Positions 1 to 49,951 of a DNA stretch of 49,951 bases are shown here, in pieces. Under the pieces are notes generated by a model, which was not told the origin of the DNA, searched no databases, and saw only the letters and a program-made list of their open reading frames with translations. The position numbers were made by a program, and so were the translations under genes. Origin of the DNA: Neoroseomonas soli (GTDB lineage: Bacteria > Pseudomonadota > Alphaproteobacteria > Acetobacterales > Acetobacteraceae); NCBI RefSeq assembly GCF_018129065.1, contig NZ_JAAEDM010000026.1:1-49951 (forward strand). The letters are read 5' to 3'. Each line of letters opens with the position of its first letter. Within the stretch, counting starts at the first letter, position 1.

Positions 1-1083
1 CCCGCCCTGCCCGCGCCGGACGCCGCGGCCCTCGCCAGCGCGCGCCGCATCCTGGCGTCGGCACGCCGGCCGGTGGTCGTTGCGGGGCTCGAAGCCATGG
101 ACGCGGCGGCGGAGTTGCGCGCGCTCGTCGCGGCCCTCGGCTGCCCGGCGCTGGTCACCTACAAGGCCAAGGGCGTGATCGCCGATGCCGACCCGCACTT
201 CGCCGGCATCTTCACCTGCGGCGCGGCGGAAGGTCCGGTGCTCGACCGTGCCGACGCCGTGGTGATGGTCGGCGCCGATCCGGTCGAGTTCATCCCCAAG
301 CCCTGGCGCTGGCCCGTGCCGGTCATCGAGGTGGCGACCGCCCCGCGCGCCCTGCCCTATGCGTCTCCTGCCGCCGCGCTCTCCGGGGCAATCGCTCCGG
401 CGGTCGCGGCGCTGGCCGAGGGCGCGGCGCGCTCCGCCTGGGACACGGCCGAGATCGCGTCGCTGCGCGAGGCCTGGCTGCGCGCCCTGGCGAACGACCC
501 GCGGCGCGGTGCGGGGCTCGGCCCGCAGCGTGTGGTGGAAATCACCCAGGCAGCCTGCCGCAAGGCGGGCTTCGACCCACGCGCCGCGGTGGATGCCGGC
601 GCGCACATGTTCCCCGCCACCACCTTCTGGCAATGCGAGCGGCCCGGCGACCTGCTGATCTCCAACGGCCTCGCCACCATGGGCTTCGCGGTGCCGGCGG
701 CGATCGCGGCGGCGCTGCACGATCCGACGCGTGGCGCGCTGGCCTTCACGGGCGATGGCGGGCTGCTGATGGGGCTGGGGGAATTGGCGACCGCCGCGGT
801 GCTCGGCGCGCGCGTCGTCGTGGTGGCGTTCAACGACGCGACGCTCTCGCTGATCGACATCAAGAAGGAGAAGCGCGACCTGCCCGAGGGCGCGCTCGGC
901 TGGCCGCGCGCGGATCTCGCGGCCGCCATGCGGTCGATGGGTGGGCTCGGCCTGACCGCCAATTCCGAGGCGGAATTCGCCGTGGCGCTGGAACAGGCCT
1001 GCGCGGCGAAGGGTCCCGCGCTGATCGATGTCGCCGTCGATCCGAGCGGCTATCCGGCGCAGATCAAGGCCCTGCGCGGATAA
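1..1083 (+). CDS. Thiamine pyrophosphate-dependent enzyme, C-terminal part (acetolactate synthase-like), 5' end outside window
   Basis: The frame is open from base 1 to the TAA at 1081-1083, so about 360 C-terminal residues are present and the true start lies before the window. The visible part matches the central and TPP-binding domains of the acetolactate synthase/benzoylformate decarboxylase superfamily. The TPP/Mg site is seen as a GDGG motif (near 750) followed about 27 residues later by FND (near 830). The central domain carries the usual RRPVVVAG and VMVGADPVEF stretches. Substrate cannot be told: the N-terminal PYR domain with the catalytic Glu is missing. Neighbouring amidase and racemase-family genes suggest catabolism rather than branched-chain amino acid synthesis, but this is inference. 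Confidence 0.85.
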   Translation, partial: PALPAPDAAALASARRILASARRPVVVAGLEAMDAAAELRALVAALGCPALVTYKAKGVIADADPHFAGIFTCGAAEGPVLDRADAVVMVGADPVEFIPKPWRWPVPVIEVATAPRALPYASPAAALSGAIAPAVAALAEGAARSAWDTAEIASLREAWLRALANDPRRGAGLGPQRVVEITQAACRKAGFDPRAAVDAGAHMFPATTFWQCERPGDLLISNGLATMGFAVPAAIAAALHDPTRGALAFTGDGGLLMGLGELATAAVLGARVVVVAFNDATLSLIDIKKEKRDLPEGALGWPRADLAAAMRSMGGLGLTANSEAEFAVALEQACAAKGPALIDVAVDPSGYPAQIKALRG

Positions 1084-1094
1084 GCCGCCTGCGG

Positions 1095-1131
1095 CGCCAT
1101 GTCCTCCTCCACGCGGGAGGAGGACATGGCG
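1095..1131. terminator. Perfect 16-bp hairpin between convergent genes
   Basis: Arms 1095-1110 and 1116-1131 are exact reverse complements around a 5-nt loop (ACGCG). The hairpin lies between the ends of the TPP enzyme and the convergent amidase, so it probably stops transcription from both sides. No clear T-tract follows on either strand. Confidence 0.7.
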
Positions 1132-1182
1132 GTCACGGGGGCGACCGGCCGCGGGCGCCCCCGTTCGGTGCGCGCCGAGGCG

Positions 1183-2592
1183 CTACAGCGCCGGCACGCG
1201 CGCGTGCCAGTCGGTATCCCGCTGGTACGCATCCGCCACCTGCAGCGCGCGCCCTTCCGCGAAGGGCCGGGCGGAGAGTTGCAGCCCCATCGGCAGCCCG
1301 CGGTCGTCGAAGCCGCAGGGCACGCTCACCGTCGGAATGCCGAGGTAGTTGAACGGCCGCGTATTCGCCGAGACCACCATGTGCCGCGCCCAGTTGTCGG
1401 GGCTCGCGTCGATGTCGGTCTCGGCCAGCGTCGGCACGCGCGTGCGCAGCGTCGGCGTCGCGACGATGTCGTGGCCGGCGAAGGCCTCCTTGCAGAACTG
1501 CCGCAGCAGCGGCCCGCGGCGGGACAGCGTCTCCACGTAGTAATGCCCGGGGATGGCATAGCCGGCATAGAGCCGGCCCGAGAGGTGGATCGCGTAGTCG
1601 CCCGGATGCTCCCGCATCCATTGGGCGTGGATCGCCGCGGCCTCCACGCGGCTGACCACGGTGACATAGGTCCCCACGGCGTGCAGCGAGGGGCAGGAGA
1701 CATAATCCACCTTCGCCCCGCGCGCCTTCAGCACCCCGAGGGCCGCCTCGAAGCCCTTCACCACGACGTCGTCGGCACCGTCGAAGAACCACTCCTTCGG
1801 CACGGCGATGGAAAGGCCGCGGATGTCGCCGGTCAGCGCTGCCTCGTAGTCCGGAACCTCCTCCGGCGCGCTGGTCGGGTCGAGCGGGTCCTTGCCGGAG
1901 ATCACGGTCATGATCCGCGCGGCGTCGCGCGCCGTGCGCGTCAGCGGCCCGACATTGTCCATGGAAAACGACAGCGGCATCACCCCGGCGCGCGAGACGC
2001 GCGTCATCGTCCCCTTGATGCCGGTCACGCCGCAGATGGTTGCCGGCAGGCGGATCGATCCGCCGGTGTCCGAACCCAGGGCAGCGGCGAAGAACCGCGC
2101 CGCCACGCCCGCGCCGGATCCCGAGGAGGAGCCGCCCGTGCAATAGGCCAGGTCCCACGGGTTGTGGCAGTCGCCGAAATGCCCGTTGTGGCCGGTCGGG
2201 TTCTGCGCGAACTCGGCCATGTTCAGCGTGCCCATGTCGATGGCGCCGGCCGCGTCCAGCTTCTGCAGCACCGTCGCCGTCACCGTGGGCCTGAAGTCCT
2301 TGCGGATCTTCGAGCCGCAGGTGCTCACCTTCCCGGCGCGGTAGTACATGTCCTTGTTCATCATCGGCACGCCCGAGAGCGGGCCGGGCTTCGCGCCGGC
2401 GGCGCGCGCCTTGTCCTGCGCAGCCGCGGCCTCGATCGCCGCGTCGCGGTCCAGGCGGATGACGGAATTCACCTTGCCGTCATGCGCGTCGATGCGCGCC
2501 AGGCTGGCGCGGACCATGGCTTCCGCCGTCGCCTCGCCCTTCGCAAAAGCGTCCACGGCCTCGGTGACCGAAAGGTTCGTGAGGTCGCTCAT
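1183..2592 (-). CDS. Amidase (amidase-signature family, AtzE/GatA-like)
   Basis: This 469-residue protein belongs to the amidase-signature hydrolases, which cleave C-N amide bonds with a Ser-cisSer-Lys triad. Visible elements are Lys80 in the MMNKD segment, the Gly/Ser-rich signature with the cis-Ser around residues 155-157, and the nucleophile Ser179 in GSDTGGSIR. Length matches the family. The ATG at 2592 overlaps the TGA of the upstream small gene (TCAT at 2589-2592), so the two are translationally coupled. That pairing resembles AtzE (1-carboxybiuret hydrolase) with AtzG, or GatA with GatC. A cytoplasmic amide or urea-derivative hydrolase is likely; the substrate is unknown. It is not likely to be the housekeeping GatA because no gatB is adjacent. 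Confidence 0.88.
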   Translation of the reverse strand: MSDLTNLSVTEAVDAFAKGEATAEAMVRASLARIDAHDGKVNSVIRLDRDAAIEAAAAQDKARAAGAKPGPLSGVPMMNKDMYYRAGKVSTCGSKIRKDFRPTVTATVLQKLDAAGAIDMGTLNMAEFAQNPTGHNGHFGDCHNPWDLAYCTGGSSSGSGAGVAARFFAAALGSDTGGSIRLPATICGVTGIKGTMTRVSRAGVMPLSFSMDNVGPLTRTARDAARIMTVISGKDPLDPTSAPEEVPDYEAALTGDIRGLSIAVPKEWFFDGADDVVVKGFEAALGVLKARGAKVDYVSCPSLHAVGTYVTVVSRVEAAAIHAQWMREHPGDYAIHLSGRLYAGYAIPGHYYVETLSRRGPLLRQFCKEAFAGHDIVATPTLRTRVPTLAETDIDASPDNWARHMVVSANTRPFNYLGIPTVSVPCGFDDRGLPMGLQLSARPFAEGRALQVADAYQRDTDWHARVPAL

Positions 2593-2795
2593 GCCCGCTT
2601 CTCCGCTTCCTCGCGCAGCGCGGCCTCGAAGGAGGACGGCTCGTCCTCGAAGACCAGCGTGCCGCGGACAGCCTCGAATTCCGCGATCAGCGCGGCGAGG
2701 TCCGCGAGGCCGCGCTGCGCGGCCTGGTTGGGGCTCGTCACGCCGGACCAGAGGCGGATCGCCTCCATCATCTGCGGAACCGGATCTGTCGGCAT
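2589..2795 (-). CDS. Small AtzG-like (DUF4089-type) partner of the amidase
   Basis: A 68-residue acidic, helical protein starting MPTDPVPQM. The start at 2795 is chosen because AAGGAG lies about 9 nt before it; an upstream in-frame ATG (2825) has no such site and would place this Shine-Dalgarno inside the gene. Size, helical character and the 4-nt overlap with the amidase match AtzG, the small subunit that binds and stabilises AtzE in cyanuric-acid/biuret breakdown and that resembles GatC. No catalytic motif is expected. The DUF4089 assignment comes from size, context and the ...W.G...PNQ..QR pattern, not from a search. Confidence 0.7.
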   Translation of the reverse strand: MPTDPVPQMMEAIRLWSGVTSPNQAAQRGLADLAALIAEFEAVRGTLVFEDEPSSFEAALREEAEKRA

Positions 2796-2899
2796 GCTGG
2801 CTGTCTCCTTCATAGGACGCGCCATCGTCGCCCGTGCCGACGGATTTGCAAACCCCGTGCCCGGCTGGCAGCCTCGGCCCGCCAGACGAGGAAACGCAG

Positions 2900-4036
2900 A
2901 TGAAGATCGTGGACGTCCGAGCCTTCCCCACTTCCTTCCCGCTGCCGCAGGGCGGCCCGCGCCTCGGCATCGGCCAGGCGGTGAAGCGCGACGCGGTGAT
3001 GGTCAAGGTGATCACCGAGGACGGCATCGTCGGCTGGGGCGAAAGCCATCACGGCCGCGCGCACACCGCGATCGCGAAACTCATCGAGACGACGCTGCGC
3101 GGCCTCATCCTCGGCATGGACGCCTTCGACACCACGGGCATCAACGCGCGCATCTACAAGTACCAACTGGCATCGCACGGGATGGGCGCGGCCTGCGCGA
3201 TGGCGATGTCGGGCATCGACATGGCGCTGTGGGACGCCAAGGGGAAGGCGCTGAACCTGCCGCTCTACAAGCTGCTCGGCGGCTCGGCGCGGCCGGTGCC
3301 GGCCTATGCCGGCGGCGTCGCGCTCGGCTACCAGGAACCCGCGGCGCTGATCGACGAGGCGGCGCCGCACATCGATGCCGGATACAAGGCGGCGAAGCTG
3401 CGCGTCGGCGACACGGTGAAGGCCGACGTGGCGCGCATGGAAGCGGTGCGCGACGCCTTCGGCAACGACCTCACCATCCTGACGGACGCGAATATCGGCT
3501 ACTCGGTGGACCAGGTGCGGCAGGTGATGCCGGAGATGGACCGGCTGGACATCGGCTGGCTCGAGGAACCCTTCCCCGCGCACGACCACCATTCCTATTC
3601 GCAGGCGCGCGGCTATGGCTCGACGCCGCTCGCCGCCGGCGAGAACCACTTCACGCGCTATGAGTTCACCCGCGTGCTGGAGGACGGCGTCATCACGATC
3701 TGGCAGCCGGACCTGTCGAAATGCGGCGGCATCACCGAGGCGCTGCGCATCGCCGGCATGGCCTCCGCCTTCAAGATCCCGATCCACCCGCATTCCTCGA
3801 TGACGGGCGTGAACCAGGCGGCGTCGATCCACTTCCTCGCCGCCATCGAGAACGGCGGCTATTTCGAGGCCGACATCTCGAAGGCGAACCGCTTCCGCGA
3901 TGAACTCGGCAGTACGCCCTGGGCTATCGGCGCGGACGGCAATGTCCGCCCGAACGAGACGCCCGGCATCGGGGTGGAGGTGGACGAGGCCTTCCTCGCC
4001 GCCTACCCGGCGATCGAAGGGCCGGGCTACGTCTGA
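2900..4036 (+). CDS. Mandelate racemase/muconate lactonizing enzyme family protein
   Basis: A 378-residue enolase-superfamily enzyme that abstracts a proton alpha to a carboxylate, using Mg2+. Metal ligands are visible as Asp196 (LTDAN), Glu222 (LEEPF) and Glu248 (GEN). The second-sheet lysine is Lys166 in KLR, and the His-Asp dyad side is represented by Asp271 (QPDLSKCGG) with His296/His298 (IHPHSS). The N-terminal capping domain covers about residues 1-115. The ATG at 2900 follows GAGGAA at a suitable distance. It is divergent from the amidase pair. The likely substrate is a sugar acid or other hydroxy acid; the exact reaction (dehydration, racemisation, lactonisation) cannot be read from sequence. 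Confidence 0.88.
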   Translation: MKIVDVRAFPTSFPLPQGGPRLGIGQAVKRDAVMVKVITEDGIVGWGESHHGRAHTAIAKLIETTLRGLILGMDAFDTTGINARIYKYQLASHGMGAACAMAMSGIDMALWDAKGKALNLPLYKLLGGSARPVPAYAGGVALGYQEPAALIDEAAPHIDAGYKAAKLRVGDTVKADVARMEAVRDAFGNDLTILTDANIGYSVDQVRQVMPEMDRLDIGWLEEPFPAHDHHSYSQARGYGSTPLAAGENHFTRYEFTRVLEDGVITIWQPDLSKCGGITEALRIAGMASAFKIPIHPHSSMTGVNQAASIHFLAAIENGGYFEADISKANRFRDELGSTPWAIGADGNVRPNETPGIGVEVDEAFLAAYPAIEGPGYV

Positions 4037-4168
4037 GCCCCGCCTTCAGGGCAACCTCATGCTCCATCGCCTGGCGGCCCCGCGCGTCGCCAGGGTTCCG
4101 GCGCCTCCGCGGCCTTCCCTGCCTCTGGCGGGCCGTCGCGGCCTCGGCCGGCCGGACCGCCTCCGCGT

Positions 4169-5872
4169 TCACCCCGCGATGGCGTAGGCCGGGCGGCGCG
4201 GATCGGCGCCAGCGCGCACCAGCCCGGCACGCGGGTCCGACAGCACCGCTTCCACGCTGCCGGCGAGCCAGGTGACCTCCGGCCACTCCTTCACCTCGTG
4301 CCCGCGCGCCGAGAGGCCGTCGCGCACCGATTGCGGGATGCGCGCCTCCGCCGCCACGCGGCGCGGGAAGTAGTCGAAGGGCGCGAAGGAAGAGGGGAAG
4401 GCATAGGAGGCGATGCGCGGCGCCTCGATCGCCTCCTGCAATTCCATGCCGAAATGGAAGACGTTGAGCATGACCTGCAGCATGGCCTGGATCTGCACGT
4501 CGCCGCCCGGCGTGCCGAAGGGCATGACGCCGCCATCCTCGGTGACGACCATCGCCGGGTTCGGCGTCAGGCGCGGCCGCTTGCCCGGCGCGACGCCCGA
4601 CGGATGCGCCGGATCGGGCCGCGACTGGCTGCCGCGGTTGGACGGGATCAGCCCCAGCCCCGGCACCACCGGCGAGTTCCAGGACCCATCGGACGGCGTC
4701 GCGCTGAAGGCATTCCCCCAGCGATCGACGACAGCGACGTAGGAGGTATCGGCCTCCACCTTCGGCAGGTCGGCGCGCTGCGGGCCATCGGCCGGCGTGC
4801 CCTGCCCCAGCAGCGGCGGATACATCGACGGATGCGCATGCCGCGGGTCGATCTGCGCAAGGCGCGCGTCGAGATGCTCGGGCGACAGCAACTCGTCCAG
4901 CGGCACGGGCGTGAAGCGCGGATCGCCGAAATGGTACTCGCGGTCGGCCATCGCCGCCTTCACGCATTCGGTCAGCAGGTGCAGGTAGTCCACCGAGTTG
5001 TGCCGCATCCCGTCGAAGCCCGCGCGCTCCATCAGCAGCAGCGCCTGCGCCAGCGCCGGTCCCTGGCACCAGGGCCCGCAGGTCAGCAGCGTATGGCCGC
5101 GCCAGCCGCGCATGACGGCAGGCTCAAGTCGTGAACGGAAGCCCGCCATGTCCTCCATGGAGAGGAAGCCGCCCTCGCCCTGGATGAAGCGCACGATCTC
5201 GCGCGCTATGTCGCCGCGGTAGAAGGCGGCATGAGCCGCCGCGAGCCCCGCCATCCGCCCGCCGGTCGCGGCGGCGCGGCGTTCCTCCTCCACCATGAAG
5301 GACAGCGTGCGCGCGAGGTCGGACTGCACGAAGCGTTCGCCGGCGCGCGGCGGCTCCCCGCCCGGCAGGAAGATCGCGGCATTGGACGGGTATTGCGCAT
5401 ACTCGTCGCGATGCGCCGCCACCGTCTCCGCGAGCAGCGGGAAGACGGCAAAGCCTTCCGCCGCGTAGCGGATGGCGTATCGGGCCACATCCCCGAAGCC
5501 CATGGTGCCGTGGCGTTCGAGCGCGGTGATCCAGGCATCCGGCGCCGCGGGCACGACCGTGCGGCGCACGCCGTTCGGGATCCTGCCGCCATGCTCGCGC
5601 ATGAAGACGTCCGGCGGCAGGGCGCGCGGCCAATGGCCGAGGCCGGCGATGGTCTCCACCGTGCCGTCCGCCATGCGGATCATGATCGGCGCGACGCCGG
5701 CGACGTTCACCAGGTCCGGCAGCAGCACACCCAGCGCGATGCCCGCGGCGCAGCCGGCATCGACCGCATTGCCGCCTGCCTCCAGCACGGCCATGCCTGC
5801 CGTGGACGCGAGATAATGCCCGGCCGAGACGGCATGGCGCGGGCCGGAAAGCGTCGGGCGGGTGGCGAACAT
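4169..5872 (-). CDS. Gamma-glutamyltransferase family protein
   Basis: A 567-residue Ntn-hydrolase of the gamma-glutamyltransferase family, made as a proenzyme that cleaves itself before a threonine. The catalytic Thr is Thr376, in DTSYVAVVD, which aligns with the TTHYSVVD segment of E. coli GGT. The N-terminal GGNAVDAG stretch typical of the large subunit is at residues 33-40. The start at 5872 is supported by GGAGGA just upstream. There is no signal peptide, so the protein is probably cytoplasmic, unlike periplasmic E. coli Ggt; such members often act on gamma-glutamyl conjugates or acylated antibiotics in catabolism. It converges on the racemase-family gene. Confidence 0.88.
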   Translation of the reverse strand: MFATRPTLSGPRHAVSAGHYLASTAGMAVLEAGGNAVDAGCAAGIALGVLLPDLVNVAGVAPIMIRMADGTVETIAGLGHWPRALPPDVFMREHGGRIPNGVRRTVVPAAPDAWITALERHGTMGFGDVARYAIRYAAEGFAVFPLLAETVAAHRDEYAQYPSNAAIFLPGGEPPRAGERFVQSDLARTLSFMVEEERRAAATGGRMAGLAAAHAAFYRGDIAREIVRFIQGEGGFLSMEDMAGFRSRLEPAVMRGWRGHTLLTCGPWCQGPALAQALLLMERAGFDGMRHNSVDYLHLLTECVKAAMADREYHFGDPRFTPVPLDELLSPEHLDARLAQIDPRHAHPSMYPPLLGQGTPADGPQRADLPKVEADTSYVAVVDRWGNAFSATPSDGSWNSPVVPGLGLIPSNRGSQSRPDPAHPSGVAPGKRPRLTPNPAMVVTEDGGVMPFGTPGGDVQIQAMLQVMLNVFHFGMELQEAIEAPRIASYAFPSSFAPFDYFPRRVAAEARIPQSVRDGLSARGHEVKEWPEVTWLAGSVEAVLSDPRAGLVRAGADPRRPAYAIAG

Positions 5873-5992
5873 GGGTGGGTCCTCCCGGGTCGGTGGCGGC
5901 AGGGTCGGCGCGCGGCGGCCATGCGTCAACCGCGGCTTGGCGCGCGGCCGAGGCAAGGCAAGTATGCCGCCGCCTCAAAGGGAGCAACGCCC

Positions 5993-6778
5993 ATGTCCGA
6001 ACCCGTCCTGCTTTCGATCGATGCCCGCGGCATCGCCACCGCGACACTGAACAAGCCCGCCAAGGGCAATGCCTATGACGAGGACCTGCTCGGCGCGCTG
6101 ATCGCCGGCCTCGACAAGCTGCGCGACGACCCGGCGGTGCGCGCGCTGGTGATCCGCGGTGCGGGCAAGCACTTCCAGGCCGGCGCGGATCTCGACTGGC
6201 TCGCCGTGGCCGCGACCTATGGGCCGGAGCAGGCCTATGCCGCCTCCATGGCGACCACCACCGCCATGCAGAAGCTGAACGAATTCCCCCGCCCGACCTT
6301 CGCCCTGGTGCACGGCGCCTGCTTCGGCGGCGGCTGCGGCGTGGTGTGCTGCGTCGATGTCGCCATCGCGACGACGGATGCGATCTTCGGCATCACCGAA
6401 GTCCGCGTCGGCGTCGCCCCCACCCCGATCAGCACGCACATGGTGCACGCCATGGGCCTGCGGCAGACGCGTCGCTACGCCCTCACCGGCGAGCGTTTCG
6501 ACGCCGCCGAGGCGATGCGCATCGGCCTGGTGCATGAGGTGGTCGAACCCGGCAAGGCCGATGCCCGCCTCGCGGAGATCATCGACCAGACCATGCTTTC
6601 CGCGCCCAGCGCGATCGCCATGACGAAGGATTCGTTCCTCGGCGCCAACGGGCTTAAGCTCTCGGAGCGGGAGATGTCGCTGCTCGCGCACGAATCCTGG
6701 ATGCAGCGGGCCTCGGCCGAGGGGAAGGAAGGCCTCGCGGCCTTCCAGCAGAAGCGCCGGCCGGCCTGGTACAAGTAA
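5993..6778 (+). CDS. Enoyl-CoA hydratase/isomerase family protein
   Basis: A 261-residue crotonase-fold protein. The oxyanion-hole segments are GKHFQAGADLDWL (about residues 58-70) and ACFGGGCG (about 109-116). A catalytic-type Glu lies in ITEVRVG. The KHFxAGADLxWM-like segment resembles methylglutaconyl-CoA and isohexenylglutaconyl-CoA hydratases (LiuC/AtuE) more than FadB-type hydratases, which would suggest leucine or terpenoid breakdown, but no liu/atu neighbours are present. The start at 5993 has AAAGGGAG upstream. It is divergent from the gamma-glutamyltransferase gene, separated by 120 bp. Confidence 0.87.
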   Translation: MSEPVLLSIDARGIATATLNKPAKGNAYDEDLLGALIAGLDKLRDDPAVRALVIRGAGKHFQAGADLDWLAVAATYGPEQAYAASMATTTAMQKLNEFPRPTFALVHGACFGGGCGVVCCVDVAIATTDAIFGITEVRVGVAPTPISTHMVHAMGLRQTRRYALTGERFDAAEAMRIGLVHEVVEPGKADARLAEIIDQTMLSAPSAIAMTKDSFLGANGLKLSEREMSLLAHESWMQRASAEGKEGLAAFQQKRRPAWYK

Positions 6779-6808
6779 GGCTACCTCAACCTCTGGTTGC
6801 AGGCACGG

Positions 6809-6843
6809 CTCCCTCCGACAAGACGCCCGCTTGTCGGAGGGAG
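6809..6843 (+). terminator. 14-bp perfect hairpin after the enoyl-CoA hydratase gene
   Basis: Arms 6809-6822 and 6830-6843 pair perfectly around a 7-nt loop (ACGCCCG), 31 nt after the stop codon. The run that follows is only partly T-rich. It insulates the pst operon from read-through, and its last base is also the first base of the Pho box. Confidence 0.75.
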
Positions 6844-6860
6844 TGTCATCGATCTTTCAC
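6843..6860 (+). promoter_or_regulatory. Pho box (PhoB-binding site) in front of pstS
   Basis: GTGTCAT-CGAT-CTTTCAC matches the PhoB direct-repeat consensus CTGTCAT-AWAW-CTGTCAY, with two 7-mers 11 bp apart; the second 11-mer continues as CTTTCACAAAT to 6864. It is the only good match seen in the pstS upstream region and lies 100 bp before the pstS start. Low-phosphate activation of the operon by PhoB is therefore expected. Confidence 0.75.
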
Positions 6861-6959
6861 AAATTTGAAATCTCGAAGTCTTTCGTCGGGCCTAGAACCC
6901 CGCCCGGTGCTGCTCCGTCCGGGGCAGCGATGGTTCTACCATTGACGGAGAGAGACGCT

Positions 6960-7979
6960 GTGAACAGGCGGTCCTTCCTTCTCGGCGCCGGTGCGACGCT
7001 GAGCCTTCCGATCATCGATGCGCGTGCGCAGGGCACGCAGATCACGGGCGCCGGCGCGTCCTTCCCGAACCCGATCTACCAGAAGTGGGCCGAGGCGGCC
7101 CGCGCCGCCGTGGGCGTGCAGCTCAACTACCAGTCGGTCGGCTCGGGCGCCGGCATCAACCAGATCCGCAACCGCACGGTCGATTTCGGCGCCACCGACG
7201 CGCCGCTGACCGCCCAGCAGTTGCAGGAAGGCAACCTGCTGCAGTTCCCGACGGTGATGGGCTCCATCGTGCCGATCATCAACGTCCCGGGCATCGAGGA
7301 CGAGCAGCTCAAGCTGACCGGCGAGGTGCTGGCCGACATCTTCCTCGGCAAGATCACCCGCTGGAACGACCAGCGCATCGTGGCCCTGAACGCCGGCGTG
7401 AACCTGCCCGCGCAGGCCATCGCGCCGGTCTACCGCGCGGATGGCTCGGGCACGACCTTCGTGTTCACCTCCTACCTCTCGGCCACCTCGGCGGAGTGGA
7501 AGGACAAGGTCGGTGCGGCGACCTCGGTGCGCTGGCCCGTCGGCAACGGCGCCCGCGGCAATGAGGGCGTGGCCGGCGGCGTGCGCAACACGCGCGGCGG
7601 CATCGGCTATGTCGAGAACGCCTACGCCACCGCCAACCGCCTGGTGACGACGCAGCTTCGCAACAAGGCCGGCAACTTCGTGAAGCCGAAGATGGAGAAC
7701 TTCGTCGCCGCGGCCACCAACGCCGACTGGAGCGTGCCGGGCTTCGCCGCGAGCATCATCGACCAGGCCGGCGCGAATTCCTGGCCGATCGTCTCGCCGA
7801 CCTTCATCCTGCTGCCGACCAACCCGCAGGATCCCGCGCGCAGCGCCCATGTCCGCCGCTTCTTCGACTGGGCCTTCACCAGCGGGGACGACCTGGCGCG
7901 GGAACTCGAGTACATCCCGCTGCCGGCGGCGACCAAGACCGCCATCCGTGCGGCGTGGCGCACCCAGTTCGGCGCCTGA
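6960..7979 (+). CDS. pstS: Phosphate ABC transporter substrate-binding protein PstS
   Basis: A 339-residue periplasmic phosphate-binding protein that delivers phosphate to PstCAB. The mature part opens with ITGAGASFPNPIYQKW, the PstS phosphate-loop signature, and carries GSGAGINQI, DFGATDAPL and YRADGSGTTFVF, which form the anion site. The start is the GTG at 6960, preceded by GGAGAGAG. This gives an N-terminus with NRRSFLLGAG, a twin-arginine-like signal ending near ARAQ, which is unusual because most PstS proteins use Sec. An upstream in-frame ATG would run into the Pho-box region and is rejected. It is the first gene of the pst-pho operon and is followed by a hairpin that may raise its level over pstCAB. 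Confidence 0.95.
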   Translation: MNRRSFLLGAGATLSLPIIDARAQGTQITGAGASFPNPIYQKWAEAARAAVGVQLNYQSVGSGAGINQIRNRTVDFGATDAPLTAQQLQEGNLLQFPTVMGSIVPIINVPGIEDEQLKLTGEVLADIFLGKITRWNDQRIVALNAGVNLPAQAIAPVYRADGSGTTFVFTSYLSATSAEWKDKVGAATSVRWPVGNGARGNEGVAGGVRNTRGGIGYVENAYATANRLVTTQLRNKAGNFVKPKMENFVAAATNADWSVPGFAASIIDQAGANSWPIVSPTFILLPTNPQDPARSAHVRRFFDWAFTSGDDLARELEYIPLPAATKTAIRAAWRTQFGA

Positions 7980-7987
7980 TACAAGAA

Positions 7988-8009
7988 GGGGCCGGCACGC
8001 GCCGGCCCC
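7988..8009 (+). terminator. GC-rich hairpin between pstS and pstC (possible attenuator)
   Basis: GGGGCCGGC (7988-7996) pairs with GCCGGCCCC (8001-8009) around ACGC. No T-tract follows. Placed right after the binding-protein gene, it may stabilise pstS mRNA or cut read-through into the permease genes. Confidence 0.55.
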
Positions 8010-8039
8010 TCCCAACCCTGACGCGACGGACCACTCCCC

Positions 8040-9011
8040 TTGAGCCAGGCGGCAACAGCTTCCTCCCCGATCCAGGAAGGCGCGGTGCGCCGCGGCGGCA
8101 GCCTCGGGGACACCATATTCGAATGGGCCTGCAGAGGCGCGGGCGTCTTCGTCCTGCTGCTGCTTGGCGCCATCATCGTCGAACTCTTCATTGCCGGCCT
8201 GCCGGCATTCCAGGCCTTCGGCCTCGGCTTCCTCATCTCGACCGACTGGGATCCGGTGCAGGAGGTGTTCGGCGCCGGCGTCTCGGTCTACGGCACCGTC
8301 GTCACCGCGGTGCTGGCCATCGTCCTCGCGGTGCCTCTGGCCTTCGGCGTCGCCTTCTACCTGACCGAGCTCGCGCCCGCCTGGCTGCGGCGGCCGGTCG
8401 GTACGGCGGTCGAGCTGCTCGCGGCGGTGCCCTCCATCATCTACGGCATGTGGGGCTTCTTCGTGATCGCCCCGGCCTTCGCCGCGAACCTCCAGCCCTG
8501 GATCATCGACAACATCGGCGAGTTGCCGCTGATCGGCATCTTCTTCCAGGGCGCGCCCTTCGGCACGGGCATCTTCATGGCCGCCTTCATCCTCGCGATC
8601 ATGATCCTGCCCTTCATCGCCGCGACCATGCGCGACGTCTTCGAGCAGGTGCCCCCCGTCTACAAGGAAAGCGCCTACGGCCTGGGTGCGACCACCTGGG
8701 AAGTGATGAAGGGTGTCGTCATCCCCTACACCCGCAGCTCGGTGGTGGGCGGCATCATGCTCGGGCTCGGCCGGGCGCTGGGCGAGACGATGGCCGTCAC
8801 CTTCGTCATCGGCAACGCCAACCGCATCAGCGCCAGCCTCTTCGGCCCCGGCAACACCATCGCCTCCCTCGTCGCGCTGGAATTCGGGGAGAGCGAGACG
8901 GGCAGCCTCAAGCTCGCCTCGCTGCTGGCGCTCGGCTTCATCCTTTTCGTGCTGTCCTTCGTGGTGCTCGCCGCCTCCCGATACATGCTGCGCTCGCGGC
9001 TGAAGGCCTGA
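8040..9011 (+). CDS. pstC: Phosphate ABC transporter permease PstC
   Basis: A 323-residue inner-membrane permease with about six membrane segments; the first spans about residues 32-55 (GAGVFVLLLLGAIIVELF). The PstC-type LAAVPSIIYGMWGFF segment and the ABC-coupling EAA-like loop (GLGATTWEVMKGVVIPYTRSSVVGGIMLGLGRALGETMA) near residues 215-255 are present. The TTG at 8040 is the longest start but has no Shine-Dalgarno sequence. A GTG at 8085 has AGGAAGG 4 nt before it and would give 308 residues, so the true start is uncertain. It pairs with PstA 4 nt downstream. Confidence 0.93.
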   Translation: MSQAATASSPIQEGAVRRGGSLGDTIFEWACRGAGVFVLLLLGAIIVELFIAGLPAFQAFGLGFLISTDWDPVQEVFGAGVSVYGTVVTAVLAIVLAVPLAFGVAFYLTELAPAWLRRPVGTAVELLAAVPSIIYGMWGFFVIAPAFAANLQPWIIDNIGELPLIGIFFQGAPFGTGIFMAAFILAIMILPFIAATMRDVFEQVPPVYKESAYGLGATTWEVMKGVVIPYTRSSVVGGIMLGLGRALGETMAVTFVIGNANRISASLFGPGNTIASLVALEFGESETGSLKLASLLALGFILFVLSFVVLAASRYMLRSRLKA

Positions 9012-9015
9012 TCCG

Positions 9016-9909
9016 ATGAGCCTTTCCCTCACCGCCGGCATGGTGCCCGGCCCGCGCAAGGATCCCGCGGTCGCCGCCGCGCTCGGCCGGCGCCGCAAGC
9101 GGGCCGACCGCATCATCCGCTCGCTCTGCGTCGCCGCGACGCTGGTGGCGCTCGGCTTCCTCGCCTCCATCCTGTTCACGCTGACGATCCGCGGCTTCGA
9201 GGCGATGTCCCCGCGGGTCTTCACCCACATCACCGCGGCGCCGGGCTCGGAGGGCGGGCTGCTGAACGCCATCGTCGGCAGCATCATCCAGGCCGCGCTG
9301 GGGACCGCCATCGGCACGCCGGTCGGCATGCTGGTCGGCACTTACCTCGCGGAATACGCGCGCGGGTCGAAGTTCGGGAACCTGGTCCGCTTCGTCTCGG
9401 ACATCCTGCTCTCGGCGCCGTCGATCCTGATCGGCCTCTTCGTCTACCAGATCCTGGTGCTGCCCTTCGGCGGCTTCTCCGGCTGGGCCGGCGTCGCGGC
9501 GCTGGCGATCATCGTGATCCCGGTGGTGGTCCGCACCACCGAGGACATGCTGAACCTCATTCCGAACACGCTGCGCGAGGCGGTGATCGGCCTCGGCGCG
9601 CCGAAGTGGAAGATGATCGTCCTGATCTGCTGGCGCTCGGCGATGTCGGGCATCATCACCGGCATCCTGCTCGCGGTCGCCCGTGTGGCCGGCGAGACGG
9701 CGCCGCTGCTCTTCACCTCGCTCGGCAACAACGCCTGGTCCATCGACCTCACCAAGCCGATGGCCAGCCTGCCGATCGCCATCTACTCCTTCGCCGGTTC
9801 CCCCTTCGAGGACTGGATCGCCCTTGCCTGGGCCGGCGCACTGCTGATCACGCTCGGCGTGCTCGGCCTCAATGTTCTCGCCCGCGCCGTGCTGAGCGGC
9901 CGCAAGTGA
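9016..9909 (+). CDS. pstA: Phosphate ABC transporter permease PstA
   Basis: A 297-residue inner-membrane partner of PstC. Membrane segments include residues about 37-60 ([22 protein letters not shown]) and several hydrophobic blocks to the C-terminus. Family marks are [35 protein letters not shown], and the EAA-type loop [17 protein letters not shown]. The ATG at 9016 starts 4 nt after the pstC stop, so co-translation is likely. Confidence 0.94.
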
Positions 9910-9926
9910 CCGGAAGGAACGGCACG

Positions 9927-10763
9927 ATGTCCACCACCACCACCGCCCCCGGCGCGACGGCAACCCAAGGCTTCGGCGGCGTGCAGGCGCGCTCGGAGGC
10001 GGAGATCAACCCGCCGCGCATCGCCATCCGCAACCTCGACTTCTTCTACGGCGACAATCGCGCCCTGAAGTCGATCGACTTCGACGTTCCCGACCGCCAG
10101 GTCACGGGCATGATCGGCCCCTCCGGCTGTGGCAAGTCCACACTGCTGCGCGTGCTGAACCGCATGTACAGCCTCTATCCCGGCCAGCGCGCAACCGGCG
10201 AGGTGATGCTCGACGGCGAGAACGTCATCGCCTCCGAGACCGACCTCAATGCGCTGCGCGCGAAGATCGGCATGGTCTTCCAGAAGCCGACGCCCTTCCC
10301 GATGACCATCTTCGAGAACATCGCGTTCGGCGTTCGGCTGCACGAGAAGCTGCCGCGCGCGCAGATGGAGGAACGGGTGGAATGGGCGCTGACGCGCGCC
10401 GCCATCTGGGACGAGGTGAAGGACCGGCTCGACTCCTCGGCCCTCGGCCTGTCGGGCGGCCAGCAGCAGCGCCTGTGCATCGCCCGCACCATCGCCGTGC
10501 GGCCGGAGGTGATCCTGTTCGACGAGCCGACCTCGGCGCTCGACCCCATCTCGACGCTGAAGATCGAGGAGCTGATCGACGAGCTGAAGCGCGACTTCAC
10601 CATCGTCATCGTCACGCACAACATGCAGCAGGCCGCGCGCTGCGCCGACCAGGTGGCGTTCTTCTACCTCGGCGAGCTGATCGAGGTTTCCGGCGCCGCG
10701 CAGATGTTCACCGCGCCGAAGCACCCCAAGACACAGGAATACATCACCGGCCGCTTCGGCTGA
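9927..10763 (+). CDS. pstB: Phosphate ABC transporter ATP-binding protein PstB
   Basis: A 278-residue ATPase that powers PstCA. Walker [10 protein letters not shown] is at residues 64-72, the signature [14 protein letters not shown] is near 183-196, Walker [12 protein letters not shown] follows near 204-214, and the H-loop is in [20 protein letters not shown] and [13 protein letters not shown] are typical of PstB rather than other ABC ATPases. The ATG at 9927 follows GGAAGGAA. Its N-terminal 25 residues (Thr/Ala rich) are a non-conserved extension. It lies 17 nt after pstA. Confidence 0.96.
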
Positions 10764-10782
10764 GTGACGGGAAAGACCCTCC

Positions 10783-11511
10783 ATGTCCAACGAACCGGTC
10801 CCGGAGCATATCGTGCGCAGCTACGACGAGGAACTCCGCCGCCTGCGTGACATGACCGCGCGCATGGGCGGCCTCGCGGAACGCCAGGTGGCGGATTCGA
10901 CCCAGGCCCTGGTGCGCCGCGACACGGCGCTCGCCACCGAGGTGGTGCAGCGCGACGTGCAGATCGACCAGCTCGAGCGCGAGATCGAGGCCTTCTGCGT
11001 CCGCCTCCTGGCCCTGCGCCAGCCGGTCGCGTCGGACCTGCGGATCATCATCGCGGCGATGAAGGTTTCCAACGACCTCGAACGCATCGGGGACTACGCG
11101 GCGAACGGTGCGAAGCGGTCACTGGTACTCTCCTCCCTGCCCGCCATCGGCAGCCTCAACGGCTTCGAGCGCATGGCGCACCTGGTGCAGGAGAACCTGA
11201 AGGCGGCGATGGATGCCTTCGTGAACAGCGACGCCGAGGCCGCCCGCCGCGTCTGGGAAGCGGACGAGCCGGTGGATGCCATCTACAACGGCATCTTCCG
11301 TGAGTTGCTCACCTTCATGATGGAGGACCCGCGCAACATCACCTCGGCGACCCACATGCTGTTCATCGCCAAGAACCTCGAGCGCATCGGCGACCACACC
11401 ACCAACATCGCCGAGCGCATCCACTACGCAGTACGCGGCGACAACCTGCCGGAAGACCGCCCCAAGGCCGACGAATCGGCCTATGCGGTGGTCCGCCCGG
11501 CCGGCAGCTAA
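10783..11511 (+). CDS. phoU: Phosphate signalling protein PhoU
   Basis: A 242-residue cytoplasmic protein with two PhoU helical repeats, each carrying the metal-binding pattern: NDLERIGDYAAN near residues 92-103 and KNLERIGDHTTN near 197-208. PhoU links the Pst transporter to the PhoR kinase and holds the regulon off when phosphate is ample. It begins 19 nt after pstB and is followed 15 nt later by phoB. The kinase partner is not encoded in this window. Confidence 0.95.
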   Translation: MSNEPVPEHIVRSYDEELRRLRDMTARMGGLAERQVADSTQALVRRDTALATEVVQRDVQIDQLEREIEAFCVRLLALRQPVASDLRIIIAAMKVSNDLERIGDYAANGAKRSLVLSSLPAIGSLNGFERMAHLVQENLKAAMDAFVNSDAEAARRVWEADEPVDAIYNGIFRELLTFMMEDPRNITSATHMLFIAKNLERIGDHTTNIAERIHYAVRGDNLPEDRPKADESAYAVVRPAGS

Positions 11512-11526
11512 GCGCAGGAGATCCCG

Positions 11527-12243
11527 ATGGCCGAGGCCTTTTCCTCGCTCACCAAGCCGACCATCCTGGTGGTCGAGGACGAGGCGCCGCTGCTCACGCT
11601 GCTGCGCTACAACCTCGAGAAGCAGGGCTTCAAGGTCGACGAGGCCGCCGACGGCCAGGAGGCGCTGCTGCGCGTCTCCGAGGCCCGCCCCGACCTGGTG
11701 CTGCTCGACTGGATGCTGCCCGCGCTCTCGGGCATCGAGGTCTGCCGCCAGTTGCGCCGCCGCCCCAACACGCGTGACCTGCCCATCATCATGGTCACGG
11801 CACGCACCGAGGACCAGGACGCGGTGCGCGCGCTCGACACCGGCGCGGACGACTACATCGCCAAGCCCTTCGTGATGGAAGCGCTGCTCGCGCGCATCCG
11901 GGCGCTGCTGCGCCGTTCGGGCAGCGTCGCGGTGAAGGGCACGCTGACCTACCGCGACCTCACGATGGACCAGGACGCGCACCGGGTCTCCCGCGGCGGG
12001 CGTGCGCTGCACCTCGGGCCGACCGAGTACCGGTTGCTCGAGTTCTTCCTGCAGCACCCGGGGCGCGTCTTCACGCGCGAGCAACTGCTCGACGCCGTGT
12101 GGGGCCGCGACATCCATGTCGAGCCGCGCACGGTGGACGTGCACATTCGCCGGCTGCGCAAGGCGATCAACGGCACGAACGAGGTGGACCTCATCCGTAC
12201 CGTCCGCTCCGCAGGCTACGCGCTGGACGCCGAGGACCACTGA
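11527..12243 (+). CDS. phoB: Phosphate regulon response regulator PhoB
   Basis: A 238-residue OmpR/PhoB-type regulator. The receiver domain (residues about 11-125) has the acidic pair in VVEDEAP, phospho-acceptor Asp61 in LLDWMLP, and the conserved Lys in YIAKPF. The C-terminal winged helix (about 140-235) contains GPTEYRLLEFFLQHPGR and the recognition region with VEPRTVDVHIRRLRKAI. TVRSAGYAL ends the domain as in PhoB. It is the last gene of the pst operon and would bind the Pho box at 6843-6860, giving positive autoregulation. The phoR gene, often next to phoB, is absent here. Confidence 0.94.
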   Translation: MAEAFSSLTKPTILVVEDEAPLLTLLRYNLEKQGFKVDEAADGQEALLRVSEARPDLVLLDWMLPALSGIEVCRQLRRRPNTRDLPIIMVTARTEDQDAVRALDTGADDYIAKPFVMEALLARIRALLRRSGSVAVKGTLTYRDLTMDQDAHRVSRGGRALHLGPTEYRLLEFFLQHPGRVFTREQLLDAVWGRDIHVEPRTVDVHIRRLRKAINGTNEVDLIRTVRSAGYALDAEDH

Positions 12244-12248
12244 TCCCC

Positions 12249-12273
12249 GGCGCGGCGCGGGTCAGGCCGCGCC
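12249..12273. terminator. Hairpin between convergent phoB and the DUF3141 gene
   Basis: GGCGCGGC (12249-12256) pairs with GCCGCGCC (12266-12273) around a 9-nt loop. It overlaps the stop codon of the leftward gene, and only 18 bp separate the two coding ends, so it probably serves both directions. Confidence 0.5.
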
Positions 12274-14517
12274 GCCTTCCCCGCCCCGGCGGCCCTGCCG
12301 GCCCTGGGCCTCGGCCGCGGCGGCCTTGCCGCCACGCGGGCCGGCGGGCCGCAGCCGGCGCACCTTCTCGTCCTCGACCGGCCCGCCATCGCCGAGGAAG
12401 ATGCGCTCCACCGCGGCAAGGCGTTGGGCCAGCGCCTCCGGCAGCTCACCCGCGGCCGTCACCACGTCGCGCAGCATGGCAAAGGCCGCGCTGCGCGGTT
12501 CCTGGTCCTCGGGCAACAAGTCCGGCAGGGCGGCGATCGCGGCTTCCTCGTCGATCAGCAGGCGGAAGAATTGCAGGCGCATCGTCTGCTTGAACTGCGG
12601 CAACGGCACCCGCTTGTCTCCCTGCGCCTTGCGGAGTTGGCGGATGACGGCGAAGGACCGCTCCTCGGCCGCGCCGGCCGGGAGGCGGATCCAGATCAGG
12701 GCGCGCAGGACGGCCTCGAGCAATCCGCCCTCGCTCATCGTCGCCCGCAGCCGCTCGGTGGCGAGTTCGACGAATTGCCGGTGGTCCGGCGACTCCCCGG
12801 GCCGGTGCCGCAGCGGCACGCCCTTCATCGCGACGCCCGTGAGCGCCTGCACCAGCGGCGAGCCATAGATGTCGAGGAAGGTGCGCTCGCTGAGTGCATC
12901 CCGCTGTCGGCCGTAGGTCGTCAGTGCCGATTCCACGGCGTTGGAGAAGAAGCGTTCTGCCGCGCGCCCCGCATTCGCCGCATCCACCTGGCGACGGTTC
13001 GCTTCCGCCAGGCGGGCGGCGGGGGGCACCCACGCCATGAACGGGTTGCGGTCCGAGAACAGCGTGTAGCCCAGGCGGGCGGGGTGGAGTTGGGCGAATG
13101 CCTCCGCGATCGCCGGTGTCGCCATGGCGCGCAGCGCGGGCTGGGCGAACATCCGGTAGAGCGCGAGGTTGGCTTCCGAGACCCGGCGCGCGGCGGCGAA
13201 GCGCGCCTCGTCCTCCGGGTCGGTGCCACCGTATGCGGTGAGGTCCGCCAGGCCGCGCGACTCGAAGGTGACCGCCCATTCCCCCACATCCGGGCCGACC
13301 GGCGCCTTCCCCTGCTCCAGCACCGCCTCGTAGAGGCCCGGCGGCAGCACGTCGATCATGTCCATGTTGGACGCGAACTCGTTGTGCTCCTTCCGCGCCA
13401 CACCGCCCGAGACGAAGATGCCGAGGTGCCCGACGTTGCCGTGCACGGAATAGACGATGGTCTGCCCGTGCGTCCGCAGGTCGTTCATGTCGGCATAGAG
13501 GTCGCTGATCCAGGAGAGCGCCTGCGCCGGTGGCGTGATCTCGTCGCCCTCCGAGCAGAAGACGATGATGGGCGAACGGATCGCGCGCAGGTCGACGCGC
13601 GTGCCGTCGGAGAAGGTGAGTTCCCCCGTCGCCAGGCGGTTGCCGACGAAAAGCTGGTCGACAATGAATTGCATTTCCTCGGCGTTCAGCGTGACATGCC
13701 CGCCCCACCACTTCTCGAAGCCGAGGTAGCGGTCGCCCGCCTTGTCGACGTCGGCCCAGACCTCGTACTGCTTGGTCCAGTAGGTATTGGCCGGGTTGCC
13801 GCTCTCGAAGTTCGTCACCAGCCAGGCACCGTCGAACTTCCCGCCGCCGAGGTCGCCGGTCATGGCGGCCAGCCATGATCCGCCGAGCAGCCCGCCGAGG
13901 TAGCGCATCGGCGCCTTGCCCCGCGTGCCGGCCCAATAGGACAACGGCGATCCTGCCACCATCAGCGGCCCGAAGACCTCGGGGCGGATCGCGGCGGCCA
14001 TCATCAGCGCCCAGCCGGCCTGGCAATTGCCGATGGCGACCGGCCTGCCCTCGGCGTCGGCGTGGCGGCGGCCGACCTCCTCAGCGAAGGCGACGATGGC
14101 CCGGACCACGTCCTCGATCGTCTGGCCGGGCTCGGGCTCGGGGCGGAAGCCGACGAAGTAGCAGGGGTGGCCGGCATTGATGGCGACGCCGATCTCGCTG
14201 TCCGCCTTGAAGCCGCCGATGCCCGGGCCGTGGCCGGCGCGCGGGTCGATGACGATGAAGGGGCGGTTCAGCGGGTCGGTGGGCGGTGCGCCGGCCGGGG
14301 GTGTCACGCGCGCCAGCCAGTAGTTGACCGGGCGCGGCAGGTCGCGCCCGTCCATCACCACCTCGAAGCCGAAGGTGAGGACGTGACGCATCGGGTCGTC
14401 CTCGCTCTCCAGGAAAGCATTGCCGCGCCGGCGCAGCACGTCGAGGAACAGCACCGAGCGCTGCCAGGCGTCCAGGGCATAGGCCGCCCAGGGGAAAAGG
14501 CCAGGATCGGGGGTCAT
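12262..14517 (-). CDS. DUF3141 protein, PHA-synthase-like alpha/beta hydrolase
   Basis: A 751-residue cytoplasmic protein. Residues about 85-370 form an alpha/beta-hydrolase core resembling class I/III polyhydroxyalkanoate synthases. The nucleophile box is GNCQAG with Cys165 (PhaC-type GxCxGG-like, not Ser), the acid is Asp325 in SEGDEITPP, and the His is His364 in NVGHLG. The C-terminal half (about 400-751) is helical, charged and unlike PhaC. Such proteins are annotated as DUF3141 and their activity is not established to my knowledge. The start at 14517 is chosen for GAGGAGA just upstream, in place of an ATG 78 nt further up. The divergent region contains an FNR/FixK box, and the neighbours serve phosphate and polyphosphate metabolism. 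Confidence 0.83.
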   Translation of the reverse strand: MTPDPGLFPWAAYALDAWQRSVLFLDVLRRRGNAFLESEDDPMRHVLTFGFEVVMDGRDLPRPVNYWLARVTPPAGAPPTDPLNRPFIVIDPRAGHGPGIGGFKADSEIGVAINAGHPCYFVGFRPEPEPGQTIEDVVRAIVAFAEEVGRRHADAEGRPVAIGNCQAGWALMMAAAIRPEVFGPLMVAGSPLSYWAGTRGKAPMRYLGGLLGGSWLAAMTGDLGGGKFDGAWLVTNFESGNPANTYWTKQYEVWADVDKAGDRYLGFEKWWGGHVTLNAEEMQFIVDQLFVGNRLATGELTFSDGTRVDLRAIRSPIIVFCSEGDEITPPAQALSWISDLYADMNDLRTHGQTIVYSVHGNVGHLGIFVSGGVARKEHNEFASNMDMIDVLPPGLYEAVLEQGKAPVGPDVGEWAVTFESRGLADLTAYGGTDPEDEARFAAARRVSEANLALYRMFAQPALRAMATPAIAEAFAQLHPARLGYTLFSDRNPFMAWVPPAARLAEANRRQVDAANAGRAAERFFSNAVESALTTYGRQRDALSERTFLDIYGSPLVQALTGVAMKGVPLRHRPGESPDHRQFVELATERLRATMSEGGLLEAVLRALIWIRLPAGAAEERSFAVIRQLRKAQGDKRVPLPQFKQTMRLQFFRLLIDEEAAIAALPDLLPEDQEPRSAAFAMLRDVVTAAGELPEALAQRLAAVERIFLGDGGPVEDEKVRRLRPAGPRGGKAAAAEAQGRQGRRGGEGGAA

Positions 14518-14903
14518 CGCTCGTCTCCTCATGCATGGGACCGCAACGGCCGGGCCGACGGTCAGCGCCCTAAGCGACGGCCCTGACGCGCGCATCCCAC
14601 GGAAAGCTACTGCCAGACTGTCGCCTCGCCGGGCCGCATGACGCCATTCCCTTTCGGGACACGACTACGCGACCTGAGCTGCGGCTTCTTGAGTGACGCT
14701 TTTTAGCCTGGACCGGCTGGCCGAAATTTGATTCGCATCAAGACCGATTGGGCCGTCACGGGACCATTCTGAAACATTGGCGCTCGTTGCCATGCCCGCC
14801 CCTTCGCTGCGCGCTCGGTGCGCGCCGCGGGCGCCGGGCGGACGAAACGCGGAGCCACGCGCAGGCGGCGACGGGCCCGAGCAAAGGCAGGAGAGACATA
14901 GGG
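14518..14903. other. 386-bp divergent intergenic region
   Basis: It separates the leftward DUF3141 gene from the rightward 151-residue gene and ppk2. Its one clear signal is the FNR/FixK palindrome at 14728-14741. No small gene with a convincing ribosome site was seen, and a single CTGTCGC near 14610 is not enough for a Pho box. Confidence 0.6.
14728..14741. promoter_or_regulatory. FNR/FixK-type box (TTGAT-N4-ATCAA)
   Basis: TTGAT-TCGC-ATCAA is a perfect match to the FNR/FixK consensus palindrome. If centred at -41.5, as in activated promoters, transcription would start near 14776, and a weak -10-like CATTCT is at 14765-14770, in the expected place for the rightward genes. It lies 163 bp before the 151-residue gene and 211 bp before the DUF3141 start. 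Control by a CRP/FNR-family regulator under low oxygen is inferred. Confidence 0.7.
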
Positions 14904-15359
14904 ATGGCCATTACCGGAAAGAACTTCAGCGCCCAGGCCATCTGGGATCACATTTCGGGCAAGAAGCGCGCGGAGGAGGATGCGCGGCTCGCCCACGAGG
15001 CGGATGCGAAGGCGGCGCGCGACGCGCTCCGCGAGGCCTTCGAGGCCCGGGAGGTGAAGCCGGAGGCACTGGACAACATCGCCACCGCCGTCAGCCGTGC
15101 CGTCGAGCGCGGCGAGAAGGAGGTGCTGCTGTTCCAGTTTCCCTCGGACTGGCTGCCGGACTCGGGTCGCTCCCTGACCACCCACGACCCCCGCTGGCAC
15201 GAAAAGCTCGAGGGCTTCCCGAGGCGGGCCTACGATTACTACGTGAAGGAACTCGCCCCGCGCGGCTTCCAGCTGAAGGTCGAGATCATCGATTGGCCAG
15301 GCGGCATGCCGGGCGACTGCGGCTGGTTCCTCGCCTGGAAGCACCCGGAGGAAGGCTGA
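14904..15359 (+). CDS. Uncharacterised 151-residue protein upstream of ppk2
   Basis: I do not recognise this family. The protein is soluble and charged. Residues about 15-60 are Ala/Glu/Lys/Arg rich and helical. The C-terminal half (about 70-151) looks like a small mixed alpha/beta domain with VLLFQFPSDWLPDSG, RAYDYYVKELAPRGF and CGWFLAWKHPEEG. The ATG at 14904 has GGAGAGA about 8 nt upstream. Only 41 nt separate it from ppk2, so both are probably one operon behind the FNR/FixK box. A role with polyphosphate or in a low-oxygen response is a guess from position only. Confidence 0.75.
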   Translation: MAITGKNFSAQAIWDHISGKKRAEEDARLAHEADAKAARDALREAFEAREVKPEALDNIATAVSRAVERGEKEVLLFQFPSDWLPDSGRSLTTHDPRWHEKLEGFPRRAYDYYVKELAPRGFQLKVEIIDWPGGMPGDCGWFLAWKHPEEG

Positions 15360-15400
15360 CGGCCCCATCCACGACGCGACGAAACCAGGAGAAAGCCGCG

Positions 15401-16315
15401 ATGTCCAAGAAGGACAAGAAGAACAGGAAGGACGGGCGCGGCCAGGATGCCGCGTCGATAGACCCGCCCGCGCCCCGGCCCGCGAAGCGGACGGCGGAGG
15501 CATCCCCCTTCAAGCCGGACGGCCGGGTCACCCGCAAGGCCTATGAGCGCGCGCTCTACGACCTGCATGTGGAACTGGTGAAGCTGCAGATGTGGGCGCA
15601 GGAAACCGGCGCGAAGGTCTGCATCGTCTTCGAAGGCCGCGACGGCGCCGGCAAGGGCGGCACCATCAAGGCGATCACCGAACGCGTCAGCCCGCGAGTC
15701 TTCCGCGTCGTCGCCCTGCCCGCGCCGACCGAGCGCGAGAAGTCGCAGATGTACATCCAGCGCTACATCCAGCACTTCCCGGCGGCCGGCGAGATCGTGA
15801 TCTTCGACCGCTCCTGGTACAATCGCGCCGGCGTCGAACGGGTCATGGGCTTCGCCAACGACGAACAGTCGCACTACTTCCTGAACATGGCGCCGGGGGT
15901 CGAAAAGGCCATGGTCGATTCCGGCATCATCCTCCTCAAGTACTGGCTCGAGGTGAGCAAGGAGGAACAGACCCGCCGGCTCGAGGCGCGCATCGACGAC
16001 GGGCGGAAGCTGTGGAAGCTCTCGCCCATGGACCTCAAGTCCTACAGCCGCTGGTACGATTATTCCCGCGCGCGGGACGAGATGTTCAAGGCCACCGACA
16101 CGTCCTGGGGGCCCTGGTACGTCGCGCATTCGGACGACAAGAAGCGGGCGCGGCTGAACATCATCCGCCACCTGCTGCACCACATCCCCTACGAGGAGCC
16201 GAAGCGCGCGAAGGTGGAACTGCCGAAGCGCCAGAAGCAGGGCGACTACGTCGAGCCCGACTATCCCTGGAAGGTGGTCGCGGACACGGTGGGCACGCCG
16301 CCGCCCACCGCCTGA
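15401..16315 (+). CDS. ppk2: Polyphosphate kinase 2
   Basis: A 304-residue PPK2-family enzyme that transfers phosphate between polyphosphate and nucleoside diphosphates. Walker A is GRDGAGKGG near residues 79-87, Walker B is FDRSWYNRAGVERVMGF near 135-151, and the lid region carries EEQTRRLEARIDD. The C-terminal SRARDEMFKATDT and WYVAHSDDKKRARLN segments are family hallmarks. The N-terminal 45 residues are Lys/Pro-rich and probably disordered. Length and lack of a second domain fit class I (NDP-phosphorylating) enzymes. The ATG at 15401 follows CAGGAGAAAG. It probably shares a transcript with the upstream 151-residue gene. Confidence 0.93.
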   Translation: MSKKDKKNRKDGRGQDAASIDPPAPRPAKRTAEASPFKPDGRVTRKAYERALYDLHVELVKLQMWAQETGAKVCIVFEGRDGAGKGGTIKAITERVSPRVFRVVALPAPTEREKSQMYIQRYIQHFPAAGEIVIFDRSWYNRAGVERVMGFANDEQSHYFLNMAPGVEKAMVDSGIILLKYWLEVSKEEQTRRLEARIDDGRKLWKLSPMDLKSYSRWYDYSRARDEMFKATDTSWGPWYVAHSDDKKRARLNIIRHLLHHIPYEEPKRAKVELPKRQKQGDYVEPDYPWKVVADTVGTPPPTA

Positions 16316-16339
16316 CGCCGCTGGGGCGCGGGGTCCGTC

Positions 16340-17236
16340 ATGCAGGATGCCGATGCGCTCCTCGCCCTGGCGGTGAGGATTTCCCTCATCGCCTTCATGG
16401 TGGGCTCGCTGCTCGACATGGGCCTCGAGATGCGCGTGCGGGATGCGCTGGCCTGCCTCGGCAACCGGCGCTTCCTGGTGCGTGTGCTGGCGTTCGGGTT
16501 CCTGGCGGGGCCGGCGCTCGCCTGGGCGATCGGCCGGGCGCTCGGGCTCGACCCGTCCTACGCGACCGGGCTCATGCTGGTGGGCCTGACGCCCGGCGCG
16601 CCCTTCCTGCCGGCCATGGTGCGGCGCGCGAAGGGCGACATGCGCCATGCGGCGGCGATGATGCTGGTGACGGCCCTCGCCACGGTGGCGGTGCTGCCCG
16701 TCGCGACGCCATTGATCGCCGAAGGCCTGACCGTCGATGCCTGGACCGTGGCCAGGCCGATCCTCGTCCTGGTGCTGCTGCCACTCCTCATCGGCATGGC
16801 GGTGTTCGCCATGGCGCCCGCCATCGCCGCGGCGCTGCACCCCTGGGCCAGGGCGGTGGGCGGCATCGCGGCGCTCGCCCTGCTGGCGCTCTGCGTGGTC
16901 GTCTATGGCCGCAGCATGGCCGGGACCTTCGGGCAGCGGGTGATCGCGGCCGAGGTCCTCTTCCTCGGCCTGCTCACCCTCGCCGCCTACCGCTCCGGCG
17001 GCGGGCTCGCGCAGCGGGAACGCAGCGTGCTCGGCCTTGGCATGTGCACGCGCAACCTCGGGGCGGCGCTGGCGCCGCTGCTCTCGATGGAGGCGCCCGA
17101 CGAGCGGGCGGTCGTCGCCGTCGTGCTGGCGCTGCCGGTGCAACTCGTCTGCGCCCTCGTCGCGGCGGCCCTCTTCGCGCGGGGCGCGACGTCGCAGGAC
17201 ACAAACGGTAGGACGACGACATGCCGGTCTGGCTGA
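16340..17236 (+). CDS. Bile acid:sodium symporter (BASS)-like membrane transporter
   Basis: A 298-residue protein with about nine or ten hydrophobic segments and few long loops. The GLMLVGLTPGAPFLPAMV stretch (about residues 74-92) and GMCTRNLGAALAPLL (near 234-248) resemble the crossover motifs of the BASS/SBF fold, which exports or imports organic anions using Na+. Substrate is unknown. The start at 16340 lies 24 nt after ppk2 and its last 16 nt overlap the next gene, so read-through from ppk2 is possible. The assignment rests on fold-like motifs; an auxin-carrier-like protein is a less likely alternative. Confidence 0.68.
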   Translation: MQDADALLALAVRISLIAFMVGSLLDMGLEMRVRDALACLGNRRFLVRVLAFGFLAGPALAWAIGRALGLDPSYATGLMLVGLTPGAPFLPAMVRRAKGDMRHAAAMMLVTALATVAVLPVATPLIAEGLTVDAWTVARPILVLVLLPLLIGMAVFAMAPAIAAALHPWARAVGGIAALALLALCVVVYGRSMAGTFGQRVIAAEVLFLGLLTLAAYRSGGGLAQRERSVLGLGMCTRNLGAALAPLLSMEAPDERAVVAVVLALPVQLVCALVAAALFARGATSQDTNGRTTTCRSG

Positions 17237-18465
17237 TCCCCATCGCCTACATGATGGCGAGCATGCTCCTCGCCGGCGTGCTGCCGCGCGTCGAGCACGC
17301 GCTCGTGCCCCATGTCGACCTCGGAATCTCGGCCTCCTCGGCGCTCGCGGCTCTGTCGGCGGTCGCCTCCGGCATGATGGCGCTGACGGGCATCGTGTTC
17401 ACGGTCGCCTTCGTCATGGTGCAGTTCAGCGCGGTCACCTACTCGCCGCGCTTCGCCGCCCGCTTCGCAAACGACCCGCTGCTGTTCCATGCGCTCGGCA
17501 TCTTCTTCGCGACCTTCAGCTACGCCCTCACCGCCACCGCCTGGGTGGACCGGGAGGGGACGGGGCGGGTGCCGATCGTCTCCTGGCTCGTCTGCGTCGT
17601 GATGCTGGTGGCCAGCCTGCTCGTCTTCGCCATGCTGATCCGCCGTCTCGCCGACCTGCAGATCGGCAATACGCTTCGCTTCCTGGGCGACCGCGGGCGG
17701 GAGATAATCGCCGAAGGCTTCTCCAGCGCCTACGACGCCCCGCCCACGCATCCGGCGCGCGCGCCCGACGCGCCGGAAGGCCCGCCAACCCAGACCCTAC
17801 GATTCGGGGGCTCCCCCCGTTACGTCGAGCGCCTCGACATCCCTGCGCTGGCCGCGCTCGCCCGCCGGGCGGGCGGCCGGGTCGTCATGGGTTGCGCCGT
17901 CGGGGACATGGTCACCAGCGGGTCCGTGCTGCTGCGCGTGCATGGCGGCACGGCGCAGATCCCCGAGGCGGAACTGTTGCGCGCGATTGCCCTCGGTCTC
18001 GAACGCACCTTCGAGCAGGACCCGAAGTATCCCCTCCGCCTGCTGGTGGACATCGCGATCAAGGCGCTCTCCCCCGCCATCAACGACCCGACCACGGCAG
18101 TGCAGGCGCTCGACCAGATCGACGACCTGCTGCGGCGCCTGGCGCGTCAGAAGCTCGATGTCGGCCGCGTGCGCGACGCCGAGGGCACGCTGCGCGTCGT
18201 CTTCCCGACGCCGAACTGGGAGGACTACCTTTCCCTCGCCTTCGACGAGATCCGCATGTTCGGCATCACCTCCATCCAGGTGCTGCGGAGGCTGCGCGCC
18301 GCGCTGGTGGGGCTCGAGGAACTGATCATCGAGGATGAGCGCGCGGGGCCGGTGCGGCGCTACATCGCCCATATCGACGCGGCGATCGAGGGATCCAGCC
18401 TCGACGAACTCGACCGCGGCTCGGCCCGGCGGGAGGACCCGCAGGGCCTCGGCCTTTCGCGCTAA
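17221..18465 (+). CDS. DUF2254 membrane protein
   Basis: A 414-residue protein with four N-terminal membrane segments (about residues 5-22, 38-68, 84-104 and 117-140) and a long soluble C-terminal region. VQFSAVTYSPRFAARF followed by LGIFFATFSYAL, and later ALSPAINDPTTAVQALDQIDDLL, are characteristic of the DUF2254 family, whose function is not established. The C-terminal part is predicted cytoplasmic. It begins inside the end of the BASS-like gene (16-nt overlap, different frame). Its TAA overlaps the stop codon of the convergent deoxyribosyltransferase gene. Confidence 0.85.
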   Translation: MPVWLIPIAYMMASMLLAGVLPRVEHALVPHVDLGISASSALAALSAVASGMMALTGIVFTVAFVMVQFSAVTYSPRFAARFANDPLLFHALGIFFATFSYALTATAWVDREGTGRVPIVSWLVCVVMLVASLLVFAMLIRRLADLQIGNTLRFLGDRGREIIAEGFSSAYDAPPTHPARAPDAPEGPPTQTLRFGGSPRYVERLDIPALAALARRAGGRVVMGCAVGDMVTSGSVLLRVHGGTAQIPEAELLRAIALGLERTFEQDPKYPLRLLVDIAIKALSPAINDPTTAVQALDQIDDLLRRLARQKLDVGRVRDAEGTLRVVFPTPNWEDYLSLAFDEIRMFGITSIQVLRRLRAALVGLEELIIEDERAGPVRRYIAHIDAAIEGSSLDELDRGSARREDPQGLGLSR

Positions 18466-19025
18466 CCGGCGCGCAGCGCAGCGAGGCGCCGGACGCAGGA
18501 TTCGAAGGCCGTCAGGTCTCGCCAGCGGTCGCCTGTCGCCTCGTGCCGTTCGAAGGCGCCGCCCGCGGCCTCGATGCCGCCATCGATCATGAGGTTGTCG
18601 GCCAGGCCGAAATCCTCGAGGCCCATGGCCTCCGCATCCTCCCAGCCACCATCGGCGCGCCGCCGCGCGGCAGCCCCGAGGAAACCCCGCGTGCGGTCGA
18701 GGAAATCCGCCGCCGCATTGCTGTACCCCATCACCGGCCGCCCGAGCGCGCGCATGAAGCCGAGTTCGAACACGGTCCCGACATCGGCGGAGGGCCCGCG
18801 GAAGGGTGTCAGGTTGGCGATCAGCGCGCCGCAGGACCGGATGTGCGCCTCGTTCCCGAGGTAGATCCGCATCCAGTAGGGGCATTCGGCCGGCGGCACC
18901 TGGGGCGGGGCATCGAGCGGGAAGACCCCTTCCAGCCCATGCGCCGCGCAGATGCGCTTCTTGGCCGCCGCCACCTCCAGGGCGCCGGGGAGGAAGACCT
19001 CAGGGCCGGCGAGATAGACGCGCAT
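18462..19025 (-). CDS. Nucleoside 2-deoxyribosyltransferase-like protein
   Basis: A 187-residue Rossmann-like protein starting MRVYLAGPEVF, the nucleotide-binding opening of the nucleoside 2-deoxyribosyltransferase family. The catalytic-type Glu is in DVGTVFELGFM, preceded by the ALIANLTPFRGPSAD loop that binds the sugar. These enzymes exchange or hydrolyse bases on deoxynucleosides and help salvage or clean nucleotide pools. The start at 19025 has GGCAGGAG 7-8 nt upstream. Its stop (18462-18464) shares two bases with that of the DUF2254 gene. Confidence 0.82.
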   Translation of the reverse strand: MRVYLAGPEVFLPGALEVAAAKKRICAAHGLEGVFPLDAPPQVPPAECPYWMRIYLGNEAHIRSCGALIANLTPFRGPSADVGTVFELGFMRALGRPVMGYSNAAADFLDRTRGFLGAAARRRADGGWEDAEAMGLEDFGLADNLMIDGGIEAAGGAFERHEATGDRWRDLTAFESCVRRLAALRAG

Positions 19026-19067
19026 CCACACACTCCTGCCTTGCCGGAGGGCCGCGCGCCATGCGCA

Positions 19068-19892
19068 ATGCCGCCGATGAACCCTGAGGAAGAATACAAC
19101 AACCGCGCCCGCGTGGCGGATTCGGCCGCGATCATCGCCCGCTGGCTGAGCGACGCCGCCGCGTTCCGCGCCGCCTGGCCACGGAAACGGCTCGACATCC
19201 GCTACGGCGACACTGAGCCGGAACTGCTGGACCTCTTCCTGCCCGAGACGGACGGCCCCTGCCCGCTCGCCCTGTTCATCCATGGTGGCTACTGGCAGGC
19301 GCTGGACCGCACGGCGGCCAGCCATTTCGCCCGCGGCCTGCTGCTGCGTGGGGTAGCGGTGGCAGTGCCGTCCTACGGTCTCTGCCCGCAGGTGCCGCTG
19401 GCGACGATCGTCGAGCAGATGCGCCGCGCCGCCGCCGTGCTCTGCCTGACGACCCGCCAGCGGATGCTCGCCATGGGCCATTCGGCCGGCGGGCACCTCT
19501 CGGCCATGCTGCTGGCAAGCGACTTCCCCGCCTTCGCAGCGGGGCTGCCGAAGGACGTGGTGCCGGCCGCCCTGCCGATTTCCGGCGTCTTCGAAATCGA
19601 ACCCGTGCTGCCGACCGGCATCGGCCGCGGGTTGAACCTGACGCCGGAGGCGGCCCGCGCCCTCTCCCCCCGCTGGCTGCCGCCGCCCGGGGGCGTGCTG
19701 CACGCCGTGGTGGGCGGGGCGGAAAGCGCCGAGTTCCTCCGCCAGACCCATGACTTTTCCGCCGCCTGGGGCGGCACCGCGGAGGAGATCCCGGGCGCGA
19801 ACCATTTCACCGTCCTCGACCCCCTGACCGACCCGGACCACCCCCTGACCGCCCGCGCGGCAGGGATGGCCCGGCGGCTTGCGTCCCTGTGA
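19068..19892 (+). CDS. Alpha/beta hydrolase, arylformamidase-like
   Basis: A 274-residue cytoplasmic serine hydrolase. The oxyanion region HGGYW is at residues 72-76 and the nucleophile elbow GHSAGG at 137-142 places Ser139 as nucleophile. His246 in GANHF is the catalytic His; the acid may be near residue 219, where GGAES aligns with the GADES of relatives. HGGYW plus GHSAGGHL is typical of kynurenine formamidase-like enzymes, but no tryptophan-pathway genes are near. Two ATGs (19068, 19077) are possible; CGGAGG at 19045-19050 is rather far from both. It sits 46 bp before the LIV transporter and may help process its substrate. Confidence 0.8.
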   Translation: MPPMNPEEEYNNRARVADSAAIIARWLSDAAAFRAAWPRKRLDIRYGDTEPELLDLFLPETDGPCPLALFIHGGYWQALDRTAASHFARGLLLRGVAVAVPSYGLCPQVPLATIVEQMRRAAAVLCLTTRQRMLAMGHSAGGHLSAMLLASDFPAFAAGLPKDVVPAALPISGVFEIEPVLPTGIGRGLNLTPEAARALSPRWLPPPGGVLHAVVGGAESAEFLRQTHDFSAAWGGTAEEIPGANHFTVLDPLTDPDHPLTARAAGMARRLASL

Positions 19893-19938
19893 TGCTTCGC
19901 GCTTTACAGGCGGGTCACACCACGAACGGGGAACTTCC

Positions 19939-21120
19939 ATGATCGGGATCGGACGGCGCGGGCTTCTGGGCGGCACCACGGCTTTGCTGGCCGCGCCCGC
20001 CATCCTGCACGCGCAGCCCGCGGGCGGCGTGAAGATCGGCGTGGTGGCCGTGCAGACCGGCCCGCAGGCCGCGCTCGGCAACCAGCTCAAGGACGGCTTC
20101 GCCCTCGGCCTGCGTCACCTGGACGGCAAGCTTGGCGGGCTGACGGCCGAGACGGTGCTGATCGACGACGAACTGAAGCCCGATGTCGCCGTCACCAAGG
20201 TCCGCGCCGCGCTCGAGCGCGACAAGGTGGACTTCATCGTCGGCGTGGTCTTCTCCAACATCCTCCAGGCCATCATGCGGCCGGTGACGGAGAGCAACAC
20301 CTTCCTCATCAGCACCAATGCCGGGCCGTCCACCTTTGCCGGCCGCGGCTGCAACCCGTTCTTCTTCACCACCTCCTACAACAACGACCAGGTCCATGCG
20401 GTGATGGGCCAGGTGGCGCAGGACAATAACTACCGCCGCGTCTTCCTGATGACGCCGAATTACCAGGCCGGGCGCGACGCCATGGCGGGCTTCAAGTCCC
20501 GCTTCCGGGGCGAGGTGGTGGACGAGGTCTATGTCCCGCTGACGCAGCTCGACTTCTCGGCCGAGCTGGCGAAGATCGCCGCGGCGCGGCCCGACGCGAT
20601 CTTCACCTTCATGCCGGGCGGGCTCGGCGTGAACCTGGTGCGGCAGTACCGCCAGGCCGGCCTCGCCAACATCCCGTTCCTGTCCACCTTCACGGTGGAC
20701 GAGGCGACGCTGCCGGCGCAGGGCGAAGCGGCGCTCGGCTTCTACTCGGCCGCATCCTGGGCGCCGAACATGGACAGCGAACAGAACCGCCGCTTCGTGC
20801 GCGACTTCGAGGACGGCTTCAACTACGTCCCGGCCACCTATGCCGCGCAGGCCTATGACGCGGCGGTGCTGCTCGATTCCGCGATCCGCCGCGTGCGCGG
20901 GAACCTCGCCGACAAGGGCGCGCTGCGGGAGGCGATCCGCGCCGCCGATTTCCGCTCCGTGCGCGGGTCGTTCAAGTTCGGCGTGAACCACTACCCGGTG
21001 CAGGATTTCTGGCTGTGCAAGGTGGCCAAGCGTCCGGACGGCAAGCTGCAGACGGAAACCGTGCGCAAGGTCTTCGAGAACAACGTCGACCCCTGGGCCG
21101 CCGAATGCCGCATGCGCTGA
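19939..21120 (+). CDS. LIV-type ABC transporter substrate-binding protein
   Basis: A 393-residue periplasmic binding protein of the leucine/amide-binding (Peripla_BP_6) type. The N-terminus GRRGLLGGTTALLAAPAILHAQ is a twin-arginine-like signal, with cleavage probably after HAQ. The mature part starts with VKIGVVAVQTGPQAALG, the standard first strand and ligand loop. FVNPIF-like changes such as SAASWAPNMDS and TYAAQAYDAAVLLDSAIRR are also typical. It heads a five-gene transport operon. Despite the branched-chain name, this group also binds aromatic acids, amides and urea, so the ligand is open. Confidence 0.9.
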   Translation: MIGIGRRGLLGGTTALLAAPAILHAQPAGGVKIGVVAVQTGPQAALGNQLKDGFALGLRHLDGKLGGLTAETVLIDDELKPDVAVTKVRAALERDKVDFIVGVVFSNILQAIMRPVTESNTFLISTNAGPSTFAGRGCNPFFFTTSYNNDQVHAVMGQVAQDNNYRRVFLMTPNYQAGRDAMAGFKSRFRGEVVDEVYVPLTQLDFSAELAKIAAARPDAIFTFMPGGLGVNLVRQYRQAGLANIPFLSTFTVDEATLPAQGEAALGFYSAASWAPNMDSEQNRRFVRDFEDGFNYVPATYAAQAYDAAVLLDSAIRRVRGNLADKGALREAIRAADFRSVRGSFKFGVNHYPVQDFWLCKVAKRPDGKLQTETVRKVFENNVDPWAAECRMR

Positions 21121-21127
21121 GCGGGGC

Positions 21128-22051
21128 GTGACCACGCAACTTCTGCTGGTGCAGGCGCTCAACGGCCTGCAGCTCGGGATCCTGCTCTTCCTCGTCGCGG
21201 CGGGGCTGACGCTGGTGTTCGGGGTGATGGACTTCATCAACCTCGCGCACGGGGTGCAGTACATGCTGGGCGCCTATCTCGGCGCCTCGCTGGCCGCGGC
21301 GACGGGGTCCTTCTGGTGGGGACTGGTGCTCGCGCTGCCCGCGGCACTGGCGGCAGGGCTGCTGCTGGAGGTGCTGGTGTTCCGGCACCTCTACGCCCGC
21401 GACCACCTGGCGCAGGTGCTCGCGACCTTCGGCGTCATCCTGTTCCTGAACGAGGGCGTGAAGGTCGTCTGGGGTGCCGCCCCGCTCCAGGTGGCGGTGC
21501 CGCCGCTGCTCGAAGGCGGCGTCGAGATCATGCCCGGGCTGCAATACCCGCTCTACCGCGTGGCGGTGCTCGCCGCCGGCATTGCGACGGCGGCGGGGCT
21601 GTGGTGGCTGGTGGAGCGCACCCGCGCCGGCATGCTGGTGCGCGCGGGTGCGACCAATGCGGCGATGGTCTCGGCCCTCGGCGTGGATATCGGGCGGCTC
21701 TTCACGCTCGTCTTCGCCTTCGGCGCGATGCTCGCGGGCTTTGCCGGCGTGCTGGCGGGGCCGATCTTCTCCGTCGAGCCCGGCATGGGCGACAATGTGC
21801 TGATCCTCGCCTTCGTGGTGATCGTGATCGGCGGGATCGGGTCCATCCGCGGCGCCTTCGTCGCGGCGCTGCTGGTCGGGCTGATCGACACGCTCGGCAA
21901 GTCGCTGATGCCGGACCTGATGCGGCTCTTCCTCGATGCCTCCGCGGCGCGGCAGGCGGGGGCGGCGCTGGCGTCGATGCTCGTTTATGTCGCCATGGCG
22001 GCGATCCTGGCCTTCCGTCCGGCGGGCCTGTTTCCCGTGCGCGCGGGCTGA
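21128..22051 (+). CDS. LIV-type ABC transporter permease, LivH-like
   Basis: A 307-residue inner-membrane permease starting at a GTG 7 nt after the binding-protein gene. It has the LivH signature ALNGLQLGILLFLVAAGLTLVFGVMDFINLAHG at residues about 9-41, about eight hydrophobic segments, and the IVIGGIGSIRGAFVAALLVGLIDTLGK coupling region (about 236-262). It pairs with the LivM-like protein that follows after 3 nt. Confidence 0.92.
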   Translation: MTTQLLLVQALNGLQLGILLFLVAAGLTLVFGVMDFINLAHGVQYMLGAYLGASLAAATGSFWWGLVLALPAALAAGLLLEVLVFRHLYARDHLAQVLATFGVILFLNEGVKVVWGAAPLQVAVPPLLEGGVEIMPGLQYPLYRVAVLAAGIATAAGLWWLVERTRAGMLVRAGATNAAMVSALGVDIGRLFTLVFAFGAMLAGFAGVLAGPIFSVEPGMGDNVLILAFVVIVIGGIGSIRGAFVAALLVGLIDTLGKSLMPDLMRLFLDASAARQAGAALASMLVYVAMAAILAFRPAGLFPVRAG

Positions 22052-22054
22052 TCC

Positions 22055-22970
22055 ATGCGCGAGGCCTGGCTGCCGCTTGCGGTGCTGATCGCCCTCGGTG
22101 CGGCGCCGCTGCTGGGGTTCGGCGGGTCCTACGAGACCACGCTGATGGCGCGGACGATGATCCTCGGTATGGCGGCGGTCTCGCTCTCCTTCCTGGTCGG
22201 CGGGGCGGGGCTGGCCAGCCTGGGGCATGCGGCCTCGGTCGGCGTCGGCGCCTATGCCGTGGCGATCCTCGACGCGCATGGCGTCACCGAGGCCGCGCGC
22301 GTGCTGCCTGTCGCCGTCGGCGCGGCGGCGGTCTTCTCGCTGGCCACGGGTGCCATCGCCATCCGCACCTCCGGCGTGCATTTCATCATGATCACGCTGG
22401 CCTTCGGGCAGATGGCGTTCTTCACCGCCTCCTCGCTCGCGGCCTATGGCGGGGATGACGGCTACACGCTCTACAGCCGGACGGAAGTGCTGGGCACGCG
22501 GCTGCTCGAGGACCGTCTCGCCTTCCACTACATCTGCCTCGGCGCGCTGGCGCTGACCTGGGCTGTCTGCGCCATGCTGCTCGCCTCCCGCTTCGGGCGC
22601 GTGCTGCGCGCGGCGCGGGAGAACGCGCAACGCGTCGAGGCGGTCGGCCTCGCCCCCTACTCCTTCCGCCTGGTCGGCTACGTCCTGGCCGGGGCGATGG
22701 GCGGGCTGGCCGGCTTCCTGTTGGCGAACGCAACCGAGTTCGTCTCCCCGGCCAGCCTGTCCTGGCAGCGGTCGGGGGAACTGCTGTTCATGGTGATCCT
22801 CGGCGGCGCCGGCAGGCTCTGGGGCGCGATCCTCGGCGCGCTGGCCTTCGTATTGTTGGAGACCTGGCTCGCGCAGCAGATGCAGCATTGGAAACTCGTC
22901 TTCGGCCCGCTGTTGGTGCTGGCGGTGATCTTCCTGCGCGGTGGCCTCTCCGGCCTGGTGGCGCGGCGCC

Positions 22971-22978
<8 letters not shown>
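22055..22978 (+). CDS. LIV-type ABC transporter permease, LivM-like
   Basis: A 307-residue inner-membrane permease. Family features include SLSFLVGGAGLASLGHAASVGVGAY near residues 46-70, GVHFIMITLAFGQMAFF near 108-124, and ENAQRVEAVGLAPYSFRLVGYVLAGAMGGLAGFLLA near 190-225, the coupling loop plus the next helix. The last 8 nt overlap the start of the LivG-like gene, consistent with tight co-translation. Confidence 0.92.
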
Positions 22979-23722
<744 letters not shown>

Positions 23723-23723
<1 letters not shown>

Positions 23724-24424
23724 TGCTGATCGTCGAGGACCTGGTCGCCGGCTACGGCGGCAGCCGCGTACTGCACGGCGTCTCCTTCTCCGTCGGCGCG
23801 GGGGAGGTCGTGACGCTGCTCGGCCGCAACGGCATGGGCAAGACCACCACCGTGCGCGCCGTCATGGGGCTGCTCACCCCCACCGCCGGCCGCATCCGCT
23901 TCGCGGGCAACGACGTCGCCGGCCGGCCGCCGCACCGCATCGCGCAGCAGGGCATCGGCCTGGTGCCCGAGGGCCGCCAGATCTTCCCGACCCTGACCGT
24001 CGAGGAAAACCTGGTCGCCACCGCCGCCAACCGCTCCGGCGGTGCGCAGCGCTGGACGCTGCCGGAGGTGCTGGCGCTGTTCCCGCGCCTCGCCGAACGG
24101 CGGCGCAACCTGGGCTCGCGGCTTTCGGGCGGGGAGCAGCAGATGCTCGCCATCGGCCGCGCGCTGATGACCAATCCGCGCCTGCTCATCCTGGACGAGG
24201 CCACCGAGGGCCTCGCCCCCATCATCCGCGCCGAGATCTGGTCCGTCCTCGCCCGCCTGCGCGCCGAGGGGCTGGCGATCCTGCTGATCGACAAGAACCT
24301 CGCGGCCCTGCTTCGCCTCGCCGACCGCCATGTCGTCATCGAAAAGGGCGCTGTGGTCTGGACCGGCAGCAGCGACGCCCTGGCGGCCGCACCGGAAGTG
24401 CGCGACACGTATCTTCACGTTTGA
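23723..24424 (+). CDS. LIV-type ABC transporter ATP-binding protein, LivF-like
   Basis: A 233-residue ATPase. Walker A is GRNGMGKTT (about residues 34-42), the LivF mark LVPEGRQIFPTLTVEENL follows, and the signature LSGGEQQMLAIGRALM and Walker B LLILDEATEGLAP are intact. The ATG overlaps the TGA of the LivG-like gene by one base (TGATG). It completes the transporter: one binding protein, two permeases, two ATPases. Confidence 0.93.
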
Positions 24425-24438
24425 GGGAGGACCCCATC

Positions 24439-24882
24439 ATGACCGCTCTGACCGCAGGCATCACCCCCGCCGGGGAAGGCATCGGCGGCGTCGTCTGGAA
24501 CATCCTGGGCCAGACCTACAAGCCGGTGGCGAGCGGCGAGTCCTGCTTCGCCTTCGACACGCTCTTCCCGCCCGAGACCTTCGTCCCGCCGCACATCCAC
24601 ACCACGCAGGACGAATTCATCCGCATCCTCGAAGGGCGCTTCGACCTGGTGCTGGACGGGCAGCCGGTTCAAGCCAAGGCCGGCGACCTGATCCGCATGC
24701 CGATGGGCATCATGCACGGCATCTTCAACAAGTCCGGCGCGCCCGTGCGCGCGCTGTTCTGGGTCAGCCCGGCACGCAGCCTCGAGACGCTGTTCAAGCG
24801 CATCCACAACGTCCCGGACCCGGCCGAGGTGGTGCGCATCGCGGCCGAGCACGAGGTGGAGTTCCTGCCGCCGCCGGGCTGA
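24439..24882 (+). CDS. Cupin-domain protein
   Basis: A 147-residue single-domain cupin. Motif 1 is PPHIHTTQDEFIRILEGRF at about residues 50-68 (two His and one Glu as metal ligands), and motif 2 centres on PMGIMHGIFN near 92-101 with the third His. Small cupins like this bind a metal and may be oxygenases, isomerases or binding proteins. The ATG at 24439 follows GAGGGAGG 9-10 nt before it and is 14 nt after the LivF-like gene, so it is probably the last gene of the transport operon and may act on the imported compound. Confidence 0.85.
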   Translation: MTALTAGITPAGEGIGGVVWNILGQTYKPVASGESCFAFDTLFPPETFVPPHIHTTQDEFIRILEGRFDLVLDGQPVQAKAGDLIRMPMGIMHGIFNKSGAPVRALFWVSPARSLETLFKRIHNVPDPAEVVRIAAEHEVEFLPPPG

Positions 24883-24894
24883 AGGAAGAAGAGC

Positions 24895-24915
24895 GGGGGA
24901 GGATGAACCTCCCCC
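24895..24915. terminator. Hairpin between convergent cupin and enoyl-CoA hydratase genes
   Basis: GGGGGAGG (24895-24902) pairs with CCTCCCCC (24908-24915) around ATGAA, 13 nt after the cupin stop. The rightward strand continues to CTTCTTTG near 24928, a modest T-rich run, so it likely ends the LIV-cupin operon. Confidence 0.6.
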
Positions 24916-24972
24916 GGGCCCCCTCCCTTCTTTGTCAGGGTCGCGCCTCCTGCGTCGGCGCGACGGGGGTGC

Positions 24973-25755
24973 TCAGGGCTTGGCGCTCTTCTTCTTGTTG
25001 GCCATGAAGGCGCCGAGCATCCGCCCGGGCTCGTCGCTGCGCCAGGACGCGCCGAAGGCCTCGACGCCGGCGGCGATGCCCTGGGTGACGGTGCTGTCCT
25101 CCCACTTGCGGATCAGCGCCTTCTGGCCGCGGATCGCCTCCGGGCCGGCATCCAGCAGCAGGTCGAGCCATTCCTCCACCGCCGCGTCCAGCGCCGCGTC
25201 GGGGACCACGCGCTCGACCAGGCCCCAGTCCTCGGCCTCCCGCGCGCCGATCGTCTCGGCCAGCAACAGCAGGCGCCGCGTGCGGCCCCAGCCGATCAGG
25301 CCGGGCAGCAGCGCGGCTTCCACCACCGAGGGGATGCCGACCCGTACCTCGGGCATGCCGAACTTGGCGCCTTCGGCCGCGATGCGCAGGTCGCAGGCGG
25401 CCGCGACCTCCAGCCCGGCGCCGAGGCACCACCCGTTCACCCGCGCGATCACCGGCACCGGCAGGTCGCGCACCGCGCGGCAGCAGCCATGCACCAGCCG
25501 GATGAAGTCCTGCGCCGCCACCTCGCCGGGAATGCCCGCCATCACTGAGATGTCCGCGCCGCCGATGAAGGCCCGCCCCCCCACGCCGGTCAGCACCACG
25601 GCGCGCAGCGAAGGCTCCTTCGCAAGCGCCGCGAAGGTCGCGGCGAACTCCCGCATCAAGTCGGGGTTCAGCGTGTTCAGCTTGGCGTCGTGATCCACCG
25701 CGACATGCGCGACGCGCCCCTCATGCGAGCGCCGCACATCCATCCGTCCTGCCAT
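24973..25755 (-). CDS. Enoyl-CoA hydratase/isomerase family protein
   Basis: A 260-residue crotonase-fold enzyme. The oxyanion-hole segments are GRAFIGGADISVM (about residues 59-71) and GWCLGAGLEVAAACD (about 108-122), with a catalytic-type Glu in FGMPEVRVGIPS. The ATG at 25755 has GGAGGG a few bases upstream; an in-frame ATG further up has none. The Lys-rich C-terminus (ANKKKSAKP) is unusual but short. It differs clearly in sequence from the enoyl-CoA hydratase at 5993-6778. Substrate is unknown. Confidence 0.87.
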   Translation of the reverse strand: MAGRMDVRRSHEGRVAHVAVDHDAKLNTLNPDLMREFAATFAALAKEPSLRAVVLTGVGGRAFIGGADISVMAGIPGEVAAQDFIRLVHGCCRAVRDLPVPVIARVNGWCLGAGLEVAAACDLRIAAEGAKFGMPEVRVGIPSVVEAALLPGLIGWGRTRRLLLLAETIGAREAEDWGLVERVVPDAALDAAVEEWLDLLLDAGPEAIRGQKALIRKWEDSTVTQGIAAGVEAFGASWRSDEPGRMLGAFMANKKKSAKP

Positions 25756-25816
25756 GGCAATCCCTCCATTCGCAGCGCATCCTGCCCGCGCATGAAAGGG
25801 CTGCCAATGCGGCCGC

Positions 25817-26032
25817 TCAGCGCCGCCACCAGGGCTTGCGGGATTCCGCCAGCGCCTCCTCCGGGGTGACGCCGATGTCGCGCAGCAGGCGCGGTTCCAG
25901 CACCGCAAGCCGCGCGCGCTGGCGGCGCCGCTCCAGCGCCGTCACCATCCGGTCCAGTGCCGACCGCCAGGACCGCGGCACCGCAGGCGCGACGCGCCCG
26001 TCCGACCATGCTCGGCTGTGGCTTGCCATCAT
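25817..26032 (-). CDS. DUF1127 small protein
   Basis: A 71-residue basic protein. The C-terminal half has the DUF1127 pattern: Arg-rich helix, then LEPRLLRDIGVTPEEALAES and a final KPWWRR. Members are small, Arg-rich proteins; some have been linked to RNA binding and to phosphate or carbon metabolism in alphaproteobacteria. Two adjacent ATGs (26032, 26029) follow GGGAGAGAGG; a third at 26047 would place this site inside the gene, so it is not used. It lies 61 nt upstream of, and in the same direction as, the enoyl-CoA hydratase. Confidence 0.82.
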   Translation of the reverse strand: MMASHSRAWSDGRVAPAVPRSWRSALDRMVTALERRRQRARLAVLEPRLLRDIGVTPEEALAESRKPWWRR

Positions 26033-26104
26033 CCTCTCTCCCGCCATGTGCGGAACCGAGGATGCCTGCCGCCGCGCGCCGATGTTGCGGCGAGGAGCGA
26101 AGCA

Positions 26105-27316
26105 CTACCGTGGCGTCGCGAAGCCGGCCATGCGTGCGTAGCCGCCGGCGATGGCGGCGAGTTCGTCACGCGCGATGACGTCCTCCAGCCGCACGAAGCC
26201 CTCCGGCGCGCGTTCGGACACGACGTCCACCACGCGCTCCGGGCCGCCCTTGCGGTTGCTGCGCACGATCTCGGCGGTCTTCGGCAGGCGCTCGGCCTCG
26301 TAGGCGGCGAGCGCCTCGGGCGCCGGCTGTTCCGCGAGCAGCGCGGCGAGGCAGCGCGCATCGAGCACCGCCTGCGACGCGCCGTTCGAACCCACCGGAT
26401 ACATCGGATGCGCCGCGTCGCCGAGCAGCGTCACCCTTCCCTGCGTCCACCACGGCAGGGGGTCGCGGTCGCACATCGGGTATTCCCAGAATTCCGGCGT
26501 CGCCCGCACCAGCGATTCCACGTCCAGGAACGGGATGCGGAAGCGCGCGACATGCGGCAGCACTTCCTCGAGCCGTCCCGGCCGCGACCAATCCTCCCGT
26601 CGCGGCGGCGGCCGTGCCGGATCGCCGATCTGCGCGCAGACCACCCAGTTGGTGAGGCGCGTCCCCGGCCGCGACCCGGCGGCGATCGGGTAGAGGACCA
26701 GCTTCTCCCGCATGTCGCCGGCGACGATCATGGTGTCGCCGCCCTCGTATTCCGGCCAGTCCACCGCGCCGCGCCACATCTCGATGCCGTTCCAGCGGAT
26801 CCCGCCATCATCCGGATGCAGCGCGGCGCGGAGCACGGAATGGATGCCGTCCGCGCCGACCAGCACGTCGCCGCGCGCGCTGCGGCCATCGCCAAGACGC
26901 GCGGTCACGCCTTCCGCATCCTGCTCGAAGCCCGCGAAGCGCGCCCCCGCCACCAGCGCGTCGGGACCGAGGCGTTCCAGCGCCGCCTTCCACAACACTT
27001 CGTGCAGATGGCCGCGATGGATGGAGAATTGGGGCACGTCGTGCCCGGCCCAGGTGCCGCGCGGCTCGACCCAGATCTCCTGGCCGAAGCGGTTGAGGTA
27101 GCGCAGTTCCCGCGTGCGCACCGCGACGGCATCGAGCGCCGGCAGCAGCCCGAGTGCCGCGAGTTCGCGGATCGCATGCGGCAGGGTGTTGATGCCGACG
27201 CCGAGGGGGCGAACCTGCGTCGCGGCCTCAAGCACCGTGCACGGAATGCCGCGCTCATGCAGGCAGAGGGCCAGTGTCAGCCCACCTACACCGCCGCCCG
27301 CGATCAGCACCCGCAT
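26105..27316 (-). CDS. FAD-dependent monooxygenase (class A, aromatic hydroxylase-like)
   Basis: A 403-residue flavoprotein. The FAD Rossmann motif GGGVGG is at residues 7-12, the GADGIHS motif (shared FAD/NADPH contact) is near 154-160, and the second FAD motif is GDAAHPMYPVGSNG near 313-326. This order defines class A single-component hydroxylases such as salicylate or 3-hydroxybenzoate 6-hydroxylase, which use NAD(P)H and O2 to hydroxylate aromatics. Substrate is unknown. It is preceded on the same strand, 150 nt away, by the 63-residue membrane peptide. Confidence 0.88.
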   Translation of the reverse strand: MRVLIAGGGVGGLTLALCLHERGIPCTVLEAATQVRPLGVGINTLPHAIRELAALGLLPALDAVAVRTRELRYLNRFGQEIWVEPRGTWAGHDVPQFSIHRGHLHEVLWKAALERLGPDALVAGARFAGFEQDAEGVTARLGDGRSARGDVLVGADGIHSVLRAALHPDDGGIRWNGIEMWRGAVDWPEYEGGDTMIVAGDMREKLVLYPIAAGSRPGTRLTNWVVCAQIGDPARPPPRREDWSRPGRLEEVLPHVARFRIPFLDVESLVRATPEFWEYPMCDRDPLPWWTQGRVTLLGDAAHPMYPVGSNGASQAVLDARCLAALLAEQPAPEALAAYEAERLPKTAEIVRSNRKGGPERVVDVVSERAPEGFVRLEDVIARDELAAIAGGYARMAGFATPR

Positions 27317-27405
27317 GCGCAGCCCCTTTCCCTGTCGTAGGCCAGCGTCATACCGGCAGGGCGGCCGGGGTGCGAGGGGCCGGGCTCAAGGACCGTTCGA
27401 GAACG

Positions 27406-27426
27406 CCGGCACCGGGGCGGTGCCGG
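27406..27426 (-). terminator. Hairpin downstream of the 63-residue membrane peptide gene
   Basis: CCGGCACC (27406-27413) and GGTGCCGG (27419-27426) pair around a GC-rich 5-nt loop, 40 nt past the stop of the leftward small gene and 90 nt before the monooxygenase start. It probably separates the two. Confidence 0.5.
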
Positions 27427-27466
27427 GCTTCAGAACGCGCCGGATGGCGCATTCGCAAACGGTCTC

Positions 27467-27658
27467 TCAGCCTTCCTCGGCGACCGGCGGGGGCGCCGCG
27501 TCCGCCTCGGCCGGCCAGGCGGCGCGCGCCGCCGCCCGACGCTTCGCGGCGCAGACGAGCAGGGCAAGCCCGGCCCCACCCGCGGCCACCGCCGTCACGG
27601 CCGCCGCGGTCGCCACGGCGGTCCCCAGGATTCCGGCCCCGATCACGCGGAGGATCAT
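27467..27658 (-). CDS. Small single-span membrane protein of unknown function (63 aa)
   Basis: A 63-residue protein with one Ala/Val/Gly-rich hydrophobic stretch at about residues 3-37 (VIGAGILGTAVATAAAVTAV and onward), then a short basic segment (KRRAAARAA) and an acidic, Pro-rich tail. A good Shine-Dalgarno (AAAGGAAG) lies about 7 nt before the ATG at 27658, which argues for translation. I recognise no family. It is divergent from the metallo-beta-lactamase-fold gene. Confidence 0.65.
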   Translation of the reverse strand: MILRVIGAGILGTAVATAAAVTAVAAGGAGLALLVCAAKRRAAARAAWPAEADAAPPPVAEEG

Positions 27659-27794
27659 CGAATTCTTCCTTTCCCGTAACGCAGGTGTGTAGCCTCGGCC
27701 CGCAAGCGCGACTGGCCCAGCACCCGCCCCCGAACATAGCCTTCCTGCGCAGGCCCGTCCCGGCTGCCACGACAGACATGGGGAAACACCGAAC

Positions 27795-28781
27795 ATGACG
27801 ATCTCTCGCCGCGCCCTCCTGGGCGCTGGGGCTGGCGCCGCGATGCTGCCCCTGCTGCGGGCCGAGGCGGCCGCGCCCTTCGCCGGCCGGGGCGCCCCGG
27901 CATGGTATCGGTTCCGCTTCGGCGAATACGAAGCGACGATCGTCTCCGACGGCTCCCTGCCGCTGGGCAAGGCCGAGGATGCCTTCGTCGGCGCGCGCCC
28001 CGGCGAGATCAACGCCATGATGCAGGCGAATTTCCTCGACCCGGCCAATGCGGTGCTCGAGCAGAACGCACTGGTGCTGAACACCGGACGCCACCTGATC
28101 CTGTTCGACACCGGCATGGGCGAGAGCATGGGCGAGGCGAGCCGCATGTTCGGCCCGACCACGGGGCGGCTGCTGCGCAACCTGCGCGAAGCCGGCATCG
28201 ACCCGGCGCAGATCGACCTCGTCGTGCTCTCCCACGCGCATTGCGACCATTGCTGGGCATTGGTGGACGCGCAGGGCAACCGCAACTTCCCCAACGCGCA
28301 GGTGGCGATCAGCGAGGCCGACCTCCGCTTCTGGACCGACGACGCCAACAAGCGCGGCCCGGCCTTCATGGTGCCTTTCATCGACGGGGCGAAGAAGAAC
28401 CTCGCCGCCTATCGCGACCGCATGATCATGGTGCAGGACGGGCAGGACGTGGTGCCGGGCATCACCGCCGTCTCCGCCCCGGGGCATACGGTGGGCCACA
28501 TGATCTACGCGATCAGTTCCGGGCCCAACGTGATGGTCTACACGGGCGACCTCGCGCATCACCACGTGCTTCTGCTGCGGCGGCCGCTGCTGGAATTCTC
28601 CTTCGATACCGATCCGAAGCAGTCGGCGCAGACCCGGGCGCGGGCGCTCGACCGCTTCGCCACCGACAGGCCGGTGCTCCTTTCCTACCACTTCCCCTGG
28701 CCGGGCCTTGGCCGCGTGGCGAAGGAGGGCGAAGGCTACGCCTGGATGCCGGCGCCGATGGACGTGACCAGCCTCGGCTGA
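27795..28781 (+). CDS. Exported MBL-fold metallo-hydrolase
   Basis: A 328-residue enzyme with a twin-arginine signal (SRRALLGAGAGAAMLPLL, cleavage near AEA). The zinc-binding HxHxDH motif is HAHCDH at about residues 147-152; other ligands are His in APGHTVGH, Asp in YTGDLAHH and a late His in LLSYHFPWPG. The layout resembles the lactonase/AiiA-like branch of the metallo-beta-lactamase fold. A periplasmic lactonase or related hydrolase is likely, but a beta-lactamase cannot be excluded. The Tat signal would let it fold with zinc before export. Confidence 0.87.
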   Translation: MTISRRALLGAGAGAAMLPLLRAEAAAPFAGRGAPAWYRFRFGEYEATIVSDGSLPLGKAEDAFVGARPGEINAMMQANFLDPANAVLEQNALVLNTGRHLILFDTGMGESMGEASRMFGPTTGRLLRNLREAGIDPAQIDLVVLSHAHCDHCWALVDAQGNRNFPNAQVAISEADLRFWTDDANKRGPAFMVPFIDGAKKNLAAYRDRMIMVQDGQDVVPGITAVSAPGHTVGHMIYAISSGPNVMVYTGDLAHHHVLLLRRPLLEFSFDTDPKQSAQTRARALDRFATDRPVLLSYHFPWPGLGRVAKEGEGYAWMPAPMDVTSLG

Positions 28782-28792
28782 GGCTTTCCCGG

Positions 28793-28822
28793 CCCTGCGG
28801 ACCCTGGCCAGGGCCCGCAGGG
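28793..28822 (+). terminator. Two-part hairpin after the MBL-fold gene
   Basis: CCCTGCGG (28793-28800) pairs with CCGCAGGG (28815-28822); inside, CCCTGGCCAGGG (28802-28813) forms a second stem with a GGCC loop, separated by one A/C mismatch. It starts 11 nt after the stop codon. There is no T-tract. The rest of the 336-bp gap up to icd holds a short palindrome at 28981-28996 and presumably the icd promoter, but no gene. Confidence 0.55.
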
Positions 28823-29117
28823 CGCACCCGCGCCGGGCGATGTCCGCGCGGCCTGCCTCGAGGGGCGGGCCAGGGAGCTTCGCGGCCGGCGGCAACAGGT
28901 CCCGGTTGCCCCCTGCGGGCTGCGGGCAAGACGGCCCGCCGCCCCTTTCGCCGCATCGTCTGTGCATTTCCCGTTCCGAAAGCCGCCAAGGCGGCTCCGA
29001 TCCGGGGCTTTCAGGCCCGCCCGGGCTTGCCGCCCCCGCCTAACCGGGGCAATTTCCGCCCGCGCCGGCCGCCTCCGGGACGGGCCAGCACAACGATCGC
29101 CCCGCAGAGGACAGCCA

Positions 29118-30335
29118 ATGGCCAAGATCAAAGTGAAGACCCCCGTCGTCGAGATGGACGGGGACGAGATGACCCGCATCATCTGGGGGTTCATCAAGGA
29201 CAAGCTGATCCTCCCGTACCTCGACGTCGACCTGAAGTACTACGACCTCGGCATCCAGAAGCGCGACGAGACGGACGACCAGATCACCGTCGATTCCGCC
29301 AATGCCACGAAGCAGTACGGCGTGGCCGTGAAGTGCGCGACCATCACGCCGGACGAGGCCCGCGTGAAGGAATTCGGCCTGAAGAAGATGTGGAGGTCGC
29401 CCAACGGGACCATCCGCAACATCCTCGACGGCACGATCTTCCGTGAGCCGATCATCTGCCAGAACGTGCCGCGCCTGGTGCCGCACTGGTCCAAGCCGAT
29501 CGTCGTCGGCCGCCACGCCTATGGCGACATCTACCGCGCCGCCGAGACCAAGATCCCCGGCGCCGGCAAGGCGACGCTGACCTGGACGCCGGCCGATGGC
29601 GGCGCGCCGATCGAGCTGGAAGTGACGAACTTCCCGGCCGGCGGCGGCGTGCTGATGGGCATGCACAACACCCGCAAGTCGATCGAGGGCTTCGCCCGCG
29701 CCAGCCTGAACTACGGCCTCGCCCGCGGCTACTCGGTGTACTTCAGCCACAAGAACACGATCCTCAAGGCCTATGACGGCGAGTTCAAGGACATCTTCCG
29801 CCGCGTCTTCGACCAGGAGTTCGCGGAGAAGTTCAAGGCCGCCGGCCTGATCTACGAGGACCGCCTGATCGACGACATGGTCGCCTGCGCCCTGAAGTGG
29901 GAAGGCGGCTACGTCTGGGCCTGCAAGAACTACGACGGCGACGTGCAGTCCGACATCGTGGCGCAGGGCTTCGGCTCGCTCGGCCTGATGACCTCGGTGC
30001 TGCTGTCCCCGGACGGTGCGACGGTGGAGTCCGAGGCGGCGCACGGCACGGTGACGCGTCACTACCGCGAGCACCAGAAGGGCCGCGAGACCTCGACCAA
30101 CCCGATCGCGTCCATCTTCGCCTGGACGCGCGGCCTGGCCTATCGCGGCAAGTTCGACGGCACGCAGGACGTGGTCGATTTCGCCAACGCGCTCGAGCAG
30201 GTCTGCATCGAGACGGTCGAGAGCGGCTCAATGACGAAGGACCTCGCCATCCTGATCGGCAAGGACCAGCCCTGGCTCAACACCCAGGCCTTCCTCGCCA
30301 AGCTGGACGAGAACCTGAAGAAGAAGATGGCCTGA
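29118..30335 (+). CDS. icd: NADP-dependent isocitrate dehydrogenase
   Basis: A 405-residue TCA-cycle enzyme that oxidises isocitrate to 2-oxoglutarate and CO2 with NADP+. It is the homodimeric, eukaryote-like type common in alphaproteobacteria: it opens [21 protein letters not shown] and contains YFDLGI-like [17 protein letters not shown]. The substrate-site [13 protein letters not shown] and the late [19 protein letters not shown] (nucleotide-binding loop) are intact. The ATG at 29118 is chosen by homology of the N-terminus, although an in-frame ATG exists 156 nt upstream. It is monocistronic: a strong hairpin follows. Confidence 0.96.
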
Positions 30336-30358
30336 TCCGGCCTTCTTCCCGGCGTGAA

Positions 30359-30394
30359 GGGACGGCCGTCGCGGGCAACCGCGGCGGCCGTTCC
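30359..30394 (+). terminator. 16-bp hairpin with GCAA loop after icd
   Basis: Arms 30359-30374 and 30379-30394 pair over 16 positions (two G-U pairs) around GCAA, a stable GNRA tetraloop, 23 nt after the icd stop. No T-tract follows, as in most hairpins of this window. Confidence 0.7.
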
Positions 30395-30426
30395 GATTCC
30401 CGGCCTCGCCGCGCTACTCTGGCGCC

Positions 30427-31098
30427 ATGCCGCCGCTGACCCTCCTCGACTGGCTCGCCCTCGCTGTCTTCGTGCTGTGCTGGGTGGTCTATGCCCTGGT
30501 GGTGGACCGCGTGCCCTCCATTCGCGCGAAGAGCGTGATCGCCGCCATGGACGAGCACCGGCGCCGCTGGATGCGTGCGGCGCTGACGCGGGAGAACCGC
30601 ATCGCGGACATCTCGGCGATCGGCAACCTGATGTCGTCCACCTCCTTCCTCGCCACCACCTCCATCCTCCTGCTGGGTGGGTTGGTGGCGATGCTCTCCG
30701 CGCCGGACATCGGGCGGCGCGTCGTCGCGATGCTGCCCTGGAGCACGGTCCCGGACGAGACGATGTGGGAGGTGAAGATCGGCCTGCTGCTGCTGATCTT
30801 CATCAACGCCTTCTTCGAGCTGACCTGGGCGCTGCGGCAGTTCAACTACACGAGCACCCTCGTCGTCGGCATGCCCTGCGACCCGAAGGCGTTGGCGCAG
30901 GCAGAGGCTGCGGCGCGCCTCGCCAACCGCGGAGCGCGGCACTTCAACACCGGGCTGCGGTCCTTCTACTTCGGGCTCGCGGCGCTCGCCTGGATCATCC
31001 ACCCGGTCGCGCTGATCGTCGCCAGCCTGCTCGTGCTGCGCGAGCTGCACCGGCGGGAGTTCCGCTCCGCCGCGCGGGATGCACTCACGCCGACTTGA
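30427..31098 (+). CDS. DUF599 membrane protein
   Basis: A 223-residue protein with about four membrane segments: residues 6-27, 70-92, 112-132 and 180-205. The VYALVVDRVPSIRAKSVIAAMDEHRRRWM region and the FELTWALRQFNYTSTLVVGMP segment match DUF599 proteins, which have no established function. It has its own promoter region after the icd hairpin and is followed by another hairpin. Confidence 0.83.
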   Translation: MPPLTLLDWLALAVFVLCWVVYALVVDRVPSIRAKSVIAAMDEHRRRWMRAALTRENRIADISAIGNLMSSTSFLATTSILLLGGLVAMLSAPDIGRRVVAMLPWSTVPDETMWEVKIGLLLLIFINAFFELTWALRQFNYTSTLVVGMPCDPKALAQAEAAARLANRGARHFNTGLRSFYFGLAALAWIIHPVALIVASLLVLRELHRREFRSAARDALTPT

Positions 31099-31102
31099 CG
31101 GA

Positions 31103-31124
31103 GCCGCCAAAACCGCTTGGCGGC
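31103..31124 (+). terminator. 8-bp hairpin after the DUF599 gene
   Basis: GCCGCCAA (31103-31110) pairs with TTGGCGGC (31117-31124) around AACCGC, 5 nt after the stop codon. A GTTTCACTTT run follows within 20 nt, so a rho-independent terminator is plausible. Confidence 0.6.
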
Positions 31125-31179
31125 GCGTGCGTTTCACTTTGATCCCGGTAAGCCGGGGAGATCGGAGGAGAACGCATAC

Positions 31180-31647
31180 ATGCGCACCAACACCCTGATG
31201 ACGACTGCCCTCGCTGCCGCCATCGTGACGCTGCCGACGCTCGTCATGTCACAGACGCAGCCAGCGCCGGCCCAGCCTCGCGCCACGCCACCGGCCGCGA
31301 CCACGCCCGCCCCGGCGCCGCCCATGCCGCAGACGACGCAGCCTGTGACGCCCATGCGTGTCGCGAGCACCGAACCCCGCCGCGCCAGCAGCATCATCGG
31401 CGCGAACATCTACAACGAGGAGAACCGCAGCGTCGGCGAGGTGCACGACCTGCTCGTGACCCAGTCGGGCGGCGCGATCACCGCGGTCCTGTCGGTCGGC
31501 GGCTTCCTCGGTATCGGTGAACGCTATGTCACCGTGCCGCTGAGCGACCTGCAGTGGAACATCGAGCGGAGCCGCTGGACGCTGCCCGGCGCTACGGTGG
31601 AGAGCCTGAAGGCCCGTCCGGCCTTCACCTATCCGCAGCGCGGCTGA
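31180..31647 (+). CDS. Exported PRC-barrel domain protein
   Basis: A 155-residue protein with a Sec-type signal peptide (MRTNTLMTTALAAAIVTLPT..., cleavage near MSQ, residue 23). A Pro/Ala/Thr-rich linker of about 40 residues follows, then a PRC-barrel domain at about residues 67-150: ASSIIGANIYNEENRSVGEV, then ITAVLSVGGFLGIGERYVTVPL. PRC barrels in exported proteins are common in alphaproteobacteria and of mostly unknown function. GGAGGAG lies 9 nt before the ATG at 31180. Confidence 0.85.
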   Translation: MRTNTLMTTALAAAIVTLPTLVMSQTQPAPAQPRATPPAATTPAPAPPMPQTTQPVTPMRVASTEPRRASSIIGANIYNEENRSVGEVHDLLVTQSGGAITAVLSVGGFLGIGERYVTVPLSDLQWNIERSRWTLPGATVESLKARPAFTYPQRG

Positions 31648-32112
31648 TTGCGCATCCCAGGGCAGACCCGATCGATGGAATGACCCGACCGGGTGACCAT
31701 ACCCTCGAGCGCGATAACCTGGAGCGATTGCCGCAAGCCATCGCGACCGGACATCGCTCCAGGTGCGAGCCCGGCGGAAGTGCGCCGGTCTCGCGCTCAT
31801 ACGAGCGGCAGCGATCGCTGACTCGAGGTCGAAGGTCGCTGCCGCCCGCATGCCCTTGGTCTTGCACGCGGCCACCACACCAGCCCCGCGTGCGGATACG
31901 CTCGGCAAGGATGCCGGGCATATCATTCCCGGCACTCACGCGGCCCAATGGAGCGGTCTCCGTTCGCCTCGGCTCACGGATACCGCTCCAGGCCCTTGTT
32001 CCTGCAAGCATCTTCACCCGATCAGGCGGTTCCACCTGATCGGGATCTGCTCCCGGGTTCGCGTGATGTCGCGCTGCAAGGCGCGCGGGCGGCGACTGTC
32101 GCGGCGTGCCGC
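31648..32112. repeat. 465-bp gene-free region with at least six inverted repeats
   Basis: Between the PRC-barrel gene and a convergent gene lie six hairpin-forming pairs: 31717-31728/31753-31764 (12 bp); 31765-31775/31783-31794 (about 11 bp, one mismatch); 31805-31814/31836-31845 (10 bp); 31912-31918/31928-31934 (7 bp); 31949-31957/31982-31990 (9 bp); 32017-32026/32035-32044 (10 bp). The first and fifth have related arms (TGGAGCG/CGCTCCA) and the same 24-nt spacing. The last, CCCGATCAGG around CGGTTCCA, looks like alphaproteobacterial extragenic palindromes. No start with a good ribosome site was seen. Confidence 0.6.
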
Positions 32113-32730
32113 TCAGGGCAGCGGCAACGGCCTGCCGGGCAGTTGGCCGGGACGCAGGCCACAGGTCGCGCGCACCGCGGCGGGCGGCGGCGTCACGGCG
32201 ATGGGCACTGGCTCGCATGTGCCGCGACCGAGGTCGTCCACCTGCCGCTCGATGGAGAAGGCCTCCCGCAGCGTGCCTTCCGCGTCGAAGGTATGGAACG
32301 TGTAGGAGACGGCGCAGCACCCGTTGCGCCCGACCGAGACCAGCCGCCCGGCGGAATCGCGCGAGAAGCCGAGGCCGCCGATCTCGCCCGCCCGGCGGAA
32401 GCGCGCCTGGTCCGGCTGCATCAGCCAGAGGTCCCAGGCGGTGTTGGCATTGCCGCCGATGACCGGCACCCAGAGATCCACCGCGCCGTCGCCGTTGGTG
32501 TCAGCGAGCCGGGGCAGCATGTCGGGAAGGTCGGACTGCACCTCGATGCGCTGGCTCTCGATGCCGCCCTCGAGGACGCTGATGGTCCAGTGTTCCTGGC
32601 TGGAGGTCGCGCGCAGCGTCAGCGGCGGGGCACCGGGGCGGGTGGCCCGCAGCGTGGTGCGCGCGGCCTCCGCGGCCGACAGCGCGAGAGCGAGCAACGC
32701 GACGCCGGCAAGGATTGCGCGCCGGCTCAT
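32113..32730 (-). CDS. Exported protein of unknown function with an EF-loop-like motif
   Basis: A 205-residue protein with an N-terminal signal ([21 protein letters not shown], cleavage near residue 22). Residues about 75-87 read DTNGDGAVDLWVP, a DxNxDG-type calcium loop as seen in EF-hand, dockerin and FG-GAP-like proteins. The rest is beta-rich, with one CC pair (GCCAVSYTFHTF) and one later Cys. It resembles XAC2610-type exported proteins, but I cannot assign a function. The ATG overlaps the stop of the P1 peptidase gene (ATGA), so it is the third gene of the alaS operon. Confidence 0.72.
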   Translation of the reverse strand: MSRRAILAGVALLALALSAAEAARTTLRATRPGAPPLTLRATSSQEHWTISVLEGGIESQRIEVQSDLPDMLPRLADTNGDGAVDLWVPVIGGNANTAWDLWLMQPDQARFRRAGEIGGLGFSRDSAGRLVSVGRNGCCAVSYTFHTFDAEGTLREAFSIERQVDDLGRGTCEPVPIAVTPPPAAVRATCGLRPGQLPGRPLPLP

Positions 32731-33848
32731 GCCGCCTGCCCGTGCCGCGCAAGCACCGCTCGCAAGGCGTCGAGGTCGATCGCCTCCCCCTTCGCGCGGC
32801 GCCCGGTGCGGCCGTCCCGGCCGATCACGGTCGTGGCCATGGTCAGGGCATTGAGCACCGCTTCCTCCACCGCTTCGGCCGCCGCCTGGAACAGCGGCGA
32901 CATGCGGTCGTTCGGCCAGTCGGCGATGACGGACTGGTGGGTGCGGCGTTCCGCGGTCCGCCGCACGTCGGGATGGGTCGAGAAGGCAATGGCGTAGTCG
33001 CCCGAGCCGTCGCTGAAGGCCGCGCCGGTGCGCGCAAGCCCCGCCATCGCCCGTGTCGCGAGGCGCATCAGGTTGCGGTCGGAGAGTGGCGCATTGGTCG
33101 CGATGACCACCATGACCGAGCCGTCCGCGTCGCCGCGATCGGTGTGCTCCTTCAGATACCACTTGCCGAGTTCGCGCCCGACCGGGACGCCGTCCATGGT
33201 CAGCACGCCGCCGTAATTCGCCTGCACCAGCGCGCCGAGGGTCCAGGCGCCGAGTGCCTCCGGCAGCACGCGCGAAGACGTCCCGATCCCACCCTTCCAG
33301 CCGAAGGCCATGGTGCCCGTGCCGGCGCCGACGCAGCCTTCCGCGACGGCACCCTCCGCGGCGCCGTCCAGCGCGGCGCGGACGTGGTCCTGCGTCACGC
33401 CGCGGGCGCGGATGTCGTTGAGGCGGCCGTCATTGGTCTCGCCGACGAAGGCGTTGACGCTGACGGCCTGCGGGTTGCGCGCCAGCGTCCAGTCCACCAG
33501 CGCCTCCACCGCCCGCCCGACGGCGAGGGTGTTGGTCAGCACGATGGGCGTCTCGAGTTCCCCGAGTTCCGCGACCTGCGTACCCCCGGCGAGCTTGCCG
33601 AAGCCGTTGATGACGGACAGCCCCGCCGGAACGCGATCGGCGAAGGGATTGCCGGGATGCGGCAGGATGGCGGTGACGCCGGTGCGGGTGGCGTCGCCTT
33701 CGATCAGCGTGACATGGCCGACGCGCACGCCGGCCACGTCGGTGATCGCGTTGTGCGTGCCGGGCGCGAAAATACCCGGCGCGAGGCCGAGGTCGCGCGC
33801 ACGGCAGCGGGCGCTCACCGGCGCAGCCGCGCCGGCGCCCTCCGTCAT
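32727..33848 (-). CDS. P1-family peptidase (DmpA/BapA-like, Ntn-hydrolase type)
   Basis: A 373-residue enzyme of the DmpA family of self-cleaving aminopeptidases, some of which release N-terminal D-Ala or beta-amino acids. The self-cleavage site is Gly243-Ser244 in [14 protein letters not shown], matching Gly249-Ser250 of DmpA; Ser244 becomes the nucleophile. Other family segments are [22 protein letters not shown] and [20 protein letters not shown]. No signal peptide is visible. The start overlaps the alaS stop by ATGA and the end overlaps the next gene the same way, so synthesis is tied to alanyl-tRNA synthetase. Confidence 0.9.
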
Positions 33849-36505
33849 GCCGCGACGCCGTGCGCCAGCGTCTCGCGCACCGCAGCCAGCGCTTCGGCAG
33901 CCTTGGCGCCGTCCGGACCGCCGGCCTGCGCCATGTCCGGCCGCCCACCGCCGCCCTTGCCGCCGACCGCCGCGGAGGCGGCACGCACCAGCGCCACGGC
34001 GTCCGCCTTGCCCTTCGCCGCGTCGCCCGTCGCCACGACGATGGAGGCCTTGCCCTCGGCCGTGGAGACCAGCGCCACCACATCCGCCGCGCCGCCCTTT
34101 AGGATCGCTTCCGCCAGGCCCTTGAGGTCGCGCGGTGGCACTTCGCCGAGGTCGCGCAGCGCGACGCGCAGCCCGGCGACCTGCTCGACCTCCGCCCCGC
34201 CACCGCCGGTGGCGAGCTTCTTGCGAAGCTCCGCCACGTCGCGCTCGAGCTTGCGGCGCTCCTCGACCAGCGCGGAGATGCGGCCGGCGAGTTCGCCCGG
34301 CTGCGCCTTCAGCACCGCTGCCGCGGCCTGCAGGCTTTCCTCCATCTCCGAGATGTAGGCGAGCGCGGCGTCGCCGGTGACGGCCTCCACGCGCCGGATG
34401 CCGGCCGAGACCGCGCCCTCGGACACGATCTTGAACAGCCCGATGTCGCCAGTCCGCTTCACATGCGTGCCGCCGCAGAGCTCCAGCGAATAGACGCCGT
34501 GCTTCTCCACCGCCGCCGGGTCATGGCCCATGCCGACGACGCGCACCTCCTCGCCGTACTTCTCGCCGAAAAGCGCCATCGCGCCGGCCTCGACCGCCGC
34601 CTCGGGCGTCATCAGCCGCGTCGTGACCTTGGCGTTCTCGCGGATGCGGGCGTTCACCTCGGCCTCGACCCACTGCAGGTCCTCCTCGGTCATCGGCACC
34701 GGCTGGGAGACGTCGAAGCGCAGGCGGTCCGGCGCGTTCAGCGAGCCCTTCTGCGCCACATGCGTGCCGAGCCGGCGGCGCAGTGCCTCGTGCAGCAGGT
34801 GGGTCGCGGAATGATGCGAACGGATCCTGGCGCGGCGGTCATGCGCGACCTCCGCCTGCACCGCGAGACCGAGCCTCGCCTCGCCCTGCACCACCGTGCC
34901 GAGATGGACGTAGAGCGCGCCGAGCTTCTTCTGCGTGTCGCGCACCTCGATCCAGCAGGCCGGGCCCGCCTGGATGATGCCGGTGTCGCCGACCTGGCCG
35001 CCGGACTCCGCGTAGAACGGCGTCTGGTTCAACAGCACGGCCACTTCCATCCCGACCGGAGCGCTGCCCACCGGCTTGCCATCGGCGACGATGGCGACGA
35101 TCTCGCCTTCCGCCGTCTCGGTCGAATAGCCGAGGAATTCGGACGCGCCGACCGTCTCCTTGAGGTCGAACCACACGCTCTCTGTCGCTGCCTCGCCCGA
35201 GCCGGCCCAGGCGGCGCGGGCGCGCTTGCGCTGCTCGGCCATGGCGGCGTTGAAGCCCTCCACGTCCACCGGGCGGCCTTCGGCGCGCAGCGCGTCCTGC
35301 GTCAGGTCGAGCGGGAAGCCGTAGGTGTCATAGAGGCGGAAGGCGACCTCGCCCGGCAGGGTCTGGCCAGAGCCGAGCTTGCCGGTTTCCTCGGCCAGAA
35401 GGTGCAGGCCGCGTTCGAGCAGCGAGCGGAAGCGCGTTTCCTCCAGCCGCAGCGTTTCGCTGATCAGCGCCTCGGCGCGCACCAGCTCCGGATAGGCGGC
35501 GCCCATCTGGCGCACCAGCGCCGGCAGCAGCCGGTGCATCAGCGGCTCCCGCGCGCCGAGCATGTGCGCGTGGCGCATCGCGCGGCGCAGGATGCGGCGC
35601 AGCACATAGCCGCGGCCCTCGTTGGACGGCAACACGCCGTCCGCCATCAGGAAGGCGCCGGCGCGCAGGTGGTCGGCGACGACGCGATGGCTGACGCGGA
35701 ATGGCCCATCCGGCGCCTGCCCCGTCGCCTCGGCGGAAGCGAGGATGATCGCCCGCAGCGTGTCCGTGTCGTAGTTGTCGTGCTTGCCCTGCAGGATGGC
35801 GGCGAAGCGTTCCAGCCCCATGCCCGTGTCGATCGAGGGCCTGGGCAGCGGGTTCCGAGTGCCGGCCGGCTCCTCGAGGAACTGCATGAAGACCAGGTTC
35901 CAGATCTCGATGAACCGGTCGCCGTCCTCGTCAGGGCTGCCCGGCGGGCCGCCCGGGATCTTGTCGCCGTGGTCGAAGAAGATCTCCGAGCACGGGCCGC
36001 AGGGGCCGGTATCGCCCATGCGCCAGAAATTGTCGGAGGTGGAGATGCGGATGATCCGGCTGTCCGGCAGCCCGGCCACCTTCTTCCAGATCGCCGCCGC
36101 GTCGTCGTCCTCGCTGTAGACCGTGACCAGCAGCCGGTCCTTCGGAAGGCCAAAATCCTTGGTCAGCAGGTCCCAGGCATAGGGGATGGCCTGTTCCTTG
36201 AAATAGTCGCCGAAGGAAAAGTTCCCCAGCATCTCGAAGAAGGTGTGGTGGCGCGCGGTGTAGCCGACATTGTCGAGGTCGTTGTGCTTGCCGCCCGCGC
36301 GCACCGACTTCTGGGCCGTGGTGGCGCGCTTGTAGGGCCGCGTCTCCTGCCCGGTGAAGACGTTCTTGAACTGGACCATGCCCGAGTTCGCGAACATCAG
36401 CGTCGGGTCGTTGCGCGGCACCAGCGGGCTGCTTTCCACCACCTCGTGCCCGTTGCGGCGGAAGTAGTCGAGGAAGGTGGCGCGGATGTCGTTGCTGCTG
36501 GTCAT
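33845..36505 (-). CDS. alaS: Alanyl-tRNA synthetase
   Basis: An 886-residue class II synthetase that charges tRNA-Ala. The catalytic domain opens [20 protein letters not shown], with motif 2-like [38 protein letters not shown]. The editing domain has the zinc ligands in [14 protein letters not shown] and CGGTHV, and the C-terminal coiled coil and C-Ala domain end with a [12 protein letters not shown] segment. The start MTSSNDIR at 36505 is placed by the N-terminus of the family; a longer in-frame start adds 18 unconserved residues. Length is normal. Confidence 0.97.
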
Positions 36506-36532
36506 GTCCTGCCCGTCGCGTCGCCCTGCAAG

Positions 36533-36549
36533 GCCAGCCGGGGGCTGGC
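36533..36549 (-). terminator. Short hairpin upstream of alaS
   Basis: GCCAGCC (36533-36539) pairs with GGCTGGC (36543-36549) around GGG, 56 nt past the stop of the leftward small gene and 28 nt before the alaS start. It may end the small gene's transcript or lie in the alaS leader. Confidence 0.4.
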
Positions 36550-36604
36550 AAGGATTCAAGGGCGGGAGAGGTAGCGCGCGGGGGCCGGGGCGTGAAGGGG
36601 CGCG

Positions 36605-36814
36605 TCAGCGTTCCTTCGCGGTAGGCGGGCCCACCTCGGCCTCCCGGGCCGCGTTCTGCCGGTCCTGGTGGGCCTTTTCATGCTGGAGCGCCTCCTTCCC
36701 GAAATCGGGGCCACCTTCCTTCCGCTCATCCGGCCGGAACCTGGGGTCCGGCCGGTGCGGCGGCGGGGGATCGGGCGCAATCCGGGGAAGTCGGGGGCGG
36801 CGAGGCTGATTCAT
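36605..36814 (-). CDS. Small charged protein of unknown function (69 aa)
   Basis: A 69-residue hydrophilic protein. The first 30 residues are Pro/Arg rich (MNQPRRPRLPRIAPDPPPPH) and the rest is a charged helix with KEALQHEKAHQDRQNAAREAE. A strong Shine-Dalgarno (AAGGAGGA) lies 7 nt before the ATG at 36814, supporting real translation. No family is recognised. It sits between recA and alaS, all leftward, 70 nt after recA, so it might be co-transcribed with recA. Confidence 0.65.
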   Translation of the reverse strand: MNQPRRPRLPRIAPDPPPPHRPDPRFRPDERKEGGPDFGKEALQHEKAHQDRQNAAREAEVGPPTAKER

Positions 36815-36884
36815 GCGGGGTCCTCCTTCCCGGAGAAACACCCCGCGCCGTAGATGGTTGCGCCCCGCCGCGAGCAAGGGCGGC

Positions 36885-37967
36885 CTATTCGGCCGCCAGC
36901 GCCTCGTCGTCGTCCCCGCCTTCGCCGACGAGCATCTGCTCCGCCAGCAGCCCGGCCTGGCCGCGGACGCGCTGCTCGATGGAAATGGCCATCTCCGGGT
37001 GGTCGCGCAGGAACTGCTTCGCGTTCTCGCGCCCCTGCCCGATCCGCTGGCTGTCGCAGGAGAACCAGGCGCCCGACTTCTCGACCACATTGGCCTTCAC
37101 GCCGAGGTCGATGAGTTCACCCACCTTGCTGATGCCCTCGCCGTACATGATGTCGAACTCGACCTCGCGGAACGGCGGGGCCATCTTGTTCTTCACCACC
37201 TTCACGCGGGTGTGGTTGCCGGTCACCTCGTCGCGGTCCTTGATCGCCCCGATGCGGCGGATCTCCATGCGGACCGAGGCGTAGAACTTCAGCGCGTTGC
37301 CGCCCGTGGTCGTCTCCGGGTTGCCGAACATGACGCCGATCTTGAGCCGGATCTGGTTCAGGAAGATCAGCAGCGTGTTGGACTTGGACACCGACCCCGT
37401 CAGCTTGCGCAGCGCCTGGGACATCAGGCGGGCATGCAGGCCGACATGGCTGTCGCCCATCTCGCCTTCGAGTTCGGCGCGGGGCACCAGCGCCGCGACG
37501 GAATCCACCACCAGCACGTCGACCGCGCCGGACCGCACCAGCGTGTCCGCGATCTCGAGCGCCTGCTCGCCCGCATCCGGCTGGCTGATCAGCAGGTTGT
37601 CCACATCGACGCCGAGCTTCTTGGCGTAGCCCGGATCGAGCGCATGTTCCGCGTCCACGAAGGCGCAGGTGCCGCCCTTCTTCTGGGCTTCCGCGATGAC
37701 ATGCAGCGCCAGCGTCGTCTTGCCCGAGGATTCCGGGCCGTAGATCTCGATGATGCGGCCCTTGGGCAGGCCGCCGATGCCGAGCGCCAGGTCAAGGCCG
37801 AGCGAACCGGTCGAGACGACCTCGATATCCCCCTGCGCCGCCTGCTTGGCGCCGAGGCGCATGATCGAGCCCTTGCCGAAGGCCCGCTCGATCTGGCTCA
37901 GCGCCGCATCCAGCGCCTTTCCCTTGTCCATGCCCTTCCCCCGCTCCAGCGATGGCTTCTCAACCAT
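36885..37967 (-). CDS. recA: Recombinase A
   Basis: A 360-residue DNA recombinase that pairs homologous DNA and triggers LexA self-cleavage. Walker [10 protein letters not shown] is at residues 77-85, Walker B is [10 protein letters not shown], and loops L1/L2 are in the [22 protein letters not shown] and [20 protein letters not shown] regions. The acidic C-terminal tail ([13 protein letters not shown]) is normal. The start at 37967 has TGGAGGAT about 8 nt upstream; a later ATG at 37932 is also possible. An SOS box lies 131 bp before the start. Confidence 0.97.
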
Positions 37968-38097
37968 AGGGCGATATCCTCCAGGCGTCCATCGCCCGTT
38001 AATAATGAGACCCGGCGGGTCCCTCGCTCGCCCCACCCGCGCACGGCGAGGCGATTCGACGCAAGCGGAGCATGCGCCAAACAGGCCGCGGCATCAA

Positions 38098-38112
38098 GAA
38101 CAGACAAAGAAC
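38098..38112 (-). promoter_or_regulatory. SOS box (LexA site) of recA
   Basis: Read leftward the site is GTTC-TTTGTCT-GTTC, a perfect match to the alphaproteobacterial LexA direct repeat GTTC-N7-GTTC. It lies in the 146-bp gap between recA and the kinase gene, 131 bp before the recA start, and immediately abuts the kinase stop codon. DNA-damage induction of recA is expected. Confidence 0.85.
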
Positions 38113-38113
38113 A

Positions 38114-39622
38114 TTAACCTTCGAAGGGTCGCGCCCCCGCCACCGCCGCGGCCAGATCGGCCATGCGGAAGGGCTTCTCCAGGAAGCGGATGCCGAGGCC
38201 CGACAGCCCCTCCCCCACCGTCGCCTCGGCGTAACCCGAGACCAGGACTACCGAGAGGCCGGCGATGCGCGCCCGCAGCGCCTGGGCCAGCGCCAGCCCG
38301 TCCATCTCCCCGGGCATGGTGACGTCGCTGACCAGTACTTCCGGCAGGAAGCCGGTCTCGACCACATCGAGCGCGGCGTCGGCATCCTCCGCCGCGCGCA
38401 CCTCATGCCCCGCGCCTTCCAGCGCGCGGCGGGCGAGCAGACGCAGCGGCGCCTCGTCCTCCACCAGCAGCACGCGCCGGGCCATGGCGGGCGCGGCCTC
38501 GGCCGGGGCGGGCGGGCGCGCTGCCTGCGCCGCGCCGGAGGCGGGCGGGAACCACAGGCGGAACACCGTCCCCCGCCCCCGCGACGAGGCCACCGAGACA
38601 TGCCCGCCCGACTGCCGCAGGATGCCGAGCACGGTGGACAGCCCCAGCCCCGTTCCCCCGGCGCCGCGCCGCGTGGTGAAGAAGGGCTCGAAGATGCGCG
38701 GCAGCAGGTCGGGCGGCATGCCGCTGCCGCTGTCCTCCACCGAGAGCACCGCCCAGCGGCCCGGTGGGATGACGGCGCCCTGAGCCACTTCCTCCGTCGC
38801 CAGCGTCACCTCGTTCAGTGCGATGCGGATGGCGCCGCCATCCGGCATGGCGTCGCGCGCATTCACCACCAGGTTCAGCAGCGCCTGGTCGAGTTGCGAC
38901 GGATCGACGCGCACCCTCGGGCCGGGTGCCGGCGCCTGCACCTCCAGCGTATGCCGGGCGCCGAGCAGCCGCGCGAGCAGCGGCGCCATCGCCTCCACCG
39001 CTTCCCCCAGCGCGATCACGCGCGGGGCCAGCGCCTGTCGGCTGGCGAAGGCGAGCAACTGCTTCACCAGCCGTGCGCCGCGCGTCGCGCTGTCGAGGAT
39101 CTGGCGCAGGTCCTCCGCCGTCTCGGCCTCCGGCCCGCGGGCCAGGGCGGCCTCGGCCGCGCCGGAGATGGCCGCGAGCAGGTTGTTGAAGTCGTGCGCC
39201 ACGCCGCCGGCGAGCTGCCCGATCGACTGCAGCCGCGCCCCTTCCTCCATCTGCGCCTGCATGCGCCGGCGCGCCGTCACGTCCGTCACGCGCATGAGCG
39301 CGCCGGGCTCGCCGCGCAGCGGGCGGCAGGCGACCTCGAAACTGGCATCGGCCGGAAGCGCCGCGCCTGTGAGCCGCGCCGGCACCACGGGCGGCGCCGG
39401 CGGCCCGGCCAAAGCGACGGCGATGGCGCCGGCCACGGCCTCGCGCGAGGCTTCGACGAACAGCGCCGCCGCCGGCATGCCCGGGGCCGGCGCCGCGCCG
39501 CGCATGCGAGCCAGGGCTGCATTCGCCGCGCGGATGCGCCCTTCGGCATCGAGCACCGCAAGGCCCGCTTCTTCCTCCGCCTCGAACAGCCTGCGGAATG
39601 CCGCAGCTTCCGGATCGGTCAC
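38114..39622 (-). CDS. CckA-like hybrid histidine kinase
   Basis: A 502-residue soluble protein. An N-terminal PAS-like region (about residues 10-120) is followed by a HisKA domain with the phosphorylated His in QLAGGVAHDFNNLLAAISG, an ATPase domain with N-box NARDAMPDGG, G1 DSGSGMPPD and G2 GGTGLGLSTV, and a C-terminal receiver with Asp in LVSDVTMPG and Lys in FLEKPF. This order and wording match CckA, the alphaproteobacterial kinase feeding ChpT-CtrA, but the membrane segments of Caulobacter CckA are absent. The GTG at 39622 has GGCAGG 6 nt upstream; a TTG at 39628 overlaps the flhB stop. It is the last gene of the leftward flagellar cluster. Confidence 0.85.
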   Translation of the reverse strand: MTDPEAAAFRRLFEAEEEAGLAVLDAEGRIRAANAALARMRGAAPAPGMPAAALFVEASREAVAGAIAVALAGPPAPPVVPARLTGAALPADASFEVACRPLRGEPGALMRVTDVTARRRMQAQMEEGARLQSIGQLAGGVAHDFNNLLAAISGAAEAALARGPEAETAEDLRQILDSATRGARLVKQLLAFASRQALAPRVIALGEAVEAMAPLLARLLGARHTLEVQAPAPGPRVRVDPSQLDQALLNLVVNARDAMPDGGAIRIALNEVTLATEEVAQGAVIPPGRWAVLSVEDSGSGMPPDLLPRIFEPFFTTRRGAGGTGLGLSTVLGILRQSGGHVSVASSRGRGTVFRLWFPPASGAAQAARPPAPAEAAPAMARRVLLVEDEAPLRLLARRALEGAGHEVRAAEDADAALDVVETGFLPEVLVSDVTMPGEMDGLALAQALRARIAGLSVVLVSGYAEATVGEGLSGLGIRFLEKPFRMADLAAAVAGARPFEG

Positions 39623-39624
39623 GC

Positions 39625-40683
39625 TCAACCTGCCTGCCCCCGCCCGCCGAGCCGCCAGACATAGGCGATGATCTCGGCCGCCGCCTGATAATGCTCGGGC
39701 GCAATCTCCGCTTCCAGGTCGAGCCGGTAAAGTGCGCGCGCCAGCGGCGGGTTGGAGACGATCGGCACGCCGGCCTCCGCCGCCGCCTCGCGGATTCGCG
39801 CAGCCATGGCATCCGCCCCCTTGGCAACGACGCGCGGCGCGGCGCTGCCACCCTGCTCATAGGCCAGCGCCACGGCGTAGTGCGTCGGGTTGGTGATGAC
39901 CACCGCCGCCTTCGGCACCGCCGCCATCATGCGTCCCCGCGCGCGCTGCTGGCGGAGTTGCCGCAGCCGCCCCTTCACCTGCGGGTCGCCATCGCTTTCG
40001 CGCATCTCCTCCTTGATGTCCTGGCGGCTCATGCGCAGGCGCTGCAGGTGCCGCCAGCGCACCCAAAGCCAGTCGAGCGCCGCGATCGCCGCGAAGGCCA
40101 CGAGTGCGGGCAGCGCGAGGTCGAGCGCCACCCATCCGCCGCGCTCCAGCAGCGCCGCCGCCGGGAGATGCAACAGCGCCTGCAACCCGGAGGGGTCGCC
40201 CAGCGCCCACCACAGCGCCGCCCCCACCAACCCCAGCTTCAGCAGCGTGCGGAGGAACTCGATCGCGCCCTCCGGCCCGAGGATCCGCTTCAGCGCCGAC
40301 ATCGGATTGATGCGCGAGACCTGCGGCTTCAACCCCTTGGCCGAGACGAGCCCCTGCGTCTGCAACATCGTCGCCGCGACCGCACCCGCCGCCGCAAGCC
40401 CCGCCACCGGCAGCACCGCGAGCAGCCCGAGCCGCCCGAGCTCCACCGCCGCCGCCGCCGGCGTGACCTCGTGCGCCCGTTCCAGCACCGCGCGCATCCC
40501 GCGCAGCATGCCCGCGCCCATGGGCGGCAGCGCGATCATCATCCCCAGCACGCCACCGCCGAGCGCCCCGAAGCTCACCATCTCGCGGGACAGCGCGACC
40601 TGGCCTTCCTCGCGCGCCTTCTCGAGCCGCCTTGGCGTTGCGGCTTCCGTACGGTCTTCGGCGTCCCGACCTTGCTCGGCCAT
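39625..40683 (-). CDS. flhB: Flagellar export protein FlhB
   Basis: A 352-residue inner-membrane export-gate protein that switches substrate from rod/hook to filament. It starts EDRTEAATPRRLEKAREEGQV, the FlhB opening. Four membrane segments lie in about residues 35-210, then the cytoplasmic domain with the self-cleaving NPTH at residues 265-268 (cut between Asn and Pro). The C-terminal PPLARALYRL segment is intact. It starts 3 nt after fliR and overlaps or abuts the start of the CckA-like gene. Confidence 0.95.
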   Translation of the reverse strand: MAEQGRDAEDRTEAATPRRLEKAREEGQVALSREMVSFGALGGGVLGMMIALPPMGAGMLRGMRAVLERAHEVTPAAAAVELGRLGLLAVLPVAGLAAAGAVAATMLQTQGLVSAKGLKPQVSRINPMSALKRILGPEGAIEFLRTLLKLGLVGAALWWALGDPSGLQALLHLPAAALLERGGWVALDLALPALVAFAAIAALDWLWVRWRHLQRLRMSRQDIKEEMRESDGDPQVKGRLRQLRQQRARGRMMAAVPKAAVVITNPTHYAVALAYEQGGSAAPRVVAKGADAMAARIREAAAEAGVPIVSNPPLARALYRLDLEAEIAPEHYQAAAEIIAYVWRLGGRGQAG

Positions 40684-40686
40684 GGC

Positions 40687-41463
40687 TCAGGGCATGCCAG
40701 GCAGGGCGAGGAAGGCGGCCCGCGCCCCCTCCCCGAAGGCGCCGAGCAGCGCGGGCATCAGCGCCGCGAGCAAGGCCAGGCCGAGCAACACCTGGCCCGG
40801 CACCGCCACGAAATAGACCTGCACCTGTGGCGCGATGCGCGCGAGCAGACCCAGGGCGACGTTCACCAGGATCGCCGCCACCACGAAGGGCGCGGCAAGA
40901 CGCAGCGCGAGCGCCAGGCTTTCCGCGGCCGCGGCCGCGAATGCCTCCGCCCCTGTCCCGGCCGGGAAAGGCTCGCCCGCCGGAAGCAGATCGTAGGACT
41001 GCGCCAGCGCCTGCAACGGCAGAACATAGAGCCCGCTGCCCAGCACCAGAACTGTGGCGGCAAGTGCCAGCAGCCGCCCCGTCGCCGTACCCATGCCACC
41101 CGAGGCGGGGTCCGGCACCAGCGCCTGCGCCAGCCCCAGCAGCAACGCGATCGCCTGCCCCGCCATCGCCATGGCCAGCACCGTGACCCGCGCCAGCCCA
41201 CCGAGCCAGAGCCCGACGACCACCTCCAGGACGATCAGCCGCACCGCCTCGCCCGCATCGTCGGGCGGCGGCGGCAGGCGGTCGGTCAGCCCCGGCAGCA
41301 GCAGCAGCACGAGGCCAAGCCCGAGGCCGAGGCGGATGGCGGGCGGCACATCCTCCTGCCCGAGACCGGGCAGCACCATCACCGCGGCGCCCAGGCGCGC
41401 GAAGGCCAGTACCGCGTGGAAGGCCAGCACCGGCAGGGCGGCGAGCAGCGCGGCCTCGTCCAT
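40687..41463 (-). CDS. fliR: Flagellar export protein FliR
   Basis: A 258-residue inner-membrane protein of the export gate. It is highly hydrophobic with about six segments. The N-terminal ALPVLAFHAVLAFARLGAAVMVLPGLGQ and the internal APFVVAAILVNVALGLLARIAPQVQVYFVAVPGQVLLGL are typical of FliR. It follows fliQ by 1 nt and precedes flhB by 3 nt, a normal order. Confidence 0.93.
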   Translation of the reverse strand: MDEAALLAALPVLAFHAVLAFARLGAAVMVLPGLGQEDVPPAIRLGLGLGLVLLLLPGLTDRLPPPPDDAGEAVRLIVLEVVVGLWLGGLARVTVLAMAMAGQAIALLLGLAQALVPDPASGGMGTATGRLLALAATVLVLGSGLYVLPLQALAQSYDLLPAGEPFPAGTGAEAFAAAAAESLALALRLAAPFVVAAILVNVALGLLARIAPQVQVYFVAVPGQVLLGLALLAALMPALLGAFGEGARAAFLALPGMP

Positions 41464-41464
41464 C

Positions 41465-41734
41465 TCAGCCGCGCAGCCCGACCTCTATCGCGGCCTGGAA
41501 GAGGCTGCCGGCATAGCCGCGCAGCACGCCGGCGAAGAAAGGGCCGAGCAACAGCAGCGCCACGGCCAGCGCGACGGCTTTCGGGAGGAAGCCGAGCGTC
41601 GCCTCGTTCACCTGCGTCAGCGCCTGCATCACGGCGACGACGAGGCCCGTGACCAGCATCAGCACCAGCAGCGGCCCGCCGATCTGCAGCGCGATCCAAA
41701 GCGCCTCCCGAGAGGCGAGCGCGACCTCGTTCAC
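41465..41734 (-). CDS. fliQ: Flagellar export protein FliQ
   Basis: An 89-residue protein with two membrane helices (about residues 15-39 and 53-77), joined by the conserved VMQALTQVNEATLGFLPK loop. The GTG at 41734 gives exactly the usual FliQ length; an ATG at 41779 would add 15 unconserved residues. Neither start has a strong Shine-Dalgarno sequence. FliQ, with FliP and FliR, forms the core of the export channel. Confidence 0.9.
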   Translation of the reverse strand: MNEVALASREALWIALQIGGPLLVLMLVTGLVVAVMQALTQVNEATLGFLPKAVALAVALLLLGPFFAGVLRGYAGSLFQAAIEVGLRG

Positions 41735-41815
41735 CCGCGCACCGGCACGCCCATGGGCATCGCCCTGCCCCGGCCGCATCCTGCGGCCATGTCACCTGCT
41801 TTCGTCACCGGTGCC

Positions 41816-42121
41816 TCAGATCGGCATGCGCATCACGTCCTGGTATGCCGCGACGACGCGGTCGCGCACCGCGACGGCGGTTTGCAACGTCAGTTCCGCC
41901 CGCCCCACGGCGAGCACGACATCCGTCACGCTGCCCTGCCCGGTCAGCGCGCGCGTGGTGCTGGCATCGGCTTCCCGCCCCACATCCACGGCCTGTTCCA
42001 TGGCGCGCGTCAGCGCCGCGCCGAAGCCCGCGCCGCCCGTGCCCTGGGTCGCGGCCTGCGGCAGCGCCTCGGCGGCGCGATAGGCGGCGGCGGCCCCCGC
42101 CGGGGCGAGCGGGATGCTCAT
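41816..42121 (-). CDS. fliE: Flagellar hook-basal body protein FliE
   Basis: A 101-residue protein joining the MS ring to the rod. The C-terminal half fits FliE: DVGREADASTTRALTGQGSVTDVVLAVGRAELTLQTAVAVRDRVVAAYQDVMRMPI, with the conserved DV..A...A...LQ....VR...V.AY..I.RM ending. The Ala-rich N-terminal half is poorly conserved. The ATG overlaps the flgC stop by ATGA. An 81-nt gap separates it from fliQ. Confidence 0.92.
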   Translation of the reverse strand: MSIPLAPAGAAAAYRAAEALPQAATQGTGGAGFGAALTRAMEQAVDVGREADASTTRALTGQGSVTDVVLAVGRAELTLQTAVAVRDRVVAAYQDVMRMPI

Positions 42122-42528
42122 CCGCGCAGCGCCTCGATGGTGCGGGTCAGCATGCCGCGCGTCACTTCCAGCACCGAGAGGTTGGCGGCGTAGGACCGCT
42201 GCGCCTCCCGCATGTCCATGGTCTCCACCATGCTGTCCACGTTCGGCACGCGCACGTAGCCGCGCGCATCGGCGGCCGGGTGGGACGGGTCGTGCCGCAC
42301 CGGGAAATCCCCGCCCGCGGTCCCGATGCGCGCCACGCGCACCGTGCTGGTGCCGAGTTCCCGGTCGAGCCGATTCGCGAAGGTGACGGTGCGCCGGCGA
42401 TAGGGATCGGCGCCGGGCGACTGCCCCGTGCTGTCGCGGTTTGCGAGGTTCTCCGCCACCACGCGCAGGCGCGTGGACTGCGCCTGCATGCCGGCGGCGG
42501 AAATGCGGAGCGCGCGATCGAGATCCAT
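42118..42528 (-). CDS. flgC: Flagellar basal-body rod protein FlgC
   Basis: A 136-residue proximal rod protein. The N-terminal rod motif is LRISAAGMQAQSTRLRVVAENLANRDSTG, followed by PYRRRTVTF, and the C-terminal YVRVPNVDSMVETMDMREAQRSYAANLSVLE is the FlgC ending. GGGGAGGG lies just before the ATG at 42528. It overlaps fliE and follows flgB by 15 nt. Confidence 0.95.
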   Translation of the reverse strand: MDLDRALRISAAGMQAQSTRLRVVAENLANRDSTGQSPGADPYRRRTVTFANRLDRELGTSTVRVARIGTAGGDFPVRHDPSHPAADARGYVRVPNVDSMVETMDMREAQRSYAANLSVLEVTRGMLTRTIEALRG

Positions 42529-42543
42529 GCGATCCCTCCCCGG

Positions 42544-42939
42544 TTACGAATTGCGCCCGAGCGCGGTGCGGAACATGCCGAGGTAGCGGCGGTGCAGCCC
42601 GACCGCGAGCGCATGCGCCGTCTCGGTATCGGCGATGCGCATGGCTTCCCGATCCAGCGCGACGCCATTGCCGTCGAGGCTGCGCTCGGCGAGGCGCCGC
42701 TCCGGCCGCGCGCGCGGGTCGTTGCCGCCCGCGCCGGACATGTGCTGCGGATTCGTCTGCCGCATCGCTGCCGCGGGCGCTGCGGCCGTGAGGCTCTGCG
42801 CGAAGGGCGTCAGGTCGGATGGCCGGTAGCCCGGCGTATCGGCATTCGCCACGTTCTGCGCCAGCACGCGCTGGCGGGCGTCGAGCCAGCGCAGCCGGGT
42901 TTCGGCGAGCGCGACGGGGCCGGTGCGGGTCGGGTCCAT
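42544..42939 (-). CDS. flgB: Flagellar basal-body rod protein FlgB
   Basis: A 131-residue proximal rod protein and first gene of the leftward flagellar cluster. The rod motif is RLRWLDARQRVLAQNVANADTPGYRPSDLTPF, typical of FlgB; the C-terminal half has the expected NGVALDREAMRIADTETAHAL. The start MDPTRTG at 42939 has only weak Shine-Dalgarno complementarity. The 78-bp upstream region is shared with the rightward fliO-fliP cluster and carries two CtrA-like half sites. Confidence 0.93.
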   Translation of the reverse strand: MDPTRTGPVALAETRLRWLDARQRVLAQNVANADTPGYRPSDLTPFAQSLTAAAPAAAMRQTNPQHMSGAGGNDPRARPERRLAERSLDGNGVALDREAMRIADTETAHALAVGLHRRYLGMFRTALGRNS

Positions 42940-43017
42940 GCCGCCATTGGTGCCATGCCGCCGCGAAGGATCGGTTAACGCCGCCGACAACCGCGCGGTA
43001 ACCACCCACCGTGTTGG

Positions 43018-43305
43018 ATGGGTCCGATGAACCGGACCACGCCCCCTTCCGCGGATGCCGAACGCGCGCGCCAGACCACCGCGCTGCTCGCCGCATTCGA
43101 GGCGATGGAAGGCACCCTCTCGGTCGCCGAGGCGCTGCTCGCCGGGCGCCGCCGCATCGATCTCAGTGGCCTGGAGAACGAGATGGGCCGGCTCTGCGCC
43201 GCCTCCCTGCTCGCCCCGGCCGAGGCGCTGCCCACCATCCGCACACGGCTCGAGGCGCTGCGCCTCGCGCTCGACCGGCTGGAGGCCGGGCTTCCGCGCC
43301 CCTGA
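43018..43305 (+). CDS. Uncharacterised 95-residue protein at the head of the fliO-fliP cluster
   Basis: A 95-residue, mainly helical protein with heptad-like leucines (ALLAAFEAMEGTLSVAEALLAG, and TIRTRLEALRLALDRLEAGL at the C-terminus), which may form a coiled coil. It is soluble and has no signal peptide. Two ATGs (43018 and 43027) are possible; GGATGGG favours the second. It is 31 nt before fliO and divergent from flgB, so a flagellar role such as chaperone or regulator is likely by context, but no family is recognised. Confidence 0.72.
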   Translation: MGPMNRTTPPSADAERARQTTALLAAFEAMEGTLSVAEALLAGRRRIDLSGLENEMGRLCAASLLAPAEALPTIRTRLEALRLALDRLEAGLPRP

Positions 43306-43336
43306 CGACACCCACCCGCCGGCAGGAGGCCGCGGC

Positions 43337-43600
43337 ATGATCCCCGAGACGACCCAATGGCTCACCGCCGCCGCCGCGCTGCTCGGCGTGCTGGCGCTCA
43401 TCCTGCTCGCCGCGCGGCTGGCGCGCCGGGCTGGGCTCGCGCCGCGCGCCGGCGCGGGGAGGCTGCGCGTCGAGGAAACCCTCGTCCTCGACGCACGCCG
43501 GCGCCTCCTGATCGTGCGCTGCGACGGGCGCGCGCTGCTGCTGCTGACCGGCGGTACGCAGGACCAGGTGGTGGGCTGGCTGCCGGAAACCCCGGCATGA
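43337..43600 (+). CDS. fliO: Flagellar biosynthesis protein FliO (short)
   Basis: An 87-residue protein with one N-terminal membrane helix (TAAAALLGVLALILLAARLA, about residues 10-29) and a small beta domain containing RLRVEETLVLDARRRLLIVRCDGRALLLLTGG, the FliO core pattern. FliO assists FliP assembly. GGCAGGAGG lies about 8 nt before the ATG. Its stop overlaps the fliP start (ATGA). Short forms like this are usual in alphaproteobacteria. Confidence 0.85.
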   Translation: MIPETTQWLTAAAALLGVLALILLAARLARRAGLAPRAGAGRLRVEETLVLDARRRLLIVRCDGRALLLLTGGTQDQVVGWLPETPA

Positions 43601-44334
43601 GGCGCGCGCCGCCGGCGCTTGTCGCGCTTCTGCTGCTGCTGCCGGGCGCGGCGCTGGCGCAGAGCGTCGCGATCGACCTCGGCCAGGCCGGGCAGCCGGG
43701 GGCGACGGCGCGGCTCGTGCAGCTCACGGCACTGATCGGGATGCTCTCGCTCGCCCCGTCCCTGCTGGTGATGGCGACTGCCTTCGCGCGCATCGTCATC
43801 GTGCTGTCCCTGCTGCGCAGCGCCATCGGCGCGCAGGGCATCCCGCCGAATCCGGTGCTGGTGGGGCTCGCGCTCTTCCTCACCTTCTTCGTCATGCAGC
43901 CGGTCTTCGAGGCGTCCTGGACCCAGGGCATCCTGCCCATGACCGAGGGGCGCCTCGGCGAGATCGCCGGGCTGGAGGCCGCCGCCGAGCCCTTCCGCCG
44001 CTTCATGGCGGCGAACGTCCGGGAGGACGACCTCACCCACTTCATCGACCTCGCCAACCTGCCCGCGCCGGCGAGCGCCGAGGCCGCCCCTTACCGTGCC
44101 CTCGTGCCCGCCTTCATGGTCAGCGAGCTGAAGCGCGCCTTCGAGATCGGCTTCCTGCTGTTCCTGCCCTTCCTGGTGATCGACATGGTGGTGGCGAGCG
44201 TCCTGATGTCGCTCGGCATGATGATGCTGCCGCCATCCGTCGTGGCGCTGCCCTTCAAGCTGATCTTCTTTGTGCTGGTGGATGGCTGGCGGCTGGTCTC
44301 GGCCAGTCTGGTGCAGGGCTTCGCCGGCGGGTGA
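43597..44334 (+). CDS. fliP: Flagellar export protein FliP
   Basis: A 245-residue export-gate protein with a cleavable signal peptide (ALVALLLLLPGAALAQ, about residues 7-22) and four further hydrophobic segments. ATAFARIVIVLSLLRSAIGAQGIPPNPVLVGLALFLTFFVM and the C-terminal LVIDMVVASVLMSLGMMMLPPSVVALPFKLIFFVLVDGWRLV are hallmarks of FliP. It overlaps fliO by ATGA. In many bacteria fliP is followed by fliQR-flhB, but here those genes are on the opposite strand. Confidence 0.96.
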   Translation: MRRAPPALVALLLLLPGAALAQSVAIDLGQAGQPGATARLVQLTALIGMLSLAPSLLVMATAFARIVIVLSLLRSAIGAQGIPPNPVLVGLALFLTFFVMQPVFEASWTQGILPMTEGRLGEIAGLEAAAEPFRRFMAANVREDDLTHFIDLANLPAPASAEAAPYRALVPAFMVSELKRAFEIGFLLFLPFLVIDMVVASVLMSLGMMMLPPSVVALPFKLIFFVLVDGWRLVSASLVQGFAGG

Positions 44335-44439
44335 AGGCAGCACAACCCCGCGGCGAGCAGGCGCGGCCGGATCAACCATTTGTCGACAGGACCGACCTCC
44401 TACCGATATCGTAACGGCAACGGAGAGAGGGATCGCGCC

Positions 44440-45870
44440 ATGAGGGTGTTCCTCGCGGCCCTTGCATCGTTCCTCGCCTGTTTCAGCGCCGTCGCCCAGC
44501 CGGTCGCGGAAGGCCGGCGGCAGGCCGGCGATCTCATCGCCTGTGGCCCCAGCACCGACAGCTTCGCCGCCCCCGAAGGCCACATCCACGCGAGGCGCCC
44601 CTGGATGGCCCCCCAGGAACTCGTCGCCTACCTCACCGAGGCCGCCCCGCGGCTCTCCATCAAGGCCGGGCAACAGACCGCCAAGGCGGTGCCGACAGCG
44701 CAGTTCCGCCTCGCGCGGCCGACGACCGTCTCGCCGGAAGACTGGAGCCGCGCCTGGCTCGAGGCCGTGCTCTACCCCGCCGGCACCTCGCGCACGGCGA
44801 TCCCGGCCGAAAGCCTCGTCGTCGGCATCGTCCAGCCGCATACGCCTTCCGAAACCGAGACCGAGGTCATCGTCGAGTTCCCCAGCGCGAGCACGGGCTG
44901 GCTGCCATCGCGCTGGGAGGTGGTGCTTCTTATCTGCGTGGATGTCGGCGCGGGCACCAACCCCAACCTCGAGAACAACCGCATGGTGCGGGAATTCGGC
45001 CGGGTTACGCTCTACTTCTCCAGCCTGAAGCTCTCGGCGGCGATTGGAATCGGCACATTCGCACTGCTCTATGTCGTGCTGGCATTCACCGCCGCGCGGC
45101 TGCACCGGCGCCAATACGAGGTGGCGCGCGCGGCGGCGGAACGCGAGGCGCGGCGCAGCATCCCCGCCTGGCAGTTCGCCCTGCGCCCCACCGTGATCAC
45201 GCAGGATGCCTTCGGCTACTGCAGCCTGGCGCGCTTCCAGGTGCTGATGTTCACCCTCGTGCTCGCCGGCGTCTATGCCTACGTCATGGCGCGCACCGGT
45301 GGCCTGCCGACGCTGTCGAACACGGTGCTGGCGCTGCTCGGCATCACCATGACGGGCTCGACCCTGGCCCGGGTGATCGAAGGGCCGGTGGTGGACACGC
45401 CGAACCGGGTCTGGCTGCTCGGGACCGGGGTGATCGATCCCTCCCCTCGCATCCCGCGCTGGCAGGACATGCTGGCGGGCGAGGGGGAAATCGATGTCAC
45501 CCGCGTGCAGGCGCTGGCCTTCAGCATCTTCGCCGCGCTGGCGCTGGTGGTGAACGGCACGGGGGACCTCGAGCATTTCGAGATTCCGGAACAGCTCAAC
45601 TACCTGATCGGCCTGTCGCAGGCGGTCTACGTCGCCGGCCGTGCCCTGCCGCGTGAATCGGCCAACCGGCTGAACGAGGAGGTGCGCGCCGCGCGCGAGG
45701 CCGAATTGCAGGTCATCGCCAAGCCGGGCGACCAGGCAGCGGAGCTCGCCTTCGAGACGGCGCGCAACGCTCTCGGCACCTCGCTCTTCGACTTCTTCGG
45801 CGAGCGCTTCCAGGCGCAGCGGCTGATGCAGCTGCGCCCGGGGGACCGGCCGACGCCAGAGATATACTGA
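44440..45870 (+). CDS. Unknown exported/membrane protein (476 aa) with a repeated RxQ-helix motif
   Basis: A 476-residue protein with a signal peptide (residues 1-20, ending AVAQ), a periplasmic part of about 175 residues, and five hydrophobic segments at about 198-218, 265-284, 291-311, 356-372 and 386-402. Two segments start with the same pattern: SLARFQVLMFTLVLAG at 262-277 and DVTRVQALAFSIFAAL at 352-367, that is R-x-Q-x-L-x-F at the membrane edge. The C-terminus is charged and helical. GGAGAGAGG lies 8 nt before the ATG at 44440. I recognise no named family; it is 105 bp after fliP and convergent with speE. Confidence 0.8.
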   Translation: MRVFLAALASFLACFSAVAQPVAEGRRQAGDLIACGPSTDSFAAPEGHIHARRPWMAPQELVAYLTEAAPRLSIKAGQQTAKAVPTAQFRLARPTTVSPEDWSRAWLEAVLYPAGTSRTAIPAESLVVGIVQPHTPSETETEVIVEFPSASTGWLPSRWEVVLLICVDVGAGTNPNLENNRMVREFGRVTLYFSSLKLSAAIGIGTFALLYVVLAFTAARLHRRQYEVARAAAEREARRSIPAWQFALRPTVITQDAFGYCSLARFQVLMFTLVLAGVYAYVMARTGGLPTLSNTVLALLGITMTGSTLARVIEGPVVDTPNRVWLLGTGVIDPSPRIPRWQDMLAGEGEIDVTRVQALAFSIFAALALVVNGTGDLEHFEIPEQLNYLIGLSQAVYVAGRALPRESANRLNEEVRAAREAELQVIAKPGDQAAELAFETARNALGTSLFDFFGERFQAQRLMQLRPGDRPTPEIY

Positions 45871-45883
45871 ATACCGCCGCGCC

Positions 45884-46753
45884 TCACCGGCGCGGCAGGT
45901 GCTCGGCGATGAAGGGCGGCAGGTGGAAGGCGCCGGCGTGGATTTCCGGCGTCCAGTAGCGCGTGGTGCCGAGAATGCCCGCGGCCTCGGCGCGGCGGCG
46001 GATCTCCTCCACCGGCACGGCGCGGCAGGACGCATCCTTGGCCGCCCAGCCGAGCGTCATGAAGCCGCCCACATAGGTCGGCACCACGGTGAGATACGCC
46101 CAGATGTCCGGGAAGGACTTGCCGCGGCGGACCGAGGTGTCGCGCAGCTCGTCCGCCTGCATCTGCGGCACGCCGCACTGGTTCACCAGCACGCCGCGCG
46201 GGCCCAGCAGGCGGGCACAATTGGCGTAGAACTCGTCGGTGAAGAGCACTTCGCCCACGCCGATGGGATCCGTGCTGTCCACGATCACCACGTCGAAGGA
46301 ACCGGCCGGCGCGTTGCGGACATAGTCGATGCCGTCGGCGACCAGCACCTCCGCGCGCGGGTCGTTCCACGCGTCGCCGGCGATGTTCGGCAGGAATTCC
46401 TTCGCGAGGCGGATCACCTCGCCGTCGATCTCGACCATCACGGCCTTCTCGACGTTGCGATGCTGCAGCACGCGGCGCAGCACGCCGCCGTCGCCCGCGC
46501 CGATGATCAGCACGCGCTTCGCGTCGCCATGGGCCAGCAGCGGCACATGGGCGATCATCTCCTGGTACGAGAACTCGTCCGCCTCGGTGATCTGCACCAC
46601 GCCGTCGAGCATCATGACGCGGCCATGAGTCTCGCTCTCGAAGATCATGATGTCCTGGAAGTCGGACTTCGCGCGGGCGAGTTCGCGCTTTACCCGGAAG
46701 CGCTGGCCCCAGGCGGCATAGATCGTCTCGTTCACCCAGACGTCGAAGGTCAT
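45884..46753 (-). CDS. speE: Spermidine synthase
   Basis: A 289-residue aminopropyltransferase that makes spermidine from putrescine and decarboxylated S-adenosylmethionine. Family marks are MMLDGVVQITEADEFSYQEMIAHVPLLAHG, IIGAGDGGVLRRVLQH (SAM-analogue loop), MVEIDGEVIRLAKEFLP, and the catalytic region VIVDSTDPIGVGEVLFTDEFY. The start at 46753 matches family length. It follows speD on the same strand with a strong hairpin between them. Confidence 0.96.
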   Translation of the reverse strand: MTFDVWVNETIYAAWGQRFRVKRELARAKSDFQDIMIFESETHGRVMMLDGVVQITEADEFSYQEMIAHVPLLAHGDAKRVLIIGAGDGGVLRRVLQHRNVEKAVMVEIDGEVIRLAKEFLPNIAGDAWNDPRAEVLVADGIDYVRNAPAGSFDVVIVDSTDPIGVGEVLFTDEFYANCARLLGPRGVLVNQCGVPQMQADELRDTSVRRGKSFPDIWAYLTVVPTYVGGFMTLGWAAKDASCRAVPVEEIRRRAEAAGILGTTRYWTPEIHAGAFHLPPFIAEHLPRR

Positions 46754-46779
46754 GAGGATGATCCCCCTTCACGCAAAGA

Positions 46780-46805
46780 GGGGCCGGGCGCTGCCGCCCG
46801 GCCCC
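46780..46805 (-). terminator. 11-bp GC hairpin between speD and speE (attenuator-like)
   Basis: GGGGCCGGGCG (46780-46790) pairs with CGCCCGGCCCC (46795-46805) around CTGC. Read leftward it is followed by TCTTTGCG, a short T-rich run, then the speE start 26 nt later. It may partly stop transcription after speD and so set the SpeD/SpeE ratio. Confidence 0.6.
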
Positions 46806-46833
46806 TTCCAAGAGGCTTGAACGCGGTGAAGCG

Positions 46834-47292
46834 TCAGCCGATCAGGCCGCGCTTGTGCTCCGAAAGCTGCACCCGTTCCGGCAGGAAGCCGCGCTTGAGC
46901 GCCGGCAATGCCTTATATGGGTCGCAGTCGCCGCAAACGAAGATGTCCAGCGCCGCGTAGTCGCGCTCCGGCCAGGAATGGATGGAGACGTGGCTTTCCG
47001 CCAGCACCAGCACGCCCGACACTCCGCCATTCGGCGAGAAGTGGTGGAAGTGCCCGTGCAGGATCGTCGCACCGGTCGCCAGCGCGGCATCACGCAGCAC
47101 CGCATCGATGTGCTCGGGGTCGTCGAGGTTCGTCGCGCCCCAGAGGTCGATGATCAGGTGCGTGCCAGCGTAACGAACGCCGTTGCGCGCGATAAAGTAA
47201 TCCTTCTCGGGGCTCACCGAGCGGTCTTCGTCAATGTTCCGGGTGTCGCTCGGCAGATCCGAGACCATCCCCGGTTGGACGAGAGCATCCAT
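46834..47292 (-). CDS. speD: S-adenosylmethionine decarboxylase proenzyme
   Basis: A 152-residue prokaryotic-type (class 1B) SpeD that supplies decarboxylated SAM to SpeE. The self-cleavage site is Glu99-Ser100 in LAESHVSIHSWPE; Ser100 becomes the pyruvoyl group. The conserved HLIIDLWGATNLDD and YAALDIFVCGDCDPYKAL are intact. The N-terminus has about 30 extra residues (MDALVQPGMVSDLPSD...) before the conserved core, so a later start cannot be excluded. The 162-bp upstream region holds a 6-bp hairpin (47329-47346). Confidence 0.94.
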   Translation of the reverse strand: MDALVQPGMVSDLPSDTRNIDEDRSVSPEKDYFIARNGVRYAGTHLIIDLWGATNLDDPEHIDAVLRDAALATGATILHGHFHHFSPNGGVSGVLVLAESHVSIHSWPERDYAALDIFVCGDCDPYKALPALKRGFLPERVQLSEHKRGLIG

Positions 47293-47454
47293 GTTAAGGG
47301 CTCCTTCCAGCCAGCAGATGACCAGGGCGATCGGTGAATTCCGATCATTGGGTCAACGGCGGGGGCATATGGGGCAAGGGGGTCCGGCGCGCAAGCGAAA
47401 TCACGGCGACGGGACCGTAAAAATTGCAGACCCCCCCACCGGGGGACGCGCATC

Positions 47455-49951
47455 TCATCGCGCGACCTGCACCGGTCCCCGCAAGGCCTCCAGCCGCGAG
47501 GGCATTGCGCGCAATACTCCGATCTCCCGTTGCAGACGCGGAAGGTCGGCCACGCCGCGCAGCGGATCGGCGGTGAGCATGGCGAATGCCTCGGCCAGCG
47601 GGCCGCCTTCCATGCGCGCGCCATGGGCCGCCCGGAGTTCGGCGAGCGCCGTCTCGTCGCCAGCCAGCGCGGCATAGGCCGCCGCGCGCGCCACGGCCAT
47701 GCGCTCCGCCTGGCCGAGCGGCGCGGGTGCCGGCGGCAGTTTCGCCGCCAGGTGCTGGCGCTGCGCGGCAGCGGCGGCAGGCCAGTCCCGCGCTTCGGCA
47801 TGGAGGTCCGCGCGTGCCTCTGCGCCGGCGGGACCCAGCGCGGCGAGAACCGACATCGCTTCATCCCGCGCGCCGCGCCGTGACAGCGCCCGCACGCGGA
47901 TCAGCGCCCGCGCCGTCGCAACCGGTTCGGGCATCGCATCCGCCGCGGTCGAATCGAGGGCCGCGAGTGCAGCGCCCGCATCACCTTCCTCCATGCGCAG
48001 CGCGGCGAGCCGCGCGCCGATCGCCGGCCGCGCCGAAGCCCCCGCCCGCGACAAGGTGCGCTCGAGAAGCGCCGCCGCGCGCCCCGGCAGGTCGAGCCCC
48101 GCAAGCCGGTCCGCGAGCAGCAGCACCGCAGCCTCCCCGCGCTCGCCCTCGGGGAGGAGATCGGGGTGGGCGTCGAACAGCGCGGCAGCGGCAAGGGGCG
48201 GCGCGGTTTCGAGTGCGGCGGCGAAGGCGGTGGCGAGGTCGGGACGCAGCGCGGCCGTCTCGTCCGGGAATAGGCGCGTCGCCTCGTCGAGCAGCGCGAA
48301 GGCCTGCGCCCCCTGCCCCGCCGCGATCCTGAGTGCGGCGATGCGCCGACGTGCGGCCACCTCCTCCGCACCACCGCGCCAGGCGACGAGCGCCTGGTCC
48401 AGCAACGCCGCCGCGGCAGCCGGATCGATCTCTCCCGCCGCGAGGCGCAGTTCCGCCGCGCGGCGCATCGCCACCGCGCGCTGCCGGCGATCCCGCCCCC
48501 GCGCCACGGCGGCGTAGCCTTCCAGCGCGTCCGGCTGCCGGCCGGCGGCCTCCGCGAGGATGGCGCGCGCGAGGTCGAGCCCCGGCACGTCCCCGGCCTC
48601 GGCAAGCAGGCGCGCAGCGGCTGGCGCCTCGTCGCCCATCGCCATCGTCTCGAGCGCCAGCGGCAGCAGGCGCACGCGCAGCGGCTCCGGATAGGCGAGC
48701 AGGAGCGGCGCCCCCGCGACCAGCGCGGAAGCGGCCCCCGCCTCACCTTCCGCCGCGCCGAGCAGGGCGCGCCAGAGCGACACCTCGTCGCGCCGAGGCA
48801 GCATCGGGTCGAGGATGCCCCGCGCCTCGGCGGGCCGTCCGGCCAGCAGCGCCGCGACCCCCTGGGCGAAGACGAGCCTCGCGTCCTCGCGCGCCCGGGG
48901 ATCCTCCCGCAGGCCAAGGCCCGCCATGGCCTGCGCCTCCTGCGGCATGCCGAGGGCGAGCAGCGTCTCGGCCGCATCCCGCCGGCGCGCGCCGCGCGCA
49001 AGGGGCGGTGCCTCGTTGACCGCGAGCAACTGGATGCGCAGCCGTTCCATCAAGACCGGCACGGGCGCGACCGGCAGGTCGAGCAGCCGGGTCATGGCGA
49101 CGACCTGCGCCGGCGGCTCCCGCCCGGTGGCGCCGCCGAGGGCCAGCGAGCCACCGGCCGCCTGCACGGCGATGCCCTCGGCGAGCGGACGCAGCGCGAC
49201 GCGGTCGGAGCGCGCCAGGACCGCCGCGCCCATCATGCTCGGCAGCAGTTCCAGTTCCGGCAGGCGCCGAGCCAGGGCCAGGCCGGGGCCCGGACGGCGC
49301 AGGGTGGCGACGAGCAGCGGCTCCCCCGTCTCCGGGTCGGCCAGGGCGACGATGCCACCGGAGACATCGCCGCCGGCGCCTCCCTGCAGCAGCAGCCTTG
49401 CAGGCGGGCCGGGCTCCGCGACCACGCGCAACGTACCCAGCTCAGGCGGCGAGGGAGCGCGCGTCGCCTCGATCACCCAGGAGGCACCTTCGCGGCGCGC
49501 GGCCAGACGCGCCGGCGCCGGAAGGCGCAGCCGAAGCAGCGTGCCCTCCCCGGCCGGAAGCGCCTCCAGCCCTCCGAAAACGGGATGGCCGCGCAGCGCG
49601 GCGAGGTCGAGCACGAGGGGCCGGTCCAGAACGGCGTGAAGCACCTCGCCGCGGCGGAACAGGGCGAGGCCGGTGCCGTCCTCTGCCGGGACGGCGATCG
49701 CCACGGCGTCGCGCAACGGGCGGACCGCCACCGCATCGGGCGCGGGAAGGGAGGCGACGGGCGCAAGCACCGCCGACTGCGTGGACGACGCGATAGTCGG
49801 CGTGGTGCCAGCGGCAGCGACCGAACTGCCCGGGCGCGTGACGGCCACCGGAGCGGCACCGCCGGCCGGGGCCGGGGCCGCAGCGGGCTCGGTCGGGCCG
49901 GGCGGATTGTCCGGACGCGGGGCTGCCGCCGGCTCGGCTGCACGGGGCGCG
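47455..49951 (-). CDS. Large repeat-rich protein, N-terminus outside window
   Basis: The frame is open from the window edge to the stop at 47455, giving at least 832 residues; the start lies beyond the window. The first visible 50 residues are a Pro/Ala linker (for example EPAAAPAPAGG). Next comes a beta-rich segment of about 200 residues. The remaining 550 residues are Ala/Leu-rich with short helix pairs such as AEARGILDPMLPRRDEVSLWRALLG and LEGYAAVARGRDRRQRAVAMRRAAELRLAAGE, which look like TPR-type repeats. A GTG at 49848 is an internal possibility but the linker upstream has the same coding character. A scaffold role, perhaps linked to the nearby flagellar genes, is only inferred. Confidence 0.78.
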   Translation of the reverse strand, partial: APRAAEPAAAPRPDNPPGPTEPAAAPAPAGGAAPVAVTRPGSSVAAAGTTPTIASSTQSAVLAPVASLPAPDAVAVRPLRDAVAIAVPAEDGTGLALFRRGEVLHAVLDRPLVLDLAALRGHPVFGGLEALPAGEGTLLRLRLPAPARLAARREGASWVIEATRAPSPPELGTLRVVAEPGPPARLLLQGGAGGDVSGGIVALADPETGEPLLVATLRRPGPGLALARRLPELELLPSMMGAAVLARSDRVALRPLAEGIAVQAAGGSLALGGATGREPPAQVVAMTRLLDLPVAPVPVLMERLRIQLLAVNEAPPLARGARRRDAAETLLALGMPQEAQAMAGLGLREDPRAREDARLVFAQGVAALLAGRPAEARGILDPMLPRRDEVSLWRALLGAAEGEAGAASALVAGAPLLLAYPEPLRVRLLPLALETMAMGDEAPAAARLLAEAGDVPGLDLARAILAEAAGRQPDALEGYAAVARGRDRRQRAVAMRRAAELRLAAGEIDPAAAAALLDQALVAWRGGAEEVAARRRIAALRIAAGQGAQAFALLDEATRLFPDETAALRPDLATAFAAALETAPPLAAAALFDAHPDLLPEGERGEAAVLLLADRLAGLDLPGRAAALLERTLSRAGASARPAIGARLAALRMEEGDAGAALAALDSTAADAMPEPVATARALIRVRALSRRGARDEAMSVLAALGPAGAEARADLHAEARDWPAAAAAQRQHLAAKLPPAPAPLGQAERMAVARAAAYAALAGDETALAELRAAHGARMEGGPLAEAFAMLTADPLRGVADLPRLQREIGVLRAMPSRLEALRGPVQVAR

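Follow-up and report, generated by a model that had tools for sequence, protein, structure and literature searches.

The window, namely the whole 49,951-nucleotide stretch of Neoroseomonas soli DNA that was analysed, carries a DUF3141 gene that diverges from a pair formed by an unnamed gene, here called u151, and ppk2. The original prediction had listed these three open reading frames together with a perfect TTGAT-N4-ATCAA motif, and open reading frames, family searches, and a motif scan confirmed all of them. The features are as follows:

12262–14517, minus strand: DUF3141 protein, a PHA-synthase-like alpha/beta hydrolase with Cys165-Asp325-His364; 751 aa, ATG at 14517
14728–14741, strand not given: FNR/FixK-type box TTGATTCGCATCAA, located in the promoter region between the divergent genes
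14904–15359, plus strand: u151, unnamed gene, 151 aa, no Pfam or NCBIfam family
15401–16315, plus strand: ppk2, one-domain polyphosphate kinase 2 (PPK2), 304 aa (TIGR03707, PF03976)
16340–17236, plus strand: SBF family membrane-protein gene, after ppk2
17221–18465, plus strand: DUF2254 membrane-protein gene, after the SBF family gene

The genes u151 and ppk2 lie on the same strand with a gap of 41 bases, and an alternative ATG at 14595, upstream of that listed, would extend the DUF3141 protein to 777 aa. The SBF family and DUF2254 genes are weak candidates for membership in the module, as each had u151 nearby in 4 of 43 loci, with the window counted. A set comprising pst, phoU, and a phoB-type gene directly precedes it, the names phoB and pst being assigned by position and family. 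No RNA element was found by Rfam at the gathering score in the 10–20 kb part of the window, and promoter and terminator scans of 12200–16400 returned none between DUF3141 and u151.

Properties of the Encoded Proteins

The DUF3141 protein matched PF11339 over positions 1–581 of the 582-position profile (859.5 bits, E 1.6e-258, gathering cut-off 29.7), and this was its sole Pfam family at E 0.01, where PhaC_N (PF07167) was not found. Its score on the class III PhaC model TIGR01836 was 22.9 bits against a cut-off of 365.3. The PHA-synthase-like triad that had been proposed for this protein held up, since C165, D325, and H364 were invariant in all nine aligned DUF3141 proteins, and the predicted model showed an alpha/beta hydrolase fold of the PhaC type (mean pLDDT 68.9). 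The lipase-like box of PhaC is G-x-C-x-G; all nine aligned proteins instead carry G-N-C-Q-A-G, in which the last Gly of the PhaC motif is replaced by Ala. Compared with PHA synthases of solved structure (9knl, 9knj, 9knk, 6k3c, 5xav, 5hz2, and 5t6o), the DUF3141 protein also has approximately 360 extra C-terminal residues.

The ppk2 product scored 314.2 bits on PF03976 and 352.6 bits on TIGR03707, the Pseudomonas aeruginosa type, exceeding the curated cut-off of 301.8. Its best solved-structure matches, the one-domain PPK2 enzymes 5llb/5ll0/4yeg, 6dzg, and 3czq, align over most of its length (E ≤ 1.7e-76), and the window enzyme differs from them by its operon context and the oxygen-type box. 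As the genome contains five PPK2 matches and, elsewhere, two canonical PhaC genes with PhaC_N, neither enzyme type is unique to the module.

For u151, neither NCBIfam nor Pfam at E 0.01 gave a family. The AF2 model predicted an N-terminal helix (residues 10–48) and a C-terminal alpha/beta domain (mean pLDDT 86.6). Comparison with the sequences of solved structures gave nothing below E 0.16, and a fold search returned no confident match; the look of an IF3-C/Alba/R3H-like nucleic-acid-binding fold in the C-terminal domain is taken as a lead only. When 20 u151 relatives were searched against Pfam at E up to 1, 35 scattered families appeared, of which the 25 listed were weak and without a common theme. 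Some relatives from Sinorhizobium, Rhizobium, or Rhodobacter are named "histidine kinase", and this label was rejected for L192, L196, and L201, in which no kinase domain was found at Pfam E 0.01. The u151 family is alphaproteobacterial, and the phylum search for it, which scored up to 10 candidates per genome, returned at least 19 of 398. Members also occur on Sinorhizobium and Rhizobium plasmids, low oxygen being part of nodule life, and in Sinorhizobium the gene adjoins arginine deiminase genes.

The FNR/FixK-Type Box

The box TTGATTCGCATCAA is the sole perfect match in the window, where three matches with at most one mismatch were found against a shuffle mean of 0.25. The whole 5.24 Mb genome contains eight perfect sites and none of the reversed control. 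Seven of the eight are intergenic by our own gene calls, while the intergenic share of this genome's DNA is approximately 14% (186 kb sampled); the eighth (L019, 6172) falls at the very start of an 82-aa call that is itself doubtful. One of the sites precedes a COX1-family gene that is ccoN-like in appearance, and another a Crp/Fnr-family gene. The genome also encodes an FNR-like Crp/Fnr protein (L130) with an N-terminal C-x2-C-x7-C pattern, an additional Cys, and a DNA-binding helix that contains E-T-V-S-R, which we take to be marks of the FNR type. Both an operator of the TTGAT-N4-ATCAA type in the promoter region and an FNR-type regulator in the genome, as an FNR/FixK regulon has them, are present. 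At the closest relative, L079, the aligned site has one mismatch to TTGAYN4RTCAA, and its flanks can barely be aligned.

Across u151 loci, which were pooled from several searches and are no random sample, the TTGAYN4RTCAA box occurred within 300 bp upstream of u151 in 15 of 61, and the reversed motif in none of the 61. The strict box was absent from this interval in the other 46, including all Azospirillum loci. In 13 of the 15 boxed loci, the box begins 69–90 bp before the start codon, and its position in the window, 176 bp before u151, falls outside this common range. All six genomes of genus g205 with a u151 match (L175, L179, L180, L183, L185, and L188) show the order perfect box, u151, ppk2, with the box beginning 80–90 bp before the pair. 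FNR-type boxes precede u151 in a number of separate branches, which supports the oxygen side of the original prediction. A comparison with other operon starts in these loci, of which 34 of 377 are boxed (Fisher P 0.0014), gives a weaker contrast than the reversed motif, and part of the signal may therefore reflect life in oxygen-regulated islands.

Conservation of the Neighborhood

The 61 loci exclude four repeats (L025–L028) and L058, a repeat of L087, and the partial gene L076 was counted among them and dropped from the tree. Partners were counted by tblastn because the simple gene caller missed genes (ppk2 in L084). A PPK2-family gene lies within 8 kb of u151 in 25 of the 61 loci and within 250 bp in 17; three of the 25 PPK2 neighbors (L064, L071, and L077) share 32–35% identity with the window PPK2. 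DUF3141, Pta, or AckA was found within 8 kb in 22 loci, and any of ppk2, DUF3141, pta, and ackA in 40; the remaining 21 had none of these, and four of them were boxed.

Lack of conservation had been named in advance as grounds for giving up the idea of a module, and the neighborhood, with its gene order altered, proved to be kept in Acetobacteraceae, in Azospirillum and Rhodobacter, and in further alphaproteobacteria. Gene order at u151 loci is variable. Same-strand u151-ppk2 pairs with short gaps occur in separate branches, and the PPK2 link requires at least nine changes on the u151 tree. The proposed carbon side also gained support, since DUF3141 and u151 elsewhere lie in what look like operons that also include (MaoC-)Pta, AckA, and FabI. 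In the source genome, MaoC-Pta, AckA, and FabI are encoded on other contigs.

In an order-level draw of 120 genomes, u151 was present in 17, DUF3141 over the cut-off in 23, and both in 16. After two rows in one frame were merged, there were 27 u151 matches, of which eight had DUF3141 no more than 8 kb away and at least seven had PPK2 within 3 kb. Ten of the 17 u151 genomes belong to the genus of the window, and the loci are therefore not independent. In a class-level draw (n = 190, 168 genera), five of the eight u151 genomes had a DUF3141 match above 700 bits, compared with 9 among all 190 (Fisher P 3.4e-6). The box and the neighborhood exceed chance.

Interpretation and Alternative Explanations

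The explanation that we favor, and to which we give slightly better than even chances, is an operon that serves under oxygen limitation to supply ATP without respiration; it would include an undescribed accessory protein and be loosely tied to a DUF3141/MaoC-Pta/AckA/FabI cassette. Because the pairing recurs in related bacteria, u151-ppk2 probably helps to keep up energy supply as respiration slows. The box at 14728–14741 would be the operator through which an FNR/FixK regulator turns on u151-ppk2 at oxygen shortage, and the divergent DUF3141 gene is perhaps under the same box. PPK2 would transfer phosphate between polyphosphate and ADP/GDP, presumably in the direction that maintains ATP and GTP while oxidative phosphorylation is slowed. 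As u151, which leads the pair, adjoins ppk2, pta-ackA, and, in Sinorhizobium, arginine deiminase genes, its product may be a small partner of non-respiratory ATP-making enzymes. The DUF3141 protein would form the carbon side, acting with MaoC-Pta, AckA, and FabI on acyl- or hydroxyacyl-CoA in a route that could finish in acetyl phosphate and ATP.

The box may serve u151-ppk2 alone, with DUF3141 a bystander that has its own promoter; this is a real possibility, if short of probable, and is compatible with the favored explanation for u151-ppk2. The box starts 176 bp from u151 versus 224 bp from DUF3141, and among the compared u151 loci, the window and L079 are alone in having DUF3141 on the other side of a common promoter region. 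However, DUF3141 has its own upstream box in Rhodobacter sp. CZR27, where a perfect box lies 96 bp before DUF3141-pta-ackA-fabI-u151, as well as in L146, L175, and the DUF2252-DUF3141 region of L082. Co-regulation without joint function is possible but somewhat unlikely: u151, ppk2, and DUF3141 would be separate FNR/FixK regulon members in oxygen-response islands, and the role of u151 would be unrelated to polyphosphate or acyl-CoA. The g205 islands indeed hold SulP permeases, DUF3300/DUF2950 (L180), and many more boxes, the 34 boxed operon starts among 377 fit such islands, and four u151 paralogues beside MlaC/MlaA genes are boxed without any partner. Against this, the short-gap u151-ppk2 pairs in separate branches are tighter than island membership needs, and DUF3141-u151 pairs occur in Azospirillum loci without the strict box.

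Control by phosphate, the other half of the original prediction, found no such support. That the genes form a phosphate-starvation module belonging to the preceding Pho regulon is very improbable: pst, phoU, and the phoB-type gene come directly before in the same order in L079, the closest relative, but such neighbors were absent from the other relatives drawn. A scan with a Pho box consensus gave no site with up to three mismatches between DUF3141 and u151, near 14.5 kb, and two weak matches in the window against a shuffle mean of 1.53, one of them at 6843, before the pst genes. That these are chance neighbors without joint function or control is scarcely credible. Although 21 of the 61 loci lack a tested partner near u151, eight of 27 matches near DUF3141 would arise with a probability of about 6e-12 under uniform placement, a figure that ignores kinship, and the links recur in several families.

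Beyond the favored explanation, we consider it unlikely, on present evidence, that u151 is the founder of a partner-protein family for phosphotransferases that make ATP without respiration (PPK2 with polyphosphate, AckA with acetyl phosphate, and, in Sinorhizobium, the carbamate kinase belonging to the arginine deiminase pathway), within a low-oxygen energy-reserve module built by FNR/FixK around a common small adaptor or regulator. If this were true, one such small protein would serve polyphosphate, carbon from acyl-CoA or polyester, and substrate-level phosphorylation alike. The favored explanation bears on how respiring bacteria hold ATP without oxygen and on polyphosphate as an ATP reserve under that condition, and an operon that is conserved and combines an oxygen-type box, PPK2, and an undescribed protein offers a direct experimental handle.

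Comparison with Known Systems

The locus had been proposed as an undescribed system, which stands in part: u151 and the assembly are nameless in the scanned libraries, whereas a ppk2 gene under FNR control has been reported before, in Rhodobacter capsulatus. There, FnrL directly activates the ppk2 gene RCC02684 by 2.25-fold through the site TTGATGCGTGTCAA, according to the accessible part of that report (PMC4634722). Like that of the window, this is a PPK2 gene with an FNR-type site; the same part mentions no u151-like or DUF3141 partner. The u151 family and its conserved assembly look new, u151 not being met in the literature on DUF3141, FixK2, and bll6073, where it has no name to search by. 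Literature on "polyphosphate kinase 2" with FixK was not found.

On the carbon side, PhaC2 (bll6073) of Bradyrhizobium diazoefficiens is a FixK2 target that its authors assume to be no active PHB synthase, as stated in the available excerpts (PMC10888616, PMC6515984). A PHA-synthase-like alpha/beta hydrolase under FixK-type low-oxygen control resembles the DUF3141 setting; unlike the window, these excerpts mention no link to ppk2. Computed FnrN/FixK control of phbC, the PHB-polymerase gene, was described for some Rhizobiales, alphaproteobacteria as here, and polyphosphate and acetate kinase go unmentioned in the portion of that study at hand (PMC4999443). In Candidatus Accumulibacter, which stores both polyphosphate and PHA and belongs to another phylogenetic group than the window organism, an FNR motif precedes pta and phaC, so that the acetyl-phosphate gene and the PHA-synthase gene each have an FNR-type site, as far as the consulted section reports (PMC6446978).

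Genes and box at the locus

The pair of ppk2 and u151, as we call the unnamed 151-residue gene before it, is real and conserved and is probably controlled by oxygen, while DUF3141 and the acetyl-phosphate enzymes are recurrent yet looser partners. The three genes and the FNR/FixK-type box lie where the original prediction had placed them:

12262-14517, minus strand: DUF3141 gene, named by Pfam/NCBIfam with a very high score
14728-14741: FNR/FixK-type box TTGATTCGCATCAA, between DUF3141 and u151
14904-15359, plus strand: u151, without a Pfam or NCBIfam family

A region of 386 bases containing the box separates the divergent DUF3141 and u151, and ppk2 follows u151 after 41 bases. The PPK2 product was named with very high Pfam and NCBIfam scores, is a TIGR03707 equivalog and best matched solved structures of one-domain PPK2 enzymes, presumably from Francisella and Sinorhizobium. 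No NCBIfam family was found for 20 scanned u151 relatives. The annotation 'histidine kinase', carried for instance by the S. meliloti ml45 relative, was not supported for three relatives of about 150 residues that bear it on Rhodobacter and Sinorhizobium plasmid records (L192, L196, L201), in which no kinase domain was found.

Conservation of the neighbourhood

Among 120 genomes of the order, drawn irrespective of gene context, u151 occurred in 17 and DUF3141 over the cut-off in 23, with 16 in common (Fisher P 1.3e-13, relatedness ignored); ten of the 17, own genome counted, belong to the window's genus, and PPK2 was common (97/120). DUF3141 lay within 8 kb of 8 of the 27 u151 matches and PPK2 within 3 kb of at least 7, and 11 were near one or the other at these distances. 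In a similar draw from the class (190 genomes, 168 genera), DUF3141 matches above 700 bits were present in 5/8 u151 genomes versus 9/190 overall (P 3.4e-6), two of these five genomes belonging to one genus, and the two genes were at most 8 kb apart in four of the five.

By tblastn, 25 of the 61 u151 loci compared have a PPK2-family gene no more than 8 kb away, and in 17 the distance is at most 250 bp. Three of the 25 neighbours (L064, L071, L077) show just 32-35% identity to the window PPK2. For the same 8-kb span the counts are 18 loci for DUF3141, 16 for Pta, 15 for AckA, 11 for FabI and 5 for PflB. Forty loci have one or more of PPK2, DUF3141, Pta and AckA at this distance and 21 have none; DUF3141, Pta or AckA accounts for 22, and both kinds of neighbour, PPK2 and a member of this second group, occur in 7. 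The order u151-ppk2 occurs in the window's genus and genus g205, and ppk2-u151 occurs in L078, L177 and L187. DUF3141, u151, pta is the order in L060, L061, L065, L067-L069 and L184, in some followed by ackA and fabI; pta-ackA-fabI-u151-DUF3141 is found in L087 and L088, and DUF3141-pta-ackA-fabI-u151 in L090 and Rhodobacter sp. CZR27. When 60 u151 proteins were arranged in a tree, in which some branches are long and their placement unsure, the minimum number of changes was 9 for the PPK2 link, 12 for that with DUF3141/Pta/AckA and 8 for the box; these links are therefore not one inherited block.

The own genome also encodes a u151 paralogue (L030 8019-8471, contig C21), of a type shared with L091-L096 in the window's genus, which adjoins MlaC and MlaA genes near metF (families tested in L094). 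A second DUF3141 lies in a cassette of fabI, MaoC-Pta, ackA and DUF3141 (L140 4150-13341, contig C13), followed by a family-less protein, an adenylate/guanylate cyclase-type protein and a patatin; by eye, L152 and L154 have a similar order. DUF3300-DUF2950 pairs occur near u151 in L175, L176, L178-L180, L183, L185 and L188, and also on rhizobial plasmids.

Oxygen-type box and a candidate regulator

The strict box TTGAYN4RTCAA occurred within 300 bp upstream of u151 in 15/61 loci and was absent in 46, and the reversed motif occurred in none of the 61. Its start lay 69-90 bp before the start codon in 13 of the 15, at 130 bp in L190 and at 176 bp in the window. All six u151-matching genomes of g205 have a perfect box starting 80-90 bp before u151, followed by ppk2, and in Rhodobacter sp. 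CZR27 TTGATCAGGATCAA lies 96 bp before the DUF3141-pta-ackA-fabI-u151 operon. The Mla-type paralogue is preceded by the strict box at 69-73 bp in L092, L094, L095 and L096, and by none in the other three of seven loci, own genome among them. The corresponding site of L079, the closest relative, differs at one position from the strict form, although its surroundings are barely alignable. Counter-evidence is the lack of the box in the 46 loci and its presence at 34/377 operon starts of other genes there (15/61 versus 34/377, Fisher P 0.0014), so that part of the u151 signal may reflect location in box-rich islands.

The own genome (5.24 Mb, 216 contigs) contains eight perfect TTGATN4ATCAA sites and no reversed site. 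By our gene calls seven are intergenic, the intergenic share being about 14% in 186 kb of sampled own-genome DNA, and the eighth overlaps the first bases of a doubtful 82-residue call. Perfect sites precede a COX1-family gene resembling ccoN, a Crp/Fnr-family gene and, directly, a chaperonin (cpn60) gene (L022 2-2716, contig C45), near which lies a DUF2950 gene. Another adjoins a DUF2252-like gene (L021 6198, contig C14), as does a perfect box at L082 11092, where the family was tested; a SulP permease is close by in both, and DUF2252 also adjoins DUF3141 in L081 and L146. A Crp/Fnr protein of the own genome has the cysteine spacing and recognition helix that are expected of an oxygen-labile FNR.

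The response to phosphate limitation that had also been proposed was not supported, and the storage function is a putative one. The first gene of the pst cluster, at 6960, is preceded at about 100 bp by a weak Pho-box-like match with 3 mismatches (window 6843-6860), which is within chance expectation for the window.

Possible role of u151 and comparison with known systems

The u151 relative of S. meliloti ml45, which lacks a strict box in the 300 bp upstream, comes immediately after arcA, a gene for ornithine carbamoyltransferase and arcC, so that ArcC is the third ATP-generating phosphotransferase found beside u151, after PPK2 and AckA. In Sinorhizobium sp. K101, the relative is flanked by an NhaC-family gene and a convergent ppk2, with arcA near, and on two Rhizobium plasmids it is about 6 kb from ppk2. 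Because PPK2, AckA and ArcC adjoin it, u151 might found a family of dedicated partners of non-respiratory ATP-making phosphotransferases, a rather doubtful reading drawn from correlation. No energy gene was found near u151 in Pseudoroseomonas cervicalis or near the second Azospirillum copy (L063, L070, L073, L075), whose neighbours, as named in the record of the related L194, are genes of glycosyltransferase type and a tripartite tricarboxylate transporter.

Regulation of a PPK2 gene by an FNR-type protein has been published for R. capsulatus, where RCC02684 has the FnrL ChIP site TTGATGCGTGTCAA and is activated 2.25-fold (PMC4634722, Table 1).
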